Shown in pieces: positions 1 to 64,000 of a stretch of 64,000 bases of DNA. Numbering within the stretch: position 1 is the first letter of the stretch; each line of letters starts with the position of its first letter. Where the stretch lies: positions 36,410-100,409 of the forward strand of contig CALZJF010000004.1 in assembly GCA_945787885.1 (NCBI GenBank). Direction: 5' to 3'. The stretch is from an uncultured Bacteroidales bacterium. GTDB taxonomy: Bacteria; Bacteroidota; Bacteroidia; Bacteroidales; Bacteroidaceae. The notes beneath the pieces were generated by a model, which saw only the letters and a list, made by a program, of their open reading frames with translations, did not search any database and was not told the DNA's origin. A program made the position numbers and the translations under genes.

Positions 1-1171
1 TCGTCTTGCCCTTGATTTTGAACGTAGCATCGGGGATGGGGCTGAAGTCGAACTTGGAATAGTCGGTGACGCGGCGTGCCTGCAACTTCAGGCCTTTGTT
101 GACGACTTTCATGACGAGGAGCATGCGGTCAGACGTGCGCACCTGCTCGCCCGATGGGAGCTGCTCATAGTCTTGCTCCACCTTCATCAAATCTACGAAG
201 TTCACGCCCGTATGCACGGGAACTCCCATCGAAACGCGCTTGACGCGGTAGGTGGAGTCGGCAGTGATGTAGAGGTCGCCGCTGAAGCCGAAGTCCTGGC
301 TGTTGTTGGGGGTGAACTGCACTTCTATGCACTTCGTGCCATCGATGAAGAGGGTGTCGGTGAGGAAATAGCGGTAAAAGGCGATGGCATCCTTTGACGA
401 AAGGGGCGAGATAAAATGATATTGGAGCAGGCGGATATTGTCGTCGTAGAGATTTATCTCAGTGAAGAAGTCGTTGAGCAACTGCGTCATGATGTCGCCC
501 GTATTGAAGAGTTCGGTGATGCCGTCCTCGCGCTTGCCGACTACGACGGTCTTTTCCGTATCGTCCGCCTTGCGGTAGATGAGGTTCGACACGGTTTCTT
601 CCACAATCAGGGGTAGGATGAGCTTGCCCGACTCTGGCGAGAGCTCCACGTGCTCCTTCAGGAAGGGCATACGCTTGAACTTTCCCTCCTCGAACACCTT
701 GGGCGTCACGTCGGCGAGGGCAAAGTTGAGCTTGTTGTATTGCTCGATGTTGTAATAGTCGTGCTGCTTGAGGTCCTGAAACTTCTTGGCAGCAATGACT
801 TTTCGCATGAGTTCGACGGCAGGATTGTTCTTCCGGCTGTACTTCGTCTTCTTGGCGGTCACGGTAGCCTCGCCGAAACTGAGGTCGAGGGGCTGTAGCT
901 TGATGTTGAGCGCCTCGCCGGGCGTAGGCTTTACGCTGTAGGTTTCGTAGCCAACGCAGGAGACGGTGAGCTTTTTCCCAGCTCGGTAGGCAAGGCTGAA
1001 ATGCCCTTCGAGGTCAGTCTGCACGCCTTCGCGCGTGCCTTCGTAGAAGACATTGACAAAGGGTGCGGCTTCGCCCGTCTTGGCATCATAGACGTTTCCG
1101 GCTATTCGCTGTGCTGCCATCTGCAGCACGACGGAGAGGGAGAGTAGAACAAGGCTGAGTATGCGCTTCAT
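1..1171 (-). CDS. DUF5686/carboxypeptidase-regulatory-like outer-membrane protein, partial
   Basis: This reading frame runs off the left edge; about 390 residues of the N-terminal part are visible. It begins MKRILSLVLLSLSVVLQMAAQ, a type I signal peptide. Residues about 22-100 form a carboxypeptidase-regulatory-like beta-sandwich (IAGNVYDAKTGEAAPFVNV, then VSCVGYETY), the usual N-terminal module of Bacteroidetes outer-membrane proteins. The rest (NPAVELMRKVIAAKK, YNIEQYNKL) matches the DUF5686 family, which normally has about 800 residues, so roughly half is missing off-window. DUF5686 proteins are predicted outer-membrane proteins of unknown role. The start is the ATG opening the signal peptide; a TAGTTTTG -7-like box lies about 210 bases upstream. 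I am confident of the family and make no claim about function. Confidence 0.8.
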   Translation of the reverse strand, partial: MKRILSLVLLSLSVVLQMAAQRIAGNVYDAKTGEAAPFVNVFYEGTREGVQTDLEGHFSLAYRAGKKLTVSCVGYETYSVKPTPGEALNIKLQPLDLSFGEATVTAKKTKYSRKNNPAVELMRKVIAAKKFQDLKQHDYYNIEQYNKLNFALADVTPKVFEEGKFKRMPFLKEHVELSPESGKLILPLIVEETVSNLIYRKADDTEKTVVVGKREDGITELFNTGDIMTQLLNDFFTEINLYDDNIRLLQYHFISPLSSKDAIAFYRYFLTDTLFIDGTKCIEVQFTPNNSQDFGFSGDLYITADSTYRVKRVSMGVPVHTGVNFVDLMKVEQDYEQLPSGEQVRTSDRMLLVMKVVNKGLKLQARRVTDYSKFDFSPIPDATFKIKGKT

Positions 1172-1321
1172 GTGGAGGAATGTAGGGAAATATCTGCTTT
1201 GAAAAAAAGGGAATGGGGTGTGGGAGTGGCTGGTTTCTCCGTACTACACATTATATATAATGCGCGCGCACGCACATACACGCGTGCGCACGGGAGAAAC
1301 GGGCCTGCGGACGCAGGAAGA

Positions 1322-1388
1322 GCAGGCGTAAAGGGCGCGTTCTGTGGGCGTTACGCCTGCCAAACCCCATAAATCAGGTGCAAAACTA
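1322..1388 (-). promoter_or_regulatory. Possible promoter (-7 box) and 5' leader hairpin of the DUF5686 gene
   Basis: Read on the minus strand, 1388-1381 is TAGTTTTG, which fits the Bacteroidetes -7 consensus TAnnTTTG. No convincing -33 TTG is seen. Just downstream in the predicted leader, 1351-1360 and 1322-1331 are perfect 10-bp inverted repeats (GCAGGCGTAA/TTACGCCTGC). The hairpin would sit close to the 5' end of a roughly 200-nt leader. The promoter call is inference from consensus only. Confidence 0.35.
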
Positions 1389-1528
1389 CAAAAAGGAATA
1401 TGGTTTTTCTCTATGCTCTTTTCGTTTTCATCCCTAATTTGATTATCTTTGGGAATATTTGCCACACGGAGAAACGAAAAAAGAAATTATCACTCAACGT
1501 CGCTGTGCGTCATTTCGGCCAAAAACAA

Positions 1529-1578
1529 TGCGCCGCAGGGATTCCCTCAGCATGATTGAAGGGAAAACCTGCGGCGCA
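1529..1578 (-). terminator. Terminator hairpin of the discoidin-type surface protein gene
   Basis: Positions 1530-1539 (GCGCCGCAGG) pair perfectly with 1568-1577 (CCTGCGGCGC). On the minus strand the hairpin is followed by TTGTTTTTGG. It lies about 40 bases after the stop codon of the minus-strand gene ending at 1620, as expected of an intrinsic terminator. Confidence 0.65.
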
Positions 1579-1619
1579 GATATCAGTTAGACCTTCAGGT
1601 CATTACAACCTGAGCGGCA

Positions 1620-4600
1620 TTACTTGACGAAGTACTTCTTACCGTTGATGATGTAGAGACCAGCGGGGAGGTTCTTCACGCTGTTCATGCGAACACCGGA
1701 GATGCTGTAGATGCTGTTGTTAGCCTTGTTGTCGATGACAATGTTGGCGATACCGGCAATCGTGCCTTCTGCGGGGATGAAGGCATCGCCCTGCTGGGTA
1801 GTAGCAGGAACACCACCGAAGTAACCCGTGTTAGGAGCTACGACGTCGCTGTTAGAGCCCTCGGAGAGGAGGATGCTCGTGTGGGCAGCGTTGAACAGAC
1901 CTGCACCAGCGGGAACAGCGGTCTTCTCGAATACGGGGAAGAGACCGTTTACAGCCTCGAGTGCGGTGTGAGTGGGAACGAATTCCTCGAACGATTCAGC
2001 AGCGGGATAGAAGAATGCCTTGCTTTCACCAGCGAGGCTCTCGCCCGGAACGAATACGTAAGCCTGACCTGCTGCCAGCAGTCCTTCCTCAGCCTTGAGC
2101 TGAACATTGTTTTCAGCATCCTGACCGAGAACGCTGTAGAACTTACCATCCGCGAAGATAGAAGGCTCAACGTTTACACCTACGGTGAAGGTGAATACCT
2201 GAGGAGCATCCTTCACCTGAAGGTTCATGCACATACCATGCTCGTAGAGGTCAGACCAAACGGCCTCAATGTCCTGAGCTACGAACTCCCATGCGCTGTT
2301 GTCGCGGCCACTTGCAGAGTTCCACGTTACAACACCACCGTTGGGCTGTGCGTTCACATAGAGATAGTCGCCATTGTAAGCGTCTTCCTCAGCTACAACG
2401 AGGTTGAAGCAACCCTCAGTGTTGGCAAAGCGGAGCTTGAAGACGTAGGGCTCGGGAGTCTGAACGATTGCGTCCGTCTCAGAGGCGGGAGCAAGGTAGA
2501 GACCCGTGTAAAGGTTCTTGTAGGTATAGCCACCATCTACCTTCTCTACATACCAGTAAGCACCGGGACGAGAAGCTACGACGGGATCATCTACATAAAC
2601 ATCACCGTCCTTTACGCGGCCACCCTTGTCCACACGTACCTTGGCGGAAGAGTTCATGGCAATCATGACTTCGCCCTCTACGTTAACAGCCGAGCTCTTG
2701 CTCTTGAGCATGTAGTAGCCGTTAGCGGGCTTGATGAGTGCATCCTGGAAGGCATCGATAGCAGCCTGGAGAGCATTCTTGGCAGTGGTGATTTCATCAA
2801 CGGACATACCGCCCTTGTAAGCAGCCTTGGCAGCGTCGATGGCAGTCTGGAGAGCGTCGATGGCGGTCTGGGGGAAGTAGCCCGGCTTATCGCCAGCTAC
2901 GGCAGCATCGTGAGCAGCCTGAGCAGCATTGATAAGTTCGAGGAGCGAATCGGGATTAGGAATAGCAGCCTTCAGAGCGTCGATGGCAGCGCGGAGAGCA
3001 TCGATGGTCTCCTGCGTAGCGAGCTCGTCGGCCAGCTCTTCTTCAGCCACTTCCACGAGGCCGTCAACAGCCTTGCGCAGAGCCTCGTCGGCACAATAGT
3101 AAGGAGAAAGGGGATCTTCCACGATAGCCCAAGGCTGCTCGCCCTCGTAAGCGCGGAGCTCGGAGAGGTTGAAGTACATACCGGCAGAGCCACCGTCAGA
3201 ATAGGTATGGAAGACATCGAAACGAACGTGGCTGTAGCCCAGCTTCGTGGTGAACCATCCGGCGTAGCTCAAGCTCTCGCCCTCTTCCAGACCGGTATTG
3301 TAAGCGTTCCAATACCAGTTCACCTCGATAGAATCGTTGATGAGGGTCCAGCTTTCACCGTCGTTAGAGCCGTAAACCTTTACAGAGAAAGGAACACCTT
3401 GGTATTGATTCGAGCGGGTGGCCATCTTCACGGTTACGGCATCCACCTTCTTCTGCAGGTCGAGCTGGAGGTTGTGGAGCGACCATACTTCTTCGCCCGT
3501 CTCAGGATCTACCTCCTTGGGAGAAGCGCTCTCATGCCAAGAAGAGTGCCAGAGGTTCTTCACATAACCGTCAACGAGTACGCCGAGGTCTGCACCTTCA
3601 TCAGGGTCAGAAGCGTTGGATTTGATCTGGTCGACCGAGGTCACGAGACCATCCACCTCGCTGAAGTCGAGCCACTTCTGTACTTCGTCAGAAGTAGAAT
3701 AAGATACGGTCTTGCCATCGAGAGCAAGCTCTTCGTTGATATTGTCATCCTTCAGGTCCTGAGCCTCCTGTACGAGCTTCTCGAGCTTGTTGTTGAGTTC
3801 GGGCTGGAGAGCATTCTCTTCGATGAGCTTGAGGTCTTCTTCCGTCACGGTGCGGATGGTCCAGCAGGAAGCCGGTGCAGTCTTTTCCCATGCCACGGTG
3901 TTGGCATAGTCGCCAGCAGCATGGATACCGGAAACTACACCATTGCAAACCCAGTTGTTATCATTGAAGAGGGTCCAGAATCCAGGATTCTCGGGGCTGG
4001 GCTCCATGGTGTAGAGGTCAATCTCCTTGTCGAGGTCAGCCTCAGCTACAGAGGGCACCTGCTTGTTTTTGGTGTCAATCACGTGGATGTAGCGACCCGT
4101 AGCATAGTTCTTGAAGTAGTAGCGGTTCTTCACAGGCGAATCGATTACCTGCCATACCATGTACTTCAGACCGCGCTGCTTATACCAGTCGTCGCCCTCA
4201 AGCTCACCGTCATAAACGAAGGTGTCGTTGACGTTCGTGCCATTAGCAGAAGAGAAGCACCACTTCAGACCGTTCTTCGTAGCGTTAGCATAGGTCTTGG
4301 TATCGCCATCGATATTGTTAAAGTTCTCATAGAGCGCACCGCCCTTCGGGTCACGCCAGCTGGTGAAGATATAGTAGCCGGCCTGGAAGGGCACGAAGCT
4401 GTCGAGGAGAGCCTGATAAGCCTTGAGGAGCGCATCGGCGAGTGCCTCGGCATTGCCCTCGTTGGCATCCTGGCAAGCATCCCAGGCAAGCTGAAGTGCC
4501 TCCAGAGCCTCTTCGCTGTACTGGCCGGGGTTGATACCCGTCTCGTACGCAGCAGCGTCGAAGCCGTTGGGGAAGAGTTCAGCCATCACAGCATCGAGAT

Positions 4601-5294
4601 AGCTGAGGGCATCCATCTGGTGAACAGGATAAATGAGCCAAGCGTTCGTGTTGTAGTTCGTACCGCGCGATACGTTGCCAGTGGTAGCGCCAGAGCCAAG
4701 TCCGAGCAGATAGGTGTAAGTGCTGTACTGGTCAGTAGCATCGTCAGCATTTGCCGATACGATGATGACAGCCTCGTCAGCAGCACAGTAAGTAACGTTA
4801 GAAAGGTCGAAGGCCTCACCATTGGCCTTAGCCTCTGCCAGATAAGCAGCCACGCCGGTCAGGTCTTCTTCGCTGTCCTCGGGCGTGTAGCTGTAGTCGC
4901 TCTCCACCACATGAGGGGTCTTCACGCAAACCTTCCAAGCACGGTTGGAGGAGGTTCCGTAGAAATTGTCGTTACCCGGACCATAGAGGTAGTTGCCCTC
5001 ACTGTCCTTGATGAGGTAAACCGGCGAACCATCAGCGGCCTTTTCGCCAGTAGCCTCGAAGGTGTACAGGCTGGCAGTGGTCAGGTGGCTGGTGAAATTA
5101 AAGCCAGTGCCCGTCAGGAATGAATAAGTTCCTGCCAACTGCGCCTGTCCGCCCTGGAAAGCATACTGCACTCCCACTTCGATGTTCTCGGCAGAGACTG
5201 CATCGTCAGTCTGGTAGTAACGCTCAGCAGAAGCGGTCATACTTCCTGCGGCAAAGAGCGATGCCACAGCAAGAAGCTGTAAACTTTTCTTCAT
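1620..5294 (-). CDS. Large secreted discoidin/FIVAR-like surface protein with T9SS-like C-terminus
   Basis: The 1224-residue protein begins MKKSLQLLAVASLFAAGSMTASA, a clear type I signal peptide. The frame stays open 150 bases further upstream, but that part translates 21-bp repeats, so the signal-peptide ATG is chosen. Alanine-rich helical segments like FIVAR modules lie at about 250-300 and 728-858 (ALQTAIDAAKAAY). A discoidin-like (F5/8 type C) beta-sandwich spans about 570-715 (VKVYGSNDGESWTLI, then GYSHVRFDVF). The last 35 residues (IYSISGVRMNS, LPAGLYIINGKKYFVK) look like the sorting/anchoring tail common in Prevotella surface proteins. It is probably exported to the cell surface and may bind glycans; no catalytic domain is seen. 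It appears to be a single-gene unit with its own promoter and terminator. Confidence 0.8.
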   Translation of the reverse strand: MKKSLQLLAVASLFAAGSMTASAERYYQTDDAVSAENIEVGVQYAFQGGQAQLAGTYSFLTGTGFNFTSHLTTASLYTFEATGEKAADGSPVYLIKDSEGNYLYGPGNDNFYGTSSNRAWKVCVKTPHVVESDYSYTPEDSEEDLTGVAAYLAEAKANGEAFDLSNVTYCAADEAVIIVSANADDATDQYSTYTYLLGLGSGATTGNVSRGTNYNTNAWLIYPVHQMDALSYLDAVMAELFPNGFDAAAYETGINPGQYSEEALEALQLAWDACQDANEGNAEALADALLKAYQALLDSFVPFQAGYYIFTSWRDPKGGALYENFNNIDGDTKTYANATKNGLKWCFSSANGTNVNDTFVYDGELEGDDWYKQRGLKYMVWQVIDSPVKNRYYFKNYATGRYIHVIDTKNKQVPSVAEADLDKEIDLYTMEPSPENPGFWTLFNDNNWVCNGVVSGIHAAGDYANTVAWEKTAPASCWTIRTVTEEDLKLIEENALQPELNNKLEKLVQEAQDLKDDNINEELALDGKTVSYSTSDEVQKWLDFSEVDGLVTSVDQIKSNASDPDEGADLGVLVDGYVKNLWHSSWHESASPKEVDPETGEEVWSLHNLQLDLQKKVDAVTVKMATRSNQYQGVPFSVKVYGSNDGESWTLINDSIEVNWYWNAYNTGLEEGESLSYAGWFTTKLGYSHVRFDVFHTYSDGGSAGMYFNLSELRAYEGEQPWAIVEDPLSPYYCADEALRKAVDGLVEVAEEELADELATQETIDALRAAIDALKAAIPNPDSLLELINAAQAAHDAAVAGDKPGYFPQTAIDALQTAIDAAKAAYKGGMSVDEITTAKNALQAAIDAFQDALIKPANGYYMLKSKSSAVNVEGEVMIAMNSSAKVRVDKGGRVKDGDVYVDDPVVASRPGAYWYVEKVDGGYTYKNLYTGLYLAPASETDAIVQTPEPYVFKLRFANTEGCFNLVVAEEDAYNGDYLYVNAQPNGGVVTWNSASGRDNSAWEFVAQDIEAVWSDLYEHGMCMNLQVKDAPQVFTFTVGVNVEPSIFADGKFYSVLGQDAENNVQLKAEEGLLAAGQAYVFVPGESLAGESKAFFYPAAESFEEFVPTHTALEAVNGLFPVFEKTAVPAGAGLFNAAHTSILLSEGSNSDVVAPNTGYFGGVPATTQQGDAFIPAEGTIAGIANIVIDNKANNSIYSISGVRMNSVKNLPAGLYIINGKKYFVK

Positions 5295-5372
5295 AGAACG
5301 AGAATTTAAGTGAAATAATAATAAAAGAAATATGATGTAAAAAAATAGATTTGCATATTCCCATCTCTTGGA

Positions 5373-5456
5373 GACGCCTGCTTCTGAACAAAAGACACCT
5401 ACTTCTGAATAGAAGATGCCTGCTTCTGAATAGAAGACGCCCACTTCTGAATATGT
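5373..5456. repeat. Four 21-bp tandem repeats upstream of the discoidin-type gene
   Basis: Four imperfect copies start at 5373, 5394, 5415 and 5436, with core GMYRCCYRCTTCTGAAYA. They lie between the candidate promoter and the chosen start codon, that is, in the predicted leader. Because the period is a multiple of three they extend the open frame with a repeated FYSEAG-like peptide, which makes a naive start too long. Confidence 0.85.
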
Positions 5457-5516
5457 CTTTCAATCGAACGCCCGCGCCTGACATACATTTCGCGCGCGCC
5501 CTATACTTGGTGCGTG

Positions 5517-5524
5517 CAAATTTA
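5517..5524 (-). promoter_or_regulatory. Possible -7 box of the discoidin-type gene
   Basis: On the minus strand this reads TAAATTTG, matching TAnnTTTG. No clear -33 TTG is seen at 19-21 bases. It implies a leader of about 215 bases containing the 21-bp repeats. Confidence 0.4.
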
Positions 5525-5678
5525 CGGCAAAGAATTGAAAAAGTGATGACTTTTGGAACGTTTATTCAACGAACAGGGCTGATTTATGGTCATTCTGACT
5601 TCAAAAGTGGCCACAAATCATCGAAGAAAAGCCTGCATGCGCGAAAAGTGAATGGAATGTCACAGCAGGCTGGCATTG

Positions 5679-5764
5679 GAACAGGCACGGAGCAAACACG
5701 AACAGGCACAGAGCAAGCACAGAGCAGGCACGGAGTAAGCACGAAGCAGGCACGGAGCAGGCTG
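5679..5764. repeat. About four 21-22-bp tandem repeats (ACAGGCACGGAGCAAGCAC-like)
   Basis: Imperfect copies of roughly GAACAGGCACAGAGCAAGCA follow each other from 5679 to 5764. They sit in the 587-base gap between the discoidin-type gene and rlpA. No gene is supported in this gap; open frames across it are simple repeats. Confidence 0.75.
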
Positions 5765-5774
5765 GAATATTACG

Positions 5775-5813
5775 AAAAAAGCCCTGGCAGGCATACAAAA
5801 CCTGCACAGAGCT
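5775..5813 (-). terminator. rlpA: Terminator of the RlpA-like gene
   Basis: On the minus strand AGCTCTGTGCAGG (5813-5801) pairs with CCTGCCAGGGCT (5792-5781), with one bulge and one G-U pair. A run of six T follows. It lies about 70 bases after the stop codon of the minus-strand gene ending at 5882. Confidence 0.7.
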
Positions 5814-5881
5814 TTCGAGAAAATAAAAAAGTCGGGAAACAAATGATTGCTTAACAAATCGTTGCAGAGCAGGCGTTGCAC

Positions 5882-6583
5882 TTACCTCTCCTTCTGCTCC
5901 GCCTTCGCCATGTTCGAGTGCCCCACGACCTTATAGCGCGGCTGCACCTTCGCAGTGAAGTTCTCCGGATTCTTGGCGGCATTCGTCTTAGCCAACTCTT
6001 TGCGGTGGGCATCGCGCTGCTGCCATTCTGCCATAGTGTAGAAGTTTCCGGTGATGGGGTCAACGAGCTGGAGCTCCGGCAACACGAGGTCCTGACTCTC
6101 ACGAGCGTAGGGAATGCCGCCCTTCAGCATCGAAGGGTCAGCCAACGAGAGTTCCACGGGGCAAACGCCATCGCGCACCATGTCAATATGCTTGGCGGCG
6201 GCCATCGAAAGGTCAATGACAGCACCCCGGCGGAAAGGTCCGCGGTCGGTGACGGTGACGTACACTTCCTTGCCATTGCGCTTGTTCTTCACCTTCAGGA
6301 CAGTTCCGAACGGCAGGGTGCGGTGGGCGCACGTCAGGGAATCGCGGTGATAAACACTGCCCGAACTGGTGCGTCGCCCGTGCGACTTGTTACCGTAGTA
6401 CGTGGCATTGCCGTTTTTCACCGTTTCCTTGCTGCCATCAGCCAGCATCTCAGCATTGGCGAGGGTGAAGAGCACCACGAGGGTGAGCATCAGCACCTTG
6501 TAGAGCGGGCGAACGGTGAAGCCCGTTGCAATTCGATGGGTGCAGCGGATGGCAAGCATTGGGATGTTTATGAATTTCTGCAT
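5882..6583 (-). CDS. rlpA: RlpA-like double-psi beta-barrel protein
   Basis: The protein has 233 residues. A hydrophobic segment at about 29-44 (YKVLMLTLVVLFTLANA) acts as signal peptide or anchor after an unusually long basic N-terminus. Residues 57-146 form the RlpA double-psi beta-barrel: NATYYG, SSGSVYHRDSLTCAHRTLPFGT, then VTDRGPF (111-117) and VIDLS, with the conserved Asp of TDRGPF. RlpA proteins are septal-ring or lytic-transglycosylase-like enzymes acting on denuded peptidoglycan. No SPOR domain is present and there is no lipobox Cys, so it resembles the short Bacteroidetes form. It has its own promoter, a structured leader and a terminator. Activity is inferred from family only. Confidence 0.85.
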   Translation of the reverse strand: MQKFINIPMLAIRCTHRIATGFTVRPLYKVLMLTLVVLFTLANAEMLADGSKETVKNGNATYYGNKSHGRRTSSGSVYHRDSLTCAHRTLPFGTVLKVKNKRNGKEVYVTVTDRGPFRRGAVIDLSMAAAKHIDMVRDGVCPVELSLADPSMLKGGIPYARESQDLVLPELQLVDPITGNFYTMAEWQQRDAHRKELAKTNAAKNPENFTAKVQPRYKVVGHSNMAKAEQKER

Positions 6584-6720
6584 AACTTGTTGGGACGCTC
6601 GCTATTGCTATTATTTATATAGGAGTGAAACATACAACAGGCTTTGCGGGGAAGGGGCGCAACTGGCTGTCTTCGCCTTCCAAAAGCCTACCGACGGGAG
6701 CGTCCGACCGTCAGGATAAC

Positions 6721-6764
6721 GGCAGAAAACCACACGGTTCAGCACAATCAAACGGTTTTCTGCC
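6721..6764 (-). promoter_or_regulatory. Perfect hairpin in the 5' leader of rlpA
   Basis: GGCAGAAAACC (6721-6731) and GGTTTTCTGCC (6754-6764) are perfect 11-bp inverted repeats. If transcription starts near 6782 the hairpin lies about 20-60 nt into a 200-nt leader. Its function (stability or attenuation) is unknown. Confidence 0.5.
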
Positions 6765-6788
6765 AGAAAATTCATTGTTTGACGAGCG

Positions 6789-6819
6789 CAAAGTTACGGA
6801 TTATGGGTAGGGGCGACAA
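6789..6819 (-). promoter_or_regulatory. Promoter of the RlpA-like gene
   Basis: On the minus strand TTG (6819-6817), a 20-base spacer and TAACTTTG (6796-6789) match the Bacteroidetes -33/-7 consensus. The predicted start near 6782 gives a leader of about 200 bases. Confidence 0.65.
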
Positions 6820-6924
6820 CATTTTCTGCAAGATAATCAGCACTTTAACATTCTTTTTGTCAGTTTTAACTATTCGGAGATAGCAAAATTCTTTTCGGAC
6901 AGAGCGAATGACAGGCATTCAGCC

Positions 6925-6972
6925 CTTGCGCCCTGAACCCCACGGTGGCAGACCGAAGGTTCAGGGCGCAAG
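6925..6972 (-). terminator. Hairpin after the alpha-2-macroglobulin-like gene
   Basis: CTTGCGCCCTGAACC (6925-6939) and GGTTCAGGGCGCAAG (6958-6972) form a perfect 15-bp stem, with a smaller CGGT/ACCG stem inside the loop. It lies 70 bases after the stop of the minus-strand gene. There is no T-run, so termination or 3'-end protection are both possible. Confidence 0.5.
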
Positions 6973-7042
6973 CCTGTTCAAGATGTCTGGCGCGGAGCAT
7001 CACGCCTCCTGCACGCCTTGCGAAGCCATGCCGTGCGCCGCA

Positions 7043-10000
7043 TCATTCTCCCCCCGAAGTGAGGGTCGAAGCAGGGGCGTAACCCGCAAATTCAGGGGCA
7101 ATCGTCGAGGAAACATGGAGCAAACCGGTAGAGAAATGCCCACCGCGCGTCACGAAATACTCCTCGCAGACCTCCGTCGTACCCTTCGGCAGATGCTCGA
7201 AGAAGAAGTCGTTGCGCGTGTCGCGCACCATGCGGTAAGCCAGTCTGCCGTCGGTCCAGACGTTTCCACTCAGCGGACTGACGGGCTCCATGCTCGCCGG
7301 ATGTCCTGCCTCAAGGCGAACGTAGTCAAAGTCGCGTGCGGCCTTCACGCTGATCGCCTGACGCACGCGGACTCCGGGCCGCAACAGCTTCGCCTGCCCA
7401 CCGTCGCCATCGGGGAGGTCAGTCCATTTTCCATCGGCAAACACTTGCCAACGCCTCGTCAGCATCAGGTCTGTCCCGCTCGCCTCTACCTTCTCCACCG
7501 GCAGCGTGTAGCGCGCGCGGACACTACCCCACGAAAGTCCGCCGCCCTCCTTATATATATTATAGGCGTCAACGCGGATGGCCTTCGCCGTCTCTTCGGG
7601 TGTCAGCGTCCAGAGGCGGTGGGCCTCGTCGCCCAAATGCTGGAACTGCTCCGCCTCCTTGCCATAGCCCACGAGCAGGGCATACGTGGCATCGGCGGTA
7701 GCGCGGCGGCTCTCCCACTGCTGTGTGCGCTTGCTCTGCAAGAGCCAGAGCTGCATTTCGCGCTGCAAGGTGGGAATGTCCTGCCCTGCCGTCCAGCCCT
7801 CGCCCTGCTGCAGCGTCTTGTTCGCGAGGGCTTCCAGTGCCATCGTCTGCGTCGGTATGCGATAGCTGTCCTGGCTCATCAGTGCGCGGTCAGTGTCGAA
7901 ATACCTTCCCATGACGGGCGAAACCACCGTGTGCTCTACGAGACTCTGCATCGCCTCATCAGCCGCCACGATGCAGTCTGCCGTCAGCTGCCGCGGCAAT
8001 GCTCCCGTGGCAGCCGCCTCAGCCAACACCTGTGCCATGACGCCCTTGCCATACATCGTCAGACGCTTCTTTTCTCCCTTCGCACGCTCAAGCAGATGCG
8101 TTGCCACAGCATCGGGCTTCAGGCCGCACAGCGTGCGGACGTAGAGATAGCGGAGGAGCGTCTCCGAAACGGCCATCTGCGGATGCTTCTTCAGTTCCTT
8201 CCATTCCTCAGCAGCCTCCTTCTCCATGTATGCCACGGCGCGGTCGAGCACTTCGTCTGCCAGACGGCTCTGCGTCAGGTTCTTCGCGCGGGCGAGCAGG
8301 ATGCTCACGTCCGCCGTCACCCAGAAGGATGAGGGGAAACCAGGCAGCCAGGAGAAGCCGCCGTCGCCATGCTGACGGTCGCGGAGACAGTCGAGGGCGG
8401 AATGGCGAAGGGCATCGAGGGCGGTGGATGCTGGCATTTCAGCCCGCACCTCTTCCACTTTCTCCGACAAGCTGCGTGCCACTTCCACGATATACAGGCG
8501 CACGGCAGCATCGTTCGCGCTCAAGGCTTCCGCATCAAGCATACCCGGCACACAGCGGACAACGCTCCAGAGCGGATTGCCCGTAAACTCCACGCTCAGC
8601 TCGGGCTTGCAGAGGGCATCGCCACGCGTCAGCTTGCCCAGACCGAGCGACTTCAGATCCACGCGGTGGCTTCCTGCTGCATCGAAGGAGAAGGGAACGG
8701 CGGTCTCCACCACTACCCTGCCGCTCAGCAGAGGTATGGCGCGCTGCTCGCCATCGCTGAAGGTGCGCCCCTCGGCATCGGGTTCGGTGCAAGCCGTAGC
8801 CCTGACGGTGAGTCGTGCCAATGCTTCCGCGAGGGCATCGGTGGGGTCAGTGGCCGAGGGGGATATACCCATGCTCCGCAGATTAGCCTTCACGGTGAAG
8901 CGGAACGTGGCGGTGCCATCGCGCTCCACCTCGAACGCCTGCGTCTTCGTCAGCAGCTCCGCCCCGCTCTCCGTGTCGGCGAGGAGGAAACGGAGCGTTC
9001 CGCGCTGCGGCGCACTGCTGACATTGCGCACCGTCACGGGGATTTCTGCCACATCGCCATCGCGCAGGAAGCGCGGTGCAGCCACTTCCACCATAATTTC
9101 CCGCTGGGCTACGATGGTGTCGTGCAGCAATCCGAAGTTCATATAGCCATCGTGCGCCAAGGCGGAGAAGTTCCACTGCGTCAGGCTCTCAGGAAGCGTG
9201 AAGGCAATGCTGACGTTGCCATCAGCATCCGTACGGAGCGCAGGCATGAAAAACGCGGTTTCATCGAAGTTTTCGCGCAGGAAGGCATCGTTCGCAGCGT
9301 CGCTGCCTGCCGCTTCGTCAGTTTCCTCGGTCGCCGCCGCCCCGTCAGCAGCCTCGTCTGCCATCTGCCGCGAGCCTGCCATTTCCTTCATCGCGAGATT
9401 GGAAGATGGCGGTGCAGCCATTGCCCTGCGCATCTTGCCCATCACGGGTAGGGCTTCCTTCAGGTCGCAGCAGTCTTCCGTCCGGGCATAATAGGAGAAC
9501 ATCGAGCTGCGCCAATGCGTGTAGTCGCATTGCGGCTGCGACTTCGCGGGGGCGTAGTATGCCAGCCAAGCGGAACAGCTGCGCCCGTCCACCCACATGG
9601 AGGGCTGATTGATATGTCGGGGAAAATTCAGCTCGAAGCCCCAGTCCTGCCGGGCGAAGGCATCGAGCGAGGCATCGTAGAGGCGTGCCATGACGAGGGC
9701 ATCCGCGGCACTGCCGTCGGGCTTCCGCACGCTCAGCGTCCAGGTTTCCTCTTGCCCGGGCTGGAGCTTATCGCGGAAGGTGCTCCATGAGAGGAGAAGT
9801 CGCTTGTCGGGACGCGGACGCTCCACCTTGCAACTGATGCTGCTGAAGACGCCGTCCTTCATCCATCCCAGATAAGCTATGGCGGCATCGCCATAGTCGG
9901 GTTGCCATTCGAGGTCGAAGGCGATGCTGTCGGCTATTTGCTGCTGCCGGCTGAAGATGTGTCCGCCCTCGGAGCTGACGACGTCATAATACGCCCATGC

Positions 10001-12229
10001 GCCTGCCTCGCGGAGCGAGAGCCGCGCCTTCGTGCCGTCGTCGTCCTGCCTGATGCTCCAAGGCTCCGGCCGGCCAGCCTCGGGCTTCCGCCATGCTTCC
10101 GGCACGGCTTGGCGTGCTACGACGGTGGCTGCCGCCACGACGCTCTCGCCGTTCGCCGCCGTCACGTCGCACTGCGTCCTGAAGCGCACGTAGAACCAAG
10201 GGTGGCTGATGCCCTTCACCGCAGTTTCATCGGATATTTCGCGCAGGCACACGGGAATTTTGAACGTGCCATCGGCCTCGCTGACGGTCTCTCCCGTGAC
10301 GGCTGGTGCGGCATCTTCGAGGCTCCGCCATAAGCTGAGCGAGCGCTCCGTGGTCCAGCTGACCTTTGCGCCTGCCACGGGGATGCCCGACCACGTCTTC
10401 ACGCTGCCGCTGAGGGTGAGCGTGTCGCCAAGTTGCCATGTTTCCCTGCCCGTCACCTCCTGCGGACGCGGCACGGCGAGCTCTACCCTGAACGTCGGAC
10501 GCTTGTATTCCTCCACGCGGAGCGCGACGCTGCGGCTGCAACCGTTGCCCGCGAAGCGCAACTGATAGACGCCGGGCATCTGGGGTTCGGGAAGCTGGAA
10601 AGTTCCGTTGAAGTCGCCCAATTCACGCGTATGGAGAGTGGTGTCGCAGACCACCTTTCGCTGCGGATTCAGCAGTACTACCTGCGCTGCCCACCCTTCC
10701 ACGGGGCGCACATCGTCTGCCTGCTGCTGATAGATCAAGCCGCCGAAGTGGACGCTCTGCCCGGGGCGATAGACGGCGCGGTCAGTGAAGAGCTTGCCCG
10801 ACGTTGTCAGACGCTCCACGGGATTATAGCCGTGGCCGAAGTGGGCATAGAAGGGCAGGAGATACTGGTCGTCGCCCGCACTGGCAGCCACGAGCAGCCT
10901 GCCCTCGGGATGCGGGAGCAGGCAACTGCCATCAGGGGCAACGTCTGCCGACTCCCAACGCAGCGAACCGTTGCCCTGCGAATTTCTGCCCCAGCCGTAG
11001 TCGGGCAGCCGGGCTATCTGCACCTTGATGCCACTGCGGAGGGGTTCGCCGCTCTGGGCTTCCATGAGTTGCAAGCGCTGCTGATAGTCGGAGTCCTTCG
11101 CATAGCTGAAGAGCAGCGGACTCACGCGTGTGCAGTAAACCACGTTGAAATCGCGGATTTTCCCCTTTTCACAGAGTTCTATCCTATAGATGCCCGGGGC
11201 ATCGAACTGCAGCTGTAGCGTGTCGGTGTGGCTGACGTGAGCCGGAGCATCGCCGTGGCTGGGAATGGCGAGCGTGCGGTAGGACTTGAGTTTCGCCGTC
11301 TTGCAGAATTTCTCCAGTTGGCCGTCGTCCATCATCCACGGCAGGAGGTCGATGCCCCTGACGCCTTGCATCCGATAGACGCGCAGTTCGCCTTTCGTGC
11401 AATTGCGTGTGGTGACGCTGACGGGATAGTCCTTTCCGGGATAAAAGCCGGGGGTGGGACACTCCATCGAAGCCCGAATGTAGGCGTTCTCCTCATTGTG
11501 GATGTAGGCAGCAAGGACGGTGCGGGCGTGAGTGCCTTTGAGCTGCGGCAATTGCTGCCTGATTTTTGCGATGAATGCGCCCTTTTCTTCGTCGGAGAGG
11601 TCTTTCTGCAGCATCTCGTCGTAGTCCATCAGGAGGAGGGCTTGCGTGTATCCGCGCTGCTCATAGACGCGCCGCATTTGGCTGCGTGCCGTCCGGGCTT
11701 GCTCGGGGGAGATGCCGCGGAATCCTTCACGGTCGAGGACGACGCGCGTGAGGAGTCCGAGCAGGTCGTTCTGCTCCCAGCGGCTGTCTTCGCCCTGCTC
11801 GAAGAGCGTGGCATAGTCTGCCGTCCGTGCGTCTGCCAAGACTTCGGGCTGCGCGATGGATGCCATGAGGCTGTCGGCATTGTCCGTGAGCTGGCCGTAG
11901 GCGGAGAGCCAGAGCGCGCGCTCCACGGGGCGACGCTCGGACTGCATGGCGCGCTCTATCTGCCGCAGCACCACCTCGCCGCTGTCGGCGGAAATCTCGC
12001 GGGCAACGGCACACTCCGTGACCAATGCCCGCAGGAGCTGGGCATCTGCCTTCTCGTTGGCAGCCTTGTCGCGGATGCTGTGCAGCACTTTCAGGGCAGT
12101 GGCGGGAAGGTCTTTCTGCGAGGCTTCGTCAAACTGCGTCCAAAGCGCATCGAACGTCTGTGCCTTTGCGGCGAAAGGCAGCAGGGCGAGAATGACTCCA
12201 AGGAGCATCTTCAACTTTTGTTCCTTCAT
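7043..12229 (-). CDS. Alpha-2-macroglobulin-like secreted protein (MG/A2M domains)
   Basis: The 1728-residue protein begins with a type I signal peptide (MLLGVILALLPFAAKAQ) and has no lipobox. The middle contains MG2-type macroglobulin domains (TDRAVYRPGQSVHFGGLIY, then PGVYQLRFAGNG). The A2M signature follows (FFMPALRTDADGNVSIAF, then LPESLTQWNFSALAHDGY). The C-terminal helical part (HGDGGFSWLPG, FWVTADVSILLARAKN) corresponds to the thioester domain. The reactive CxEQ motif expected before it is absent, as in many Bacteroidetes homologues. Bacterial A2M proteins are thought to trap foreign proteases in the periplasm or at the surface; without a thioester this one would act non-covalently if at all. 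A palindromic element abuts its start codon and may supply its leader or promoter. Confidence 0.85.
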   Translation of the reverse strand: MKEQKLKMLLGVILALLPFAAKAQTFDALWTQFDEASQKDLPATALKVLHSIRDKAANEKADAQLLRALVTECAVAREISADSGEVVLRQIERAMQSERRPVERALWLSAYGQLTDNADSLMASIAQPEVLADARTADYATLFEQGEDSRWEQNDLLGLLTRVVLDREGFRGISPEQARTARSQMRRVYEQRGYTQALLLMDYDEMLQKDLSDEEKGAFIAKIRQQLPQLKGTHARTVLAAYIHNEENAYIRASMECPTPGFYPGKDYPVSVTTRNCTKGELRVYRMQGVRGIDLLPWMMDDGQLEKFCKTAKLKSYRTLAIPSHGDAPAHVSHTDTLQLQFDAPGIYRIELCEKGKIRDFNVVYCTRVSPLLFSYAKDSDYQQRLQLMEAQSGEPLRSGIKVQIARLPDYGWGRNSQGNGSLRWESADVAPDGSCLLPHPEGRLLVAASAGDDQYLLPFYAHFGHGYNPVERLTTSGKLFTDRAVYRPGQSVHFGGLIYQQQADDVRPVEGWAAQVVLLNPQRKVVCDTTLHTRELGDFNGTFQLPEPQMPGVYQLRFAGNGCSRSVALRVEEYKRPTFRVELAVPRPQEVTGRETWQLGDTLTLSGSVKTWSGIPVAGAKVSWTTERSLSLWRSLEDAAPAVTGETVSEADGTFKIPVCLREISDETAVKGISHPWFYVRFRTQCDVTAANGESVVAAATVVARQAVPEAWRKPEAGRPEPWSIRQDDDGTKARLSLREAGAWAYYDVVSSEGGHIFSRQQQIADSIAFDLEWQPDYGDAAIAYLGWMKDGVFSSISCKVERPRPDKRLLLSWSTFRDKLQPGQEETWTLSVRKPDGSAADALVMARLYDASLDAFARQDWGFELNFPRHINQPSMWVDGRSCSAWLAYYAPAKSQPQCDYTHWRSSMFSYYARTEDCCDLKEALPVMGKMRRAMAAPPSSNLAMKEMAGSRQMADEAADGAAATEETDEAAGSDAANDAFLRENFDETAFFMPALRTDADGNVSIAFTLPESLTQWNFSALAHDGYMNFGLLHDTIVAQREIMVEVAAPRFLRDGDVAEIPVTVRNVSSAPQRGTLRFLLADTESGAELLTKTQAFEVERDGTATFRFTVKANLRSMGISPSATDPTDALAEALARLTVRATACTEPDAEGRTFSDGEQRAIPLLSGRVVVETAVPFSFDAAGSHRVDLKSLGLGKLTRGDALCKPELSVEFTGNPLWSVVRCVPGMLDAEALSANDAAVRLYIVEVARSLSEKVEEVRAEMPASTALDALRHSALDCLRDRQHGDGGFSWLPGFPSSFWVTADVSILLARAKNLTQSRLADEVLDRAVAYMEKEAAEEWKELKKHPQMAVSETLLRYLYVRTLCGLKPDAVATHLLERAKGEKKRLTMYGKGVMAQVLAEAAATGALPRQLTADCIVAADEAMQSLVEHTVVSPVMGRYFDTDRALMSQDSYRIPTQTMALEALANKTLQQGEGWTAGQDIPTLQREMQLWLLQSKRTQQWESRRATADATYALLVGYGKEAEQFQHLGDEAHRLWTLTPEETAKAIRVDAYNIYKEGGGLSWGSVRARYTLPVEKVEASGTDLMLTRRWQVFADGKWTDLPDGDGGQAKLLRPGVRVRQAISVKAARDFDYVRLEAGHPASMEPVSPLSGNVWTDGRLAYRMVRDTRNDFFFEHLPKGTTEVCEEYFVTRGGHFSTGLLHVSSTIAPEFAGYAPASTLTSGGE

Positions 12230-12236
12230 ATTTACA

Positions 12237-12432
12237 TAAGTAGGTAATAAAAATTATTTTATAGTAAGTATATAGTAGGAATGATTATGGTTTGTATGTT
12301 TGAACGCTCTCTTTGGCGCATCTTTTAGCCTTGAAAACAGTCACATAGCCCGCTATGCTCCTTTATTTCAAGACTAAAACCTGCATCCAAACAGTGCATT
12401 CAAACATAAAACTAATTTTCATTACCTACTTA
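12237..12432. repeat. Family A palindromic element, copy A1 (196 bp)
   Basis: The ends TAAGTAGGTAATAAAAATTA and, inverted, TAAGTAGGTAATGAAAATTA form 20-bp terminal inverted repeats with one mismatch. Inside, TTTTAG-CTTGAAA pairs with TTTCAAG-CTAAAA, capped by CATAGC (12344-12349) and GCTATG (12352-12357). The whole element can fold into one hairpin. It carries no coding sequence. It lies 7 bases upstream of the A2M-like start codon. Confidence 0.9.
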
Positions 12433-12662
12433 TTATTATCGTGTACAGAGATATGATGGGCTGCGCTTTCAGTCTTCTGCCATGCCGCAGCCCTTCTTCG
12501 TGAAGCAAAAATAAACAAAACATGGGAATACTGCATCTTTATCATGGCTAAAAAGAAGGCTTTTTAACGTGCTTTTATATATTCTATGTCTGACACCTAC
12601 GAAAAACAGGAGCTGTGACGGGGGTTTCCCCTGCGCGGCGCAATCACGCGAATGGCGCAACG

Positions 12663-13697
12663 AACTATTACGCAGCCACGCAAATTTGATTCATATTTGT
12701 TGAACACGCGAAAATATATTTTGAACACGGATTACACGAATAACACGAATGCGGATGAATGGCGATTCCGAAAAATTCGGGCGATTCGCGTAATTCGTGT
12801 TCAATCAAATTTTTCGCGAGGTATATGTTGAACACGAATTACACAAATAACACGAATGCGGATGAATGATGTTTCCGATAAATTCGGGCGATTCGCGTAA
12901 TTCGTGTTCAAATAAAAATTCCGCGTGATATATGTTGAACACGAATTACACAAATAACACGAATGCGGATGAATGGCGATTCCGAAAAATTCGGGCGATT
13001 CGCGTAATTCGTGTTCAATCAAATTTTTCGCGAGGTATATGTTGAACACGAATTACACAAATAACACGAATGCGGATGAATGATGTTTCCGATAAATTCG
13101 GGCGATTCGGGTAATTCGTGTTCCATCAAATTTTTCGCGTGATATATGTTGAACACGAATAACACGAATTACACGAATGCGGATGAATGGCGTTTGCGAA
13201 AGATTCGTGTAATTCGTGATATTCGTGTTCCATCAAATTTTCCGCGAGGTATATGTTGAACACGAATTACACAAATAACACGAATGCGGATGAATGGCGT
13301 TTGCAATGGATTCGGGCGATTCGCGTAATTCGTGTTCAAATAAAAATTCCGCGTGATATATGTTGAACACGAATTACACAAATAACACGAATGCGGATGA
13401 ATGGCGTTTGCAATGGATTCGGGCGATTCGCGTAATTCGTGTTCAATCAAATTTTTACGCGTGATATATGTTGAACACGAATTGCACAAATAACACGAAT
13501 GCGGATGAATGGCGATTCCGATAAATTCGGGCGATTCGCGTAATTCGTGTTCAATCAAATTTTTTCGCGTGATATATGTTGAACACGAATTACACAAATA
13601 ACACGAATGTGGATGAATGACGTTTCCGATAAATTCGGGCGATTCGGGTAATTCGTGTTCAATCAAATTTTTCGCGTGATATACGCTGAACACGAAG
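12663..13697. repeat. Tandem array C1: nine units of about 107 bp
   Basis: Units start with TTGAACACG at 12721, 12828, 12934, 13042, 13149, 13255, 13362, 13471 and 13579; the array closes near 13686. Periods vary from 106 to 109 bp, so no frame is conserved. Each unit is itself an inverted repeat: GAACACGAATTAC at one end and GTAATTCGTGTTC at the other, about 60 bases apart. The left flank (TACGCAGCCACGCAAATTTG, near 12670) recurs at the border of the second array near 39.26 kb. Open frames through the array give a Cys-containing repeated peptide (SCYLCNSCSTYIT) that I regard as fortuitous. Confidence 0.9.
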
Positions 13698-13785
13698 GAA
13701 ACAGGTAGTACGAACAATGGATATGGGTAAGGGCGAGCGTGGGCATGAGGGGTCTTGGAGATGCTCTGAGCTTCTGATTCAGAAG

Positions 13786-13856
13786 TGACCATATTCACCC
13801 CGAAAAGTGAGCATTCTGACCATCGAAAGTGAACATTCTGACCCCAATAAGTGGCC
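13786..13856. repeat. Family D direct repeats, possible IS21-like end remnant
   Basis: About three 22-24-base repeats of the form AGTGA[CGA]CATTCTGACC follow one another, ending AAGTGGCCACC. Related sequences occur at 5583-5618, 38868-38935 and 50288-50335. Multiple direct repeats of this kind are typical of IS21-family termini, but no transposase is present, so the assignment is inference. Confidence 0.45.
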
Positions 13857-13937
13857 ACCTGCCAACGAAAAGCGCTGTCAAAAATCTGAAAAACTCAGAA
13901 AAACGGTGGAAGCTGACTATACCTCGACAAAAAACAC

Positions 13938-13945
13938 TACCTTTG
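13938..13945 (+). promoter_or_regulatory. -7 box of the Fic gene
   Basis: TACCTTTG matches TAnnTTTG and lies 66 bases before the chosen start codon. No good -33 TTG is visible. The predicted start near 13952 puts the palindrome at 13967-13988 in the early transcribed region. Confidence 0.55.
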
Positions 13946-13966
13946 CGCGCACAATATCGCACTGCG

Positions 13967-14000
13967 AAGGTGGTACGCGTACCACCTTTGGAAGTGGTAC
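13967..14000 (+). promoter_or_regulatory. Operator-like palindrome with a third half-site before fic
   Basis: The half-site AAGGTGGTACG (13967-13977) is followed directly by its exact reverse complement (13978-13988), a perfect 22-bp palindrome. A third GTGGTAC half-site occurs at 13994-14000 in the same orientation as the first. It lies between the -7 box and the start codon. Because the Fic protein carries a C-terminal winged-helix domain, autoregulation is a plausible inference. Confidence 0.6.
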
Positions 14001-14010
14001 GACCAGCAAA

Positions 14011-15090
14011 ATGCGCCCACGGCTTATGACATTAGAACAAACCTATCAGAAATGGCTCAGCCTGCAACCGCTCAGCGAAAGGCAGCTGCACAAACTCCGG
14101 ATGAAATTCAGCGTGGAGTATAACTACAACTCCAACCACATGGAGGGCAACACCCTGACCTACGGCCAGACGGAACTGCTACTGCTCTTCGGAAAGGTGA
14201 GCGGAGAGGGCGACTTGAAAGACTTTATGGATATGAGGGCGAGCGAGGTGTCGCTGAAAATGATGACGGAGGAGGCAAAAAACAGCCAAACGCCATTGAC
14301 GCAGAACTTCATCCGCACGCTGCACCATACACTTCTGCGCGAGGACTATACGGTGTATCGAACTCTCCCGGGAGGCGTTCAGACAAGCTACGTCGTACAC
14401 GCCGGACAATATAAGACTCGCCCGAACAGCGTCATTACGAGATATGGCGACCGCTTTGAGTATGCCTCGCCCGAAGAAACGCCGGCACTCATGACCGACT
14501 TGGTGGACTGGTACAACGAGGCTGAAAAAAGGGGCAAACTCAGCCCGACGGAGTTGGCTGCTCTGTTCCACTATCGCTACATCCGCATTCATCCGTTTGA
14601 GGATGGCAATGGCAGGATAGCCCGACTGATGGTCAATTATATCCTTTCGCGCCACGGATGGCCCATGATTGTGGTGCGCAACCGCAAAAAGGGGGCCTAT
14701 CTGGAAGCCCTGCACCAATCGGACGTCGTGGTAGGACTAACGCCATCGGCAGGAGCACATGCCTCACTGGCAGACATTCGGCATTTCTATCAGTATTTCT
14801 CGGCCCTCGTACGAACGGAAATACAGTCGGACATAGACTTCGTGACGAGTCAGGGCGAAGGGAAATGGTGGTATGACGGCGAATGTGTCAGATTCCGCAG
14901 TCGCAATGCGGGCAGACTGCTGAACATACTACAGCTTCAACCTGACCTGACGATAGCCCAACTGGCAGAAGCCGTGGGCGTGAACAAATCGGCGATGCAG
15001 AAACTCCTGAAATCGCTTGAAGAAAAAGGATATATCACCAAGGGTGGAAAAGATGGGAAATGGCACGTCCTGGCTGTTTCGACCGATTAA
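14011..15090 (+). CDS. Fic/DOC family AMPylase-like protein with C-terminal winged helix
   Basis: The frame is open from 13807, but the upstream part translates IS-like repeats and the palindrome, so the ATG at 14011 (359 residues) is preferred; 14026 is an alternative. An N-terminal inhibitory motif SNHMEG (41-46) fits [S/T]xxxE[G/N], the self-inhibition helix of class II Fic proteins. The catalytic motif HPFEDGNGR is at 194-202. Residues about 305-355 (LTIAQLAEAVGVNKSAMQKL) form a helix-turn-helix. Fic enzymes with this layout usually transfer AMP from ATP to a target protein; the target here is unknown. The gene stands alone between repeat structures, with an operator-like palindrome upstream and a strong hairpin downstream, as expected of a mobile accessory gene. 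Confidence 0.85.
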   Translation: MRPRLMTLEQTYQKWLSLQPLSERQLHKLRMKFSVEYNYNSNHMEGNTLTYGQTELLLLFGKVSGEGDLKDFMDMRASEVSLKMMTEEAKNSQTPLTQNFIRTLHHTLLREDYTVYRTLPGGVQTSYVVHAGQYKTRPNSVITRYGDRFEYASPEETPALMTDLVDWYNEAEKRGKLSPTELAALFHYRYIRIHPFEDGNGRIARLMVNYILSRHGWPMIVVRNRKKGAYLEALHQSDVVVGLTPSAGAHASLADIRHFYQYFSALVRTEIQSDIDFVTSQGEGKWWYDGECVRFRSRNAGRLLNILQLQPDLTIAQLAEAVGVNKSAMQKLLKSLEEKGYITKGGKDGKWHVLAVSTD

Positions 15091-15106
15091 CGCGCCCAAA
15101 AGCATG

Positions 15107-15173
15107 ACGACACACGGAGCCCTCGGACTTTCTCGCGCATGATGCTGCGAAGTCCGAGGGCTCCGTGTGTCGT
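15107..15173 (+). terminator. 24-bp perfect stem after fic
   Basis: Positions 15107-15130 and 15150-15173 are perfect 24-bp inverted repeats around a 19-base loop, starting 17 bases after the fic stop codon. No T-run follows on either strand. It may act as a terminator or 3'-end stabiliser, or may be another palindromic element. Confidence 0.6.
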
Positions 15174-15183
15174 CGTAGATAAA

Positions 15184-15369
15184 TAAGTAGGTGTTCAAAA
15201 TTAGTTTATACTAAGCTTTCTTGATGCCACTTATGTTTGCACACTCTCTTTGGCGCATCTTTTAGCCTTGAAAACAGTCACATAGCCCGCTATGCTCCTT
15301 TATTTCAAGACTAAAATCTGCATCCAAACAGAGCATGCAAACATAAAACTAATTTTGAACACCTACTTA
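15184..15369. repeat. Family A palindromic element, copy A2 (186 bp)
   Basis: The terminal inverted repeats begin TAAGTAGGTGTTCAAAATTA and match perfectly over 24 bp. The ends differ from copies A1 and A4 (GTGTTC instead of GTAAT), yet both ends changed together. The central hairpin with cap CATAGC-CC-GCTATG is the same. It lies between the convergent fic gene and the VTT membrane operon. Confidence 0.9.
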
Positions 15370-15383
15370 TGAGGAGCAGGAGG

Positions 15384-15866
15384 TCAGAAACCTTCTGCCA
15401 CCTGCTGCACGAGACGTGAGGTTTCAGTCATGGCGAGCATGATGATGGCATAGCGCACGGCCTTGCCCAAGAAGATGTTGAGGATGGTCAGGGAGAAACG
15501 GGCGCGCATCAGGCCGAGAGAGACGGTGATGACGCTGCCCAAGAGGGGAATCCACGCCAAGAATCCTGCCCAGAAACCATAACGCTCCACATAGTGCAGA
15601 CCCTTGTCGAGCTGTTCGGGCGTGACGCGCGCCCACTTTTCTATCCAACGAGGATTGCCCATGCGGCCCAGCCAATAGTTGAAGACGGAACCAAGCGTAT
15701 TGCCTATCGTGCCCCATATAAAGAGGGAGATGGGATCAACGCCTGCCGTAATCAGGGCTACCATGACGACTTCTGACGAGAAGGGGATGAAACTGCCGGC
15801 GAGGAAGGTGGCGAAGAAAAAGCCTAACACACCGTATTCGATGATGAACTGATAGAATGCTTCCAT
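15384..15866 (-). CDS. YqaA-like VTT/DedA family membrane protein
   Basis: This 160-residue protein has the VTT fold: LGFFFATFLAGSFIPFSSEV (14-33) with the re-entrant loop, GNTLGSVFNYWLGR around residue 60, then FLAWIPLLGSVITVSLGLM. The length matches YqaA rather than the longer DedA proteins. DedA/VTT proteins are linked to membrane lipid scrambling or undecaprenyl phosphate recycling; YqaA itself has no proven activity. It is the last gene of a three-gene minus-strand unit, starting 33 bases after the acyltransferase stop. Confidence 0.85.
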   Translation of the reverse strand: MEAFYQFIIEYGVLGFFFATFLAGSFIPFSSEVVMVALITAGVDPISLFIWGTIGNTLGSVFNYWLGRMGNPRWIEKWARVTPEQLDKGLHYVERYGFWAGFLAWIPLLGSVITVSLGLMRARFSLTILNIFLGKAVRYAIIMLAMTETSRLVQQVAEGF

Positions 15867-15899
15867 GTGTGGTGGGAATGTGAGGAAAACTGGGAGGGA

Positions 15900-17045
15900 T
15901 TAGCAGGAAAACTTGCGGCGCAGCCATCTCCGCACGGGTTCATCGTAGCAAACCATGGCGGCATAGGCTGTGGCAACACTGAGGAGGACGACCATGGCGG
16001 CAACGAAGAGCTGAAGGGCGAGGGAGGCGCCGCGCTGCGTGTCCATCCAAGTGAAGAAAAGATAGACGAAGGGATAGTGGACGAGATAGAGGGAATAGGA
16101 TATGCGCCCCATGAAGCAGCAAATGGCAGGCGTCAGGCTGCCCGTCAGCGTACCGCCGGCTCCCATGCTGACCAGGAAGGGGAAGAGAAGAAGCGTGCAG
16201 AGCAGATTATAGACACCATCGAGACGGGGATGGGCATAGCCGCCGACGTTCTCCACGCAGATGACGGCGATGATGGCGAGGGAGCACCACCAAAACGCAC
16301 GGCGGACGCGGACGACACGGCCAAGACGGCAGAGCAAAAGCCCTGCGAAGAAGGAATAGCCTACGCGGGAAAGACCGATGTAGGCATGCTCCACATCCCA
16401 CGTAAAGCCGCCATTGAGCGACCAAGGATAGTCGTGGGGGGCGAGAAGGCCGAAGAGATTGAGCGAGAGGGCACAGTCAGCAAGCATCAGGGCGAAGAGG
16501 GCTACGAGCAACGTCAGGCCGCGGCGACCGAGACGACAGACGAAGAGGACATAGAGGAGATTGGCCACGTATTCATAGACCAACGACCACTGGGGGATGT
16601 TGAGGGAGAAAAGTTCTTCATTGCCGCGGATGTTATAGGCGGGCGTCTGGGGAATCATCAGGAAGCCGAGGACGACGTAGAGGAGGAGCTGCCAAATGGG
16701 GGTGGCGGCGATGCGGGGATAGTAGTCGCAGGCTTGGAAATAGAAGAAGGCGGCTCCGAGCAGGACGCCGAAGAGCACCATGGGCTGAAGACGAATGAGG
16801 CGAACCTTGCAGAAATCCCAGCGTGACATCTCGCCGCTCTGAAGCCGGGCATCATAGGCATAACTGACGACGAAACCGGAGAGGACGAAGAAGAAATCAA
16901 CGGCGAGGAAGCCGTGGTTGAGGTGCTTATAGACGGGGTCGTAGGAGAAGGCTTCGCTGAGATGGAAGATGACGACCATCAGGGCAGCTACGCCGCGAAG
17001 ACCATCGAGAATATCGAAACGGGGCTTGGGAGGGGAGGAACTCAT
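15900..17045 (-). CDS. Acyltransferase 3 (OafA/YrhL-type) membrane protein
   Basis: The protein has 381 residues and about ten hydrophobic segments. The N-terminus RFDILDGLRGVAALMVVIFH (9-28) carries the conserved Arg of LRG and the His of the acyltransferase-3 family. FFFVLSGFVVSYAY and YSLYLVHYPFVYLFF are further family hallmarks. These enzymes O-acylate surface sugars, for example on lipopolysaccharide or peptidoglycan; the acceptor here is unknown. It starts 7 bases after the upstream gene's stop, so the two are surely co-transcribed. Confidence 0.88.
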   Translation of the reverse strand: MSSSPPKPRFDILDGLRGVAALMVVIFHLSEAFSYDPVYKHLNHGFLAVDFFFVLSGFVVSYAYDARLQSGEMSRWDFCKVRLIRLQPMVLFGVLLGAAFFYFQACDYYPRIAATPIWQLLLYVVLGFLMIPQTPAYNIRGNEELFSLNIPQWSLVYEYVANLLYVLFVCRLGRRGLTLLVALFALMLADCALSLNLFGLLAPHDYPWSLNGGFTWDVEHAYIGLSRVGYSFFAGLLLCRLGRVVRVRRAFWWCSLAIIAVICVENVGGYAHPRLDGVYNLLCTLLLFPFLVSMGAGGTLTGSLTPAICCFMGRISYSLYLVHYPFVYLFFTWMDTQRGASLALQLFVAAMVVLLSVATAYAAMVCYDEPVRRWLRRKFSC

Positions 17046-17052
17046 AAAAATC

Positions 17053-18033
17053 TCAGTGGGATATAAACGTCTCAGTGGGAATAAGGGTGAAGAGGAGAGG
17101 CCAAAGGTCGAGATAGGTCAGGACTGCCAAGGCTGTCAGCAGCAGCAGGCAGACGATGAACCAGACATTCATGAAGCGGCCTCGCGCCAAAGCGAAATAG
17201 TGGGCTATGAAGGGGACGGAGTTCGTGAGGAAAAGGGGAAGCGTGAAGGAGAGGGCATCGGGGTACCACAGGAGGAGGAAGAAAAGGGGGAACTGGAGGG
17301 AGAAGAGCGTGTAGAAATACTGGCGCGTGCGGATTTTGTCGTTATAGGAAGTGCGGACAAAATGCGCCATCGACGTGAGGGAGAGGAAAAGGAGGAAGGG
17401 GAGGAACGCCAACTGCCAAGGCTCGAAGCTGGAGAGGAGCGGCAGGGAGGTGCGCAGGGCAGCGTGCCACGCGGAGAAAAGGCGGGAGACATCGAAGCCC
17501 GTCAGGAGGCAGAAAGTGCCATAGACCCAATAGGGGAGCAAAAGCCCAAGCAGGGCGGCTACGAAGGCTTTGCCCGTCAGGATGCGCAGCTGATGGGAGC
17601 AGGAAAAGAGGAAGAAAGGCACCAGAAGCAGCATGGGGGGAAAGACGATGCTGCCAATGCCGAGAAAGAGAAAGGCATGGAACACCCAGCCCTGCGGCTG
17701 AAAACGGCCGTAACCCTTGAACGCCACGAAACAGGACAAGAGGAGACTGGCGGCGGGAAGCCAATGCCAGGAGGAGGCATGGAGCGCAGGGATGGCTGAA
17801 ACGAAAGCCAAGAAGCTGGCGGAGACCATGCGCGAACGGATGCGAAGAAGCTGACACTGATTGTTGCACTCCACAAAAGCATAAGTCATCAGGGCTACAA
17901 TGGCCAACGTCAGCCAGGCTGCCACGTCAATGAGGGAAACGGACAGTAGCCAGCCGAAGAACGTGACGGCAGACATGACGGGGAGGGTGAGACTGCCCTC
18001 TGCCACACGATTGCGGAACCGGTGTTCTTTCAT
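17053..18033 (-). CDS. Unrecognised polytopic membrane protein
   Basis: I do not recognise this 326-residue protein. It has about ten predicted membrane segments (for example VMSAVTFFGWLLSVSLIDVA, and MLLLVPFFLFSCS) and very few charged residues. The frame is open 30 bases further upstream, but that part overlaps a small palindrome, so MKEHRFRNRVAEG is preferred. It looks like an assembly or transporter-like integral membrane protein, perhaps of the Bacteroidetes DUF6427-like type, which I cannot confirm. It is first in an operon with an O-acyltransferase and a VTT protein, so a role in envelope lipid or glycan modification is possible. Confidence 0.7.
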   Translation of the reverse strand: MKEHRFRNRVAEGSLTLPVMSAVTFFGWLLSVSLIDVAAWLTLAIVALMTYAFVECNNQCQLLRIRSRMVSASFLAFVSAIPALHASSWHWLPAASLLLSCFVAFKGYGRFQPQGWVFHAFLFLGIGSIVFPPMLLLVPFFLFSCSHQLRILTGKAFVAALLGLLLPYWVYGTFCLLTGFDVSRLFSAWHAALRTSLPLLSSFEPWQLAFLPFLLFLSLTSMAHFVRTSYNDKIRTRQYFYTLFSLQFPLFFLLLWYPDALSFTLPLFLTNSVPFIAHYFALARGRFMNVWFIVCLLLLTALAVLTYLDLWPLLFTLIPTETFISH

Positions 18034-18050
18034 ATTTCTGATTTTTAGCA

Positions 18051-18087
18051 GGTAGGCAACCATGCAAAAAAATTCGTCGCCTACTTA
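18051..18087. repeat. Short palindromic remnant related to family A
   Basis: GGTAGGCAAC near the left and GTCGCCTACTTA at the right form an imperfect inverted repeat with the family A outer end CCTACTTA. It probably is a deletion derivative. It overlaps the upstream alternative start of the polytopic membrane protein. Confidence 0.45.
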
Positions 18088-18094
18088 TAGTTGA

Positions 18095-18174
18095 GGTAGG
18101 TTCTATAAATTAGTTTTCAATGTAAGGCAGTGTTTCTGTTTCACTTGGACGCAAGCTAATTGATAGAACCTACC
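18095..18174. repeat. Family B palindromic element, internally deleted copy B1 (80 bp)
   Basis: It has both family B ends, GGTAGGTTCTATAAATTAG and, inverted, GGTAGGTTCTATCAATTAG, but lacks the central hairpin core. It is flanked on both sides by TTGA (18091-18094 and 18175-18178), which looks like a 4-bp target duplication. It lies between purD and the membrane-protein operon. Confidence 0.85.
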
Positions 18175-18306
18175 TTGAGTGTATTCCACAAAAAGAGAGG
18201 GACCCAGCCTTTGAGGAAACTGGAAAACGGGGGTGGCACGGGAGGCTGCCCAATGGGGTTTCCAGATTCATCAATGGCTGAATCCCTCATTCCACAGGCA
18301 AAACCC

Positions 18307-19578
18307 CTATTCGGAGAGGTCTTTGCCGATGTCGCGACGGAAATATTTTTTTTCAAACTGTATCTGCTGAGCTCCCGCCATCGACTTTGCCAATGCCTCT
18401 GCCTTATCTTTTCCGTAGGAGCTGACGGCAATGACACGACCGCCGGAGGTGACCAACTCGCCATCCTTCAGCGCGGTGCCGGCATGGAAGACGACACTGC
18501 CTTCTACCTCGGCACCCGTGATGGGGAAACCCTTCTCATAGCTCTGGGGATAACCGCCGCTGACGCACATGACGCAGACGGCTGCACGGGAATCAAAGAC
18601 AACTTCGCGGCGATCAAGGTCGCCCTGGGCAACGCCTTCGAAGAGATCGACGATGTCGCTCTGCAAACGGAGCATCACACTCTCGGTCTCGGGGTCGCCC
18701 ATGCGACAGTTGTATTCGATGACCTTCGGCTGACCATCGCAGTTAATGAGGCCGAAGAAGATGAAGCCCTTATAGACGATGCCTTCAGCACGGAGGCCTT
18801 CGACGGTGGGGGCGATGATTTCGCGCTCCACCTTCGACATCCACTCGGGAGTGGCAAAGGGGACGGGACTGACGCTGCCCATGCCGCCCGTGTTCAGACC
18901 CGTATCGCCCTCGCCGATACGCTTATAGTCTTTGGCCTCGGGGAGAATCTGATAATGAGTGCCATCGGTGAGGACGAAGACACTGCACTCGATGCCGCTG
19001 AGATATTCCTCGATGACGACGCGGGCAGAGGCATTGCCAAACATACCGCCAAGCATCTCGCGAAGCTCACGCTGGGCTTCCTCAAGATTATCAATGATGA
19101 GCACTCCCTTGCCCGCGCAGAGACCGTCGGCCTTGAGGACGTAGGGCGGCTGGAGAGTGGCGAGGAACTGGCAGCCGGCTTCCACCTGCGTGCCGTCGAA
19201 GGTCTGATAGGCGGCAGTGGGGATGCCGTGGCGCATCATGAACGCCTTGGCGAAATCCTTACTGCCTTCGAGGACGGCGCCTGCCTTCGACGGACCAATG
19301 ACAGGAACATGGCAGAGGGCGGGAGAGGACTGGAAATAGTCGTAGATGCCTTTCACCAAAGGATCTTCCGGACCTACTACGACCATGTCAATGGCGTTTG
19401 CCTGCACAAAACGGGCTATGGCATCGAAATCATCGGCCTTCATCGCCACATTCTCGCCTACGAGGCGCGTGCCGGCATTGCCGGGGGCGATGAACAACTT
19501 CTCTACTTTCTGACTTTGGGCTATTTTCCATGCCAGAGCATGTTCGCGGCCGCCCGAACCGAGGAGCAAAATTTTCAT
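18307..19578 (-). CDS. purD: Phosphoribosylamine-glycine ligase
   Basis: PurD catalyses the ATP-dependent joining of glycine to phosphoribosylamine, the second step of purine synthesis, in the cytoplasm. The 423-residue length is typical. Visible hallmarks are [18 protein letters not shown] at the N-terminus, the ATP-grasp region [15 protein letters not shown], and [18 protein letters not shown] with the family signature further on (CRMGDPETE). It starts 46 bases after the S41 protease stop on the same strand and is probably co-transcribed with it. Confidence 0.96.
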
Positions 19579-19624
19579 ATCGTTGGAGTATTGATGAACG
19601 GAGGAGGGGGAGGAAGCCTAACAC

Positions 19625-21310
19625 TTATGGCCGGGAGAGCAACTGCCGATAGCGCGCGGGAGCATTGAGGATGCGGATGGCCTCGTCGAGGTCAGGGTCG
19701 TCCTGAAGATTATAGGCGATGAGTCCGCGCTCATAATAATAGGAGGCGACTATCACCGACTCGACGCTCAGGCGTACTTCCGACTCCCAACGCTGGAGGT
19801 CGTCGGCAAGATTTCGGCTCAGACGGGCTTCGAGGGCACGGAACTCCTCGGCGGCATCGTCGGCATAACCTTCCTGACGCGCCACACGGCGGACATAGTC
19901 GAGGGCTTTCTTCGCACGATTGTCGTAGGTGAAGCCCGAGCGTACCATATAGTCCTTGAAGGCTTCAAACTCTTCTGCGGTGAGGTGGAAGGACGTGGGG
20001 GGGGCGATGCTGGAGTGGGAATTGCGGTAATCGACGCAATAATCGAAAAGTTCGTCGGAGAACTGGAGGTACGTGAGCATCGTGGGGAGGGAATCGTGAG
20101 AGACGACGACATCGGGGGTGATGCCGCCACCGTCTTTCACGGGGCGTCCTGCCTGCGTGTGGAAGACGCGGCAGAGGGAATCGGGGAGATGGAGGGGCTG
20201 GCCGTCTTCACCCCGACGCTTGAAATCGCGCGCTTGGACGCAGCGACCTGAGGGAATGTAATATTTAGAAGTGGTGAACTTCGCCATCGTATTATAGGGC
20301 AGGGGCAGGGGAGTCTGGACGAGACCTTTGCCATACGTGCGGCGACCGACGATGACGGCACGATCATAATCCTGAAGTGCGCCTGACGTTATCTCGGAGG
20401 CGGAGGCGGAGGCGTAATCGACGAGGACGACGAGGGGAATCTCTGTATCGAGGGGCTGGCTGACGGTCTTATAGACGCGGTTGTCATTGTCTTCACGTCC
20501 GCGCGTCTCGACCACCACTTGCCCACGAGGGATAAAGGAGGAGACTACCTGAATGGCCTGCTGGAGAAGGCCGCCACCGTTGCCGCGGAGGTCTAACACC
20601 AACGACTCGGCACCATCGGACTTGAGGCGGCGGAAGGCGGCGGAGAAATCTTCGTAGGTGTCTTCGGTGAAACCATCGAGGAGGATGTAGCCGATGGGCT
20701 TGCCGTCTGTACGCGATGTATCGAGCAAAGTGGAATAGGCCACTGAGGGACGCTTGATGTTCTCGCGGCGGATGGTCATGTCAATGAGGTGCGGCTGACC
20801 GGGACGCTTCACGGTGAGCTGCAGAAGAGTGCCGACATCGCCACGCAGACGGCTGGAGACATCGGCGGAATAGTCGGAGGGCGACTGGCTGCCGCAGGGG
20901 GGAACGTCTTCGCCATCAATCTTCATGATGATGTCGCCCGTGCGGACGCCCGCCTTGGCGGCGGGCATGCCTTCGTAGGGGCTGCTGAAGACACAGCGGT
21001 CAGAGCCTTTGCGCCAAATGATGGGACTTCCGATGCCGGCATACTTGCCCGTGGTCATCGTTCGAAGCTCATCGCTCTCTGACTCCTTATAGTATTCCGT
21101 ATAAGGATCCAGCTCATCGATCATACCTCCGATGGCGGCCTCGATGACATGGCCTGCGTCGAGGGTATCGACGTAATAGAGATCGAGGTTGCGATAGAGG
21201 GTGTTGAAGATGTCGAGGGCCTGCGCCGTACTGAAATTATGGTTTTGCTGGGCCAGAACGACGGGCATCGCGCCACAACACAGAAGGAGGGACAAAAAGA
21301 AACGTTTCAT
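19625..21310 (-). CDS. S41 family C-terminal processing protease with PDZ domain
   Basis: The start is placed at MKRFFLSLLLCCGAMPVVLA, a signal peptide; the frame is open 63 bases further upstream without support. The 561-residue protein has a CtpA-like layout: an N-terminal helical part with DELDPYTEYY (66-74), a PDZ domain about 85-180 (PAAKAGVRTGDIIMKIDG) and the S41 core with LDLRGNGGGLL (239-249), the nucleophile region SASASE (301-306) and Lys328 in TYGKG. These periplasmic Ser/Lys proteases process C-termini of envelope proteins. It sits upstream of purD, an association with no obvious functional link. Confidence 0.92.
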   Translation of the reverse strand: MKRFFLSLLLCCGAMPVVLAQQNHNFSTAQALDIFNTLYRNLDLYYVDTLDAGHVIEAAIGGMIDELDPYTEYYKESESDELRTMTTGKYAGIGSPIIWRKGSDRCVFSSPYEGMPAAKAGVRTGDIIMKIDGEDVPPCGSQSPSDYSADVSSRLRGDVGTLLQLTVKRPGQPHLIDMTIRRENIKRPSVAYSTLLDTSRTDGKPIGYILLDGFTEDTYEDFSAAFRRLKSDGAESLVLDLRGNGGGLLQQAIQVVSSFIPRGQVVVETRGREDNDNRVYKTVSQPLDTEIPLVVLVDYASASASEITSGALQDYDRAVIVGRRTYGKGLVQTPLPLPYNTMAKFTTSKYYIPSGRCVQARDFKRRGEDGQPLHLPDSLCRVFHTQAGRPVKDGGGITPDVVVSHDSLPTMLTYLQFSDELFDYCVDYRNSHSSIAPPTSFHLTAEEFEAFKDYMVRSGFTYDNRAKKALDYVRRVARQEGYADDAAEEFRALEARLSRNLADDLQRWESEVRLSVESVIVASYYYERGLIAYNLQDDPDLDEAIRILNAPARYRQLLSRP

Positions 21311-21440
21311 GAAACAGTAGGGAAACGGGATGCAAAAATAAAAAATGGTAGGACTCAGGGGGAGGTGTAACACGGCTGTCCTACTCGATTCTCAGCGAAT
21401 ATAAGGGATTTTTACAAAAAGACGGAAGAAAACCAAGTTG

Positions 21441-21485
21441 AAAAAGGCTCGCGGCAGAGAGAATGACCAAATTTTGCCGCCTTGA
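21441..21485 (-). terminator. Terminator of the PfkB-type kinase gene
   Basis: On the minus strand AAGGCGGCA is followed, after an AT-rich loop, by TGCCGCGAGCCTT and then TTTC. The stem has a small internal bulge. It lies about 50 bases after the kinase stop codon and upstream of the S41 gene. Confidence 0.55.
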
Positions 21486-21534
21486 CCTTTTTATTTCATG
21501 GGAGAGCGATGGCTGAGGATATAAAAGAGATGAC

Positions 21535-22521
21535 TCATGACGCAGACGTACATTCTGCGGCGACAAGGCGCAGCCTGCTCCACGCGGCTTCCGGCAGACG
21601 AGTGCCGACGACTTGGATGACCTCGGCAGAGCAATGGGCACCCAGACGAAGGGCATCGGCGAGGGAGGCTCCGCGCAGACTGGCGACGAGAAAGCCAGCG
21701 GCAAAGAAATCGCCCGCAGCAGTCGTATCGACAACGCCGGGGACTTTCACCGCTTCCACACTGGCATGCTCCTGACCGCGGCGTGCCATGGCACCCTTCG
21801 CTCCGACCTTCACCACGGCAACGGGGCACATAGCGGCCAAAGCATCAAGGGCGGCAGTGGGGGCGAGGCCTGTCAGCGCATGACTTTCTTCCTCGTTGGC
21901 AAGGACAATGTCAGTGTTTTCGAGGAGGCGGAGGAAGTAAGAACGGTTGTCGGCTACTATATTATAGGAAGCAAGGTCGAGGCAAACTTTCGCGCCGGCG
22001 CGGCGAGCCATGCCAATCGCGGTCTCTATCAAGGCATGATCCTGCACCAAATACCCCTCTATGAAGGCGTAACCTGCCCCTTCAAACCATGCGGGCTGCA
22101 ATTCGGAGGCGGCGAGAGTGGCACCAGCGCCAAGATACGTGGCGAACGTGCGCTGACCATCGGGGGTAATGAACGTGGAAGCGACTCCCATCGGAAGCCC
22201 GCCGCTGAGGGGAACGACATGGACGCCATTGCGCATCATCTCTTGACGAAAAAAGGCAGAATTGCAATCTTGACCTGGCTTTCCGCAAAAAACGCTCTTT
22301 TCGCCTAATCTGGCAGCACAAAGCGTAACGTTTGCCGCAGAACCGCCCGTGCGAAGTTCGCAATGCAGCGCAGACGTTATCTGAGAAATATTCTGAAAAC
22401 GCTCATTATCAACTAATTGCATTGCACCTTTTTGCAGACAAAGCTGCTGAAGGAAGGCCTCATCGCGGACCATTACGAGGGCATCTACCAGCGCATTTCC
22501 TAAGCCAAGAATGTTTTTCAT
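21535..22521 (-). CDS. PfkB/ribokinase family sugar or nucleoside kinase
   Basis: The 328-residue protein starts at MKNILGLGNALVDALV; the upstream extension of 24 codons overlaps the promoter and is rejected. It has the ribokinase fold hallmarks: GNALVD at the N-terminus, RTGGSAANVTL around residue 60, and DTTAAGDFFAAGFL around residue 262. The last corresponds to the DTxGAGD catalytic motif, with Ala replacing the first Gly; the catalytic Asp is kept. It most resembles adenosine-kinase-like members common in Bacteroidales, but the substrate cannot be read from sequence. It stands alone with its own promoter-like box and terminator. Confidence 0.88.
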   Translation of the reverse strand: MKNILGLGNALVDALVMVRDEAFLQQLCLQKGAMQLVDNERFQNISQITSALHCELRTGGSAANVTLCAARLGEKSVFCGKPGQDCNSAFFRQEMMRNGVHVVPLSGGLPMGVASTFITPDGQRTFATYLGAGATLAASELQPAWFEGAGYAFIEGYLVQDHALIETAIGMARRAGAKVCLDLASYNIVADNRSYFLRLLENTDIVLANEEESHALTGLAPTAALDALAAMCPVAVVKVGAKGAMARRGQEHASVEAVKVPGVVDTTAAGDFFAAGFLVASLRGASLADALRLGAHCSAEVIQVVGTRLPEAAWSRLRLVAAECTSAS

Positions 22522-22546
22522 AGAAGATTTTTGAAAAAAAGTTGCG

Positions 22547-22554
22547 CAAATATA
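22547..22554 (-). promoter_or_regulatory. -7 box of the PfkB-type kinase
   Basis: On the minus strand this reads TATATTTG, fitting TAnnTTTG, 26 bases upstream of the start codon. It is divergent from the tRNA promoter 24 bases away. Confidence 0.5.
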
Positions 22555-22577
22555 GTGATTATTCAGAAAACTTGTCG

Positions 22578-22585
22578 TAACTTTG
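22578..22585 (+). promoter_or_regulatory. -7 box of the tRNA-Asn operon
   Basis: TAACTTTG is a perfect TAnnTTTG match, 67 bases before the first tRNA. A TTG at the right -33 spacing is lacking. Confidence 0.5.
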
Positions 22586-22651
22586 CAGCGCAAAACGGAA
22601 AAACAAGGATGCTTCCGAGCAAATTCCTATGTTCCGAATAGCAAAAACATT

Positions 22652-22725
22652 GCTTCAGTAGCTCAGTTGGTTAGAGCACCTGACTGTTAATCAGGGGGTC
22701 GTTGGTTCAAGCCCATCCTGAAGCG
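22652..22725 (+). tRNA. tRNA-Asn (GTT)
   Basis: The 74-base sequence folds as a cloverleaf with acceptor stem GCTTCAG/CTGAAGC, D arm GCTC/GAGC, anticodon stem CCTGA/TCAGG and loop CTGTTAA with anticodon GTT. The T loop TTCAAGC is normal. The T stem GTTGG/CCATC has a T-T mismatch at its second pair. CCA is not encoded. Confidence 0.97.
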
Positions 22726-22776
22726 CCCTACTCCGTGCGGTGACGCACATAGATTTACCCATAGCATTTTACTACT

Positions 22777-22850
22777 GCTTCAGTAGCTCAGTTGGTTAGA
22801 GCACCTGACTGTTAATCAGGGGGTCGTTGGTTCAAGCCCATCCTGAAGCG
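22777..22850 (+). tRNA. tRNA-Asn (GTT), identical second copy
   Basis: It is identical to the first copy over all 74 bases, including the T-stem mismatch, 51 bases downstream. The two are evidently transcribed together and end at the terminator at 22853-22890. Confidence 0.97.
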
Positions 22851-22852
22851 CA

Positions 22853-22890
22853 AGAGAGAGAAACCTGTGAAGGCTTCTCTCTCTTTTTTT
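22853..22890 (+). terminator. Terminator of the tRNA-Asn operon
   Basis: AGAGAGAAA is followed by an 11-base loop, TTCTCTCT and then a run of seven T. It starts directly after the second tRNA. Confidence 0.9.
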
Positions 22891-22951
22891 GTCGTTGCAG
22901 CTGCGGAGACTTCCGAAAATATCATTTAAAAATTACGTAAACAACACTACA

Positions 22952-22995
22952 AGGGCATCTTAAGATAACCATAAAGGATTATTTAAGATGCCCCT
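22952..22995 (-). terminator. Hairpin after the von Willebrand A gene
   Basis: AGGGCATCTTAA (22952-22963) pairs with TTAAGATGCCCCT (22983-22995). It lies 30 bases after the stop codon of the minus-strand gene and faces the tRNA operon. T-runs on both sides are weak. Confidence 0.6.
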
Positions 22996-23025
22996 GTTTG
23001 TTAGGTAATGCTCACAAATAACTTT

Positions 23026-24276
23026 CTATTCCTCTGCGTTGTTTTCACCAAAAATAACATTAAACGATTTGACAGCCTTGACAGCTTTATCTTCAGAAAC
23101 AACAGTGATTTTTACATTATGAGGCAGTCCATCCATTTTATCCTCAATATTCGTGAAACGAATAATGTAGGAGTTCTGCATAGCACCTGTCACAGGCAAA
23201 TCATCAAGTGTGGCGTTTCTAAAATATCTATCAACATCTTTAGAAGTTCCACCCGTATATTCTGACATCTTCTTAGGGTCTTCTTCCCAAAGGGTTCTCC
23301 AAGAGTAACTCCCTGACTCACTCCAGACCGTATGAACAGTGCCTTGCGCAGGATTCCAATTCAAAGAATTATTAAGGAACTCGACAGACCAAGATTCTTT
23401 ACCACCAGGCTGATTCGGTTCGTCCGTAAAATTCACATAAATGCGATTAGCACCTTTTCGGAAATTATACTGCTGATCTGCGAAGCGAAGTGCAACCATT
23501 CCACACTCGTTATAACAGCTTCCATTGTTGTAATTACCAGATTCTGCTGCTGAAAGCAAGGTGTATGCATCAGGACCTTCAAAACCCTGCGTTCTATAAG
23601 TACCACTTGAACGGTCGAGATATTCCTTCAAAAACGAGACAGTGGTTAGATTTAGACCACCACCTATACTGGTATTGCTAAAACGACTATCACCATAGCC
23701 TACACAACCAAAACGAATATCAAGACCCGATGCGGCGAGTTTCTCGCTCCAACTAATCACCTGCGTTGCCAGTCCATCAGCTTCTTCTGACATACTGCCC
23801 GAATTATCCACCAGGAACACCAGATCGGCCATAACAATGCGCTGGCCTTCGCCTTCAGAGGTATTATAAACATCAATACCCTTGGGAGTATCATCCACAT
23901 CTACCCAAACATTCTGCGCACGTTTTGTGCTATTACCATTGACATTACCATCAGTTCCTACAAGACTCAACCAATCGTTATTGCTATCATTCCAAATGCC
24001 AGTCAAGTTGATGCTAGCCACATTGGTTCCATCTTCATTTTGCTCTACTGTGCAGGTAGGATTTGATATAGTCGTCGTGACCTCATCATAACTTACCTCC
24101 GGGCTATTTTGAGCTTGGTCATCACCAGGGATACCTACAACACGGATGATTTCTTTAACATAGTCTTCAAGAATAAAGCTTTCCTCTCCATCGCTAAGAC
24201 AAGAGTTCAAACTTAGCATCATGATACCAGTACCCAAGATGCAGGATGTGCTTAAAAATGCTTTATATAGTTTCAT
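23026..24276 (-). CDS. von Willebrand factor A domain lipoprotein
   Basis: The start MKLYKAFLSTSCILGTGIMM is chosen because it opens a lipoprotein signal ending MMLSLNSC; the frame is open 84 bases further without support. The 416-residue protein has a vWA domain from about residue 145 to 400. MADLVFLVDNSGSMSEEADG (about 146-165) carries the MIDAS motif DxSGS, and AANRIYVNFTDEPNQ-like sequence provides the later metal-coordinating Asp. Such lipoproteins bind protein or glycan ligands at the cell surface. The gene lies directly downstream of an OmpA-like gene on the same strand. Both genes are clearly more AT-rich than their surroundings, a sign of possible transfer. Confidence 0.85.
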   Translation of the reverse strand: MKLYKAFLSTSCILGTGIMMLSLNSCLSDGEESFILEDYVKEIIRVVGIPGDDQAQNSPEVSYDEVTTTISNPTCTVEQNEDGTNVASINLTGIWNDSNNDWLSLVGTDGNVNGNSTKRAQNVWVDVDDTPKGIDVYNTSEGEGQRIVMADLVFLVDNSGSMSEEADGLATQVISWSEKLAASGLDIRFGCVGYGDSRFSNTSIGGGLNLTTVSFLKEYLDRSSGTYRTQGFEGPDAYTLLSAAESGNYNNGSCYNECGMVALRFADQQYNFRKGANRIYVNFTDEPNQPGGKESWSVEFLNNSLNWNPAQGTVHTVWSESGSYSWRTLWEEDPKKMSEYTGGTSKDVDRYFRNATLDDLPVTGAMQNSYIIRFTNIEDKMDGLPHNVKITVVSEDKAVKAVKSFNVIFGENNAEE

Positions 24277-24518
24277 AAGGATTTTGTATTTTGGATATAT
24301 TAAGTAAAGAAAATATTTGTCACAAGGAATCAAATTTCTTAACAGACGATTCCAACTCATTTAAAAGGTGCAATTTCTCGAAGTAGCAACAACATTGTCA
24401 GCTGCAATCATGACATCTACACCCACCATTCACAAGAGGAACAATGTAATAGTAAATTTTCAAGACACAATTGTCCTATGTCGGCTACAATATCTATAGA
24501 GAAGCAAGCAATGTCCCT

Positions 24519-25838
24519 TTATTTCAGAATTTCAAACTCAACTCGGCGATTTAAACGGCGACCTTCATCCGTGTCATTCTCAGTCAGTGGCTTACTCATA
24601 CCATAAGCCTCATAAGAAAGTTTATCGGGAGAAACACCACGCTGTACGAGATACTGCATTACAGAAATAGCCCGCTCACGAGAGAGGTTCATATTAAATT
24701 CTTCTGTACCACGATTGTCCGTATGACCTTTTATCTTAATCTTAGAGTTAGTGCGAATAAGAGTTTCTGCTAAGGTATTCAGATAAGAATAAGACTCTGA
24801 CTTGATATTGCTCTTTCCAAAATCAAAGTTTATAGCATCGTCAATAGCGCAAATAGTTTTTCCCGATACTGATTCGCCACGAGACATCATATCTGTAATT
24901 TCCTCCAATGAATAACAAGGTTTCTCTTCCTTGACAACAACGGGTGCAGGCTGAGGTTCAGGAATAGCAGGTTCAAATACTTCTACGACTGGAGTAGGAG
25001 CATGCTTCTTTTTGAAAATGCTAAAAGGAATGCCTATATTAGCCCTTAACTCGAGTCCTCTCAAATGGCGTGACCCATAAACTTTACGTCCCTGAGGAAG
25101 AGGTTCTGGAAAGACGACAGAAATAGCTTCACCATCTTTTTCTTTACCATAAGTATTAGTGAGTCCGTGCTCATACATTAACTCTGCACCAAGATAACAA
25201 GTATGTCTGCCAATTCGTAACTGCCACTTCACACCCGCACCCACGGCTGCGGCGAAATACACCCCATTCATATTCATCTTTGTCAAATCCATCTGATAAC
25301 CAATATAACTGTTGGATGACTTTGTCTCAACATACTGCATAGCGGCATTGATTTCTCCTCCCGCACAGAATCCTAATACCGGAGCCACATAGACATAGGG
25401 GCGTACAGCACTCGTAGGCTTCAGAAACTGGTACATCAGCGGCACACGTACATCTACATAGTGAGCGGAAAGGGAGTAACGTACATCCTTTAATCCTTCC
25501 ACATCATAGTAAGGCAAAAGCGTACCGGCATCAAGAAGTTTGCTTCCTATCTCAAAAAGACGACCGCCTCTATGTGTGTAAGAAACCTCCGGACGAATGG
25601 CATACTGATGATTGCCACCAAACTCGCCTTGGGCAAAAACAGCAAACATGCCGCCATTACAATTCTTGTTTGTAGGAAAGACATCTTTATTCAAATCAGA
25701 ATAATGTAGCCAAGATGAATGAAGACCACTTCCCATACCCAAATACCAATTATTAGGCTCTGGAGTTGTCGATTCCTGTGCCTGAGTAGTTGCCACAAAC
25801 ATCGTGCAACCTGCTAATAAGAATTTTAATCTTTGCAT
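24519..25838 (-). CDS. Outer-membrane beta-barrel protein with C-terminal OmpA domain
   Basis: The protein has 439 residues with signal peptide MQRLKFLLAGCTMFVATTQA. Residues about 25-285 look like an outer-membrane beta-barrel (WYLGMGSGLHSSW, QYAIRPEVSYTHRGGRLFE, LMYEHGLTN). A Pro/Val linker (PAIPEPQPAPVVV) follows, and the OmpA peptidoglycan-binding domain lies at about 325-439 (INFDFGKSNIK, IKGHTDNRGTEEFNMNLS, GRRLNRRVEFEI). The domain ties the outer membrane to the wall. The promoter is about 190 bases upstream, and the vWA lipoprotein gene follows after a 242-base gap, so the two may be one unit. Confidence 0.92.
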   Translation of the reverse strand: MQRLKFLLAGCTMFVATTQAQESTTPEPNNWYLGMGSGLHSSWLHYSDLNKDVFPTNKNCNGGMFAVFAQGEFGGNHQYAIRPEVSYTHRGGRLFEIGSKLLDAGTLLPYYDVEGLKDVRYSLSAHYVDVRVPLMYQFLKPTSAVRPYVYVAPVLGFCAGGEINAAMQYVETKSSNSYIGYQMDLTKMNMNGVYFAAAVGAGVKWQLRIGRHTCYLGAELMYEHGLTNTYGKEKDGEAISVVFPEPLPQGRKVYGSRHLRGLELRANIGIPFSIFKKKHAPTPVVEVFEPAIPEPQPAPVVVKEEKPCYSLEEITDMMSRGESVSGKTICAIDDAINFDFGKSNIKSESYSYLNTLAETLIRTNSKIKIKGHTDNRGTEEFNMNLSRERAISVMQYLVQRGVSPDKLSYEAYGMSKPLTENDTDEGRRLNRRVEFEILK

Positions 25839-26025
25839 AAATATATGGATTTAAAATTTCTATACGACTCTTATATTATTGCATCTCTGATGCCACGCAA
25901 CAAAGCAATACATTACAATCTAGCGATGAACATGCACTCCTCCATTAAAAAAAGACAATTCAACAATAGCAATGCTTCCACCTCTTGCCAAAGTCTTATC
26001 ATCATTCAGGAAAAGATTTCAATGG

Positions 26026-26055
26026 CAAATGTACATATTTTTCCCTATTCAACAA
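26026..26055 (-). promoter_or_regulatory. Promoter of the OmpA-like gene
   Basis: On the minus strand TTG (26055-26053), a 19-base spacer and TACATTTG (26033-26026) match the Bacteroidetes consensus. The leader would be about 190 bases of AT-rich DNA. Nothing else is seen in the 25839-26184 gap. Confidence 0.6.
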
Positions 26056-26184
26056 CAATGAAAGGATATTTTTTTGATTTTACATGCAATTTTCACGTTA
26101 AATCACATAATTTTCATGTCTAAGCATGAGAAAAGAACACCTTTTTGCTTTGAACTACCTACCTATACAATTTTCCTAACCAAT

Positions 26185-26234
26185 AAAAAAGGGCAGGCTC
26201 TGAAATCGGTCAATGACTGATTTCGGAGCCTGCC
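26185..26234 (-). terminator. Terminator of yqeY and the division gene cluster
   Basis: GGCAGGCTCTGAAATC (26192-26207) pairs with GATTTCGGAGCCTGCC (26219-26234), with one non-Watson-Crick pair. On the minus strand CTTTTTTATT follows. It ends the murG-to-yqeY unit. Confidence 0.88.
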
Positions 26235-26258
26235 TTCGGCTTTTCGCCACGTAGGACT

Positions 26259-26708
26259 TTATTCGCTCAAAAGTTCCTTGACTTTGGTGCTGATAGCGCG
26301 GCCATCGGCTTTGCCAGCGAGGGCTTTTGAGGCAACGCCCATCACTTTGCCCATTTCCTTGGGAGAAGTGGCACCCACCTGTGCGATGATTTCACGCAGC
26401 GCAGCAGTGAGCTCTTCGTCGGTGAGGGGCTTGGGGAGGTAAGATTCTATGACTTCTACCTCTGCCAACTCACTTTCTGCAAGGTCGGGGCGGCCTTGAT
26501 CCTTATAGAGTTGAGCAGTGTCGCGCCCTTGCTTAGCCAATTTTGCCAGAATCTTCAGAGCAGCGTCGTCGGAAAGTTCGCCATTGCTGCCCGGAGCAGT
26601 CTTGGCCTCGATGAAATATTTCTTGATATTGCGAAGTGCCTGCAAGCGTACTGCCTCACGGGCCTTCATAGCCGACATGATGTCAGCACTGATAGTTTCG
26701 AAAAGCAT
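26259..26708 (-). CDS. yqeY: GatB/YqeY domain protein
   Basis: The 149-residue protein has the standard YqeY length and composition (MLFETISADIMSAMKARE, then IESYLPKPLTDEEL, GKVMGVASKALAGKADG). The fold is the tRNA-binding tail domain of GatB, but free-standing YqeY proteins have no proven role. Its position right after ftsZ is the usual Bacteroidales order. The 131-base gap after the second ftsZ contains no terminator, so it is probably in the same unit. Confidence 0.93.
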   Translation of the reverse strand: MLFETISADIMSAMKAREAVRLQALRNIKKYFIEAKTAPGSNGELSDDAALKILAKLAKQGRDTAQLYKDQGRPDLAESELAEVEVIESYLPKPLTDEELTAALREIIAQVGATSPKEMGKVMGVASKALAGKADGRAISTKVKELLSE

Positions 26709-26839
26709 ATTCGTTTTTATGATTTCTGCAGGTGGACAGCTGGGTGTCCACTCTTATTTTATTTATTCTGAGGGAAAGAACTTGTTCGATAAAGGCGGAA
26801 CATCTGCCACAAAGGGAATGTTTCGCCCAGCATCGGCTT

Positions 26840-28150
26840 TCAATTAAGAATTTCCTCCTTATAGCGCAACGACTCCTCACGGAATTTTCGCATGTCAATC
26901 TCTGTGCGGTTTAGCACATCATTGTTCTCAATCATCGAAACGAGGATTTCATCGTCGAGGTCGGAGTCTTCAAAGATATAAACGCGGCGATAGGAACGGC
27001 GCTTTTCAGCACCCTGATAGGCCACTTCTCGGCGGATAGAGAGGCGTTGCACCTCATCCTGCTGCTCTGCCGTCAGAGGCGAATGAACCACAATCTCCTC
27101 CTCCTGCCCGGCATACGTCTTGAAACCCGATGCCAGGATAGTCACTTTCACCGACTCGCCAAGCGAAGCATCTTCAGACAGACCATATTTTGCATCGACA
27201 TCTCTGTTGAAATTACTCATAAACTTATCAACCTCGTCGATTTCGCTCGTCAAGATTCCAAATCCCGACTCGTCCGGCGGACCGAAAATGGCGATTCTCA
27301 GACTCTTGCTACGAAAGATATCGCGGTCGTTGATAAGGGGAGAGTTGAGGGCTTCCTCTATGGCTTTCATGACACGGTTCTGTCCTACGCCGAAGCCCGA
27401 CGACATCACTGCCACACCACCGCCTTTCAAGCAGGTCTCGACATCGCGAAAGTCGAGGTTTATTCTGCCGTGCATGGTGATGATCTCGACGATGCTTTTC
27501 ACGGCTTTCGTCAGCGTATCGTCGGCCTTCTTAAAGCCATTCAGGAGGGTGAGGTCAGGGTAAATCTGTCGCAGACGTTCATTATTGATGACAAGCAAGG
27601 CATCCACCTCATTCGCCATGCACTCCACGCCATCAAGAGCGAGGTCAATGCGCTTCCGCATTTCAAAGAGGAAGGGGATGGTGACTATGCCAATGGTGAG
27701 AATGCCGCGCTTCATCGACTCGCGAGCAATGATGGGTGCGGCGCCCGTACCCGTTCCTCCGCCCATTCCGGCCGAGATGAATACCATCTTCGTCTGGTCG
27801 TCAAACATTCCGCGTATGGCCTCAATGTTCTCTTCTGCCAGCTTTCTGCCAAATTCAGGCTTTCCGCCAGCCCCAAGTCCCGGTCCTAACTGCACGCGGT
27901 GGCTGATGGGGCTATCGTGCAAGGCCTTGCTGTCGCTGTTGCAGACCAAGAACCTTACGCCTTCGATATTTGATTTATACATATTGGCAACGGCATTGCC
28001 GCCGCCACCGCCCACGCCAATCACCTTGATGATGTTGGGGTCATTCTCGTTCACCTCGACTTCGGGCATTTCCACCAGCAGGCCGTCGTCATCCGGGTTC
28101 CGTATTTCCCCTTTGGAAGTGGGGGTATCAATAAGCAAATCTTCGTCCAT
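26840..28150 (-). CDS. ftsZ: FtsZ paralogue 2 (tandem copy)
   Basis: This is a second FtsZ-like tubulin GTPase, 436 residues from MDEDLLIDTPT; the frame is open 57 bases further upstream. An acidic N-terminal extension (1-38) precedes the core. Nucleotide-binding loops are intact: GVGGGGGNAV (46-54), GLGAGGKPE (91-99) and GGGTGTG (130-136). The catalytic T7 loop NLDFRD (231-236) keeps both Asp. After TIPF the usual FEG is FEM. The C-terminal tail (VYIFEDSDLDDE...) resembles that of its neighbour but ends differently. By eye it is a little over half identical to the FtsZ encoded 93 bases upstream. It should polymerise; a modulatory role in ring assembly is inference. Confidence 0.93.
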   Translation of the reverse strand: MDEDLLIDTPTSKGEIRNPDDDGLLVEMPEVEVNENDPNIIKVIGVGGGGGNAVANMYKSNIEGVRFLVCNSDSKALHDSPISHRVQLGPGLGAGGKPEFGRKLAEENIEAIRGMFDDQTKMVFISAGMGGGTGTGAAPIIARESMKRGILTIGIVTIPFLFEMRKRIDLALDGVECMANEVDALLVINNERLRQIYPDLTLLNGFKKADDTLTKAVKSIVEIITMHGRINLDFRDVETCLKGGGVAVMSSGFGVGQNRVMKAIEEALNSPLINDRDIFRSKSLRIAIFGPPDESGFGILTSEIDEVDKFMSNFNRDVDAKYGLSEDASLGESVKVTILASGFKTYAGQEEEIVVHSPLTAEQQDEVQRLSIRREVAYQGAEKRRSYRRVYIFEDSDLDDEILVSMIENNDVLNRTEIDMRKFREESLRYKEEILN

Positions 28151-28243
28151 ATCTAAAAGTTTATACGTTTCTTTCTCAACAAGCTGGCAAGGCAAGTCTT
28201 TCAACATCGCCCACCTTCATCTCATATAATAGATAGGGGCGAA

Positions 28244-29512
28244 TCAATTGTTAGGCTTAAAGCTTTTGCTCTTGATGTCAGCTAAATTCTCTTTCGTTCG
28301 GCGACTGGTCGCAACGGCTTCCACGAGTGCCACGAGTTCGTCGTTCTCGCAATCCTCGGGTTGGAAGATAAACGTCTTGTAGAAATGCTTCCGCACGCCA
28401 TGATTATTTGTATAACCATAGAACTGCGAGCGGCGTTCCTCATATTCTTCCTGTTTCTCCTTGTTCTTTTGCACTTCAGCGGCAGCCTCAGCCTGCTTCT
28501 TTTCCTGCATACCGGCGACGGCATTGATGCCGAAGCCCGTAGCGAGAATCGTCACTTTGACCTTCTTGCCAAGCGAAGGATCCGTGGAAAGTCCGAACTT
28601 CGTCTCCACATCGTCGCGGAATCTGCCCATGAAGTCATGGACTTCATTCATTTCCTCCATCATCAATTCAGCCGATGTGCCCTCCACGCCCGTTTCGTCT
28701 TCGGCGAAAGTGATAGAAAGCAGTATCTTGCGCGAATTGAAGATGTCGTTGTTATTGAGCAATGGCGAGTGAAGCGCCTCATTGATAGCCGCCGTCACAC
28801 GTCCTGTGCCCTCTCCGAATCCCGTTGACATGAGTGCCACGCCGCCATCGCGGAGCACGGTCCCCACATCCTGGAAGTCGAGGTTGATGATGCCATGCAT
28901 GGTGATGATTTCTGCAATCGACCGTGCAGCAACGCTCAGCGTGTTGTCTGCTTTCTGGAAAGCAGAACGGATGGTGAGGTCAGGATAAATCTCGCGCAGC
29001 TTCTCGTTGTTGATAACGAGCAAGGCATCTACCTCCTTGCGAATAGCATCGACGCCATCGAGTGCCTGATCAATTTTCTTGTTACCCTCAAAGCGGAAGG
29101 GGATGGTGACAATGCCCACCGTCAGAATGCCCTTCTCTTTTGCTTCATGAGCAATGACGGGCGCAGCACCCGTTCCCGTACCACCTCCCATACCGGCAGT
29201 GATAAACACCATTTTAGTGCCGTCGTCGAGCATTTCCCGTATGCGGTCAATGCTTTCCTCAGCGGCTTTCTTGGCGCGCTCAGGCCGATTGCCGGCTCCG
29301 AGACCTTCATTGCCCAACTGCAGGCGCACCGGCACAGGACTGTCCATCAAAGCCTTGCAGTCCGTATTGCACACCACAAAGTTTACGTCATGAATACCCA
29401 TGCGATACATGTAGTTGACAGCATTGCCGCCGCCACCGCCAACACCGATTACTTTAATTATTTGGGGCGTCGTCGTGGGAACTCCCATATCGACGATAAG
29501 TTCTTCTTCCAT
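28244..29512 (-). CDS. ftsZ: FtsZ paralogue 1, cell division GTPase
   Basis: The 422-residue protein lies directly after ftsA, the standard position for the division ftsZ. Motifs are GVGGGGGNAV (24-32), GLGAGNRPE (70-78), GGGTGTG (109-115) and T7 loop NLDFQD (210-215). The segment VTIPFRFEGNKK carries the canonical FEG turn. FtsZ polymers form the division ring scaffold at the inner membrane. The C-terminal linker is short and rich in Lys, Glu and Gln; it ends KSKSFKPNN with no DIPxFLR-type tail, so FtsA binding must use another sequence. Confidence 0.96.
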   Translation of the reverse strand: MEEELIVDMGVPTTTPQIIKVIGVGGGGGNAVNYMYRMGIHDVNFVVCNTDCKALMDSPVPVRLQLGNEGLGAGNRPERAKKAAEESIDRIREMLDDGTKMVFITAGMGGGTGTGAAPVIAHEAKEKGILTVGIVTIPFRFEGNKKIDQALDGVDAIRKEVDALLVINNEKLREIYPDLTIRSAFQKADNTLSVAARSIAEIITMHGIINLDFQDVGTVLRDGGVALMSTGFGEGTGRVTAAINEALHSPLLNNNDIFNSRKILLSITFAEDETGVEGTSAELMMEEMNEVHDFMGRFRDDVETKFGLSTDPSLGKKVKVTILATGFGINAVAGMQEKKQAEAAAEVQKNKEKQEEYEERRSQFYGYTNNHGVRKHFYKTFIFQPEDCENDELVALVEAVATSRRTKENLADIKSKSFKPNN

Positions 29513-29634
29513 AGTTTAGGATTTTGATTATCTATTTATCACCCTCCTCCAAGAGCGTTTTGCAGGGCGACTCATAATCATTTCGTTTCCTTCGTTATAA
29601 TTATCTGCGATTATAATTATCTACGCGGGCCTTA

Positions 29635-31026
29635 TTATCGTTCATCCTCGCCTTTTTCACTGACGATGTCAAGGATCACCTTCTTCGCCTTGCCGAAGAT
29701 TCTTGAGAAGGCATTCGGACCTTTCTTTTCCGGCTCTTCCTTCTTTTGTTTATCTGCAGTGTTTTCTGCAGACTGCTGTTCCTTTTCCCCGTCGTGCACT
29801 TCCTGCTCCTGCAGCTGTCCTTCAGACTGAGTCTCATTATCTTCGTTACCGAAGAGGTTAAGCTCTCCGCCGTAGCAGTTCGTCATATTGCTGTCAATCA
29901 GAGCCAGTCCAACATTGAAGATTCCACTGTCGTTGAAGTTTCTGTCGCTGCACTCCACCTTCAGCCGTGCCGAGTGCTTCACTTTTCTGAAGTTCCACTC
30001 CTTGAAATGCGCCTTAAAGGCATTGTCAATACCCTTCAGTTGCGCGCCGCCCCCCGTGAGCATAATGCCATTTACGAGGTTATCGCGCGTAAAGCCAGAG
30101 CGTTCAATCTGCGCCTTCACGTTTTGTACAATTTCTTCCACGCGAGCGTCGATGATTTCCGCCAGTTCGGTCAGCTTTTTCACGCGTCCGCCATCACGCA
30201 GCTGCAGGGTCTCCGTCTCGCTGATGGTGTCGAAGTCGGGATAACCATGTGTGAGCTTCAGGTTTTCAGCCTCATCCAGCTCCACGTTGAAGACATTGGC
30301 AATGTCGCGCGTGATGCTGGCACCTCCGAGCGGAATGACGCAGAAATGCCTGAGCAGCTTTCCGCGATAGACGGCAACGGTGGTCGTCTCGCTTCCCATA
30401 TCTACGAAGGCACATCCCGACGAGCGTTCCTGCTCCGTCGTCAAGATACTTGCCAGGACATCGGCACCGACAAAGATGCGTCCGTCAGCGATATCTATCT
30501 GTGCGCGGCGGAAGCAATGGTGAATGGTCTCCAGAATCTTGCTTCCGCAAATGATATTGAGGAAGCGTGCTTCAATGCGCGAGGTCACTGCGCCCTTCGG
30601 GTCGAGCGTCACCTGCGCGGGCGACAACTGATATTCTATGGGAATCGCCTTGATGATTTCATGGTCAGCCATGCGTCCCTCATTGTTCTTCACGGCAATC
30701 GAGGCGATGAGCTCATCGGTCACCACTTCGCTGCTGGGCATCTGCATGAGCACGCTGTTCGCCACGGAGCGCAGCCCCATACATCCGACAGCCGTATAGA
30801 AGAATTTGATATGGCTTTCGGTCACGCCCTCAAGATGTTGCTTGATGCTCGTCAGGCAAGAGGTCATCTTATCGACGTTCAGCACCCGTCCTTTGGAGAT
30901 GAAATCAACTGAAGACACAGCAATATGGGCCTTCACCTTGATGGTTCCGTCGCTATCCTTGCTGCCCACGATGCCCGTCACCTTCGACGAGCCAAGCACG
31001 ATGGCAGCGATGAAATGATTGTTCAT
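29635..31026 (-). CDS. ftsA: Cell division protein FtsA
   Basis: The 463-residue actin-like ATPase anchors FtsZ to the membrane. It begins MNNHFIAAIVLGSSKVTGIVG with the phosphate-1 motif. The 1C domain follows (VDFISKGRVLNVDKMTSCL), then CAFVDMGSETTTVAVYRGK (phosphate 2) and GIMLTGGGAQLKGID (adenosine loop). A long Gln/Glu-rich linker precedes a C-terminal amphipathic helix (AFSRIFGKAKKVILDIV), the membrane-targeting helix. It starts 12 bases after the ftsQ stop and is followed by ftsZ after 122 bases. Confidence 0.95.
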   Translation of the reverse strand: MNNHFIAAIVLGSSKVTGIVGSKDSDGTIKVKAHIAVSSVDFISKGRVLNVDKMTSCLTSIKQHLEGVTESHIKFFYTAVGCMGLRSVANSVLMQMPSSEVVTDELIASIAVKNNEGRMADHEIIKAIPIEYQLSPAQVTLDPKGAVTSRIEARFLNIICGSKILETIHHCFRRAQIDIADGRIFVGADVLASILTTEQERSSGCAFVDMGSETTTVAVYRGKLLRHFCVIPLGGASITRDIANVFNVELDEAENLKLTHGYPDFDTISETETLQLRDGGRVKKLTELAEIIDARVEEIVQNVKAQIERSGFTRDNLVNGIMLTGGGAQLKGIDNAFKAHFKEWNFRKVKHSARLKVECSDRNFNDSGIFNVGLALIDSNMTNCYGGELNLFGNEDNETQSEGQLQEQEVHDGEKEQQSAENTADKQKKEEPEKKGPNAFSRIFGKAKKVILDIVSEKGEDER

Positions 31027-31038
31027 ATATCTATATTC

Positions 31039-31794
31039 CTATTTTTTTCTGTTATTGATAGTTTGACGCTTCCGCGCAATGACGCGCCCCTCATAGGCGA
31101 CGCTGATTTCGCTATATTTATGCCATCCCACCTGCGGCATGATGGTAGAATAGAAGGCACGCAGATTCGCGAATTTCTCCTCCACGCGTTCAATCCGTCC
31201 GAAATGCACCACCTGATCGCCCACTCTCATGATGAGATCGACCTCGCGGTTCGGCCGCACGACTATTTGTTCCACCTGTTCATCCCAGAACTCGTGGGCT
31301 CTGAGGTATGCGCCGAGTGCGAGCAACTCCCGTTTGGCGAAGTCAGGCGGTATGGTTCCCGTCGCCACAGCCAGGTTTGCCTCATAGCCCTCAGCCTTCA
31401 TGAAGGTTCCCTCCTCGTCGATGTAGTAGTTTCCGCCCTTGTCGTCCATGACTCTGAGCATCGGAATGCGCTGCTCCACGAGTATCCGCACGCGTTCGTT
31501 CGGCGTTATCGTGCAGATAGCCCTGCGAATGAAGGAGTCGCGCTCCAGCGTCCGCTCCAGAAGCAGCGGATTTATGTCGCGCATTCTCACTCCCACGGGG
31601 TGCATGCCCTCCTGCCGCAGCGCATTTTCTATGCCGGCAGCAGAAATCAGCGTGGCGTGCAGACTGTCAATCACCGTCACTTGCAACGCCTTACATGGCA
31701 GCAGATTCTCTGCACGGCTATATCGCACCACGGCGAAGACCAAGTAGGCCGCCGCCGCTATGAGGAGTAAGAAGTTGAAAAGGTGTTTGAGCAT
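31039..31794 (-). CDS. ftsQ: Cell division protein FtsQ/DivIB
   Basis: The 251-residue protein starts at MLKHLFNFLLLIAAAAYLVF, a single N-terminal membrane helix (5-22); the longer frame start ten codons upstream is less likely. A POTRA-like domain follows (VIDSLHATLISAAGIENALR, GVRMRDINPLLLERTLERD, RAICTITPNERVRILVEQR) and then the beta domain. FtsQ links early cytoplasmic and late periplasmic division proteins. It lies between murC and ftsA as in other Bacteroidales. Confidence 0.9.
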   Translation of the reverse strand: MLKHLFNFLLLIAAAAYLVFAVVRYSRAENLLPCKALQVTVIDSLHATLISAAGIENALRQEGMHPVGVRMRDINPLLLERTLERDSFIRRAICTITPNERVRILVEQRIPMLRVMDDKGGNYYIDEEGTFMKAEGYEANLAVATGTIPPDFAKRELLALGAYLRAHEFWDEQVEQIVVRPNREVDLIMRVGDQVVHFGRIERVEEKFANLRAFYSTIMPQVGWHKYSEISVAYEGRVIARKRQTINNRKK

Positions 31795-31844
31795 GGAGAA
31801 AGGGAAGAAAAGAGAAAGTGGCACGCCAGCGCGGCAAGAGCATG

Positions 31845-33215
31845 TCAGCGCGCCAGCAGGATATCAGTGATTTCCGGGCAGAGATTGTCGGCATCGCCCG
31901 CTCCGAGCACCACGAGCACATCGAAGTCGGCAGCCCGCTCCCGCACCAAATCGAGCAGTTTCGCCTTCTCCGTCATGGTCTTTTTCATCTCAGGTCTGAG
32001 GCGGTCGTAGATGAGCTGTGAGGTGACGCCGGCTATCGGCTCTTCGCGTGCGGGATAAATGTCAAGCAGTATGACCTCGTCGAGCAGGCTGAGGGCATCG
32101 GCGAAGTCGGGGTAGAAGTCGCGCGTACGCGTATATAGATGAGGCTGGAAGATGGCCGCCACACGCCGCCCGTCGAACACTTCGCGCAGACTGAGTATGC
32201 TCTGCCGGATTTCTGCCGGATGATGGGCATAGTCAGAGAGGAACACGAGGTCGTCTCTGCGAATCTTGAAATCGAAGCGTCGCACCACTCCGCTGTATGT
32301 AGCCATCGCCCGGCGGATAGTCTCAGCGTCTGCACCCGCCAGTTGTGCCAGTGCCATGGCAGCAATGCCGTTGTCGATATTGATGCTCACGGGCACCCCG
32401 AGCTCTATGTCGGCAATGTTTCCGAAGGGCGAAACGAAGTCGAAGACGATGCGTCCGCCGCCGATGCGAATGTTCTCCGCGTGGAAGTCGCCCTCCGTCC
32501 GGCTGTAGTCGTAGCGCCGCACGCCCTCCTGCAGCCGCTCCTCGAAGCGCAGTCCGCGGTGAACGATGAGTGCACCGCCGGGCTGAATCAGGCTGGTGTA
32601 GTGGCTGAAGCTTTCCAGATATGCCTCCTCCGTGCCGTAGATGTCGAGGTGGTCGGCATCAGCACTGGTGACGACGGTGGCATAAGGTCTCAACTGATAG
32701 AACGAGCGGTCAAACTCATCAGCTTCGATGACGACGTAGTCGCTCTGGGCATCAATCAGGCAGTTCGTACCATAATTCTTCGCTATGCCTCCAAGGAATG
32801 CGCTGCATCCCCCCTTGCTTTCCCTGAGCAGATGGGCAGTCATCGCCGACGTCGTGGTCTTGCCGTGGGTTCCGGCCGCGCAGAGTCCGCGTTTTTCCCG
32901 TGTCAGGAGTCCGAGCACGGCAGCACGTTTCATCACCTCGAACCCCCTCTCCCGAAACCATGCCAACTCGCGCGAGTCGGCAGGAATGGCGGGTGTATAG
33001 ACCACGATGGTGTTCTGCGCATCGCGGCAGGCATCGGGTATGAGTTCTGGATTGTCTTCGAAATGCAGGCAGATGCCTTCTGCCTCCAGGGCATCGGTAA
33101 GTTCGGAGGGTGTCTTGTCGTAGCCTGCGACGAAGCAGCCCTGCGTATTGAAATATCGTTCCAAGGCGCTCATGCCAATACCGCCGGCACCGAGGAAGAA
33201 GAAAGATTTTTTCAT
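31845..33215 (-). CDS. murC: UDP-N-acetylmuramate-L-alanine ligase
   Basis: MurC adds L-alanine to UDP-MurNAc, the first amino acid of the peptidoglycan stem. The 456-residue protein starts at MKKSFFFLGAGGIGMSALER with the dinucleotide-type loop (9-16); the ATP loop AAGTHGKTTTSAM is at 113-125. Further family motifs are YVVIEADEFDRSF and DYAHHPAEIRQSI. The upstream 24 codons of open frame are rejected. It lies 50 bases before ftsQ. Confidence 0.97.
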   Translation of the reverse strand: MKKSFFFLGAGGIGMSALERYFNTQGCFVAGYDKTPSELTDALEAEGICLHFEDNPELIPDACRDAQNTIVVYTPAIPADSRELAWFRERGFEVMKRAAVLGLLTREKRGLCAAGTHGKTTTSAMTAHLLRESKGGCSAFLGGIAKNYGTNCLIDAQSDYVVIEADEFDRSFYQLRPYATVVTSADADHLDIYGTEEAYLESFSHYTSLIQPGGALIVHRGLRFEERLQEGVRRYDYSRTEGDFHAENIRIGGGRIVFDFVSPFGNIADIELGVPVSINIDNGIAAMALAQLAGADAETIRRAMATYSGVVRRFDFKIRRDDLVFLSDYAHHPAEIRQSILSLREVFDGRRVAAIFQPHLYTRTRDFYPDFADALSLLDEVILLDIYPAREEPIAGVTSQLIYDRLRPEMKKTMTEKAKLLDLVRERAADFDVLVVLGAGDADNLCPEITDILLAR

Positions 33216-33300
33216 TTCACGAGTGATATATATATGTTTTCGCGTTCCGAGCCGCTGCTTCTGCATTCCCCGCGCAAGGGGGTGCATGGGCGTGCCTGCC

Positions 33301-34422
33301 TCACCTCATCTTGCCCGTCTTCGCCAGTGCTATCACCTCCGCCGCAATATCATCAGAGGCGTTGGGCTTTCCGAGGGTCTTGACGTTGGCGGCTATGGCA
33401 TCGAGTCTCGCACTGTCAGCCACCACCTGTATCGCCGTCTCGATGAGCGTCTCCACAGCCTTGTCGTCGCTGACGCAGATGGCAGCATCCTTTGCCACGA
33501 GTGCCATGGCATTCTTCGTCTGATGGTCTTCCGCCACGTTCGGCGAGGGCACCAAGATAGAGGGTTTGCCGAGGAGGCAAATCTCGCTGATGCTCGAAGC
33601 TCCCGCCCTGCTGACGACGAGGTCGGCAGCGGCATACGCCCGGCTCATGTCGGTGATGAACTCCATGACTTTCAGATAGGGCGGCTGCCCCTCCACTCGC
33701 AGACGCTGCTGAATCTCCTCGCTGTAGTATCGTCCCGTCTGCCAGATGAACTGCACGTCGGGGTTGCGGCGGATGGTGTCGAGATGGCGGAGCACGCTCT
33801 CGTTGAGCGTCCGCGCGCCCAGACTACCGCCCACGATGAGCACGGTGCGCTTCGTGCGGTCGAGTCCCAGCTCTTCTATGCTGCTGCCGCGGCTGAAGGC
33901 ATCGCGCACGAGGTTCTGCCGCACGGGGTTGCCCGTGAGGATGATGCGGTCCTTGGGGAAGAATCGCTCCATGCCCTCGTATGCCACGCAAATCTTCCGT
34001 GCATGGCGTGCCAGGAGCTTGTTGGTCACTCCCGCATAGCTGTTCTGCTCTTGCAGGAGTGTGGGGATTCCCATTTGCTGACACACCTGCAGGGTAGGTC
34101 CGCTGGCATATCCGCCGACGCCTACCGCCACGTCGGGCCTGAACTCCCTGACGATGGCGCGTGCCTTGCGTCTTGACTGCCAGATTTTGAAAAGCACGTT
34201 GATGTTTTTCCAAAGATGGGCGCGGTCAAATCCTGCTATGGGCAGTCCGATTATCTTATAGCCTGCCGCCGGGACGCGCTGCATCTCCATGCGGTTTTCG
34301 GCTCCGATGAACAATATCTTTGCCTGGGGCTCTTTCTCCCGAATGGCATTGGCGATGGAAATGGCGGGGAAGATATGTCCGCCCGTACCGCCGCCGCTGA
34401 TGATGACTCTAAGTTCGCTCAT
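33301..34422 (-). CDS. murG: Peptidoglycan GlcNAc transferase
   Basis: MurG transfers GlcNAc to lipid I to form lipid II at the inner face of the membrane. The 373-residue protein begins MSELRVIISGGGTGGHIFPA with the GGGTGGH loop (10-16). VGVGGYASGPTLQVC, LLQEQNSYAGVTN and LVVSRAGASSISE are the other family signatures. The frame is open 12 codons further upstream, which I leave out. It is the first gene of the cluster here; ftsW, murD and mraY, which usually precede it, are absent upstream. Confidence 0.97.
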   Translation of the reverse strand: MSELRVIISGGGTGGHIFPAISIANAIREKEPQAKILFIGAENRMEMQRVPAAGYKIIGLPIAGFDRAHLWKNINVLFKIWQSRRKARAIVREFRPDVAVGVGGYASGPTLQVCQQMGIPTLLQEQNSYAGVTNKLLARHARKICVAYEGMERFFPKDRIILTGNPVRQNLVRDAFSRGSSIEELGLDRTKRTVLIVGGSLGARTLNESVLRHLDTIRRNPDVQFIWQTGRYYSEEIQQRLRVEGQPPYLKVMEFITDMSRAYAAADLVVSRAGASSISEICLLGKPSILVPSPNVAEDHQTKNAMALVAKDAAICVSDDKAVETLIETAIQVVADSARLDAIAANVKTLGKPNASDDIAAEVIALAKTGKMR

Positions 34423-34572
34423 GGCCTTAAAGATATGAATACTAAACATGAGTGGCATTTACCTTGCCAGCATCGGTTGTGGGTGCAACATCGCTGTGCG
34501 GGGAGCGGAGCTTTTCCTTTCCACTGCCCTTCCGTACATCAGCACTCAAGCAGGCTGTAAGGACTCTGTTTA

Positions 34573-34761
34573 GGTAGGTTCTATCAATTAGTTTTCAATG
34601 TAAGGCAGTGTTTCTGTCTTACTTAGATGTCTTCACGCCTCTCGCACCGTATCTTTTTGTCTTTCATTCAGTCACGTAGCCCGCTACGCTTCCTCGTGAA
34701 AAACAAAAACCTGCGGCACGATAGTCGCAAATACACCGCAAGCTAACTGATAGAACCTACC
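34573..34761. repeat. Family B palindromic element, copy B2 (189 bp)
   Basis: The ends GGTAGGTTCTATCAATTAG and, inverted, GGTAGGTTCTATCAGTTAG flank a long hairpin capped by CGTAGC-CC-GCTACG. TTTA occurs on both sides (34569-34572 and 34762-34765), a likely 4-bp target duplication. It separates murG from tyrS. Confidence 0.9.
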
Positions 34762-34775
34762 TTTATTCTTACAGC

Positions 34776-34931
34776 GTGATGATGATGGCTTGTATGTCTG
34801 CACGCTCTCTTCGACGCACCTTTTAGCCTTGGGAAACAGCCGCATAGCGTGCCATGCCCCTTCTTTCCAAGACTAAACCTTGCATCCTGACAGAGCCTAC
34901 CAACGCGAAACCATTTTTCATCACCTACTTA
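34776..34931. repeat. Degenerate family A element, copy A6
   Basis: The core (CTTTTAGCCTTGGGAAACAG, then CCAAGACTAAAC) and right end CACCTACTTA match family A, but the left end is missing and the cap is mutated (CATAGCGTGCCATG). It lies 14 bases from B2. The rest of the gap up to 35299 has no supported gene. Confidence 0.75.
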
Positions 34932-35181
34932 GTGGGGCAAAATTAGGAAAAAAACCTGAACTTATGGTCTTTCAGGCTTTTTTTTTCAAAAAATTTTGAT
35001 TCCCCTCCCTTATTTCGTGCGGCAGGTGTGCATTTTCGATTTTCCCGTTGCCGTCTGCTCCGCGCCGTGCTCACGGCGGAGGGTGCGGCGAGCATGTGCC
35101 GTGGGAGGCAGCCTGCTGGGAAAGCACTGGCGGCAACGCCTCGTTCACCGCCCGGAAGCCCTCTCTCCGGAAAGAAGAAAG

Positions 35182-35215
35182 CGGAGGAAACCGTGTGCAT
35201 ACACAGTTCCCTCCG
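35182..35215. terminator. Bidirectional terminator after tyrS
   Basis: CGGAGGAAACCGTGT (35182-35196) pairs with ACACAGTTCCCTCCG (35201-35215) with two mismatches. GCTTTTT follows on the plus strand and a T-rich run on the minus strand. It lies about 85 bases after the tyrS stop codon. Confidence 0.55.
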
Positions 35216-35299
35216 GCTTTTTCAATATCTCCAACACCTCTTCCTATATATATATTATATAAGATGAGTGTCCGGCCATTTGTTTCGCAATGGCAAGAT

Positions 35300-36595
35300 T
35301 TATTTCACGATGATAAGGAAATATTTCTTCTTGCCCTGCTGTGCCAAGATGTATTTGCCATCGAGCAAATCGGCCTCGGTGATTTCGCGGTCGAAGGCGG
35401 CGAGCTTCTCCTTGTTGATGCTGACGCCTCCGCCCTGCGTGAGCTTGCGCATTTCGCCCTTCGAGGCGAAACACTGCGTATGCTCTGCCAGCAAATCTAC
35501 TGCCTTCTGGCCGATGGCCTGCTCACGGCTCACCTCGAAGTGGGGCACTCCGGCGAAGACATCGAGGAGCGTCTGCTCGTCGAGTCGCAGCAGGCTCTCC
35601 TTCGTAGCCTTTCCGAAGAGGATGTTGGTGGCCTCAAGTGCCATCTCGTAGTCAGCGCGGCCATGCACGAGGGTCGTCACCTCCTCGCCCAGGCGTTTTT
35701 GCAGCACGCGGCGTCCGGGGTCTTCGCGGTGCTCGGCTATGAGGGCGTCGATGGTCTCATGGTCCAGGCTGGTGAAAATCTTGATGTAGCGCTCAGCCTC
35801 CTCGTCGCCCACGTTGAGCCAGAACTGATAGAACTGGTAGGGACTCGTGCGCTGACGGTCGAGCCATACGTTGCCCTGCTCCGTCTTGCCGAACTTCTTG
35901 CCGTCCGCCTTCGTTATGAGGGGGCACGTCAGTGCGTAGGCCTCATTCTCCGAGCCGAGTTTGCGGCGAATGAGCTCAGTGCCGGTGGTGATGTTGCCCC
36001 ACTGGTCGCTGCCGCCCATCTGCAGCTTGCAGTTCTTCGTCTGATAGAGGTGCAGGAAGTCGTAGCCCTGCAGGAGCTGATAGGTAAATTCGGTGAACGA
36101 CATGCCGTCGCTGCATTCGCCATTGAGGCGGCGCTTCACGGAGTCCTTCGCCATCATATAGTTCACGGTGATGCACTTGCCTATCTCACGCGCGAAGTCG
36201 AGGAAGGAATAGTCCTTCATCCAGTCGTAGTTGTTCACGAGTTCTGCCGCATTCGGAGCGTCGCTTTCAAAGTCGAGGAATCGGCTGAGCTGTTCCTTTA
36301 TGCAAGCCACGTTGTGGCGCAGCGTCTCCTCGTTGAGCAGATTGCGCTCCTGGCTCTTTCCGGAGGGGTCGCCAATCATTCCCGTTGCGCCTCCCACGAG
36401 TGCGAGGGGCTTATGGCCTGCCTGCTGCAGATGCCGCAGCATCATCACTCCGCAGAGATGTCCGATGTGGAGCGAGTCGGCAGTAGGGTCGATGCCGACG
36501 TATGCCGTCACCATGCCCTTTTCAAAAAGCTCTTCCGTGCCCGGCATCATCTGATGGAGCATGCCGCGCCATTTCAGTTCTTCTACAAAATTCAT
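35300..36595 (-). CDS. tyrS: Tyrosyl-tRNA synthetase
   Basis: TyrRS charges tRNA-Tyr in the cytoplasm. The 431-residue length is standard. The class I motif HIGH is at 43-46 ([15 protein letters not shown]) and the KMSKS-equivalent is KFGKTEQ at about 233-239. [12 protein letters not shown] is the tyrosine-binding region, and an S4 RNA-binding domain forms the C-terminus ([10 protein letters not shown]). It is transcribed divergently from lemA. In many Bacteroidales tyrS follows tatD; here tatD is 23 kb away. Confidence 0.97.
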
Positions 36596-36713
36596 GTTCT
36601 CTTGTTGCTATGCTTGTTGATTTGTTTTTTTCGTGTGTGGCCACGCGCCTGCATATCATCAAAAAATGATGTTGGAAGGCGAAAATGTGCAAAAATGTCT
36701 TTCGATGGTTTGG

Positions 36714-36721
36714 CAAAATTA
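36714..36721 (-). promoter_or_regulatory. -7 box of tyrS
   Basis: On the minus strand this reads TAATTTTG, fitting TAnnTTTG, about 120 bases before the start codon. No clear -33 element is seen. Confidence 0.4.
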
Positions 36722-36764
36722 CGCATTTTTCCCTATATGCGAAGCCTTAACCGCCATTTTTGCG

Positions 36765-36772
36765 TACTTTTG
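36765..36772 (+). promoter_or_regulatory. -7 box of the lemA operon
   Basis: TACTTTTG fits TAnnTTTG and lies 112 bases before the lemA start. It is divergent from the tyrS box 43 bases away. Confidence 0.45.
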
Positions 36773-36884
36773 CCCTATCATCCTGCTGCGAATGCTCCAT
36801 CTGCGCTCCGATTGCTGCCCTCGGAGCTGCCCTGCGGGCCAGCATCCGCCGCCTTGTTTTTTTACATCTTTATCTCCTACCATT

Positions 36885-37451
36885 ATGCAAATCTCTGTCT
36901 TAATCCTTGTTGTCATCGTCCTTGTCGTGCTGATATGGCTCATCGCTTCCTACAACACGCTCGTGCGTCTGCGCGTCTCGCGCGAAAACGCCTTTGCTAA
37001 CATCGACATTCAGCTCAAGCAGCGCTACGACCTCATACCGCAACTCGTGGCTACCGTCAAAGGCTATGCCACTCACGAGAAGACGCTGCTTGAAGCAGTC
37101 ACGAAAGCCCGCACGGCGGCCATGAGCGCCACGACGACGAACGATAAAATCACTGCCGACAATCAGCTCTCCTCTGCGCTGGCAGGACTGCGCGTCAGCC
37201 TTGAGGCTTATCCTGACCTCAAGGCCAACCAGAACTTCCTGCAGCTGCAAGAAGAAATTGCCGACATCGAGAACAAGCTGGCTGCGGCGCGGCGGTTCTT
37301 CAACTCCACCACGCGCGAACTGAACGTGACGGTGCAGAGCTTCCCCTCGAACCTCATCGCCGGAATGTTCGGTTTCCACGCCGAACCCATGTTTGAAATC
37401 AGCGAGAGCGAGCGTGCCAGCCATGAGAAGGCACCTGAAATTAAGTTCTAA
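36885..37451 (+). CDS. lemA: LemA family protein
   Basis: The 188-residue protein starts at MQISVLILVVIVLVVLIWLI, a single membrane helix; the frame is open 84 codons upstream without support. The family signature YNTLVRLRVSRENAFANIDIQLKQR is followed by LIPQLVATVKGYATHEK, and ARRFFNSTTRELN with FPSNLIAGMFGF ends the domain. LemA proteins are membrane-anchored helical bundles often encoded beside M48 or TPM-domain proteins; the role is not known. The M48 protease gene starts 15 bases downstream. Confidence 0.94.
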   Translation: MQISVLILVVIVLVVLIWLIASYNTLVRLRVSRENAFANIDIQLKQRYDLIPQLVATVKGYATHEKTLLEAVTKARTAAMSATTTNDKITADNQLSSALAGLRVSLEAYPDLKANQNFLQLQEEIADIENKLAAARRFFNSTTRELNVTVQSFPSNLIAGMFGFHAEPMFEISESERASHEKAPEIKF

Positions 37452-37466
37452 CAGCATTGAATCTTC

Positions 37467-38453
37467 ATGGAATACGTCGGACTTCACGCGCAGCAGACGC
37501 GCAACAATCTCCGCTCCACCCTCCTCCTCTGCTGCTTTCCGCTCATCATCCTCGCGCTGGTCTGGGCGTTCTTCCTCATCATCTATGGCATGGGGCAAGA
37601 CCCCTATGGCAGCATCGACCCTGCCTACATCGCCACGGCGCAGACCATCGAGGTGCTGCCGTGGGTGGTGGGCATCGTGGGCGTATGGTTTCTCATAGCC
37701 TATTTCTCCAACACTGCCATGGTGCGTGCCGCCACGGGTGCCCGTCCGCTCGAACGTCGCGAGAATCCGCGCGTCTATAACATCGTTGAGAATCTCTGCA
37801 TCGCGGGCGGAATGCCCATGCCGAAGGTGAACGTCATCGACACGCCTGAGCTCAACGCCTTCGCTTCGGGCATCGACGAGAAGAGCTACACCGTCACCGT
37901 CACCACGGGCATCTGCAATCGCCTCGACGATGCGGAACTGACGGGCGTCATCGCCCACGAACTGACCCACATCCGCAACCGCGACACACGGCTCCTCATC
38001 ATCAGCATTGTCTTCGTGGGCATCATGTCGGCACTCATGAGCATCGCCCTGCGCACCGTCTGGAACATGATGGTGTTCGGCACGGGCAGCCGCGACCGCG
38101 ACCGCGACAACGGCAATGGCGTTGCCACCATCGTCGTCTTCATCGTCGGTGCCATCCTGGCTGCCGTGGGCTATTTCTTCACTCTCCTCACGCGCTTCGC
38201 CATCTCCCGCAAGCGCGAATATATGGCAGACGCCGGGGGCGCAGAGCTTTGCGGCAACCCCTTGGCATTGGCGTCGGCACTCCGAAAGATTAGTTCTGAC
38301 CCCATGCCTGCCCCCGATGGGCGCGAAGACGTGGCGCAACTCTTCATCGTCCATGCCGCGCTCGACGGCGGTGGCTTCGGCAACTTCCTCAACGAGATGT
38401 TCTCCACCCACCCCTCCATCGAGAGCCGCATCAAATATCTCGAACAATTCTAA
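37467..38453 (+). CDS. htpX: M48 family membrane metalloprotease (HtpX-like)
   Basis: The 328-residue protein has two N-terminal membrane helices (about 20-42 and 65-85) and two more at about 175-230, the HtpX layout. The zinc motif HELTH is near residue 163 and the third ligand is in EYMADAGG near residue 250. A Gly/Asp/Arg-rich loop (SRDRDRDNGNG) lies between the helices. HtpX-type proteases degrade misfolded inner-membrane proteins. It forms an operon with lemA, a widespread pairing, and ends at a strong terminator. Confidence 0.92.
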   Translation: MEYVGLHAQQTRNNLRSTLLLCCFPLIILALVWAFFLIIYGMGQDPYGSIDPAYIATAQTIEVLPWVVGIVGVWFLIAYFSNTAMVRAATGARPLERRENPRVYNIVENLCIAGGMPMPKVNVIDTPELNAFASGIDEKSYTVTVTTGICNRLDDAELTGVIAHELTHIRNRDTRLLIISIVFVGIMSALMSIALRTVWNMMVFGTGSRDRDRDNGNGVATIVVFIVGAILAAVGYFFTLLTRFAISRKREYMADAGGAELCGNPLALASALRKISSDPMPAPDGREDVAQLFIVHAALDGGGFGNFLNEMFSTHPSIESRIKYLEQF

Positions 38454-38478
38454 GTTCCTGCCTGTCAGGCATTCCCCC

Positions 38479-38513
38479 AGCCCTGCATCGCCAAGCGTGA
38501 TGCAGGGCTTTTT
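38479..38513 (+). terminator. Terminator of the lemA-htpX operon
   Basis: AGCCCTGCATC (38479-38489) pairs with GATGCAGGGCT (38499-38509) and is followed by TTTTT. It lies 25 bases after the protease stop codon. Confidence 0.93.
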
Positions 38514-38545
38514 CGTGCGCCTGCTCCAAGGGAAGGGATTGCCTG

Positions 38546-38641
38546 CCAGCAGCCGCACGCGCATTTGCCTCGTGCGCCCCCATCGGATTGCAAGGTTTTC
38601 CTTTTCCCCATCAGCAGCCGCACGCACGTTTGCCTCGTGCG
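38546..38641. repeat. Two copies of a 31-bp sequence
   Basis: CAGCAGCCGCACGC followed by a TTTGCCTCGTGCG end occurs at about 38546-38576 and again at about 38611-38641. Each copy has a CGCACG/CGTGCG inverted repeat. The function is unknown. The gap 38514-39424 has no supported gene. Confidence 0.55.
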
Positions 38642-38867
38642 GCTTTGCAACCTGCCCACGCATTCACACTCTTTAACACCAAAAAGCAGAAAAACCGTGC
38701 AGGATTTGCACGGCAAAACTGGGAGAATCAAAGCCTCCTCCCACTGTTTTTACAGAGAAAAACGGCAGTTTCAGTGATTTCCACACTTCCCCTCCCCCAC
38801 TTTTGGCTTCAAAAAAGCCATTATTGCCCCATTTTCCGCAATTTTCGGCATCAAATTTCGTCGCCAA

Positions 38868-38935
38868 GTGATCACTTCGAGGGGTGAATGTAATCATTTG
38901 AGGGGTCAGAAATGGTCAGTTTTGCCCCCATTCCT
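38868..38935. repeat. Family D direct repeats
   Basis: TCACTTCGAGGGGTGAATGT and ATCATTTGAGGGGTCAGAAA follow each other. The pattern recurs at 50288-50335 and, inverted, at 13786-13856. They may be remnants of IS21-like termini. Confidence 0.4.
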
Positions 38936-38981
38936 CCCTACTTTTGACCCAAACGTACATCATACACCCTAACTTTCATTA

Positions 38982-39268
38982 CGTGTTCCCATTCGTGCCA
39001 TTCGTGTAATCCGTGTTCAACATATATCATGCGGAAAAATTTGATGGAACACGAATTGCACGAATCGCCCGAATTTATCGGAATCGCCATTCATCCACAT
39101 CCGTGTTATTCGTGTAATCCGTGTTCAACATATATCATGCGTATAACTTTGACGGAACACGAATTGCACGAATCCCACGAATTTATCGGAATCGCCATTC
39201 AAAAACATTCGTGCCATTCGTGTAATCCGTGTTCAACGTATATGAATCAAATTTGCGTGGCTACGCAA
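38982..39268. repeat. Tandem array C2: about 2.5 units of 108 bp, inverted relative to C1
   Basis: CCGTGTTCAAC recurs at about 39011, 39120 and 39228. Units contain GGAACACGAATTGCACGAAT and CGGAATCGCCATTC as in array C1 but on the opposite strand. The right border (CAAATTTGCGTGGCTACGCA) is the reverse complement of the C1 left border. Confidence 0.85.
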
Positions 39269-39424
39269 TAAGGGCGCGATGCCAATCACAATGCCTACCT
39301 CGGTCTGACAATGGCGAGCCTCTATATGGGCGCATTGCCCAAAATGTTTGTTTGAACGCCCTGCCTTTCATGGCGCAATCATGCGGTCTGCACTGGACTG
39401 GCAATCACTACTGCTCGCAGACGG

Positions 39425-40426
39425 CTAATGGCGAGCCTGCTTGCTGCGCGCGAACGAATGGAGGATGTTGCCTTCAGCATCTACGAAATACCAGACGAGA
39501 GAGGTCTTGTCGGCTTCGATGACGGAGAATCCGGGTTTTCCGCTCGTGAAGACGCTGCCCTTGATGGGACTGACCTTCGGACGCGAGAGGGATGCAGCAG
39601 AATTGACCACATAGTCGGCCCCCGTGCCGTCTTTCGGGGAAATATGCTGGAAGTTGTGGATATGTCCGCAGGCATAGACATCCACATTGCCATGCTTGCG
39701 AAACAAGGGCAATAGGCGGTGCTGCATGTCTTCACGTTCAGAAGTGTCTTTGCCCGTATCGGCATAGACGGGATGATGCCCGACGACGATGACCCAATCC
39801 TCCTTCGCCTCGCTGAGCGTGCGGTCTAACCACTGCAACTGAGCCTCAGCATCCTGCTTGCAGGCATCGGGATAGACGGCAGTGTCAAGGCGATATTTCG
39901 TGATGAGGGGCGTGGTGTCGAGGAAGACTACGCGCACACTCGTCGCCTCATCCGTATAGCTACGGGTGTAATAGCGTGCGGGCATCGTCCATCGCCGGCT
40001 GACGTGGGCATAGTCGAGCACAGCCTGCGTGTTGCCGCGATATTCATGATTGCCGAGGATGGGGCTCCACTCAGTCATCAGTTCGGGGTGGTCGTAGATG
40101 AGTTCGTAGTTCGTCAGCCATAGCGGGTCGGACGTAGATTGCACGCCGCTGAAATGATGGACATCACCCGCAGCGATGATGGTCTCAGGGCCGAGAACAT
40201 CTGCCATATCGCCCATCAGCCGGGCTATGTCGCGCTGCCCATAATAGCCATTGCGCCCCATGTCGTTCGCCATGAAGAGGCAGACATCGCGCTTCATCGT
40301 CTCCCAGCGCGAGGCTTCCTGAGCTGCGCTGCGCAGGGAGAGGCTGAGGGAAAGGCCAAGGAGAAGCAGGAGGTGGAACATACGTAGGCTTGCCAGCCTC
40401 CGCTTTCTGAATATAGAACGTTGCAT
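39425..40426 (-). CDS. Purple-acid-phosphatase-like metallophosphoesterase
   Basis: The 333-residue protein has a long signal peptide (MFHLLLLLGLSLSLSLRSAA from residue 16). Metallophosphoesterase motifs follow the order of tartrate-resistant acid phosphatases: Asp55 in NDMGRNGYYGQ, GDVH (87-90), GNHE (125-128), GHHPVY (216-221) and GHIHNFQH (254-261). The first motif reads ND rather than GD, but the metal Asp is present. It would hydrolyse phosphoesters in the periplasm or outside the cell. It follows the TonB receptor on the same strand, separated by a family A element, so a joint role in phosphate scavenging is possible but inferred. Confidence 0.88.
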   Translation of the reverse strand: MQRSIFRKRRLASLRMFHLLLLLGLSLSLSLRSAAQEASRWETMKRDVCLFMANDMGRNGYYGQRDIARLMGDMADVLGPETIIAAGDVHHFSGVQSTSDPLWLTNYELIYDHPELMTEWSPILGNHEYRGNTQAVLDYAHVSRRWTMPARYYTRSYTDEATSVRVVFLDTTPLITKYRLDTAVYPDACKQDAEAQLQWLDRTLSEAKEDWVIVVGHHPVYADTGKDTSEREDMQHRLLPLFRKHGNVDVYACGHIHNFQHISPKDGTGADYVVNSAASLSRPKVSPIKGSVFTSGKPGFSVIEADKTSLVWYFVDAEGNILHSFARSKQARH

Positions 40427-40450
40427 AATTTTATCTTTTCAAATATGTTA

Positions 40451-40646
40451 TAAGTAGGTAATAAAAATTATTTTATAGTAAGTATATAGTAGGAATGATG
40501 ATGGTTTGTATGTTTGAACGCTCTCTTTGGCGCATCTTTTAGCCTTGAAAACAGTCACATAGCAGGCTATGCTCCTTTATTTCAAGACTAAAACCTGCAT
40601 CCAAATAGCGCATTCAAACATAAAACTAATTTTCATTACCTACTTA
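40451..40646. repeat. Family A palindromic element, copy A4 (196 bp)
   Basis: It is nearly identical to copy A1 and in the same orientation. The cap reads CATAGC-AG-GCTATG, changing only the loop. It lies between the TonB receptor gene and the phosphatase gene. Confidence 0.9.
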
Positions 40647-40688
40647 CTGCAAAACGGAAGTGTTATTTCGTGTCGGGACACGGGGCAA

Positions 40689-43514
40689 TCAGAGCGAAAC
40701 CTTTACGCCAGCATTCAGCCGCACACCGTAGTATTCAGCCTGCATGGTGCGGTCGGGGGTTCCCTGATAGTAGCGCAGGGGCTGATTGAGGAGATTGGTG
40801 GCTTCGCCGAAGACAGTCACGCGGGCACGCTTGCCGAAGGTGTAAGAGGCATTGAGGTCCAGATAGTGGACGCAGTCGTAATAGCGGTCGAGCTCGCGCG
40901 CACCCGTGTTCATCTCATCGACAAAGCTGGAGGCATAGTTGTAGGAGAGGCGTGCCTGCCAACCCTTCTTCTCAAAGAAGAGCGATGCGTTGGCCGTATG
41001 CTCGGGGCTTCCCGCCATCTTCACATTGTCCGTGTCGAGGATGCCCAGATGAGGATTGTAGTTGTGCGTCCAGCTGTGGGTGTAAGTATAGTTGGCATAG
41101 AGCCCCAGACACTTCAGCGCAGGAGCGATGAATCCGAAGTCGCGCTGGAAGGCAGTCTCTACGCCCAGCACTCGGGCATCGTAGGCGTTGAGGTTCTGCA
41201 TGACGGTGAAGAGGTCGTCATTGCCAGCCAGACCGATTTCGCTGCCCTTGTAGTAGCCGATGGTCTCCACATTGACATTCTTGATGTCTTTGAAGAAGAC
41301 GCCCGCGCTGACGAGACCGATGCTCTTGAAATAATACTCTGCGGAGAGGTCCATGTTCCAGGCCGTCGTGGGCTTGATGCCGGGATTGCCGATGGTGGCT
41401 TCCTGATCGCTGAGCTTAAAGATTTTGTTGGCTATCATGGCAGAATATTTCGGGCGTGAAAGCGTACGCGTGACGGAGAAGCGCAGATGGCCGTCGTCTG
41501 AGAGTTTGTATTTCAGGAGAAGGCTGGGGAGCAGGTCGGTATAGCTGTGCGTGAAAGTCCCCGTGGGCTGCAGTGCTTCCGCCACTTCATCGTCCGTCTC
41601 CTCGCTGACGTATTGCAGGCCGTGAGTGGAAAGATGGGTGTTCTCCACACGCAGACCGATGGTGGCATCAACGCGACGTCCGAGTTGCTGATCGAAGCGC
41701 AGGAATCCGGAAGTGATGCGCTCCGTGGCATGATAATTTCCCGCCTCTTCCTCCAGCACCTCCTCGCCCTCATGCTTCGAGAAGTCGATGCGGCTCAGAT
41801 AGTCCTTGCTGATGAACTGCTGCCCGATAGGGTATTGGCTGCCGGCATAGAAGCCCGGGCGCACCTGCGAGACGAGGTTGTCACGCCAATCGCTGACGAC
41901 ATCGGCATCGTAACTGTAGAAACTCGTCACGCGATCTTTCGTCTTGTTCGTCAGTTTTGCACCGAACTTCAGCGTGGAGGCAAAGTCGCCCTCTGCCAGT
42001 GGGAGCTCAAAGTTCAGGCGAGCCTTCCATTCGTCCTCATCGATTGCCTGATTGCTATTCGTCAGCTCATCCACTTTCCATCCCTTATCGTCGAAGTCAG
42101 GGATGGGGAGCGAAGAATAAGGATGCCGCTCGCCCGCATCCTCAAACGATGCTGCCCAGTCCGTCCCCTTGAGTTTCAGGGCGGCATAGCGTTCGTTCGG
42201 ACGGTCTTCAGAGGCGTGGGAGAAGCTCACGGCCCAGTCGGCAGCGAGGCGTCCGAACTGATGCTCGCCGTCAAGGGTGAAGTCCATCGTCTGCTGGAGT
42301 TCGAGGCGTGCGCCATGATTGTCGGCACTGCCCGCCTTAGTCTGTATCACCACGTTCTGTTTGCTCGGCGCTTCGGAGAGCTTTTTGTAGCTGATGCGAT
42401 AACGGTTTTCCCAGTCGTTGCGGCGATTGTAGATACCTTTGAAAGAGATTTTGTGGAGCGCATTGAACTTATAGTCGAGCGAGAGGGAGTAGCTCTGGCG
42501 TTCGCGTGTCACGTAATACTGTCTGACCTGACCTTCCTTGAGCACCACCTTGCCGTCGTCGTCGAGCGTATATTCAAACTCCACGTTGTCTGAACCGCCG
42601 GGTGCGCGCTGATAGGAAGCCGCCGCCATGATGCCGAGATGCTCATCGAAGAAACGCTGCCCCCACGTTCCGCCCAAGTTGAACTGCGGCTTTCCGCTGA
42701 CGAAGGTGCCGCCGAGGCCTGCCGTAAAGTTGAGGACGCGGCGCGACGGCGTCTCCTTCGTCACGAGATTGATGTGTCCGCCGATGGCATCGCCGTCCAT
42801 ATCTGCCGTGACAACCTTGCTCACCTCGATGGTCTGCACCATATCGGCGGGGATGAGGTCGAGCTGCACGTTGCGGGTGTCGCCTTCGGCAGAGGGGAGG
42901 CGGTTGCCGTTGACGCAGACGCTGGTCAGGTCGGCCGAGGTGCCGCGGATCTGTCCGAAGCGTGCCTCGCCCTGATCGTACTGCACATTGATGCCGCTGA
43001 TGCGCTTGAGGGCATCGCCGATATTGGAGTCGGGAAATTTTCCCACTTGGTCTGCACTCACCACATTCATCACGCCCATGCTCTGCTTCTGCATCTGCAG
43101 GGCTTTGCGCTGACCATGGAACGGGCTCACCACTGCCACTTCCGCAAGCGACGTCACATCGGCGAGGACAAACTCCGTGCTTTCGCTCGTTTTGGTGTCA
43201 ATCTCGATGGTCTTCGTCACGGGAGTATAGCCCACGTACGACACGGTGAGCTCATAACTACGGCCGGGCTTGAGCCCGGAGATTTTGAAATAGCCGCTTT
43301 CGTCAGTCGTCACACTGTTTTTCACGCCTTTCACCGATATGCTGGCTCCGGGCAACATATTGTGTTCAGCATCGCTGACGTGGCCAGTGATGATGCCGGC
43401 TTCCGGAGCAGACTTCTCAGGGACATCGTTGATAGGGGCAGCATTTGCAGCGCCACCTTGCAGTGCCATCGCCAGCATGGCGGAACAGGCGTAGAGTTTC
43501 TTCTTTCTTGACAT
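40689..43514 (-). CDS. TonB-dependent receptor (TIGR01782-like) with N-terminal carboxypeptidase-regulatory domain
   Basis: The start is MSRKKKLYACSAMLAMALQG, a signal peptide; the open frame reaches 79 codons further but overlaps the promoter. The 942-residue protein has a carboxypeptidase-regulatory-like domain (about 35-115: GHVSDAEHNMLPGASISVKG), a plug (about 140-260: GKFPDSNIGDALKRISGINV, IRGTSADLTSV, GDAIGGHINLVTKETP) and a 22-strand barrel ending YYGVRLNAGVKVSL. The plug signature matches the TonB-Xanth-Caul group (TIGR01782), receptors of varied substrates. No SusD partner is adjacent. A secreted phosphatase follows downstream, so a phosphorylated ligand is possible. Confidence 0.92.
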   Translation of the reverse strand: MSRKKKLYACSAMLAMALQGGAANAAPINDVPEKSAPEAGIITGHVSDAEHNMLPGASISVKGVKNSVTTDESGYFKISGLKPGRSYELTVSYVGYTPVTKTIEIDTKTSESTEFVLADVTSLAEVAVVSPFHGQRKALQMQKQSMGVMNVVSADQVGKFPDSNIGDALKRISGINVQYDQGEARFGQIRGTSADLTSVCVNGNRLPSAEGDTRNVQLDLIPADMVQTIEVSKVVTADMDGDAIGGHINLVTKETPSRRVLNFTAGLGGTFVSGKPQFNLGGTWGQRFFDEHLGIMAAASYQRAPGGSDNVEFEYTLDDDGKVVLKEGQVRQYYVTRERQSYSLSLDYKFNALHKISFKGIYNRRNDWENRYRISYKKLSEAPSKQNVVIQTKAGSADNHGARLELQQTMDFTLDGEHQFGRLAADWAVSFSHASEDRPNERYAALKLKGTDWAASFEDAGERHPYSSLPIPDFDDKGWKVDELTNSNQAIDEDEWKARLNFELPLAEGDFASTLKFGAKLTNKTKDRVTSFYSYDADVVSDWRDNLVSQVRPGFYAGSQYPIGQQFISKDYLSRIDFSKHEGEEVLEEEAGNYHATERITSGFLRFDQQLGRRVDATIGLRVENTHLSTHGLQYVSEETDDEVAEALQPTGTFTHSYTDLLPSLLLKYKLSDDGHLRFSVTRTLSRPKYSAMIANKIFKLSDQEATIGNPGIKPTTAWNMDLSAEYYFKSIGLVSAGVFFKDIKNVNVETIGYYKGSEIGLAGNDDLFTVMQNLNAYDARVLGVETAFQRDFGFIAPALKCLGLYANYTYTHSWTHNYNPHLGILDTDNVKMAGSPEHTANASLFFEKKGWQARLSYNYASSFVDEMNTGARELDRYYDCVHYLDLNASYTFGKRARVTVFGEATNLLNQPLRYYQGTPDRTMQAEYYGVRLNAGVKVSL

Positions 43515-43544
43515 AAATTTATCTTTTTGCATCAATTTTCGCTG

Positions 43545-43552
43545 CAAAAGTA
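43545..43552 (-). promoter_or_regulatory. -7 box of the TonB receptor gene
   Basis: On the minus strand this reads TACTTTTG, fitting TAnnTTTG, 31 bases before the start codon. A TTG at correct -33 spacing is not evident. Confidence 0.45.
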
Positions 43553-43726
43553 CGGCGACCATGTTACAAAACGTTTGCATTACTGATACATGCCCGTGAA
43601 AGCTGACAGACGAATTTCCCTTCGCGCGCGCGTATTGTATATAGGAGTGAGGGCGAAAACGGCGGGCGGAATGGGTTTTGAACGACAAAATCGCGAAAGC
43701 AACGGACACTTCTGCGCAAAAAATGC

Positions 43727-43734
43727 TAACTTTG
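43727..43734 (+). promoter_or_regulatory. -7 box of parC
   Basis: TAACTTTG is a perfect TAnnTTTG match, 23 bases before the parC start, giving a very short leader. No -33 TTG is seen. Confidence 0.5.
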
Positions 43735-43756
43735 CACGAGAAAATGCCCATTTACC

Positions 43757-46606
43757 ATGAACGACAATACGAAAGAACCTCTGGAAGAACAGGAGCACAC
43801 GCCCCAACTGAATGGCCTGCCTGAGCCGGACAACGACGCTGAGCCGGACAACGACGCCGAACAGGACAACGACGCTGAGCCGGACAACGACGCCGAACAG
43901 GGCAGCGACGCTGAACCGGACAACGATGCCGACCCCGATGCCGGGGCGACGGAACACAAGTTGCAACTGACGGGGATGTATCAGAACTGGTTTCTCGACT
44001 ATGCCTCCTACGTCATCCTCGAACGCGCTGTGCCGCACATGGACGACGGACTGAAACCCGTGCAGCGAAGAATACTCCATACCATGAAGCGCATGGACGA
44101 CGGACGATACAACAAGGTGGCGAACATTGCGGGCGAGACGATGAAGTTTCATCCGCATGGCGATGCGTCCATCGTGGATGCCCTGACGCAGATGGGACGC
44201 CAGAACCTGCTCATCGACTGTCAGGGGTCGTGGGGAAACATCCTCACGGGCGACGAGGCGGCGGCACCGCGATACATAGAGGGACGCCTGACAAAATTTG
44301 CCCTCGATGTGCTCTTCAATCCTAAAACCACGGAGTGGAAACTCTCGTACGATGGGCGCAACAAGGAACCCGTAGCGCTGCCGGCAAAGTTCCCACTGCT
44401 CCTCGCCCAGGGCGCAGAGGGCATTGCCGTCGGACTAAGCGCGAAGATTCTGCCTCACAACTTCGGGGAAATCTGCGATGCTGCCATACAGCACCTGAAG
44501 GGGGAACCTTTCCAGCTGTATCCCGACTTCCAGACGGGCGGACTCATCGATGTGTCGAAATACAACGATGGCATGCGCGGAGGAAGCATCAAGGTGAGGG
44601 CGAAGATTGAGAAACGCGACGCAAAGACGCTCGCCATCACGGAAATACCATTCGGAAAGACGGTGGGGACACTCAACGAGTCGATTGTCAAGGCTTCGGA
44701 GAAGGGAAAGATCAAGATTCGCAAGGTGGAGGACTATACGGCCGAGAAGGTGGAAATACTGGTCCACCTCGCACCGGGCGTTTCGAGCGACAAAACCATT
44801 GACGCCCTCTATGCCTTCACGGACTGCGAGGTGAGCATCTCGCCGAACTGCTGCGTCATCGAAGACAAGACGCCGCGCTTCGTCACCGTCAGCGAGGTGC
44901 TGAAGCACAGCGTCGCCAACACGATGGAGCTGCTGCGGAAGGAACTGACCATACGCCGCAACGAACTGCTGGAGACGCTCGTGGCGGCATCGCTGGAGCG
45001 CATCTTCATCGAAGAGCGTATCTACAAAGACCCTGAGTTTGAAAATGCGCCCGACATAGAGGCGGCGCTGCGGCACATGGAGGAGCGGCTGCTGCCCTTC
45101 ATCGCCGACTTCGTACGCCCCGTCACGCGCGACGACCTCCTGCGGCTGCTCGACATCAAGATGGCGCGCATACTGAAATTCAACAAGGAAAAGGCGGACG
45201 AGAACATTCAGCGCATCAGGGACGAGCTGAGACAGATAGAGAACGACCTGAAGCACATGGTGCGAGTAGGCATCAACTGGTTCAAACTCATCCGTGAACG
45301 CTATGCGCAGCAATATCCGCGACTGACGGAGATTCGCTCGTTCGACACCATCGAAGCTACAAAAGTCATTGAGGCGACTGAGAAACTCTACATCAACCGC
45401 ACTGACGGCTTCATCGGGACGAGCCTGAAGAAAGACGAATTCGTGGAGAACTGCTCGATGCTCGATGATGTCATCATCTTCTACCGCGATGGCACGATGA
45501 AAATCGTGCGTGTGGCAGAGAAGGTGTTCATCGGCGAAACGGAACGCTCGAAGGCGGAGAAGCACAAGGCCGAGGTGATACACATAGCCATCTACAAGAA
45601 GAACGACCAGCGCACCATCTACAATATGGCCTACAAGGACGGCAAGACGGGGGCGTTCTTCATGAAGCGTTTCAACGTGACGAGTGCCATGCGCGACCGC
45701 GAATACGACATCACGACGGGAGAGCCCGGCAGCCGCATCTACTACTTCACGGCCAACCTGAACGGCGAGGCGGAGGTGGTGAAGGTGACGCTCAAACCGA
45801 ATCAGAAACTGCGCCGACTGACGTTCGAGAAAGACTTTGCCGAGGTGCCTCTCCGCACGCGCGGCATACGCGGCACGCTGCTGACTCGCCTCGACGTGCA
45901 GCGCATCACGCTGAAAACACTGGGCGTCAGCACGCTGGGCGGACGAAAAGTGTGGTTCGACCATGACGTACACCGCCTCAACTATGATGGGCGCGGCTGC
46001 CTGTTAGGAGAATTTCACACGGGCGATGCCGTACTCGTCGTGCTGGAGAACGGCGTGTTCTATACCACTAACTTCGACCCGAACAACCACTATCCCGCCA
46101 CGGGGGTGCGCATCGTGGAGAAGCTGGACCCCTCAAAGGTCTATACCGCCGTCTTCAAATTGCCCGGAAGCAGCAGCGGATGGCCCACGCACGTCAAGCG
46201 TTTCTGCTTCGAGACCGCCAGTCTGCAGAAAGACGAGGCGAACCGCAACATAGCGGGAGCAGGCAACGAGCTGCTCCTGCTGACCGACACGCCGAATGCG
46301 CGGCTCCGATTCGTGTTCGGCGGGCGCGACAAAGCCCGCGCGCCATTGGAAATCAGCGCGGCAGACTTCGTCGAGGTGAAGGGCTACGGCACGCGCGGCA
46401 AGCGGGCAAGCCTGTTCCGGCTGGCAAACGTGGAGGAACTGCCTGCCGAGACTCCGGAAGAGGAGGAGGAGCTGCCTGCCACGGAAAGCGAAGCCACTGC
46501 CGCGGCGGACGCGGAGATGACTTCCTACACCACTCCGCCCTCGCGCTCTGAGGAAGACCTGATGGACGAGCTCACGGGGCAGGGCCACCTCTTCGACGAC
46601 ATGTAA
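43757..46606 (+). CDS. parC: DNA topoisomerase IV subunit A
   Basis: The 949-residue type IIA topoisomerase A subunit decatenates daughter chromosomes together with ParE. LDYASYVILERAVPHMDDGL and KPVQRRILHTMKRMDD are typical of Bacteroidetes ParC; the GyrA box (QRRGGKG-like) is absent, which argues against GyrA. The catalytic Tyr is Tyr173 in PRYIEGR. The coiled-coil dimer gate is at about 430-510 and the C-terminal beta-propeller follows. Unusually, residues 23-64 are seven acidic hexapeptide repeats (EPDNDA-like) before the core. The C-terminus is also acidic (EEEEELPATE). The stop is 33 bases before the tricorn-like gene, so the two may be co-transcribed. Confidence 0.94.
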   Translation: MNDNTKEPLEEQEHTPQLNGLPEPDNDAEPDNDAEQDNDAEPDNDAEQGSDAEPDNDADPDAGATEHKLQLTGMYQNWFLDYASYVILERAVPHMDDGLKPVQRRILHTMKRMDDGRYNKVANIAGETMKFHPHGDASIVDALTQMGRQNLLIDCQGSWGNILTGDEAAAPRYIEGRLTKFALDVLFNPKTTEWKLSYDGRNKEPVALPAKFPLLLAQGAEGIAVGLSAKILPHNFGEICDAAIQHLKGEPFQLYPDFQTGGLIDVSKYNDGMRGGSIKVRAKIEKRDAKTLAITEIPFGKTVGTLNESIVKASEKGKIKIRKVEDYTAEKVEILVHLAPGVSSDKTIDALYAFTDCEVSISPNCCVIEDKTPRFVTVSEVLKHSVANTMELLRKELTIRRNELLETLVAASLERIFIEERIYKDPEFENAPDIEAALRHMEERLLPFIADFVRPVTRDDLLRLLDIKMARILKFNKEKADENIQRIRDELRQIENDLKHMVRVGINWFKLIRERYAQQYPRLTEIRSFDTIEATKVIEATEKLYINRTDGFIGTSLKKDEFVENCSMLDDVIIFYRDGTMKIVRVAEKVFIGETERSKAEKHKAEVIHIAIYKKNDQRTIYNMAYKDGKTGAFFMKRFNVTSAMRDREYDITTGEPGSRIYYFTANLNGEAEVVKVTLKPNQKLRRLTFEKDFAEVPLRTRGIRGTLLTRLDVQRITLKTLGVSTLGGRKVWFDHDVHRLNYDGRGCLLGEFHTGDAVLVVLENGVFYTTNFDPNNHYPATGVRIVEKLDPSKVYTAVFKLPGSSSGWPTHVKRFCFETASLQKDEANRNIAGAGNELLLLTDTPNARLRFVFGGRDKARAPLEISAADFVEVKGYGTRGKRASLFRLANVEELPAETPEEEEELPATESEATAAADAEMTSYTTPPSRSEEDLMDELTGQGHLFDDM
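43823..43948 (+). repeat. Seven 18-bp in-frame tandem repeats in parC
   Basis: Units of the form GAGCCGGACAACGACGCT repeat about seven times, encoding E[PQ]DNDA hexapeptides. Copy number could vary by slippage without frame change because the unit is a multiple of three. Confidence 0.88.
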
Positions 46607-46639
46607 AATCATCTACCCCAAACAGCATTCTCACACTTC

Positions 46640-49600
46640 ATGAACAAAACTTTTCTGACGGCTGCCCTGGCAGCCCTCTCCTTGGCAGCCTCTGCCGCAA
46701 CGCCCGATGCTGGGCGACCGCTGTGGCTGCGTGATGTGCAGATTAGTCCGGACGGCAAGTTGGCGGCTTTCTGCTATAAAGGCGACATCTATGTGGTCAG
46801 CACGCAGGGTGGCGACGCACGCGCACTGACCTCGCAGCCATCGTATGAATGCTCGCCCATCTGGAGTCCGGACGGCAAGACGCTGGCGTTTGCCAGCGAC
46901 CGCCATGGCAACTTCGATGTCTTCACCATGCCTGCCACGGGGGGCAGCGCACAGCGCCTCACGTTCAACAGTGCTGCCGAGGTGCCGCAGGCTTTCTCGG
47001 CAGACGGCGAATGGGTGTACTTCGGAGCCGCCATACAGGACCCTGCGGAGAGCGTGCTCTTTCCCACCGCCACACTGCCCGAACTCTACCAGGTGAAGGC
47101 GGCGGGAGGAAGAACGCAGCAGGCTCTGGCCACACCGGCTGAGATGCTCAGCGTTGCCCCTGACGGCTCCGGATTCTTCTATCAGGACAAGAAGGGCTAT
47201 GAGGACGAATGGCGCAAGCACCACACTTCGAGCATCACGCGCGACATCTGGCACTATGATGCCGCCACGGGAAAGCACACGAACCTCACGCGGCACGCCG
47301 GCGAAGACCGCAACCCCGCACTGGCACCCGATGGGAAGACGCTGTTCTTCCTCTCCGAACGGAACGGGGGCAGCATGAACGTCTATCAAATGCCTTGCAC
47401 GGGGGCGGCACAGCCTGCGGCGGTGACGCATTTCGACACGCATCCCGTCAGATTCCTCAGCGTCGCCCGCGACGGAACGCTCTGCTACACCTGGGACGGC
47501 GAAATCTATACGCAGCGGCAGGGCGGACAACCTGCGCGGCTGGACATACGCATCGTGCGCGACGAGAGCGAAAACATGGCAGACCTCTCCTTCTCCTCGG
47601 GTGCGAAGGAGGCGACGGTGAGCGCGGACGGCAAGCAGGTGGCGTTCATCGTGCGCGGCGAAGTCTTTGTCACTGCCACGGATTATGCCACGACGAAGCA
47701 GATTACGCATTCGGCAGGGGCGGAGTCGTGCGTGGACTTTGCGCCCGACGGCCGTTCGCTCGTCTATGCCTCCGAGCGCGATGGCAACTGGCAGCTGTAT
47801 ATAGCGCGCATCGTGCGCGATGAAGACCCGAACTTTGCCAACGCCACGCTCATCGAGGAAGAAGTGCTGCTGCCTTCTGCCGACGTTGAACGCGCGTACC
47901 CGCAGTTCAGTCCGGACGGCAAGCGCGTGGCGTTCATCGAAGACCGCACGCAACTGAAAGTGGTGGACCTGGCGTCGAAGACCATCACGCAGGTGACCGA
48001 TGGCAGCACTTGGTATTCGCAGGGCGGAGGCTTCGAGTATGCGTGGAGCCCGGACGGACGCTGGTTCGTGGTCAGCTACATCGCACACCGCCGCGACCCC
48101 TATACGGACATCGGCATCGTCAGCGCTGAGGGCGGAACCATCCATCCCGTCACGGAGAGCGGCTATATGAGCGGCTCGGCACGCTGGGCGATGGACGGGC
48201 AGGCTATCCTCTTCCACAGCGAACGCTATGGCATGCGCAGCCATGCTTCGTGGGGCAGTCAGGACGATGCCTTCCTGGCCTTCCTCACACAAGATGCCTA
48301 CGACCGCTTCCGGCTCTCGCCCGAGGACTACGCTCTGCTGAAAGAGATGGAGGGCAAGGCGGCAAAGACAGACGGCGAGGCTGACGGGAAGAAAGAGGGC
48401 AAGAAGGGCAAGAAGGCTGGAAAGCCCGGCAAGAAGAAAGACGGGGGAACGGACGAGGAGGCCGCCAAGGAAAAAGCGTGGGAGCCGGACTTCGACGCTG
48501 TGGCTGACCGCATCGTGCGCCTTACGCCGAACTCTTCGGATATGGGCGATGCCATCCTGAGCAAGGACGGGGAGAACCTCTACTACTTCGCCGCCTTCGA
48601 GGGGAAGATGGACCTCTGGAAGATGGACCTGAGAAAGCGCGAAACGAAACTTATCTCTAAGATGAACACGGGCTACCTACAGTTCGAGATGGACAATGAC
48701 GGCAACATCTTTGCCCTCGGCAGCGAGGGGCTGAAGAAGATTGACGGCAAGAGCGATGCCGTGAAGCCCGTGGCGTTCAGCGCGCGCATGAGGCTGGACC
48801 TCGCCGCCGAGCGCGAATACATGTTCCGCCATATGGCCCGGCAGATTGAGAAGAAGATTTTCCGGACGGACTACAACGGGTGCGACTGGGCGAAGATGGT
48901 GGAAAACTACAGCAAATTCCTGCCTCACATCGCCAATAACTACGATTTCAGCGAAATGCTCTCTGAAATCCTGGGCGAACTGAACGTTTCGCACACGGGC
49001 GGACGCTATTTCCACTCGTCGTATGCCCCCGACGTGACGGCTTCGCTTGGCCTGCTCTACAATCTCTCTGAGCCTGCGGCAGAGGGCATCGGCATCACGG
49101 AGGTGCTGGAAGGCGGCCCCTTCGACCGCAAGGGACTGAACGTCAAGCCTGGCGACCGCATCACTGCCATCAACGGCGAGAAGCTGACGGCTGCTACCGA
49201 CCTCGCACAACTGCTGAACCTGACGGCCGGGAAAAAGACGCTCGTCTCCCTCGTCGATGCTCAGGGAAAGGCTTCCGACGTGGTGGTGATGCCCATCACC
49301 GCAGGGCGCGAGTCCGACTTGCTCTATCGGCGATGGGTGAAAGGCAGGGCTGCTGCCGTAGATAGCCTCTCGGGCGGCCGCCTCGGATATGTGCATATCG
49401 AGGGCATGGACGATGCGTCGTTCCGCAATGTCTATAGCGACATTCTGGGAAAATACAACGAGAAAGAAGGCATCGTCATCGACACGCGCTACAACGGCGG
49501 AGGCCGCCTGCACGAGGATATAGAGATTCTCTTCTCGGGCGAGAAGTATTTCACGCAGGTCATCCGTGGGCGCGAGGCGTGCGACATGCCGAGCCGCCGC

Positions 49601-49936
49601 TACAACAGGCCGAGCATCATGCTGCAAGCCGAGGGCAACTACAGCAATGCCCACGGCACGCCCTGGGTCTATCAGCACCGCGGCATCGGAAAACTTGTGG
49701 GAGCCCCCGTCCCGGGCACGATGAGTTCCGTAAACTGGGAGCGATTGCAGGATTCCTCACTCGTGTTCGGAGTGCCCGTCATTGGCTATCAGCTGCCTGA
49801 CGGCTCATACTTGGAAAACACGCAGTTGGAGCCCGACATCCACGTTCTCAACCTTCCCGAAACCGTAGTGAAGGGGCAGGACCTCCAACTTGAGGCCGCC
49901 GTCAAGGAACTCTTGCGGGAGATTGATGCCCAATAG
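46640..49936 (+). CDS. Tricorn-like protease (beta-propeller, PDZ, S41)
   Basis: The 1098-residue protein has signal peptide MNKTFLTAALAALSLAASAA. Repeated SPDGK motifs (ISPDGKLAAF, SPDGKTLAFASD, FSPDGKRVAF) form an N-terminal beta-propeller of about 20-560. A Lys/Gly-rich insert follows at about 571-612 (KKEGKKGKKAGKPGKKK). A PDZ domain spans about 815-900 (GPFDRKGLNVKPGDRI) and the S41 core about 905-1085, with DTRYNGGGRLHEDIE and the likely nucleophile Ser in GNYSNAHG near residue 1001. Tricorn proteases cut oligopeptides; here the signal peptide places it in the periplasm or outside. No accessory factors are nearby. Confidence 0.92.
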   Translation: MNKTFLTAALAALSLAASAATPDAGRPLWLRDVQISPDGKLAAFCYKGDIYVVSTQGGDARALTSQPSYECSPIWSPDGKTLAFASDRHGNFDVFTMPATGGSAQRLTFNSAAEVPQAFSADGEWVYFGAAIQDPAESVLFPTATLPELYQVKAAGGRTQQALATPAEMLSVAPDGSGFFYQDKKGYEDEWRKHHTSSITRDIWHYDAATGKHTNLTRHAGEDRNPALAPDGKTLFFLSERNGGSMNVYQMPCTGAAQPAAVTHFDTHPVRFLSVARDGTLCYTWDGEIYTQRQGGQPARLDIRIVRDESENMADLSFSSGAKEATVSADGKQVAFIVRGEVFVTATDYATTKQITHSAGAESCVDFAPDGRSLVYASERDGNWQLYIARIVRDEDPNFANATLIEEEVLLPSADVERAYPQFSPDGKRVAFIEDRTQLKVVDLASKTITQVTDGSTWYSQGGGFEYAWSPDGRWFVVSYIAHRRDPYTDIGIVSAEGGTIHPVTESGYMSGSARWAMDGQAILFHSERYGMRSHASWGSQDDAFLAFLTQDAYDRFRLSPEDYALLKEMEGKAAKTDGEADGKKEGKKGKKAGKPGKKKDGGTDEEAAKEKAWEPDFDAVADRIVRLTPNSSDMGDAILSKDGENLYYFAAFEGKMDLWKMDLRKRETKLISKMNTGYLQFEMDNDGNIFALGSEGLKKIDGKSDAVKPVAFSARMRLDLAAEREYMFRHMARQIEKKIFRTDYNGCDWAKMVENYSKFLPHIANNYDFSEMLSEILGELNVSHTGGRYFHSSYAPDVTASLGLLYNLSEPAAEGIGITEVLEGGPFDRKGLNVKPGDRITAINGEKLTAATDLAQLLNLTAGKKTLVSLVDAQGKASDVVVMPITAGRESDLLYRRWVKGRAAAVDSLSGGRLGYVHIEGMDDASFRNVYSDILGKYNEKEGIVIDTRYNGGGRLHEDIEILFSGEKYFTQVIRGREACDMPSRRYNRPSIMLQAEGNYSNAHGTPWVYQHRGIGKLVGAPVPGTMSSVNWERLQDSSLVFGVPVIGYQLPDGSYLENTQLEPDIHVLNLPETVVKGQDLQLEAAVKELLREIDAQ

Positions 49937-49955
49937 CATTTCAGCAAACACATAA

Positions 49956-50144
49956 GGTAGGTTCTATAAATTAGTCTTCAATGTAAGGCAGTGTTTCTGT
50001 TTTACTTGGATGTCTTCACGCCTCTCGCACCGTATCTTTTTGTCTTTCATTCAGTCACGTAGCCCGCTACGCTCCTTCGTGAAAAACAAAAACCTACGGC
50101 ACGATAGTCGCAAATACATCGCAAGCTAATTTATAGAACCTACC
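49956..50144. repeat. Family B palindromic element, copy B3 (189 bp)
   Basis: The ends GGTAGGTTCTATAAATTAG are near-perfect inverted repeats. The cap is CGTAGC (50058-50063) and GCTACG (50066-50071). The flanks are ATAA and TTAA, a 3-of-4 match to a target duplication. Confidence 0.9.
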
Positions 50145-50157
50145 TTAAGGCTACGGA

Positions 50158-50203
50158 ATACAATAATGGCGAGCAGATGAATTTCTGCTCGCCATTATTG
50201 TAT
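50158..50203. terminator. 20-bp perfect hairpin between convergent genes
   Basis: ATACAATAATGGCGAGCAGA (50158-50177) and its exact complement (50184-50203) enclose a 6-base loop. Flanking T-runs are weak. It lies between the tricorn-like gene and the large surface-protein gene and could end both transcripts. Confidence 0.6.
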
Positions 50204-50287
50204 ATGCAGAGAGGCAGGAAAACAGATGCGCTGGCAAGGAGACTCAGCGTGACCATTTTGGGAGAGGAAAATCGCCATTTTCCGGGG

Positions 50288-50335
50288 GCAAAACAATCAC
50301 TTTGAGGGGTGAAAATGATTACTTGCGAAGCAGAA
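50288..50335. repeat. Family D repeat
   Basis: CAATCACTTTGAGGGGTGAA followed by AATGATTACTT is close to the repeats at 38868-38935. It may be an IS21-like end remnant. Confidence 0.4.
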
Positions 50336-50407
50336 GCACTCTGGGAGGGCCGCAAAGCCCAGTGTTTCGCCACAGCCACACACATTATTCCTGTCTAAAC
50401 GACATGG

Positions 50408-50464
50408 TAAGTAGGCAAGTATGGTAAGAATTATCTTAAGGCTTGCATGTTCATTGCCTACTTA
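50408..50464. repeat. 57-bp miniature of family A
   Basis: TAAGTAGGCAA at the left and TTGCCTACTTA at the right are perfect 11-bp inverted repeats. It lacks the central core, so it is probably an internal deletion. It abuts copy B4. Confidence 0.75.
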
Positions 50465-50473
50465 CCTACTTAA

Positions 50474-50662
50474 GGTAGGTTCTATAAATTAGTTTTCAAT
50501 GTAAGGCAGTGTTTCTGTCTTACTTGGATGTCTTCACGCCTCTCGCACCGTAGGTTTTTGTCTTTCATTCAGTCACGTAGCCCGCTACGCTCCCTCGTGA
50601 AAAACAAAAAACTACGGCACGATAGTCGCAAATACATCGCAAGCTAATTTATAGAACCTACC
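50474..50662. repeat. Family B palindromic element, copy B4 (189 bp)
   Basis: It is almost identical to B3, in the same orientation. TTAA occurs on both sides (50470-50473 and 50663-50666). The inner hairpin arms differ from B3 in matching positions (TAGGTTTTTG against CAAAAAACTA). Confidence 0.9.
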
Positions 50663-50697
50663 TTAAACCAATTCTTGCGACTACGCTTTTACGCCCC

Positions 50698-53600
50698 TTA
50701 CTGCCGAACCAGCAGGCGGTGCGACGTGCCATCGATGCGGACGACATAGACACCCGGAGCGACGCGGATGCTGCGACTGCCGCAGAGAGGCTGGGCAAAG
50801 AGGGTCTGGCCCTGAGCATTCACCACCTCTGCCCGCACGCTGCGATGAGACTGCATGACGATGTGCTGACCTTCGACACGCACGGAGGCATCGGCAGTCT
50901 GGACGGACTGGACGGCCGTGAAGCGAAGACTGACGGGCTCACTGGCTGCCGACTCGCCAAAGTTCGTCACTGCCGAAACTTGGTAGGCATGCTCGCCCTC
51001 GCTGACGGCGGCATCGATGTAGGATGGCTCCGCGATGGGGGCGGCATTCAGCAGGATGCCGTCGCGATAGACGTTGTAGCCCACAACCTGGAGGTCGAAG
51101 AGGGCGGGAATATAGGCGATGTCATCGACCATGATGCCATCCTGCAGCTCGCCCGTATAGCGAATGGCGAAATAGCGGGCATCGGCAGGCAGACTGACCT
51201 GCACCTCCTCCCAGACATCGGTGGCAGTGCCTTCGAAGATTTTGCTGAAGGCGGCAGGGTCTTGCGTAGTGGAGGAAGCCAACACCTCAAAGGTTTCGTT
51301 GACGCTGGTATGGATGCGGCGCACCCAGAAACTGAGCGGCGAGCCGCCACACACCTGCGGCGAGATGAGATAGTCGTCGTTGAAGGGAGCATCCCAGTCG
51401 ATATAGGTGTTGGCATACCAAGAGATGAAGGCCTGCTCGCCGCTACGGGGCTGCAGCAGGGGGAATGCGTCGGCATCAACGCCTGCCAGCAATCCCGGCG
51501 CCCATATCTGCCAAGCCTGATCGACGCCGCGGTTCGCATAGTCAGGGAGATTGGTGTTCGTGCCGCAGCCGTGGCGGTCGCCATCGTAGGTCTTCCAGTC
51601 GCCGAAACCGCTGATGGCAAAGGGCTCATAGTCTTCCGCACCATCCACAATGGGGCTCTTCGTCGTGGGGAGTTCAATCTGTTGCCAGTCGAGCTGCACG
51701 CCGTTGGGCGTTTCGGCAGCGGTCAGTCCCTGCGGGACGGGATACCAGGGTGTTTCGATGTTCAGCGTCAGGTCGGCCGAGACATTATTGTCCGGCTGCT
51801 CATCGCCCTCGTAGTTGATGGCGGCATGCACGAACACCTCCTGTCCGGCATACGGAGCCAAAGCAGGGATGCTGACTGCCACATCGGCTATCTCGCCAGG
51901 CTCAAGGTGGGGTGTTTCGAAGGCTGCCACCTCGCAGTCGTTGACGAAAAGGCTGACCTGATAGCCGCCCGCCGGCTTCGTGCCACGGTTGAAGAAGGTC
52001 AGATAATACGATAGCGCATCGCCCACACTGCCCGTCCGGCTACCGCTGAAGTCGGCCACACTGAGGTCGGTGGCAGGCTGCTCCTCGAAATGGATATTGT
52101 CGATATAGAAATACATCCAATCGTTGTCCGTCATGCCGCGGAATGCTATCTGCACGCAGCCGGCATCCTTGAAATCTTCGAGCGGGATGCGGTGTTCCAC
52201 CCATCCGTAGCGTTTGTAGAATGCCGTATAGTCTTCGCCAATCTGCCGGAACTCGCCTCCATCGACGGAAATCTCCACCCGGAGTCTGGTGGCATAATTG
52301 TCATAGGCAGCACTCGACCCCGTCTCGTCCCAATGGAACATGAAGAAGCTGACCATGGGATGCTGCGAGCCCTGGAGATTGAGGAGGGGCGATTTCAGAC
52401 GGCTGTCAGTATAGTCAGACCAGCCTTGGCTCATGAATTTGGTGAAACCTCCGTCGTAGTCCTGCGGCCATCCGCCGCCATTCTTGTCGGAACGGCGGCA
52501 TTCAAAGCCAAAGTCGCCGCTGACGGACTCCGTGCTCCAAGGTTCGATGTCGAAACCGCCGTTGGGGAAGGATTCACTCCTGGGCAAGGCATACGGACGT
52601 CCGACGACGAGGTAATGCGCCATGGCATCGCTGCGCACATCATCGACATCGGCGGTGACGGCATAGTAGATGCCATCCTGCATGCCCTCCCCGACGAAGG
52701 CCTGCGCCGTCTCATCGCGATAGCCCAGTGCGGTCAGTCCCGTGGCAATCGGAGCCAGTTCGGAGCGCGACCGCCCGCGCCAGACGCTGTAGGTGAGTTT
52801 CGAAGCATCGAAATAACCGCCATGGGTGCCAGCCGTGGGGGCGTTCCATACGAGGTTCACCACGGTGTTCCCGTCGGAAGTAGAGATTTCCACAGGTTCT
52901 GGCACGCAGGGAATATCGTAGCCCACCCATACTTCGCGCGTCTGCCCGACGCCTTCCAGACCGTCCATGACGGCATAGATGCGATAGGTGTGCAGTCCCG
53001 TCGTCGGTACTTCATCCGCTATCTTGTAAGTATGACCGGGATAGGCACTGACAGTGCGTATCAATTCTTCATCGCGACAGACGAGGACATCGAACGAATT
53101 GTAGAAGGGCAGGTCAGCACCATTGACGAGGACGTTGGGGGCTTCGAAGGATATCTTCACCTCCTTCCGTCCCCCGGCGTCAGGCGTGACGGTGAGATTC
53201 TTCACCGAGTCCGGCACGATGGTCGAACCGCCTTCGGTGAGATTGATTTCAAAAAGATTGAGATAGAAGCCATCTGTTCCGGAATAGGCATAGAATCCTA
53301 AGTAGTAGTTTCCCTCGGCGGGGACGGTGAAGGCATCCGCGTTATAGAGGTGCTGCCAGGCCTCATTGATGCCCTGATGGTCGGCCAGCACGACGGTATG
53401 GTCCTTCGGATCGGGTGAAGTGCCGAGCGTCACGCGCAGATTGGCAGGAGCTCCCATGTTGAGCGAATACTGCAGGAGGTAGCGGTGCGTGCCGTCGAGA
53501 TGAATGGCAGGCGAGATGAGCCAGTCGTTGCCCGTATGGACACCGTCGGCACAGTATTGCATGAGCTTTTCGTCGGCTTTCCAGAACCAGGCGTTCCTGT

Positions 53601-55242
53601 TGTCGGCCGTGCGGTCGCCATCGATATCAATGAAGGTATATATCAGTTGCGAACGGTCGCCATCGCTGAAATTATCGTAGAAGGGGAGTTCGAAGGTTCC
53701 TACGGAATACACGGCGTTCGACATCGCCGTCAGGCCCGTCTGTCCCTGCTGCACGGGAGTGACGGCATAGCGGTAGAGCGCGGCGGCTTCGGGGAGCGAT
53801 TCGCTGAACGAGGTGGACTCCGTCGTGACGACGGGGGTGCCTTCATCGTTGTCGGCATAGCGCACCACCTGATAAGTGATGCCCTCCGGCGTGAACGCCC
53901 CGTCCCATGCCCCTGCCGTCGGGGGTTCCCATGTGAGGCTCGCCTGGCGACCGTCGAGGTGCAGACTGACATTGCGCGGTGCGCCCGGTGCGTCCTGTCC
54001 GATGAAGAGGGTGATGCTGCTCTTCGCACTGACGCCCGCGGCATTGCCCGCTGTGGCGTAGAGCGTATAAAGCCGGTTGGCCTCGAAGCTGCACTGGGGA
54101 ACATCCACCGCTGCGCCCGGCGCTACCGTCGTGGTGGCGAGGGTTTCGTCGCCGCAATATATATTTATGGTGACATCGCTGGTCAGAGCGGTGCCGCCTG
54201 CTGTCAGCGTGGGAGCCGTGCATCGCAGGCTGCCCGTCAGCGCCCCTGCCGCCTCAGGGGCGAAAGTCAGTCCCGCCACGGGGGCAGGAGCAGCGTCGGG
54301 CACGGGGGTGGACTTGACGAAAAGTCCTGCCAACTGCTCCCCGCCGGGCATGTCGTCTATCTTGTAAGCCCGGGCAGAGGAGGGATTGACCTCAAAGAGA
54401 GCGGCATCATTGACGCCTGAATACGCCCAATAGAGCTTTCCCGTCTGGCCGTCGAAGGCCATCGTCTGGGCATAGCGTGGGGTCAGCCCCGTGGCTCCCA
54501 CGAGCTGCGTCGTGCCGTTGGTCTTGTCGATGGTGTGGAGATTGCCCTGCTCGTCCAAGGCGTAGAGCACGCCCTCCGGCGAACAGGCCAACGTGATGAA
54601 ATAAGTGGAGAGGGCACTGACGGCGGTGAAGGAGGCATCGGCCATGTTCATCACGGAGAGCGCAGTGCCACTGCCATCTTGGTTGAAGGTGATGGCATAG
54701 ACCCGGTCGGTCGTGGCATCGTAGGTGAGCGTTGCCCCGACGGGTATGTTTGAATATTCGTAGGCAGGCTCCAACGCCGTCTCATAGCTCCAGTCGTCGG
54801 CGTTATAGACGCGGCTGCAAACATACCAGACCTCGCCCCAGAACTCATCTACCTGCCAGACATAGAATTTGCCTTTGGCATAGAGTGCACGGGAGGTATT
54901 GATGTCTTGGTTTATCTGCATCTGGCTCACCCCGAAGCCTTTGGCAGCGGTGAGGCTGCAGAATCCCGGTGCTGCGAAGCTGCTCGATGAGAGGAGTCCG
55001 GCACGGAGCGTGGTGCCATCGCCGACGTAGCGCGCACGCTGCGAAGCGGCATCCGCCTTTCCAACGCGGACAACCTGAGGCTCGGAATCAGCAGGCTGCG
55101 GGCGCAGACGATTCCACTGCAGAGAGCGCTCCCACGCGGCGGGAAGCGACTTATGGGGAGTCTGCACACGCGGCTCTCCAACTTGCGCCTGACTGCACAG
55201 GGCGCACAGTGCAAGCAAGAAAGTGAGGATTTGCTGTTTCAT
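50698..55242 (-). CDS. Giant secreted fibronectin-III/cleaved-adhesin surface protein with T9SS-like sorting domain
   Basis: The 1514-residue protein has signal peptide MKQQILTFLLALCALCSQAQ. Residues about 60-330 look like a beta-propeller-like or quinoprotein-like region (RVYAITFNQDGSGTALSVMN). Fibronectin type III modules follow (SLTWEPPTAGAWDG, VNLVWNAPTAGTHGG). At least three cleaved-adhesin/choice-of-anchor-J lectin-like domains are present (WLISPAIHLDGTHRYLLQYS, RLKSPLLNLQGSQHPMVSFF, YLISPQVCGGSPLSFWVRR). The C-terminus (LCGSRSIRVAPGVYVVRIDG, HRLLVRQ) is a type IX sorting-like tail. This layout is shared with gingipain-type adhesins but no protease domain is present, so binding to host or glycan ligands is the likely role. 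The gene is transcribed alone. Confidence 0.87.
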   Translation of the reverse strand: MKQQILTFLLALCALCSQAQVGEPRVQTPHKSLPAAWERSLQWNRLRPQPADSEPQVVRVGKADAASQRARYVGDGTTLRAGLLSSSSFAAPGFCSLTAAKGFGVSQMQINQDINTSRALYAKGKFYVWQVDEFWGEVWYVCSRVYNADDWSYETALEPAYEYSNIPVGATLTYDATTDRVYAITFNQDGSGTALSVMNMADASFTAVSALSTYFITLACSPEGVLYALDEQGNLHTIDKTNGTTQLVGATGLTPRYAQTMAFDGQTGKLYWAYSGVNDAALFEVNPSSARAYKIDDMPGGEQLAGLFVKSTPVPDAAPAPVAGLTFAPEAAGALTGSLRCTAPTLTAGGTALTSDVTINIYCGDETLATTTVAPGAAVDVPQCSFEANRLYTLYATAGNAAGVSAKSSITLFIGQDAPGAPRNVSLHLDGRQASLTWEPPTAGAWDGAFTPEGITYQVVRYADNDEGTPVVTTESTSFSESLPEAAALYRYAVTPVQQGQTGLTAMSNAVYSVGTFELPFYDNFSDGDRSQLIYTFIDIDGDRTADNRNAWFWKADEKLMQYCADGVHTGNDWLISPAIHLDGTHRYLLQYSLNMGAPANLRVTLGTSPDPKDHTVVLADHQGINEAWQHLYNADAFTVPAEGNYYLGFYAYSGTDGFYLNLFEINLTEGGSTIVPDSVKNLTVTPDAGGRKEVKISFEAPNVLVNGADLPFYNSFDVLVCRDEELIRTVSAYPGHTYKIADEVPTTGLHTYRIYAVMDGLEGVGQTREVWVGYDIPCVPEPVEISTSDGNTVVNLVWNAPTAGTHGGYFDASKLTYSVWRGRSRSELAPIATGLTALGYRDETAQAFVGEGMQDGIYYAVTADVDDVRSDAMAHYLVVGRPYALPRSESFPNGGFDIEPWSTESVSGDFGFECRRSDKNGGGWPQDYDGGFTKFMSQGWSDYTDSRLKSPLLNLQGSQHPMVSFFMFHWDETGSSAAYDNYATRLRVEISVDGGEFRQIGEDYTAFYKRYGWVEHRIPLEDFKDAGCVQIAFRGMTDNDWMYFYIDNIHFEEQPATDLSVADFSGSRTGSVGDALSYYLTFFNRGTKPAGGYQVSLFVNDCEVAAFETPHLEPGEIADVAVSIPALAPYAGQEVFVHAAINYEGDEQPDNNVSADLTLNIETPWYPVPQGLTAAETPNGVQLDWQQIELPTTKSPIVDGAEDYEPFAISGFGDWKTYDGDRHGCGTNTNLPDYANRGVDQAWQIWAPGLLAGVDADAFPLLQPRSGEQAFISWYANTYIDWDAPFNDDYLISPQVCGGSPLSFWVRRIHTSVNETFEVLASSTTQDPAAFSKIFEGTATDVWEEVQVSLPADARYFAIRYTGELQDGIMVDDIAYIPALFDLQVVGYNVYRDGILLNAAPIAEPSYIDAAVSEGEHAYQVSAVTNFGESAASEPVSLRFTAVQSVQTADASVRVEGQHIVMQSHRSVRAEVVNAQGQTLFAQPLCGSRSIRVAPGVYVVRIDGTSHRLLVRQ

Positions 55243-55261
55243 AATCGTTTGAATTTATGAA

Positions 55262-55296
55262 GGTAGGGACTATAAATTAACTTTCGATGAAAGGGC
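55262..55296. repeat. Remnant of one end of a family B element
   Basis: GGTAGGGACTATAAATTAAC and the bases up to about 55296 match the left 35 bases of family B with a few changes. No right end is present. It lies upstream of the large surface-protein gene. Confidence 0.55.
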
Positions 55297-55312
55297 TGGA
55301 GAAGAGGAGAGA

Positions 55313-56557
55313 TTAGCCCACTGCCCGGCAGAGTATCAGGCATTTGCTGCCATCGGCACGAGTGGTGGCGAAGAGGTATTGATCGCCGCCTTCGCGGATT
55401 TTCAGTCGGGCGCGGAGGGTGGCGACGGATTCCGGAAAGTTGCGTACTGACAGATTGGCCGCGGGCTGTGGGGATTTCCGCCCTGCTGCTGCCGAGGCTG
55501 CGCAGAGGGCAGAAGAAAGGCGGCGAAGCTCTGACTTGCTGAAGCCATAGACCTCCACTATGCGAAACGCACGGCCGGGGAAGGCTTCCACGTGGGCATC
55601 GGCGGTGTAGAGATGGCTGTTGGGATGCAACTTCTGCAAGCCATATCGCTGCCCGACGCTGCGAAACGCTCCTGCCTTCAGCACGGCTGGCCCCGGCTCA
55701 TAGAGATATTCGCCCAGGGTGCTTGCCATTTCGCTGACAACCTCTGCCTCTTCGGAGGGGAGGAAGGAGAATCCGCGGGAGCCTTCTGCACAAAATATGC
55801 GGGGCTCGGGACTGCACTGCCTGCCGTCGAGCACCAAGACGAGGTCTTTGCATTCGCCTCCGATGGCATAGACGTGAACTTCGCGGACGCAGCCGCGCTG
55901 CTGACTGTTGAGGAGGGCAATGGCGCGAGTGATGTCGAGCATGGGCGACAACTTCGCCACAACGATGTGTCCGCGCTGCAACAGCAGACTGAGATGGGCG
56001 GCTATATTGGGTTCACACTCTTCTATAAGCACCGTCTTCCCGCCATGAGCATCGCGGCGGGCGGGGTCGAGATAGACGAGGCTGAAGGCTTCTTCGGGGT
56101 GAGACTGCAGCAGGGCTATGCCATCGCCGAGCTGGCAGGCGGCATGGCGGATGCCGAGAAGCGGGAGATTATGACGCGCCGTAGCGGCTATCTCTGCCTG
56201 TCGCTCCACGTAGATGGCTTGGGCGAAGAGGGGCGCGAGGTGGGAAAAGTCCACTCCCATGCCCCCCGTGAGGTCAATCATGCTGTCGCGCTCGTCGGGC
56301 AGCAACAGTCGCCGTACGATGTCGGCCTTGTATTCCGCCGCACTGGCACTGCTACACTGCTCCAAGGCAATGCGCGGAGGGAAAAGTATGCCTGGCGTCT
56401 CCGCCCACCGTGGCACTTTGTGGCGCAGACGCTGCCATCCCTCTATCTGCCGCAATACATACGGCGTGTCGAGATCCGTACGGCTGGAGATTTCCAACGC
56501 TACGTCCTCAACACGCCGAAGTCGGTTGGCGAAAATGTATTCGTCACTCTTGGTCAT
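55313..56557 (-). CDS. Class I SAM methyltransferase with THUMP-like domain
   Basis: The 414-residue protein has an N-terminal helical region (1-75), a Rossmann methyltransferase core with motif I DLTGGMGVD (95-103), acidic loop YVERQAE and the catalytic-type motif DPARRD (164-169). The C-terminal part (about 320-414: ALCAASAAAGRKSPQPAANL, LKIREGGDQYLFATTRA) fits the THUMP-like domain of Bacteroidetes. DPARR resembles DPPY-type motifs of N- or guanine-methyltransferases, so an RNA substrate is likely but unproven. It begins 26 bases after the kinase stop on the same strand and is probably co-transcribed with the two kinases. Confidence 0.85.
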   Translation of the reverse strand: MTKSDEYIFANRLRRVEDVALEISSRTDLDTPYVLRQIEGWQRLRHKVPRWAETPGILFPPRIALEQCSSASAAEYKADIVRRLLLPDERDSMIDLTGGMGVDFSHLAPLFAQAIYVERQAEIAATARHNLPLLGIRHAACQLGDGIALLQSHPEEAFSLVYLDPARRDAHGGKTVLIEECEPNIAAHLSLLLQRGHIVVAKLSPMLDITRAIALLNSQQRGCVREVHVYAIGGECKDLVLVLDGRQCSPEPRIFCAEGSRGFSFLPSEEAEVVSEMASTLGEYLYEPGPAVLKAGAFRSVGQRYGLQKLHPNSHLYTADAHVEAFPGRAFRIVEVYGFSKSELRRLSSALCAASAAAGRKSPQPAANLSVRNFPESVATLRARLKIREGGDQYLFATTRADGSKCLILCRAVG

Positions 56558-56583
56558 AAGTAGTGCTATAAGCCGTGCAGAAG

Positions 56584-57687
56584 TCAGGCTTTAAGCTGCT
56601 TCTGGATGAAGGCCTCCATCTCTGCCTCATGCTGTTCGATGGAGAGGAGGAGGTGGAACTGATTGTTCGCACGCACGAAATTGTGCTCGCGATAGTGGCA
56701 CTTCCAGTATTTGTCGCCGCTGAGATAATCCCATAGGAAGCGCACGCAGAGCATATAGGGGAAGAGCTTGACGGCATAGGGAAGATTCTCAATCTCCACT
56801 TTCGTGAGGAACTGGCGTGCGGTGCTGAGATAGCCCTCGGTGAAGGCCTCGAAAATCTCCGTGTTGAACGCCACGGCATCCATGTCGGGGCAGTCTTCAG
56901 CCACCTTGTTCGCACCGCTGCGCAGGAAGTCGCCGTAGTCGGAGAAGATGAAGTTGGGCATGACGGTGTCGAGGTCGATGACGCAGAGCACCTTGTCGTC
57001 GGCATCGAAGAGCATATTGTTTACCTTCGTATCGCAGTGGCAAACGCGCTTGGGAAGCACGCCCTCGCGGCCCATACGCTCTGCCTTGCACATATATTCG
57101 GCGCGGGCGTTGATTTCGCGAAGCAGATTCTGCACTTGCTCCTCTCCTACACGTCCGGTGGGGTCGGCAGCGATGACTTCGCGGAGCTGCTGGAGGCGGA
57201 ACTCCATGTTGTGGAAGTTCTCAATCGTCTCTTCGAGCTTCACGGGAATATCGGCGAGCATGGCCTGAAAGCGTCCGAAGGCTTCGCCCGCAGCACGGCT
57301 GGAGGCAGGATTGACGGCTTCCTTCGTGATGGCATTGTCGATGTAGAGCATGACGCGCCAGTATTCGCCTTCTACGACTACGTGATAGCGTTCGGCATCG
57401 GCCTTCGTCGGCAGGAAATGGAGCACCTTGCGGTCGATGTCCGTCTCGCCGGCGGCTTCGAGCTTGCGGCGAATATGGTGGGTGACGGCGATGATGTTCT
57501 TCATCACCTTTTCCACATCGGGGAATACCACGTGGTTCACGCGCTGGAGGATATAGTCGGGCGCGTCGGCCTCAGCGGTTTTCACGAGGAGGGTATCGTT
57601 AATCAGTCCGTCGCCTACGGGCTGAATGCTGGCGGGCGTGCCGACAACCTCAAACTGCGACACGATTTCCAAAAGTTTCTGTTCCAT
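56584..57687 (-). CDS. APH/choline-kinase-fold kinase, NahK-like, copy 1
   Basis: The 367-residue protein has the aminoglycoside-phosphotransferase fold. The catalytic loop HCDTKVNN (217-224) and the metal site DLDTVMPNF (238-246) match N-acetylhexosamine 1-kinases (NahK/LnpB) more closely than antibiotic kinases. Such enzymes phosphorylate GlcNAc or GalNAc at C1 in salvage of mucin or milk glycans. The paralogue at 58001-59104 aligns without gaps; about four of five residues are identical, with most changes in the first 120 residues. No promoter box is obvious directly upstream, so it may rely on the paralogue's promoter across the element at 57786. Confidence 0.87.
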   Translation of the reverse strand: MEQKLLEIVSQFEVVGTPASIQPVGDGLINDTLLVKTAEADAPDYILQRVNHVVFPDVEKVMKNIIAVTHHIRRKLEAAGETDIDRKVLHFLPTKADAERYHVVVEGEYWRVMLYIDNAITKEAVNPASSRAAGEAFGRFQAMLADIPVKLEETIENFHNMEFRLQQLREVIAADPTGRVGEEQVQNLLREINARAEYMCKAERMGREGVLPKRVCHCDTKVNNMLFDADDKVLCVIDLDTVMPNFIFSDYGDFLRSGANKVAEDCPDMDAVAFNTEIFEAFTEGYLSTARQFLTKVEIENLPYAVKLFPYMLCVRFLWDYLSGDKYWKCHYREHNFVRANNQFHLLLSIEQHEAEMEAFIQKQLKA

Positions 57688-57785
57688 TTTCCTTTTAATA
57701 TTTAAGTTGCTTTAGAATTGTCTTGGATAATCCGCCTGTATGGTTTCTATCAAACGGCAACCCCCATAGACTCCAACGGCATACA

Positions 57786-57944
57786 AGTAGGTAACAAAAA
57801 AATTTTAATAGCATGACTTATTATGGCTTGTATGTTTGGACGCGCATCCTTTAGGCTTGAAAACTGCCACATAGCCCGCGCTATGCTCCTTTATTTCCAA
57901 ATAGCGCATTCTAACATAAAAATCATTTTCATTACCTACCTACC
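57786..57944. repeat. Degenerate family A element, copy A5
   Basis: AAGTAGGTAAC at the left and ATTACCTACCT at the right are family A ends, with the core cap CATAGC-CCGC-GCTATG carrying a 2-base insertion. One arm (ATTTCAAGACTAAA) is deleted. It separates the two kinase paralogues. Confidence 0.75.
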
Positions 57945-58000
57945 TTGAGGCTATGGGGGTGTGTCGTTCATCTGATGCTCAGCATCAACAGGCTGTGAGA

Positions 58001-59104
58001 TTAGGCTTCGAGTTGCTGCCGGATGAAGGCTTCCATCTCTGCCTCATGCTGTTCGATGGAGAGGAGGAGGTGGAACTGATTGTTCGCACGCACGAAGTTG
58101 TGGTCAGCATACTGGCACTTCCAGTATTTGTCGCCGCTGAGATAGTCCCAGAGGAATCGTACGCTCTGCATATAGGGGAAGAGCTTGACGGCATAGGGGA
58201 GGTTTTCGATTTCCACGGGGGTCAGGAAGCTCTTGGCACTGCTGAGATAGCCCTCGGTGAAGGCTTTGAAAATCTCCACATCGAACTCCACGGCGTCCAT
58301 TTCCGGATGGTCTTCCGCCACCTTGTTCGCCCCCGTACGGAGGAAGTCGCCGTAGTCAGAGAAGATGAAGTTGGGCATGACGGTGTCGAGGTCGATGACA
58401 CAGAGCACCTCGTCGTTCTCATCGAACATCATGTTGTTGACCTTCGTGTCGCAGTGGCAGACGCGCTTGGGGAGCACGCCCTCGCGGCCCATCCGCTCCG
58501 CCTTGCACATATATTCGGCGCGGGCTTCGAGTTCGGCAATGAGTTGCTGCACCTTCTCTTCCTTCACGCGTCCGACGGGGTCGGCGGCGACGACATCGCG
58601 GAGCTGCTGGAGGCGGAACTCCATGTTGTGGAAGTCCTTGATGGTCTCTCCGAGCTCAACGGGGATATCGGCGAGCATGGCCTGGAAGCGTCCGAAGGCT
58701 TCGCCGGCAGCACGGCTGGAGGCCGGATTGACGGCCTGCTTCGTGATGGCACCGGCTATGAACACCATCACGCGCCAGTATTCACCATCGACGATGGCAT
58801 AGAGCTGCTCCGGATTTTCCTTGGCAGCGACGAAGGTGAGCACCTTGCGGTCTATATCGGCTTCGCCCGCAGCCTCCAGTTTCTGGCGGATATGGGTGGT
58901 GACGGCGTGGATGTTGCGCATCACCATCTCTACATCGGGGAATACATTCCGGTTCACACGCTGCATGACGTAGTCGGGCGCATCGGCCTCGGCCGTCTTC
59001 ACCAGCAGGGTGTCATTGATCAGGCCTGCGCCGAGGGGCTTAATTTCGCAGACAGTGCCACGGATGGCAAAGCGCGATGCAATCTCAAGATGTTTGGATT
59101 CCAT
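58001..59104 (-). CDS. APH/choline-kinase-fold kinase, NahK-like, copy 2
   Basis: It is the same length (367 residues) and carries the same motifs at the same positions as its paralogue: HCDTKVNN (217-224) and DLDTVMPNF (238-246). The N-terminal lobe differs most (LGAGLINDTLL against VGDGLINDTLL, then AAKENPEQLYAI against PTKADAERYHVV), which could alter sugar or nucleotide preference. It is the upstream member and has a good promoter. The pair is a tandem duplication; whether both are active is unknown. Confidence 0.87.
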   Translation of the reverse strand: MESKHLEIASRFAIRGTVCEIKPLGAGLINDTLLVKTAEADAPDYVMQRVNRNVFPDVEMVMRNIHAVTTHIRQKLEAAGEADIDRKVLTFVAAKENPEQLYAIVDGEYWRVMVFIAGAITKQAVNPASSRAAGEAFGRFQAMLADIPVELGETIKDFHNMEFRLQQLRDVVAADPVGRVKEEKVQQLIAELEARAEYMCKAERMGREGVLPKRVCHCDTKVNNMMFDENDEVLCVIDLDTVMPNFIFSDYGDFLRTGANKVAEDHPEMDAVEFDVEIFKAFTEGYLSSAKSFLTPVEIENLPYAVKLFPYMQSVRFLWDYLSGDKYWKCQYADHNFVRANNQFHLLLSIEQHEAEMEAFIRQQLEA

Positions 59105-59176
59105 GGTTTTCAGGTATATATAGTGATATTTTAAGGTTATTTGTCTTGACTAAAGCATTACCTGCTTAATTAACGG

Positions 59177-59207
59177 CAAATATAGACGAAAATTGTGAAA
59201 TCGGCAA
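59177..59207 (-). promoter_or_regulatory. Promoter of the NahK-like kinase operon
   Basis: On the minus strand TTG (59207-59205), a 20-base spacer and TATATTTG (59184-59177) match the Bacteroidetes consensus, about 70 bases before the start codon. Confidence 0.65.
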
Positions 59208-59295
59208 CATCATAGGCAGAAAACTTGCTCGTTTCGCCGTTTTCCTGCCCGATAGTGGCAATTTTCAGCGGTGCCGACTCTCTTCTGCTGGCGCA

Positions 59296-59850
59296 TCACT
59301 CTGCGTCGGTCTCGCGGTATCGGCGATTTTCGGGCGTAAGATTCCATGCTTCGGCGTTGTGGCGGGGTCCGAAACTGAGGTCGCAGCCTGCCCTGAGCAA
59401 TTGCTCTGCAAGGGCGGGGCCACCCCGGAAGCCGTGGATGGTCCATGTCTGGCGGGGATGCCAGGCTTTCCGCGCCTGCAAAATGAGGTCGAACGCGCGG
59501 ACGCAATGCAGCGTCATCGGCACTGCGAGGCGTTCGCTCAGCTCCGCCTGCGCGCGGAAGACGCTCAGCTGCTCTGCCATCGCGGCACCACGGAGGCGGT
59601 CGAGGCCGCACTCGCCCAACTGCACCACTTCGGGATATTCCAGCAGACGCTCCAGACCGCGGAGGTAGGCGGCGAGCGAGAAGTCGGCATCCTGCGTCCA
59701 CCAGGGGTGTATGCCCGCTGCATAGAGTCCGCCGGGCGCGGGTGTCCAGCGAGCGGCGTCGGCATCAAGCACCACGGCTTTTGGCAGACAGACGATGCCA
59801 CTCCCCGCAGGAGTGTCCGGACGATGGGTGTGAAAGTCGAAATCTTGCAT
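59296..59850 (-). CDS. TatD family metal-dependent hydrolase, C-terminally short
   Basis: TatD proteins are metal-dependent nucleases or hydrolases with a TIM-barrel. The start MQDFDFHTHRPD gives 184 residues; the frame is open 18 codons upstream. Metal ligands are all visible: HTH (His7, His9), Glu80 in GECGLDR, His115 in LHC, His139 in IHGFRGGP and Asp182 in ETDAE. The stop comes right after ETDAE, whereas homologues of this type continue for about 30 residues with a final helix. No frame downstream restores the missing part. It may be an active short form or a recent truncation. yidD and rnpA lie upstream in the usual order. Confidence 0.83.
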   Translation of the reverse strand: MQDFDFHTHRPDTPAGSGIVCLPKAVVLDADAARWTPAPGGLYAAGIHPWWTQDADFSLAAYLRGLERLLEYPEVVQLGECGLDRLRGAAMAEQLSVFRAQAELSERLAVPMTLHCVRAFDLILQARKAWHPRQTWTIHGFRGGPALAEQLLRAGCDLSFGPRHNAEAWNLTPENRRYRETDAE

Positions 59851-59970
59851 AGGTTTACAGCGCTTGCAGACGGAAAAAGAGCGAATCGTGAAGGGTTGGT
59901 TCACAATCCGCTCTTGTATTTTTTGCTCTTATATATTATACATTATGAATGTCATCATCATCGTTTCCTC

Positions 59971-60204
59971 TTACCAATGAAATTCATCCGGCACGGGGTC
60001 GTAGCCATGCCCGCCCCAAGGGTGGCAGCGCAAGATGCGACGTATGCCGAGGTAGAGCCCCTTCAGTGCTCCATGTTTCGCCACTGCTTCCACCATATAC
60101 TGCGAGCAAGTGGGGGTGTAGCGGCAGGCGGGCGGCAGGAGTGGGGAGACGGCGCGCTGATAGAAGCGCACGGGGAGGATGACGAGACGTTGCAGAAGAT
60201 TCAT
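59971..60204 (-). CDS. yidD: Membrane protein insertion efficiency factor YidD
   Basis: The 77-residue protein matches YidD throughout: [39 protein letters not shown], and [20 protein letters not shown]. It is thought to aid YidC-mediated insertion of inner-membrane proteins. It lies 69 bases after rnpA on the same strand, the common order. Confidence 0.96.
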
Positions 60205-60273
60205 ATTCTCTCTGTATGTGGAAGGGGGAAGACGTTGCTGGGACGGGAACAGGAGTGCCGACGCTGCGCGCAG

Positions 60274-60684
60274 CTACGAGTGTTCCCTGGCAGCAGCCAG
60301 CTTTTCTGCCATTCGCTGCATCAGATTGACCACCTTTCGATGTACATCGTGGCTCGGCTGCGGCGCATCGCTCAGCCAGATAAAGGCGAGATGCAGCTCC
60401 CGGTCGGCAGGCAGCAGCCCTTCAGCACTGAGGATGGACTTGTTCAGGCGGTAGGCCTCGCGGAGTTGCCGCTTCGCACGGTTACGACTGACGGCATGCT
60501 TGAACTTACGCTTCGAGACGCTGACCATCACTTTCACCCTCGCTCCGTCGCCCGCAGAGGGGGCAAGGTGCCAAATGGCTCGCACGGGATAGGCCGCCAG
60601 GCTGTGGCCGCCGGCGGTGAAGAGAGCATCGATGTCGCGTTTCAACACCAGATGCTCGCGCTTGGGAAATCCGTAGAGACTCAT
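60274..60684 (-). CDS. rnpA: Ribonuclease P protein component
   Basis: The 136-residue basic protein binds RNase P RNA and helps cleave tRNA leaders. The RNR motif region KFKHAVSRNRAKRQLREAY (60-78) is intact, and the N-terminus (FPKREHLVLKRDIDALFTAG) is typical. It overlaps no neighbour; hemD ends 60 bases upstream of its start. Confidence 0.95.
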   Translation of the reverse strand: MSLYGFPKREHLVLKRDIDALFTAGGHSLAAYPVRAIWHLAPSAGDGARVKVMVSVSKRKFKHAVSRNRAKRQLREAYRLNKSILSAEGLLPADRELHLAFIWLSDAPQPSHDVHRKVVNLMQRMAEKLAAAREHS

Positions 60685-60744
60685 GTCTGGGCTGGGAATA
60701 CGAGAGGGGGAAAGAGGGGAGGGTTATACGCTTGCTGACAAGGA

Positions 60745-61473
60745 TTAGGGATTTTCGCGGAGATACTGCTCCAGACTTCCCGTGATGGAGCCCGTGCCCT
60801 TCATATCTACTCGCAGTCCTGCCTCTTCTATGGCCTTTGCCGTGGCTTCGCCGAAGCATGCCAGGCGGATGTTGCCCTGCTCGAAATGGGGGAAGTTCTG
60901 CTTCAGGCTGTTCACACCGCTGGGAGTGAAGAGGAGAATCATGTCGTACTGCTTATACTCCTCGGGGTCGAAATCCGTGGGCACCGTGCGATACATCGTA
61001 CACAGCGTGTGGTTCAACTTCTTCTGCTCAAGCATCGACTTCACCTCGTCGTTGTGGGCATCAGAGAGCGGAATGAGGTATTTCTCCGTCTTATGGCGCG
61101 TCATGACACTGATGAGGTCGGGCCAACGTCCCGTCGTTCCGAAGAAGACCTTGCGTTTGCGATACTGCACATACTTCTGGATATAGAGAACTATCTTCTC
61201 CGAAATGCCAAAATACTTCATGTCCTCAGGAAGCGTGATGCGCAAATCCTTGCAGAGCGAGAAGAAATGGTCAATGGCATTGAGCGAATTGAAGACGATG
61301 GCAGTATGGTCGAGCACATTCACGCGCTGGTCGCGAAATTCTCTGAGCGATATGCCTTCTACGCGGATAAAGGGTTTGAAGGTAAACTCTAAGCCGCTGC
61401 GTGCAGCAAGTTCGTAATAGGGAGATTTTTCGTTGGTGGGTGCGGGTTGTGAAACGAGGATTTTTTTAATCAT
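60745..61473 (-). CDS. hemD: Uroporphyrinogen-III synthase-like protein
   Basis: The 242-residue protein has the two-lobed HemD fold pattern: IKKILVSQPAPTNEKSPYYE, VFNSLNAIDHFF, and in the second half MILLFTPSGVNSLKQNFPHF and ACFGEATAKAIEEAGLRVD. HemD closes the tetrapyrrole ring with inversion. HemD sequences are weakly conserved, and in Bacteroidales this member sits with rnpA and yidD rather than heme genes, so in vivo activity is inferred. It follows DUF4271 after 104 bases. Confidence 0.83.
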   Translation of the reverse strand: MIKKILVSQPAPTNEKSPYYELAARSGLEFTFKPFIRVEGISLREFRDQRVNVLDHTAIVFNSLNAIDHFFSLCKDLRITLPEDMKYFGISEKIVLYIQKYVQYRKRKVFFGTTGRWPDLISVMTRHKTEKYLIPLSDAHNDEVKSMLEQKKLNHTLCTMYRTVPTDFDPEEYKQYDMILLFTPSGVNSLKQNFPHFEQGNIRLACFGEATAKAIEEAGLRVDMKGTGSITGSLEQYLRENP

Positions 61474-61577
61474 TGCGCTTGCAAATCATTCCGAGTCAAA
61501 CAATGCTGTAGAAGAGTTCAGGCCATCGAGATAGGATGAGGAAAAGGGTGAACAAAATCCGACGTTGGCCGGAAAAT

Positions 61578-62636
61578 TTACAACCCCAGAGCGTAGCCGA
61601 CACCATAGAGCGTGGCACCGACGAGGGCTACGGGAGTAATTTCCAAGGCGCAAAAGTACAAAATTAAGTGTGTTACGCCGAAAGGCCTTTGAAAAAATAT
61701 ATGATAGCACTTGTAGAGAAGCAAAATTTTGACAAGTGACAGCAACAAAATTCCTGCTATCAACGTGTCGGAAACAGGGAGGTCAAAGAAGACCAATGCC
61801 AAGGCCAACGGCATGAGGCCGCAGCCCGTGGCGAAGACGGAAATCAGATACATATCTGACCATTGCCGACACTTCGCCGACGTGAAGAACGTATGGTTCA
61901 CGATGGCATAAAGGAGGAGCTTGAAGAGGAAATAGACCGCCATGATGCCCGTGCCAACGCCGAGAATGACGTAGGGCGACTGCGCGGCGAACGTCTGGGG
62001 CAGGAAGGCCTGCACATTGCCGAAGAAGAGGATGCCCACCATGAAGCACGTCTGGAGCACGAGGAAGAAGCGGCCGCGCAGCACATTGTCCTCGCGATTG
62101 TTGAAGAGGTTGGGCCGCTCGCGGGTATAGAAGAAGTCGGCCAACTGTCCGCGGAGGAATCTCCACGAGGTGGCGACGACGAGGGCTATGAGGAAGAAAT
62201 TGAAAAGGAGTCCGGCGGTGACGTAGTCGTCATTGCGGAAACGATATTCTACGGGGTCGCCCGCGATGCCCACGGGGTGCCACTCCACCTCCTCGTGCCG
62301 CCAGCAGATGTCGCGCACATCGGGTTGCCAGAGTGTGCGGAAGCCTGCCAGGAAGATGCTGTCCTTGGGCAGGGGGAATGTGCCCGCGGCAAGGGGCGAT
62401 GGGGGGGCGGCAGGGGGCTGCAGCGGCGCGGGCTGCACGGCAAAGTAGGCCCCTAACACAGAGTCGGGGGCTTCAAACGTCAGGTGTTCCTCTGGCATGG
62501 CCACCTCTGCCGCCGACGTAGGAGCCGGGGCGGGCGAGAGGCTGTCAGGGGCGGGCGAGAGAGAAGAAGGGAAGGAAGAGGGAAACATACTGCTTGGGGG
62601 TGAAGTCGATGCCGCAAGAATCATATTTACGCACAC
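61578..62636 (-). CDS. DUF4271 membrane protein
   Basis: The 352-residue protein has a Pro/Ser-rich N-terminal half (about 1-100) and then about seven to eight membrane segments (GLLFNFFLIALVVATSW, VVLQTCF-like, ILGVGTGIMAVYFLFKLLLY, LILYFCALEITPVALVGATL). It matches DUF4271, a Bacteroidetes family of unknown role encoded next to hemD. The start codon abuts the stop of the LOG-type gene; M5 or M17 are alternative starts. Confidence 0.85.
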   Translation of the reverse strand: MCVNMILAASTSPPSSMFPSSFPSSLSPAPDSLSPAPAPTSAAEVAMPEEHLTFEAPDSVLGAYFAVQPAPLQPPAAPPSPLAAGTFPLPKDSIFLAGFRTLWQPDVRDICWRHEEVEWHPVGIAGDPVEYRFRNDDYVTAGLLFNFFLIALVVATSWRFLRGQLADFFYTRERPNLFNNREDNVLRGRFFLVLQTCFMVGILFFGNVQAFLPQTFAAQSPYVILGVGTGIMAVYFLFKLLLYAIVNHTFFTSAKCRQWSDMYLISVFATGCGLMPLALALVFFDLPVSDTLIAGILLLSLVKILLLYKCYHIFFQRPFGVTHLILYFCALEITPVALVGATLYGVGYALGL

Positions 62637-63212
62637 TCAGAGCGCGGCGAAGCGCCTGACGGAGACATCCCACAGCGGAGTCACCTCACAGAGACGCACG
62701 GCATGGGCGGCATCTGACGCCACACACCAGCAACCGCGATGCTGCGGACGCATGAAGTGGCCCTCTACGCAACGCTCCAGCTGCTGCAGAAGGGGGTCGA
62801 AATACCCATTGACATTGAGGATGACGATGGGCTTGAGGTAGAGCCCGAGCTGCTTCCAGGTGATGATTTCGAGCAATTCTTCGAGGGTGCCCACGCCGCC
62901 GGGGCAGGCTATGCAGGCATCGCCCGTCTGCGCCATTCGCTCCTTGCGCTCGTGCATATCGGGGGTGACGATGAGCTGCGTCATGCCCGTATGCTGCCAC
63001 TGCTGGTCAATCATGAACTGGGGGATGATGCCGATGGCACGTCCTCCCTCGGCGAGCAGGGCATTGGCGGTGGCAGCCATGAGTCCAGTGCGGCCTGCGC
63101 CGTTCACCAGCGTATGGTGGCGGCGTGCCATAACGCGGCCCAGCTCGGCAGCGGCTTCCTGATAGCAAGGGGCAACTTGTCCGCTCGATGCGGCATAGAC
63201 GGTGATATTCAT
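62637..63212 (-). CDS. LOG/TIGR00730-type phosphoribohydrolase-like protein
   Basis: The 191-residue protein starts at MNITVYAASSGQ; the frame is open 15 codons further upstream. The Rossmann-fold signature PGGVGTLEE (104-112) and MHERK (86-90) define the lysine-decarboxylase-like/LOG family. Members release the free base from cytokinin nucleotides in plants; in bacteria the role is nucleotide 5'-monophosphate hydrolysis or unknown. Despite the old name it is not a lysine decarboxylase. It heads the unit LOG-DUF4271-hemD-rnpA-yidD-tatD. Confidence 0.93.
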   Translation of the reverse strand: MNITVYAASSGQVAPCYQEAAAELGRVMARRHHTLVNGAGRTGLMAATANALLAEGGRAIGIIPQFMIDQQWQHTGMTQLIVTPDMHERKERMAQTGDACIACPGGVGTLEELLEIITWKQLGLYLKPIVILNVNGYFDPLLQQLERCVEGHFMRPQHRGCWCVASDAAHAVRLCEVTPLWDVSVRRFAAL

Positions 63213-63334
63213 AGGGGGGGGGATAGGCTGTTGAGGTGGAAATGTGTATGTGGGCATCTGTGGGGGGAGCGGTGTGTGTGTCCGCAGTGGTGCGGGGTCA
63301 TTCGCCGCCCTTGCTTTTGCCTCGGAATAGGCTG

Positions 63335-63342
63335 CAAAGTTA
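63335..63342 (-). promoter_or_regulatory. -7 box of the LOG-type gene operon
   Basis: On the minus strand this reads TAACTTTG, fitting TAnnTTTG, about 120 bases before the start codon. No -33 TTG is clear. Confidence 0.5.
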
Positions 63343-63379
63343 CTAAAATGTTCAGAGTTGGATGAAATTCTAAGCGGGG

Positions 63380-63565
63380 TAAGTAGGTGTTCAAAATTAG
63401 TTTTATGTTTGCATGCTCTGTTTGGATGCAGATTTTAGTCTTGAAATAAAGGAGCATAGCGGGCTATGTGACTGTTTTCAAGGCTGAAAGATGCGCCAAA
63501 GAGAGTGTGCAAACATAAGTGGCATCAAGAAAGTTTAGTATAAACTAATTTTGAACACCTACTTA
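63380..63565. repeat. Family A palindromic element, copy A3 (186 bp, inverted)
   Basis: It is the reverse complement of copy A2 with few changes: ends TAAGTAGGTGTTC, core cap CATAGC-GG-GCTATG. It lies upstream of the LOG-type gene promoter. Confidence 0.9.
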
Positions 63566-64000
63566 ATGAAAATCAGGCATCGAATAATGTGCTGACGTTA
63601 CAGGTAGGATGTTCAAAATCAGACCATGAAATGCAGAACGCAGTGGTATGGCCGAACGTGCCGGATGGCTGCGCCACACTTACCTTCCCCGATGCTTTCC
63701 CCGACGTTTTGAGACATAGAAACAGGAGCGGGAAGATGGGGATGAAATGTTCTAAATGCAATATCAAAGCACGCGAAATAATCTTGACATAAAACTTTTT
63801 GAAAGAAAGGCAGACGAAATATTTTGATTTTAGAAAATCTTTTCGCAATATTTGTACCACAAATCAAAAACACATAGCCTAACTCAAACAGTCATGACAT
63901 AATTACACACACAAAACATCGCCAACCCTCCCCCCTATAATCCCCCCATAAACATTCCCCCTTTCCCCTTCCCCCCTTATATATCCCCCTAACTAAAATA
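63566..64000. other. Right-edge region without a supported gene
   Basis: No convincing gene is seen in these 435 bases. The last 75 bases are a C-rich low-complexity run of CCCCCnTATA-like pieces. AATATTTG near 63850 on the plus strand weakly resembles a -7 box for a gene beyond the edge. Confidence 0.4.

What the first reader, a model, noticed from the sequence alone, without database searches (positions are those of the whole stretch)
26840..29512. Two tandem, divergent ftsZ genes in the division cluster
The ftsA gene is followed by two complete FtsZ genes in a row. Both keep GGGTGTG and the NLDFxD catalytic loop, so neither looks dead, yet they differ across the whole length. Copy 2 has an acidic N-terminal extension and FEM in place of FEG after TIPF. 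Most bacteria have one FtsZ; known two-FtsZ systems (some archaea, chloroplasts, some alphaproteobacteria) use one as scaffold and one as modulator. A tandem pair at the native ftsA locus of a Bacteroidales could be a heteropolymeric Z-ring.
Basis: partly seen in the sequence, partly recalled or inferred. Interest (0 to 1): 0.8.

Follow-up and report, generated by a model that had tools for sequence, protein, structure and literature searches.

The report
Twin FtsZ genes in Alloprevotella
Many members of a genus of gut and mouth bacteria carry two side-by-side genes for FtsZ, the protein that builds the cell-division ring; both copies keep their catalytic parts and are held under selection, the second changes about three times faster, and the two likely assemble together into one mixed ring.

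The parts
28244..29512 (-). ftsZ1, 422 aa, slow-evolving canonical copy
   Evidence: ORF; PF00091 147.3 bits and PF12327 48.3 bits; TIGR00065 above cut-off
26840..28207 (-). ftsZ2, 455 aa (436 aa if translation starts at the inner ATG 28150), fast-evolving paralog
   Evidence: ORF; PF00091 129 bits and PF12327 34.3 bits; TIGR00065 290.6 vs cut-off 295.2; AlphaFold2 core pLDDT mostly above 90; the 50 PDB rows shown are all FtsZ, target TM 0.76-0.92
28208..28243 (-). 36-bp gap between ftsZ1 and ftsZ2; AGGTGG lies just upstream of the first ATG of ftsZ2
   Evidence: one promoter-like match on the coding strand at 28254..28226, 9 of 12 (12 such matches in the whole 6.1 kb against 5.2 in shuffles, so weak evidence)
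28031..28207 (-). acidic, predicted-disordered N-terminal extension of FtsZ2 (residues 1-59)
27743..27763 (-). FtsZ2 nucleotide-binding T4 loop GGGTGTG
27443..27460 (-). FtsZ2 catalytic T7 loop NLDFRD
26843..26992 (-). C-terminal 50 residues of FtsZ2 holding the Bacteroidales C-terminal peptide (YIF..DLDDE..LV.MIE....NRT)
   Evidence: alignments of tails; residues 411-455 block pLDDT 82-91, mostly helical
29635..31026 (-). ftsA
   Evidence: TIGR01174 above cut-off
31039..31824 (-). ftsQ
   Evidence: ORF; name from position, with matches at the same place in relatives; not itself profile-tested
31845..33287 (-). murC
   Evidence: ORF; syntenic relatives; not itself profile-tested
33301..34458 (-). 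murG
   Evidence: ORF; syntenic relatives; not itself profile-tested
26259..26708 (-). yqeY, the gene downstream of ftsZ2

Best explanation
[not shown]
Confidence: 0.6

Rival explanations
1. [not shown]
For: Faster evolution, absence from 14 of 40 genus genomes in several separate places; those genomes evidently live.
Confidence: 0.2
2. [not shown]
Against: Same direction, 36 bp downstream, same C-terminal peptide, conserved T4 and T7 loops; no anchor of its own by the 18-residue helix test.
Confidence: 0.15
3. [not shown]
Confidence: 0.25
4. Assembly artefact or contamination.
For: The window genome is a 96-contig, 91% complete assembly.
Confidence: 0.01

Closest known systems
Archaeal dual FtsZ (FtsZ1/FtsZ2), e.g. 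Odinarchaeota (PMC12583498; abstract, outline and passages seen)
   Same: Two complete FtsZ paralogs in one cell; there OdinFtsZ1 binds membrane directly by an N-terminal amphipathic helix, OdinFtsZ2 through SepF, and a section heading says OdinFtsZ2 co-pellets with OdinFtsZ1.
Single in-cluster FtsZ of Bacteroidales
   Same: Synteny with ftsA and, in many, yqeY; domain order; C-terminal peptide.
Bacterial genomes with an extra ftsZ outside the dcw cluster (PMC9871819; passages seen)
   Same: Second FtsZ with possible subfunctionalisation.
   Different: That paper says the additional copy lies outside the dcw cluster; here it lies inside it, directly after the first.
Chloroplast FtsZ1/FtsZ2 and alphaproteobacterial extra FtsZ (recalled; multiple plant ftsZ genes also in passages of PMC4164004)
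   Same: Heteropolymer or modulator logic.
   Different: Independent origins expected; no sequence test made here.

Membership tests
FtsZ (bacterial cell-division GTPase) | Tubulin/FtsZ GTPase domain plus FtsZ_C domain above Pfam cut-offs | tested here: met
   Both proteins
FtsZ (bacterial cell-division GTPase) | NCBIfam TIGR00065 ftsZ equivalog cut-off 295.2 bits | tested here: inconclusive
   [not shown]
FtsZ (bacterial cell-division GTPase) | GGGTGTG loop and NxDxxD catalytic loop | tested here: met
   [not shown]
FtsZ (bacterial cell-division GTPase) | FtsZ fold | tested here: met
   [not shown]
FtsZ (bacterial cell-division GTPase) | C-terminal partner peptide of the order | tested here: met
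   Present in both copies; partner binding itself not tested
FtsZ (bacterial cell-division GTPase) | GTP-driven polymerisation and Z-ring localisation | not testable with these tools
   needs bench work
Archaeal FtsZ1/FtsZ2 pair | Two copies from the archaeal duplication | tested here: not met
   Both window copies fall among Bacteroidales FtsZ, apart from the single archaeal row L033 used as outgroup
Pseudogene | Relaxed selection, broken frame or lost catalytic residues | tested here: not met
   dN/dS 0.12-0.35, intact frame, aspartates invariant
Membrane-helix (self-anchored) FtsZ | Terminal amphipathic helix in place of the C-terminal peptide | tested here: not met
   [not shown]

The most novel reading that the evidence does not exclude
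Bacteroidales have repeatedly rebuilt the Z-ring as a multi-FtsZ machine at the native division locus. In several families the extra copies have swapped their FtsA-type C-terminal peptide for an FtsA-like membrane helix, giving a self-anchored FtsZ beside an adaptor-anchored one. In Alloprevotella the in-cluster pair is instead two adaptor-type FtsZs, a conserved backbone plus a fast-evolving tuning subunit, with a third, helix-tailed FtsZ elsewhere in some species (for example G022). FtsZ1's own evolution speeds up when the tuner is lost.
Probability: 0.4. Interest if true: 0.82.

Novelty: new variant of a known kind. Interest (0 to 1): 0.6.

Why it matters
Bacterial cell division is usually described as one FtsZ, one ring. 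A genus where the ring gene is doubled in place, kept in most lineages, absent in several, and where the remaining FtsZ evolves faster in most lineages without the second copy, is a natural experiment on why two FtsZs help. The tails of extra copies in related families suggest direct membrane anchoring of FtsZ in bacteria that also have FtsA, testable with purified protein and liposomes.

Full report

Identity of the organism. The nearest named proteins include Alloprevotella: P0100 (433 aa, on a contig of 142,321 bases, named Alloprevotella sp.) matches G007:C9 in contig length and protein length, and G007 is in the window's genus. P0053 is from Alloprevotella sp. oral taxon 473.

Mechanism. 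I favour co-assembly: two GTPase-competent FtsZs from one locus with the same C-terminal peptide, the conserved one as backbone and the fast one as tuning subunit. The nucleotide and T7 loops and the shared peptide are shown as sequence; co-polymerisation, GTP turnover and FtsA binding are inferred.

Literature. PMC9871819 (passages) says that in the few bacteria with two ftsZ genes the additional copy lies outside the dcw cluster; the Alloprevotella pair is an exception. PMC12583498 (abstract, outline and passages) describes two archaeal FtsZs with different membrane tethers, the closest working analogue for the helix-tailed/adaptor split, and mentions direct membrane binding by Mycoplasma and chloroplast FtsZ. 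PMC2875224 (passages) treats other, more distant FtsZ-like families. Ten searches of the open-access library found no report of tandem ftsZ in Bacteroidales.

Verdict. Real, old, selected; a new variant of the known dual-FtsZ kind, with a plausible but untested heteropolymer.

Noticed in passing
L044, L047, L060, L082, L083, L085, L088-L091, L093, L094, L097, L098, L100, L104 (also L042, L063, L156): Off-cluster FtsZ paralogs in the window's family with a C-terminal amphipathic helix in place of the usual peptide and often NRDF(C/N)D in the T7 loop; G387 has four, three of them on short contigs and two nearly identical. Possibly self-anchored, possibly mobile.
   Followed up: partly
L116-L129 (other Bacteroidales families): Tandem or triple ftsZ in the division cluster where the last copy keeps the C-terminal peptide and the earlier ones end in a basic, FtsA-like tail.
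   Followed up: partly
L160-L166: FtsZ-like GTPase domains, most as short proteins of 166-252 aa, two in proteins of about 400 aa (one fused, one repeated), scattered in Bacteroidales genomes; function unknown.
   Followed up: no
L155 (G016), L159 (G368): Distant FtsZ-like proteins of about 325 aa with GGGTGEG in place of GGGTGTG; they resemble each other by eye.
   Followed up: no
window 29635-31026 and FtsA in relatives: FtsA evolves very fast in this genus (tree length 11.5 over 19 species, against 2.2 for FtsZ1).
   Followed up: partly
L130 (G229): Second ftsZ after yqeY with a broken nucleotide loop (GGVVGTG) and unusual tail, a possibly decaying copy.
   Followed up: no
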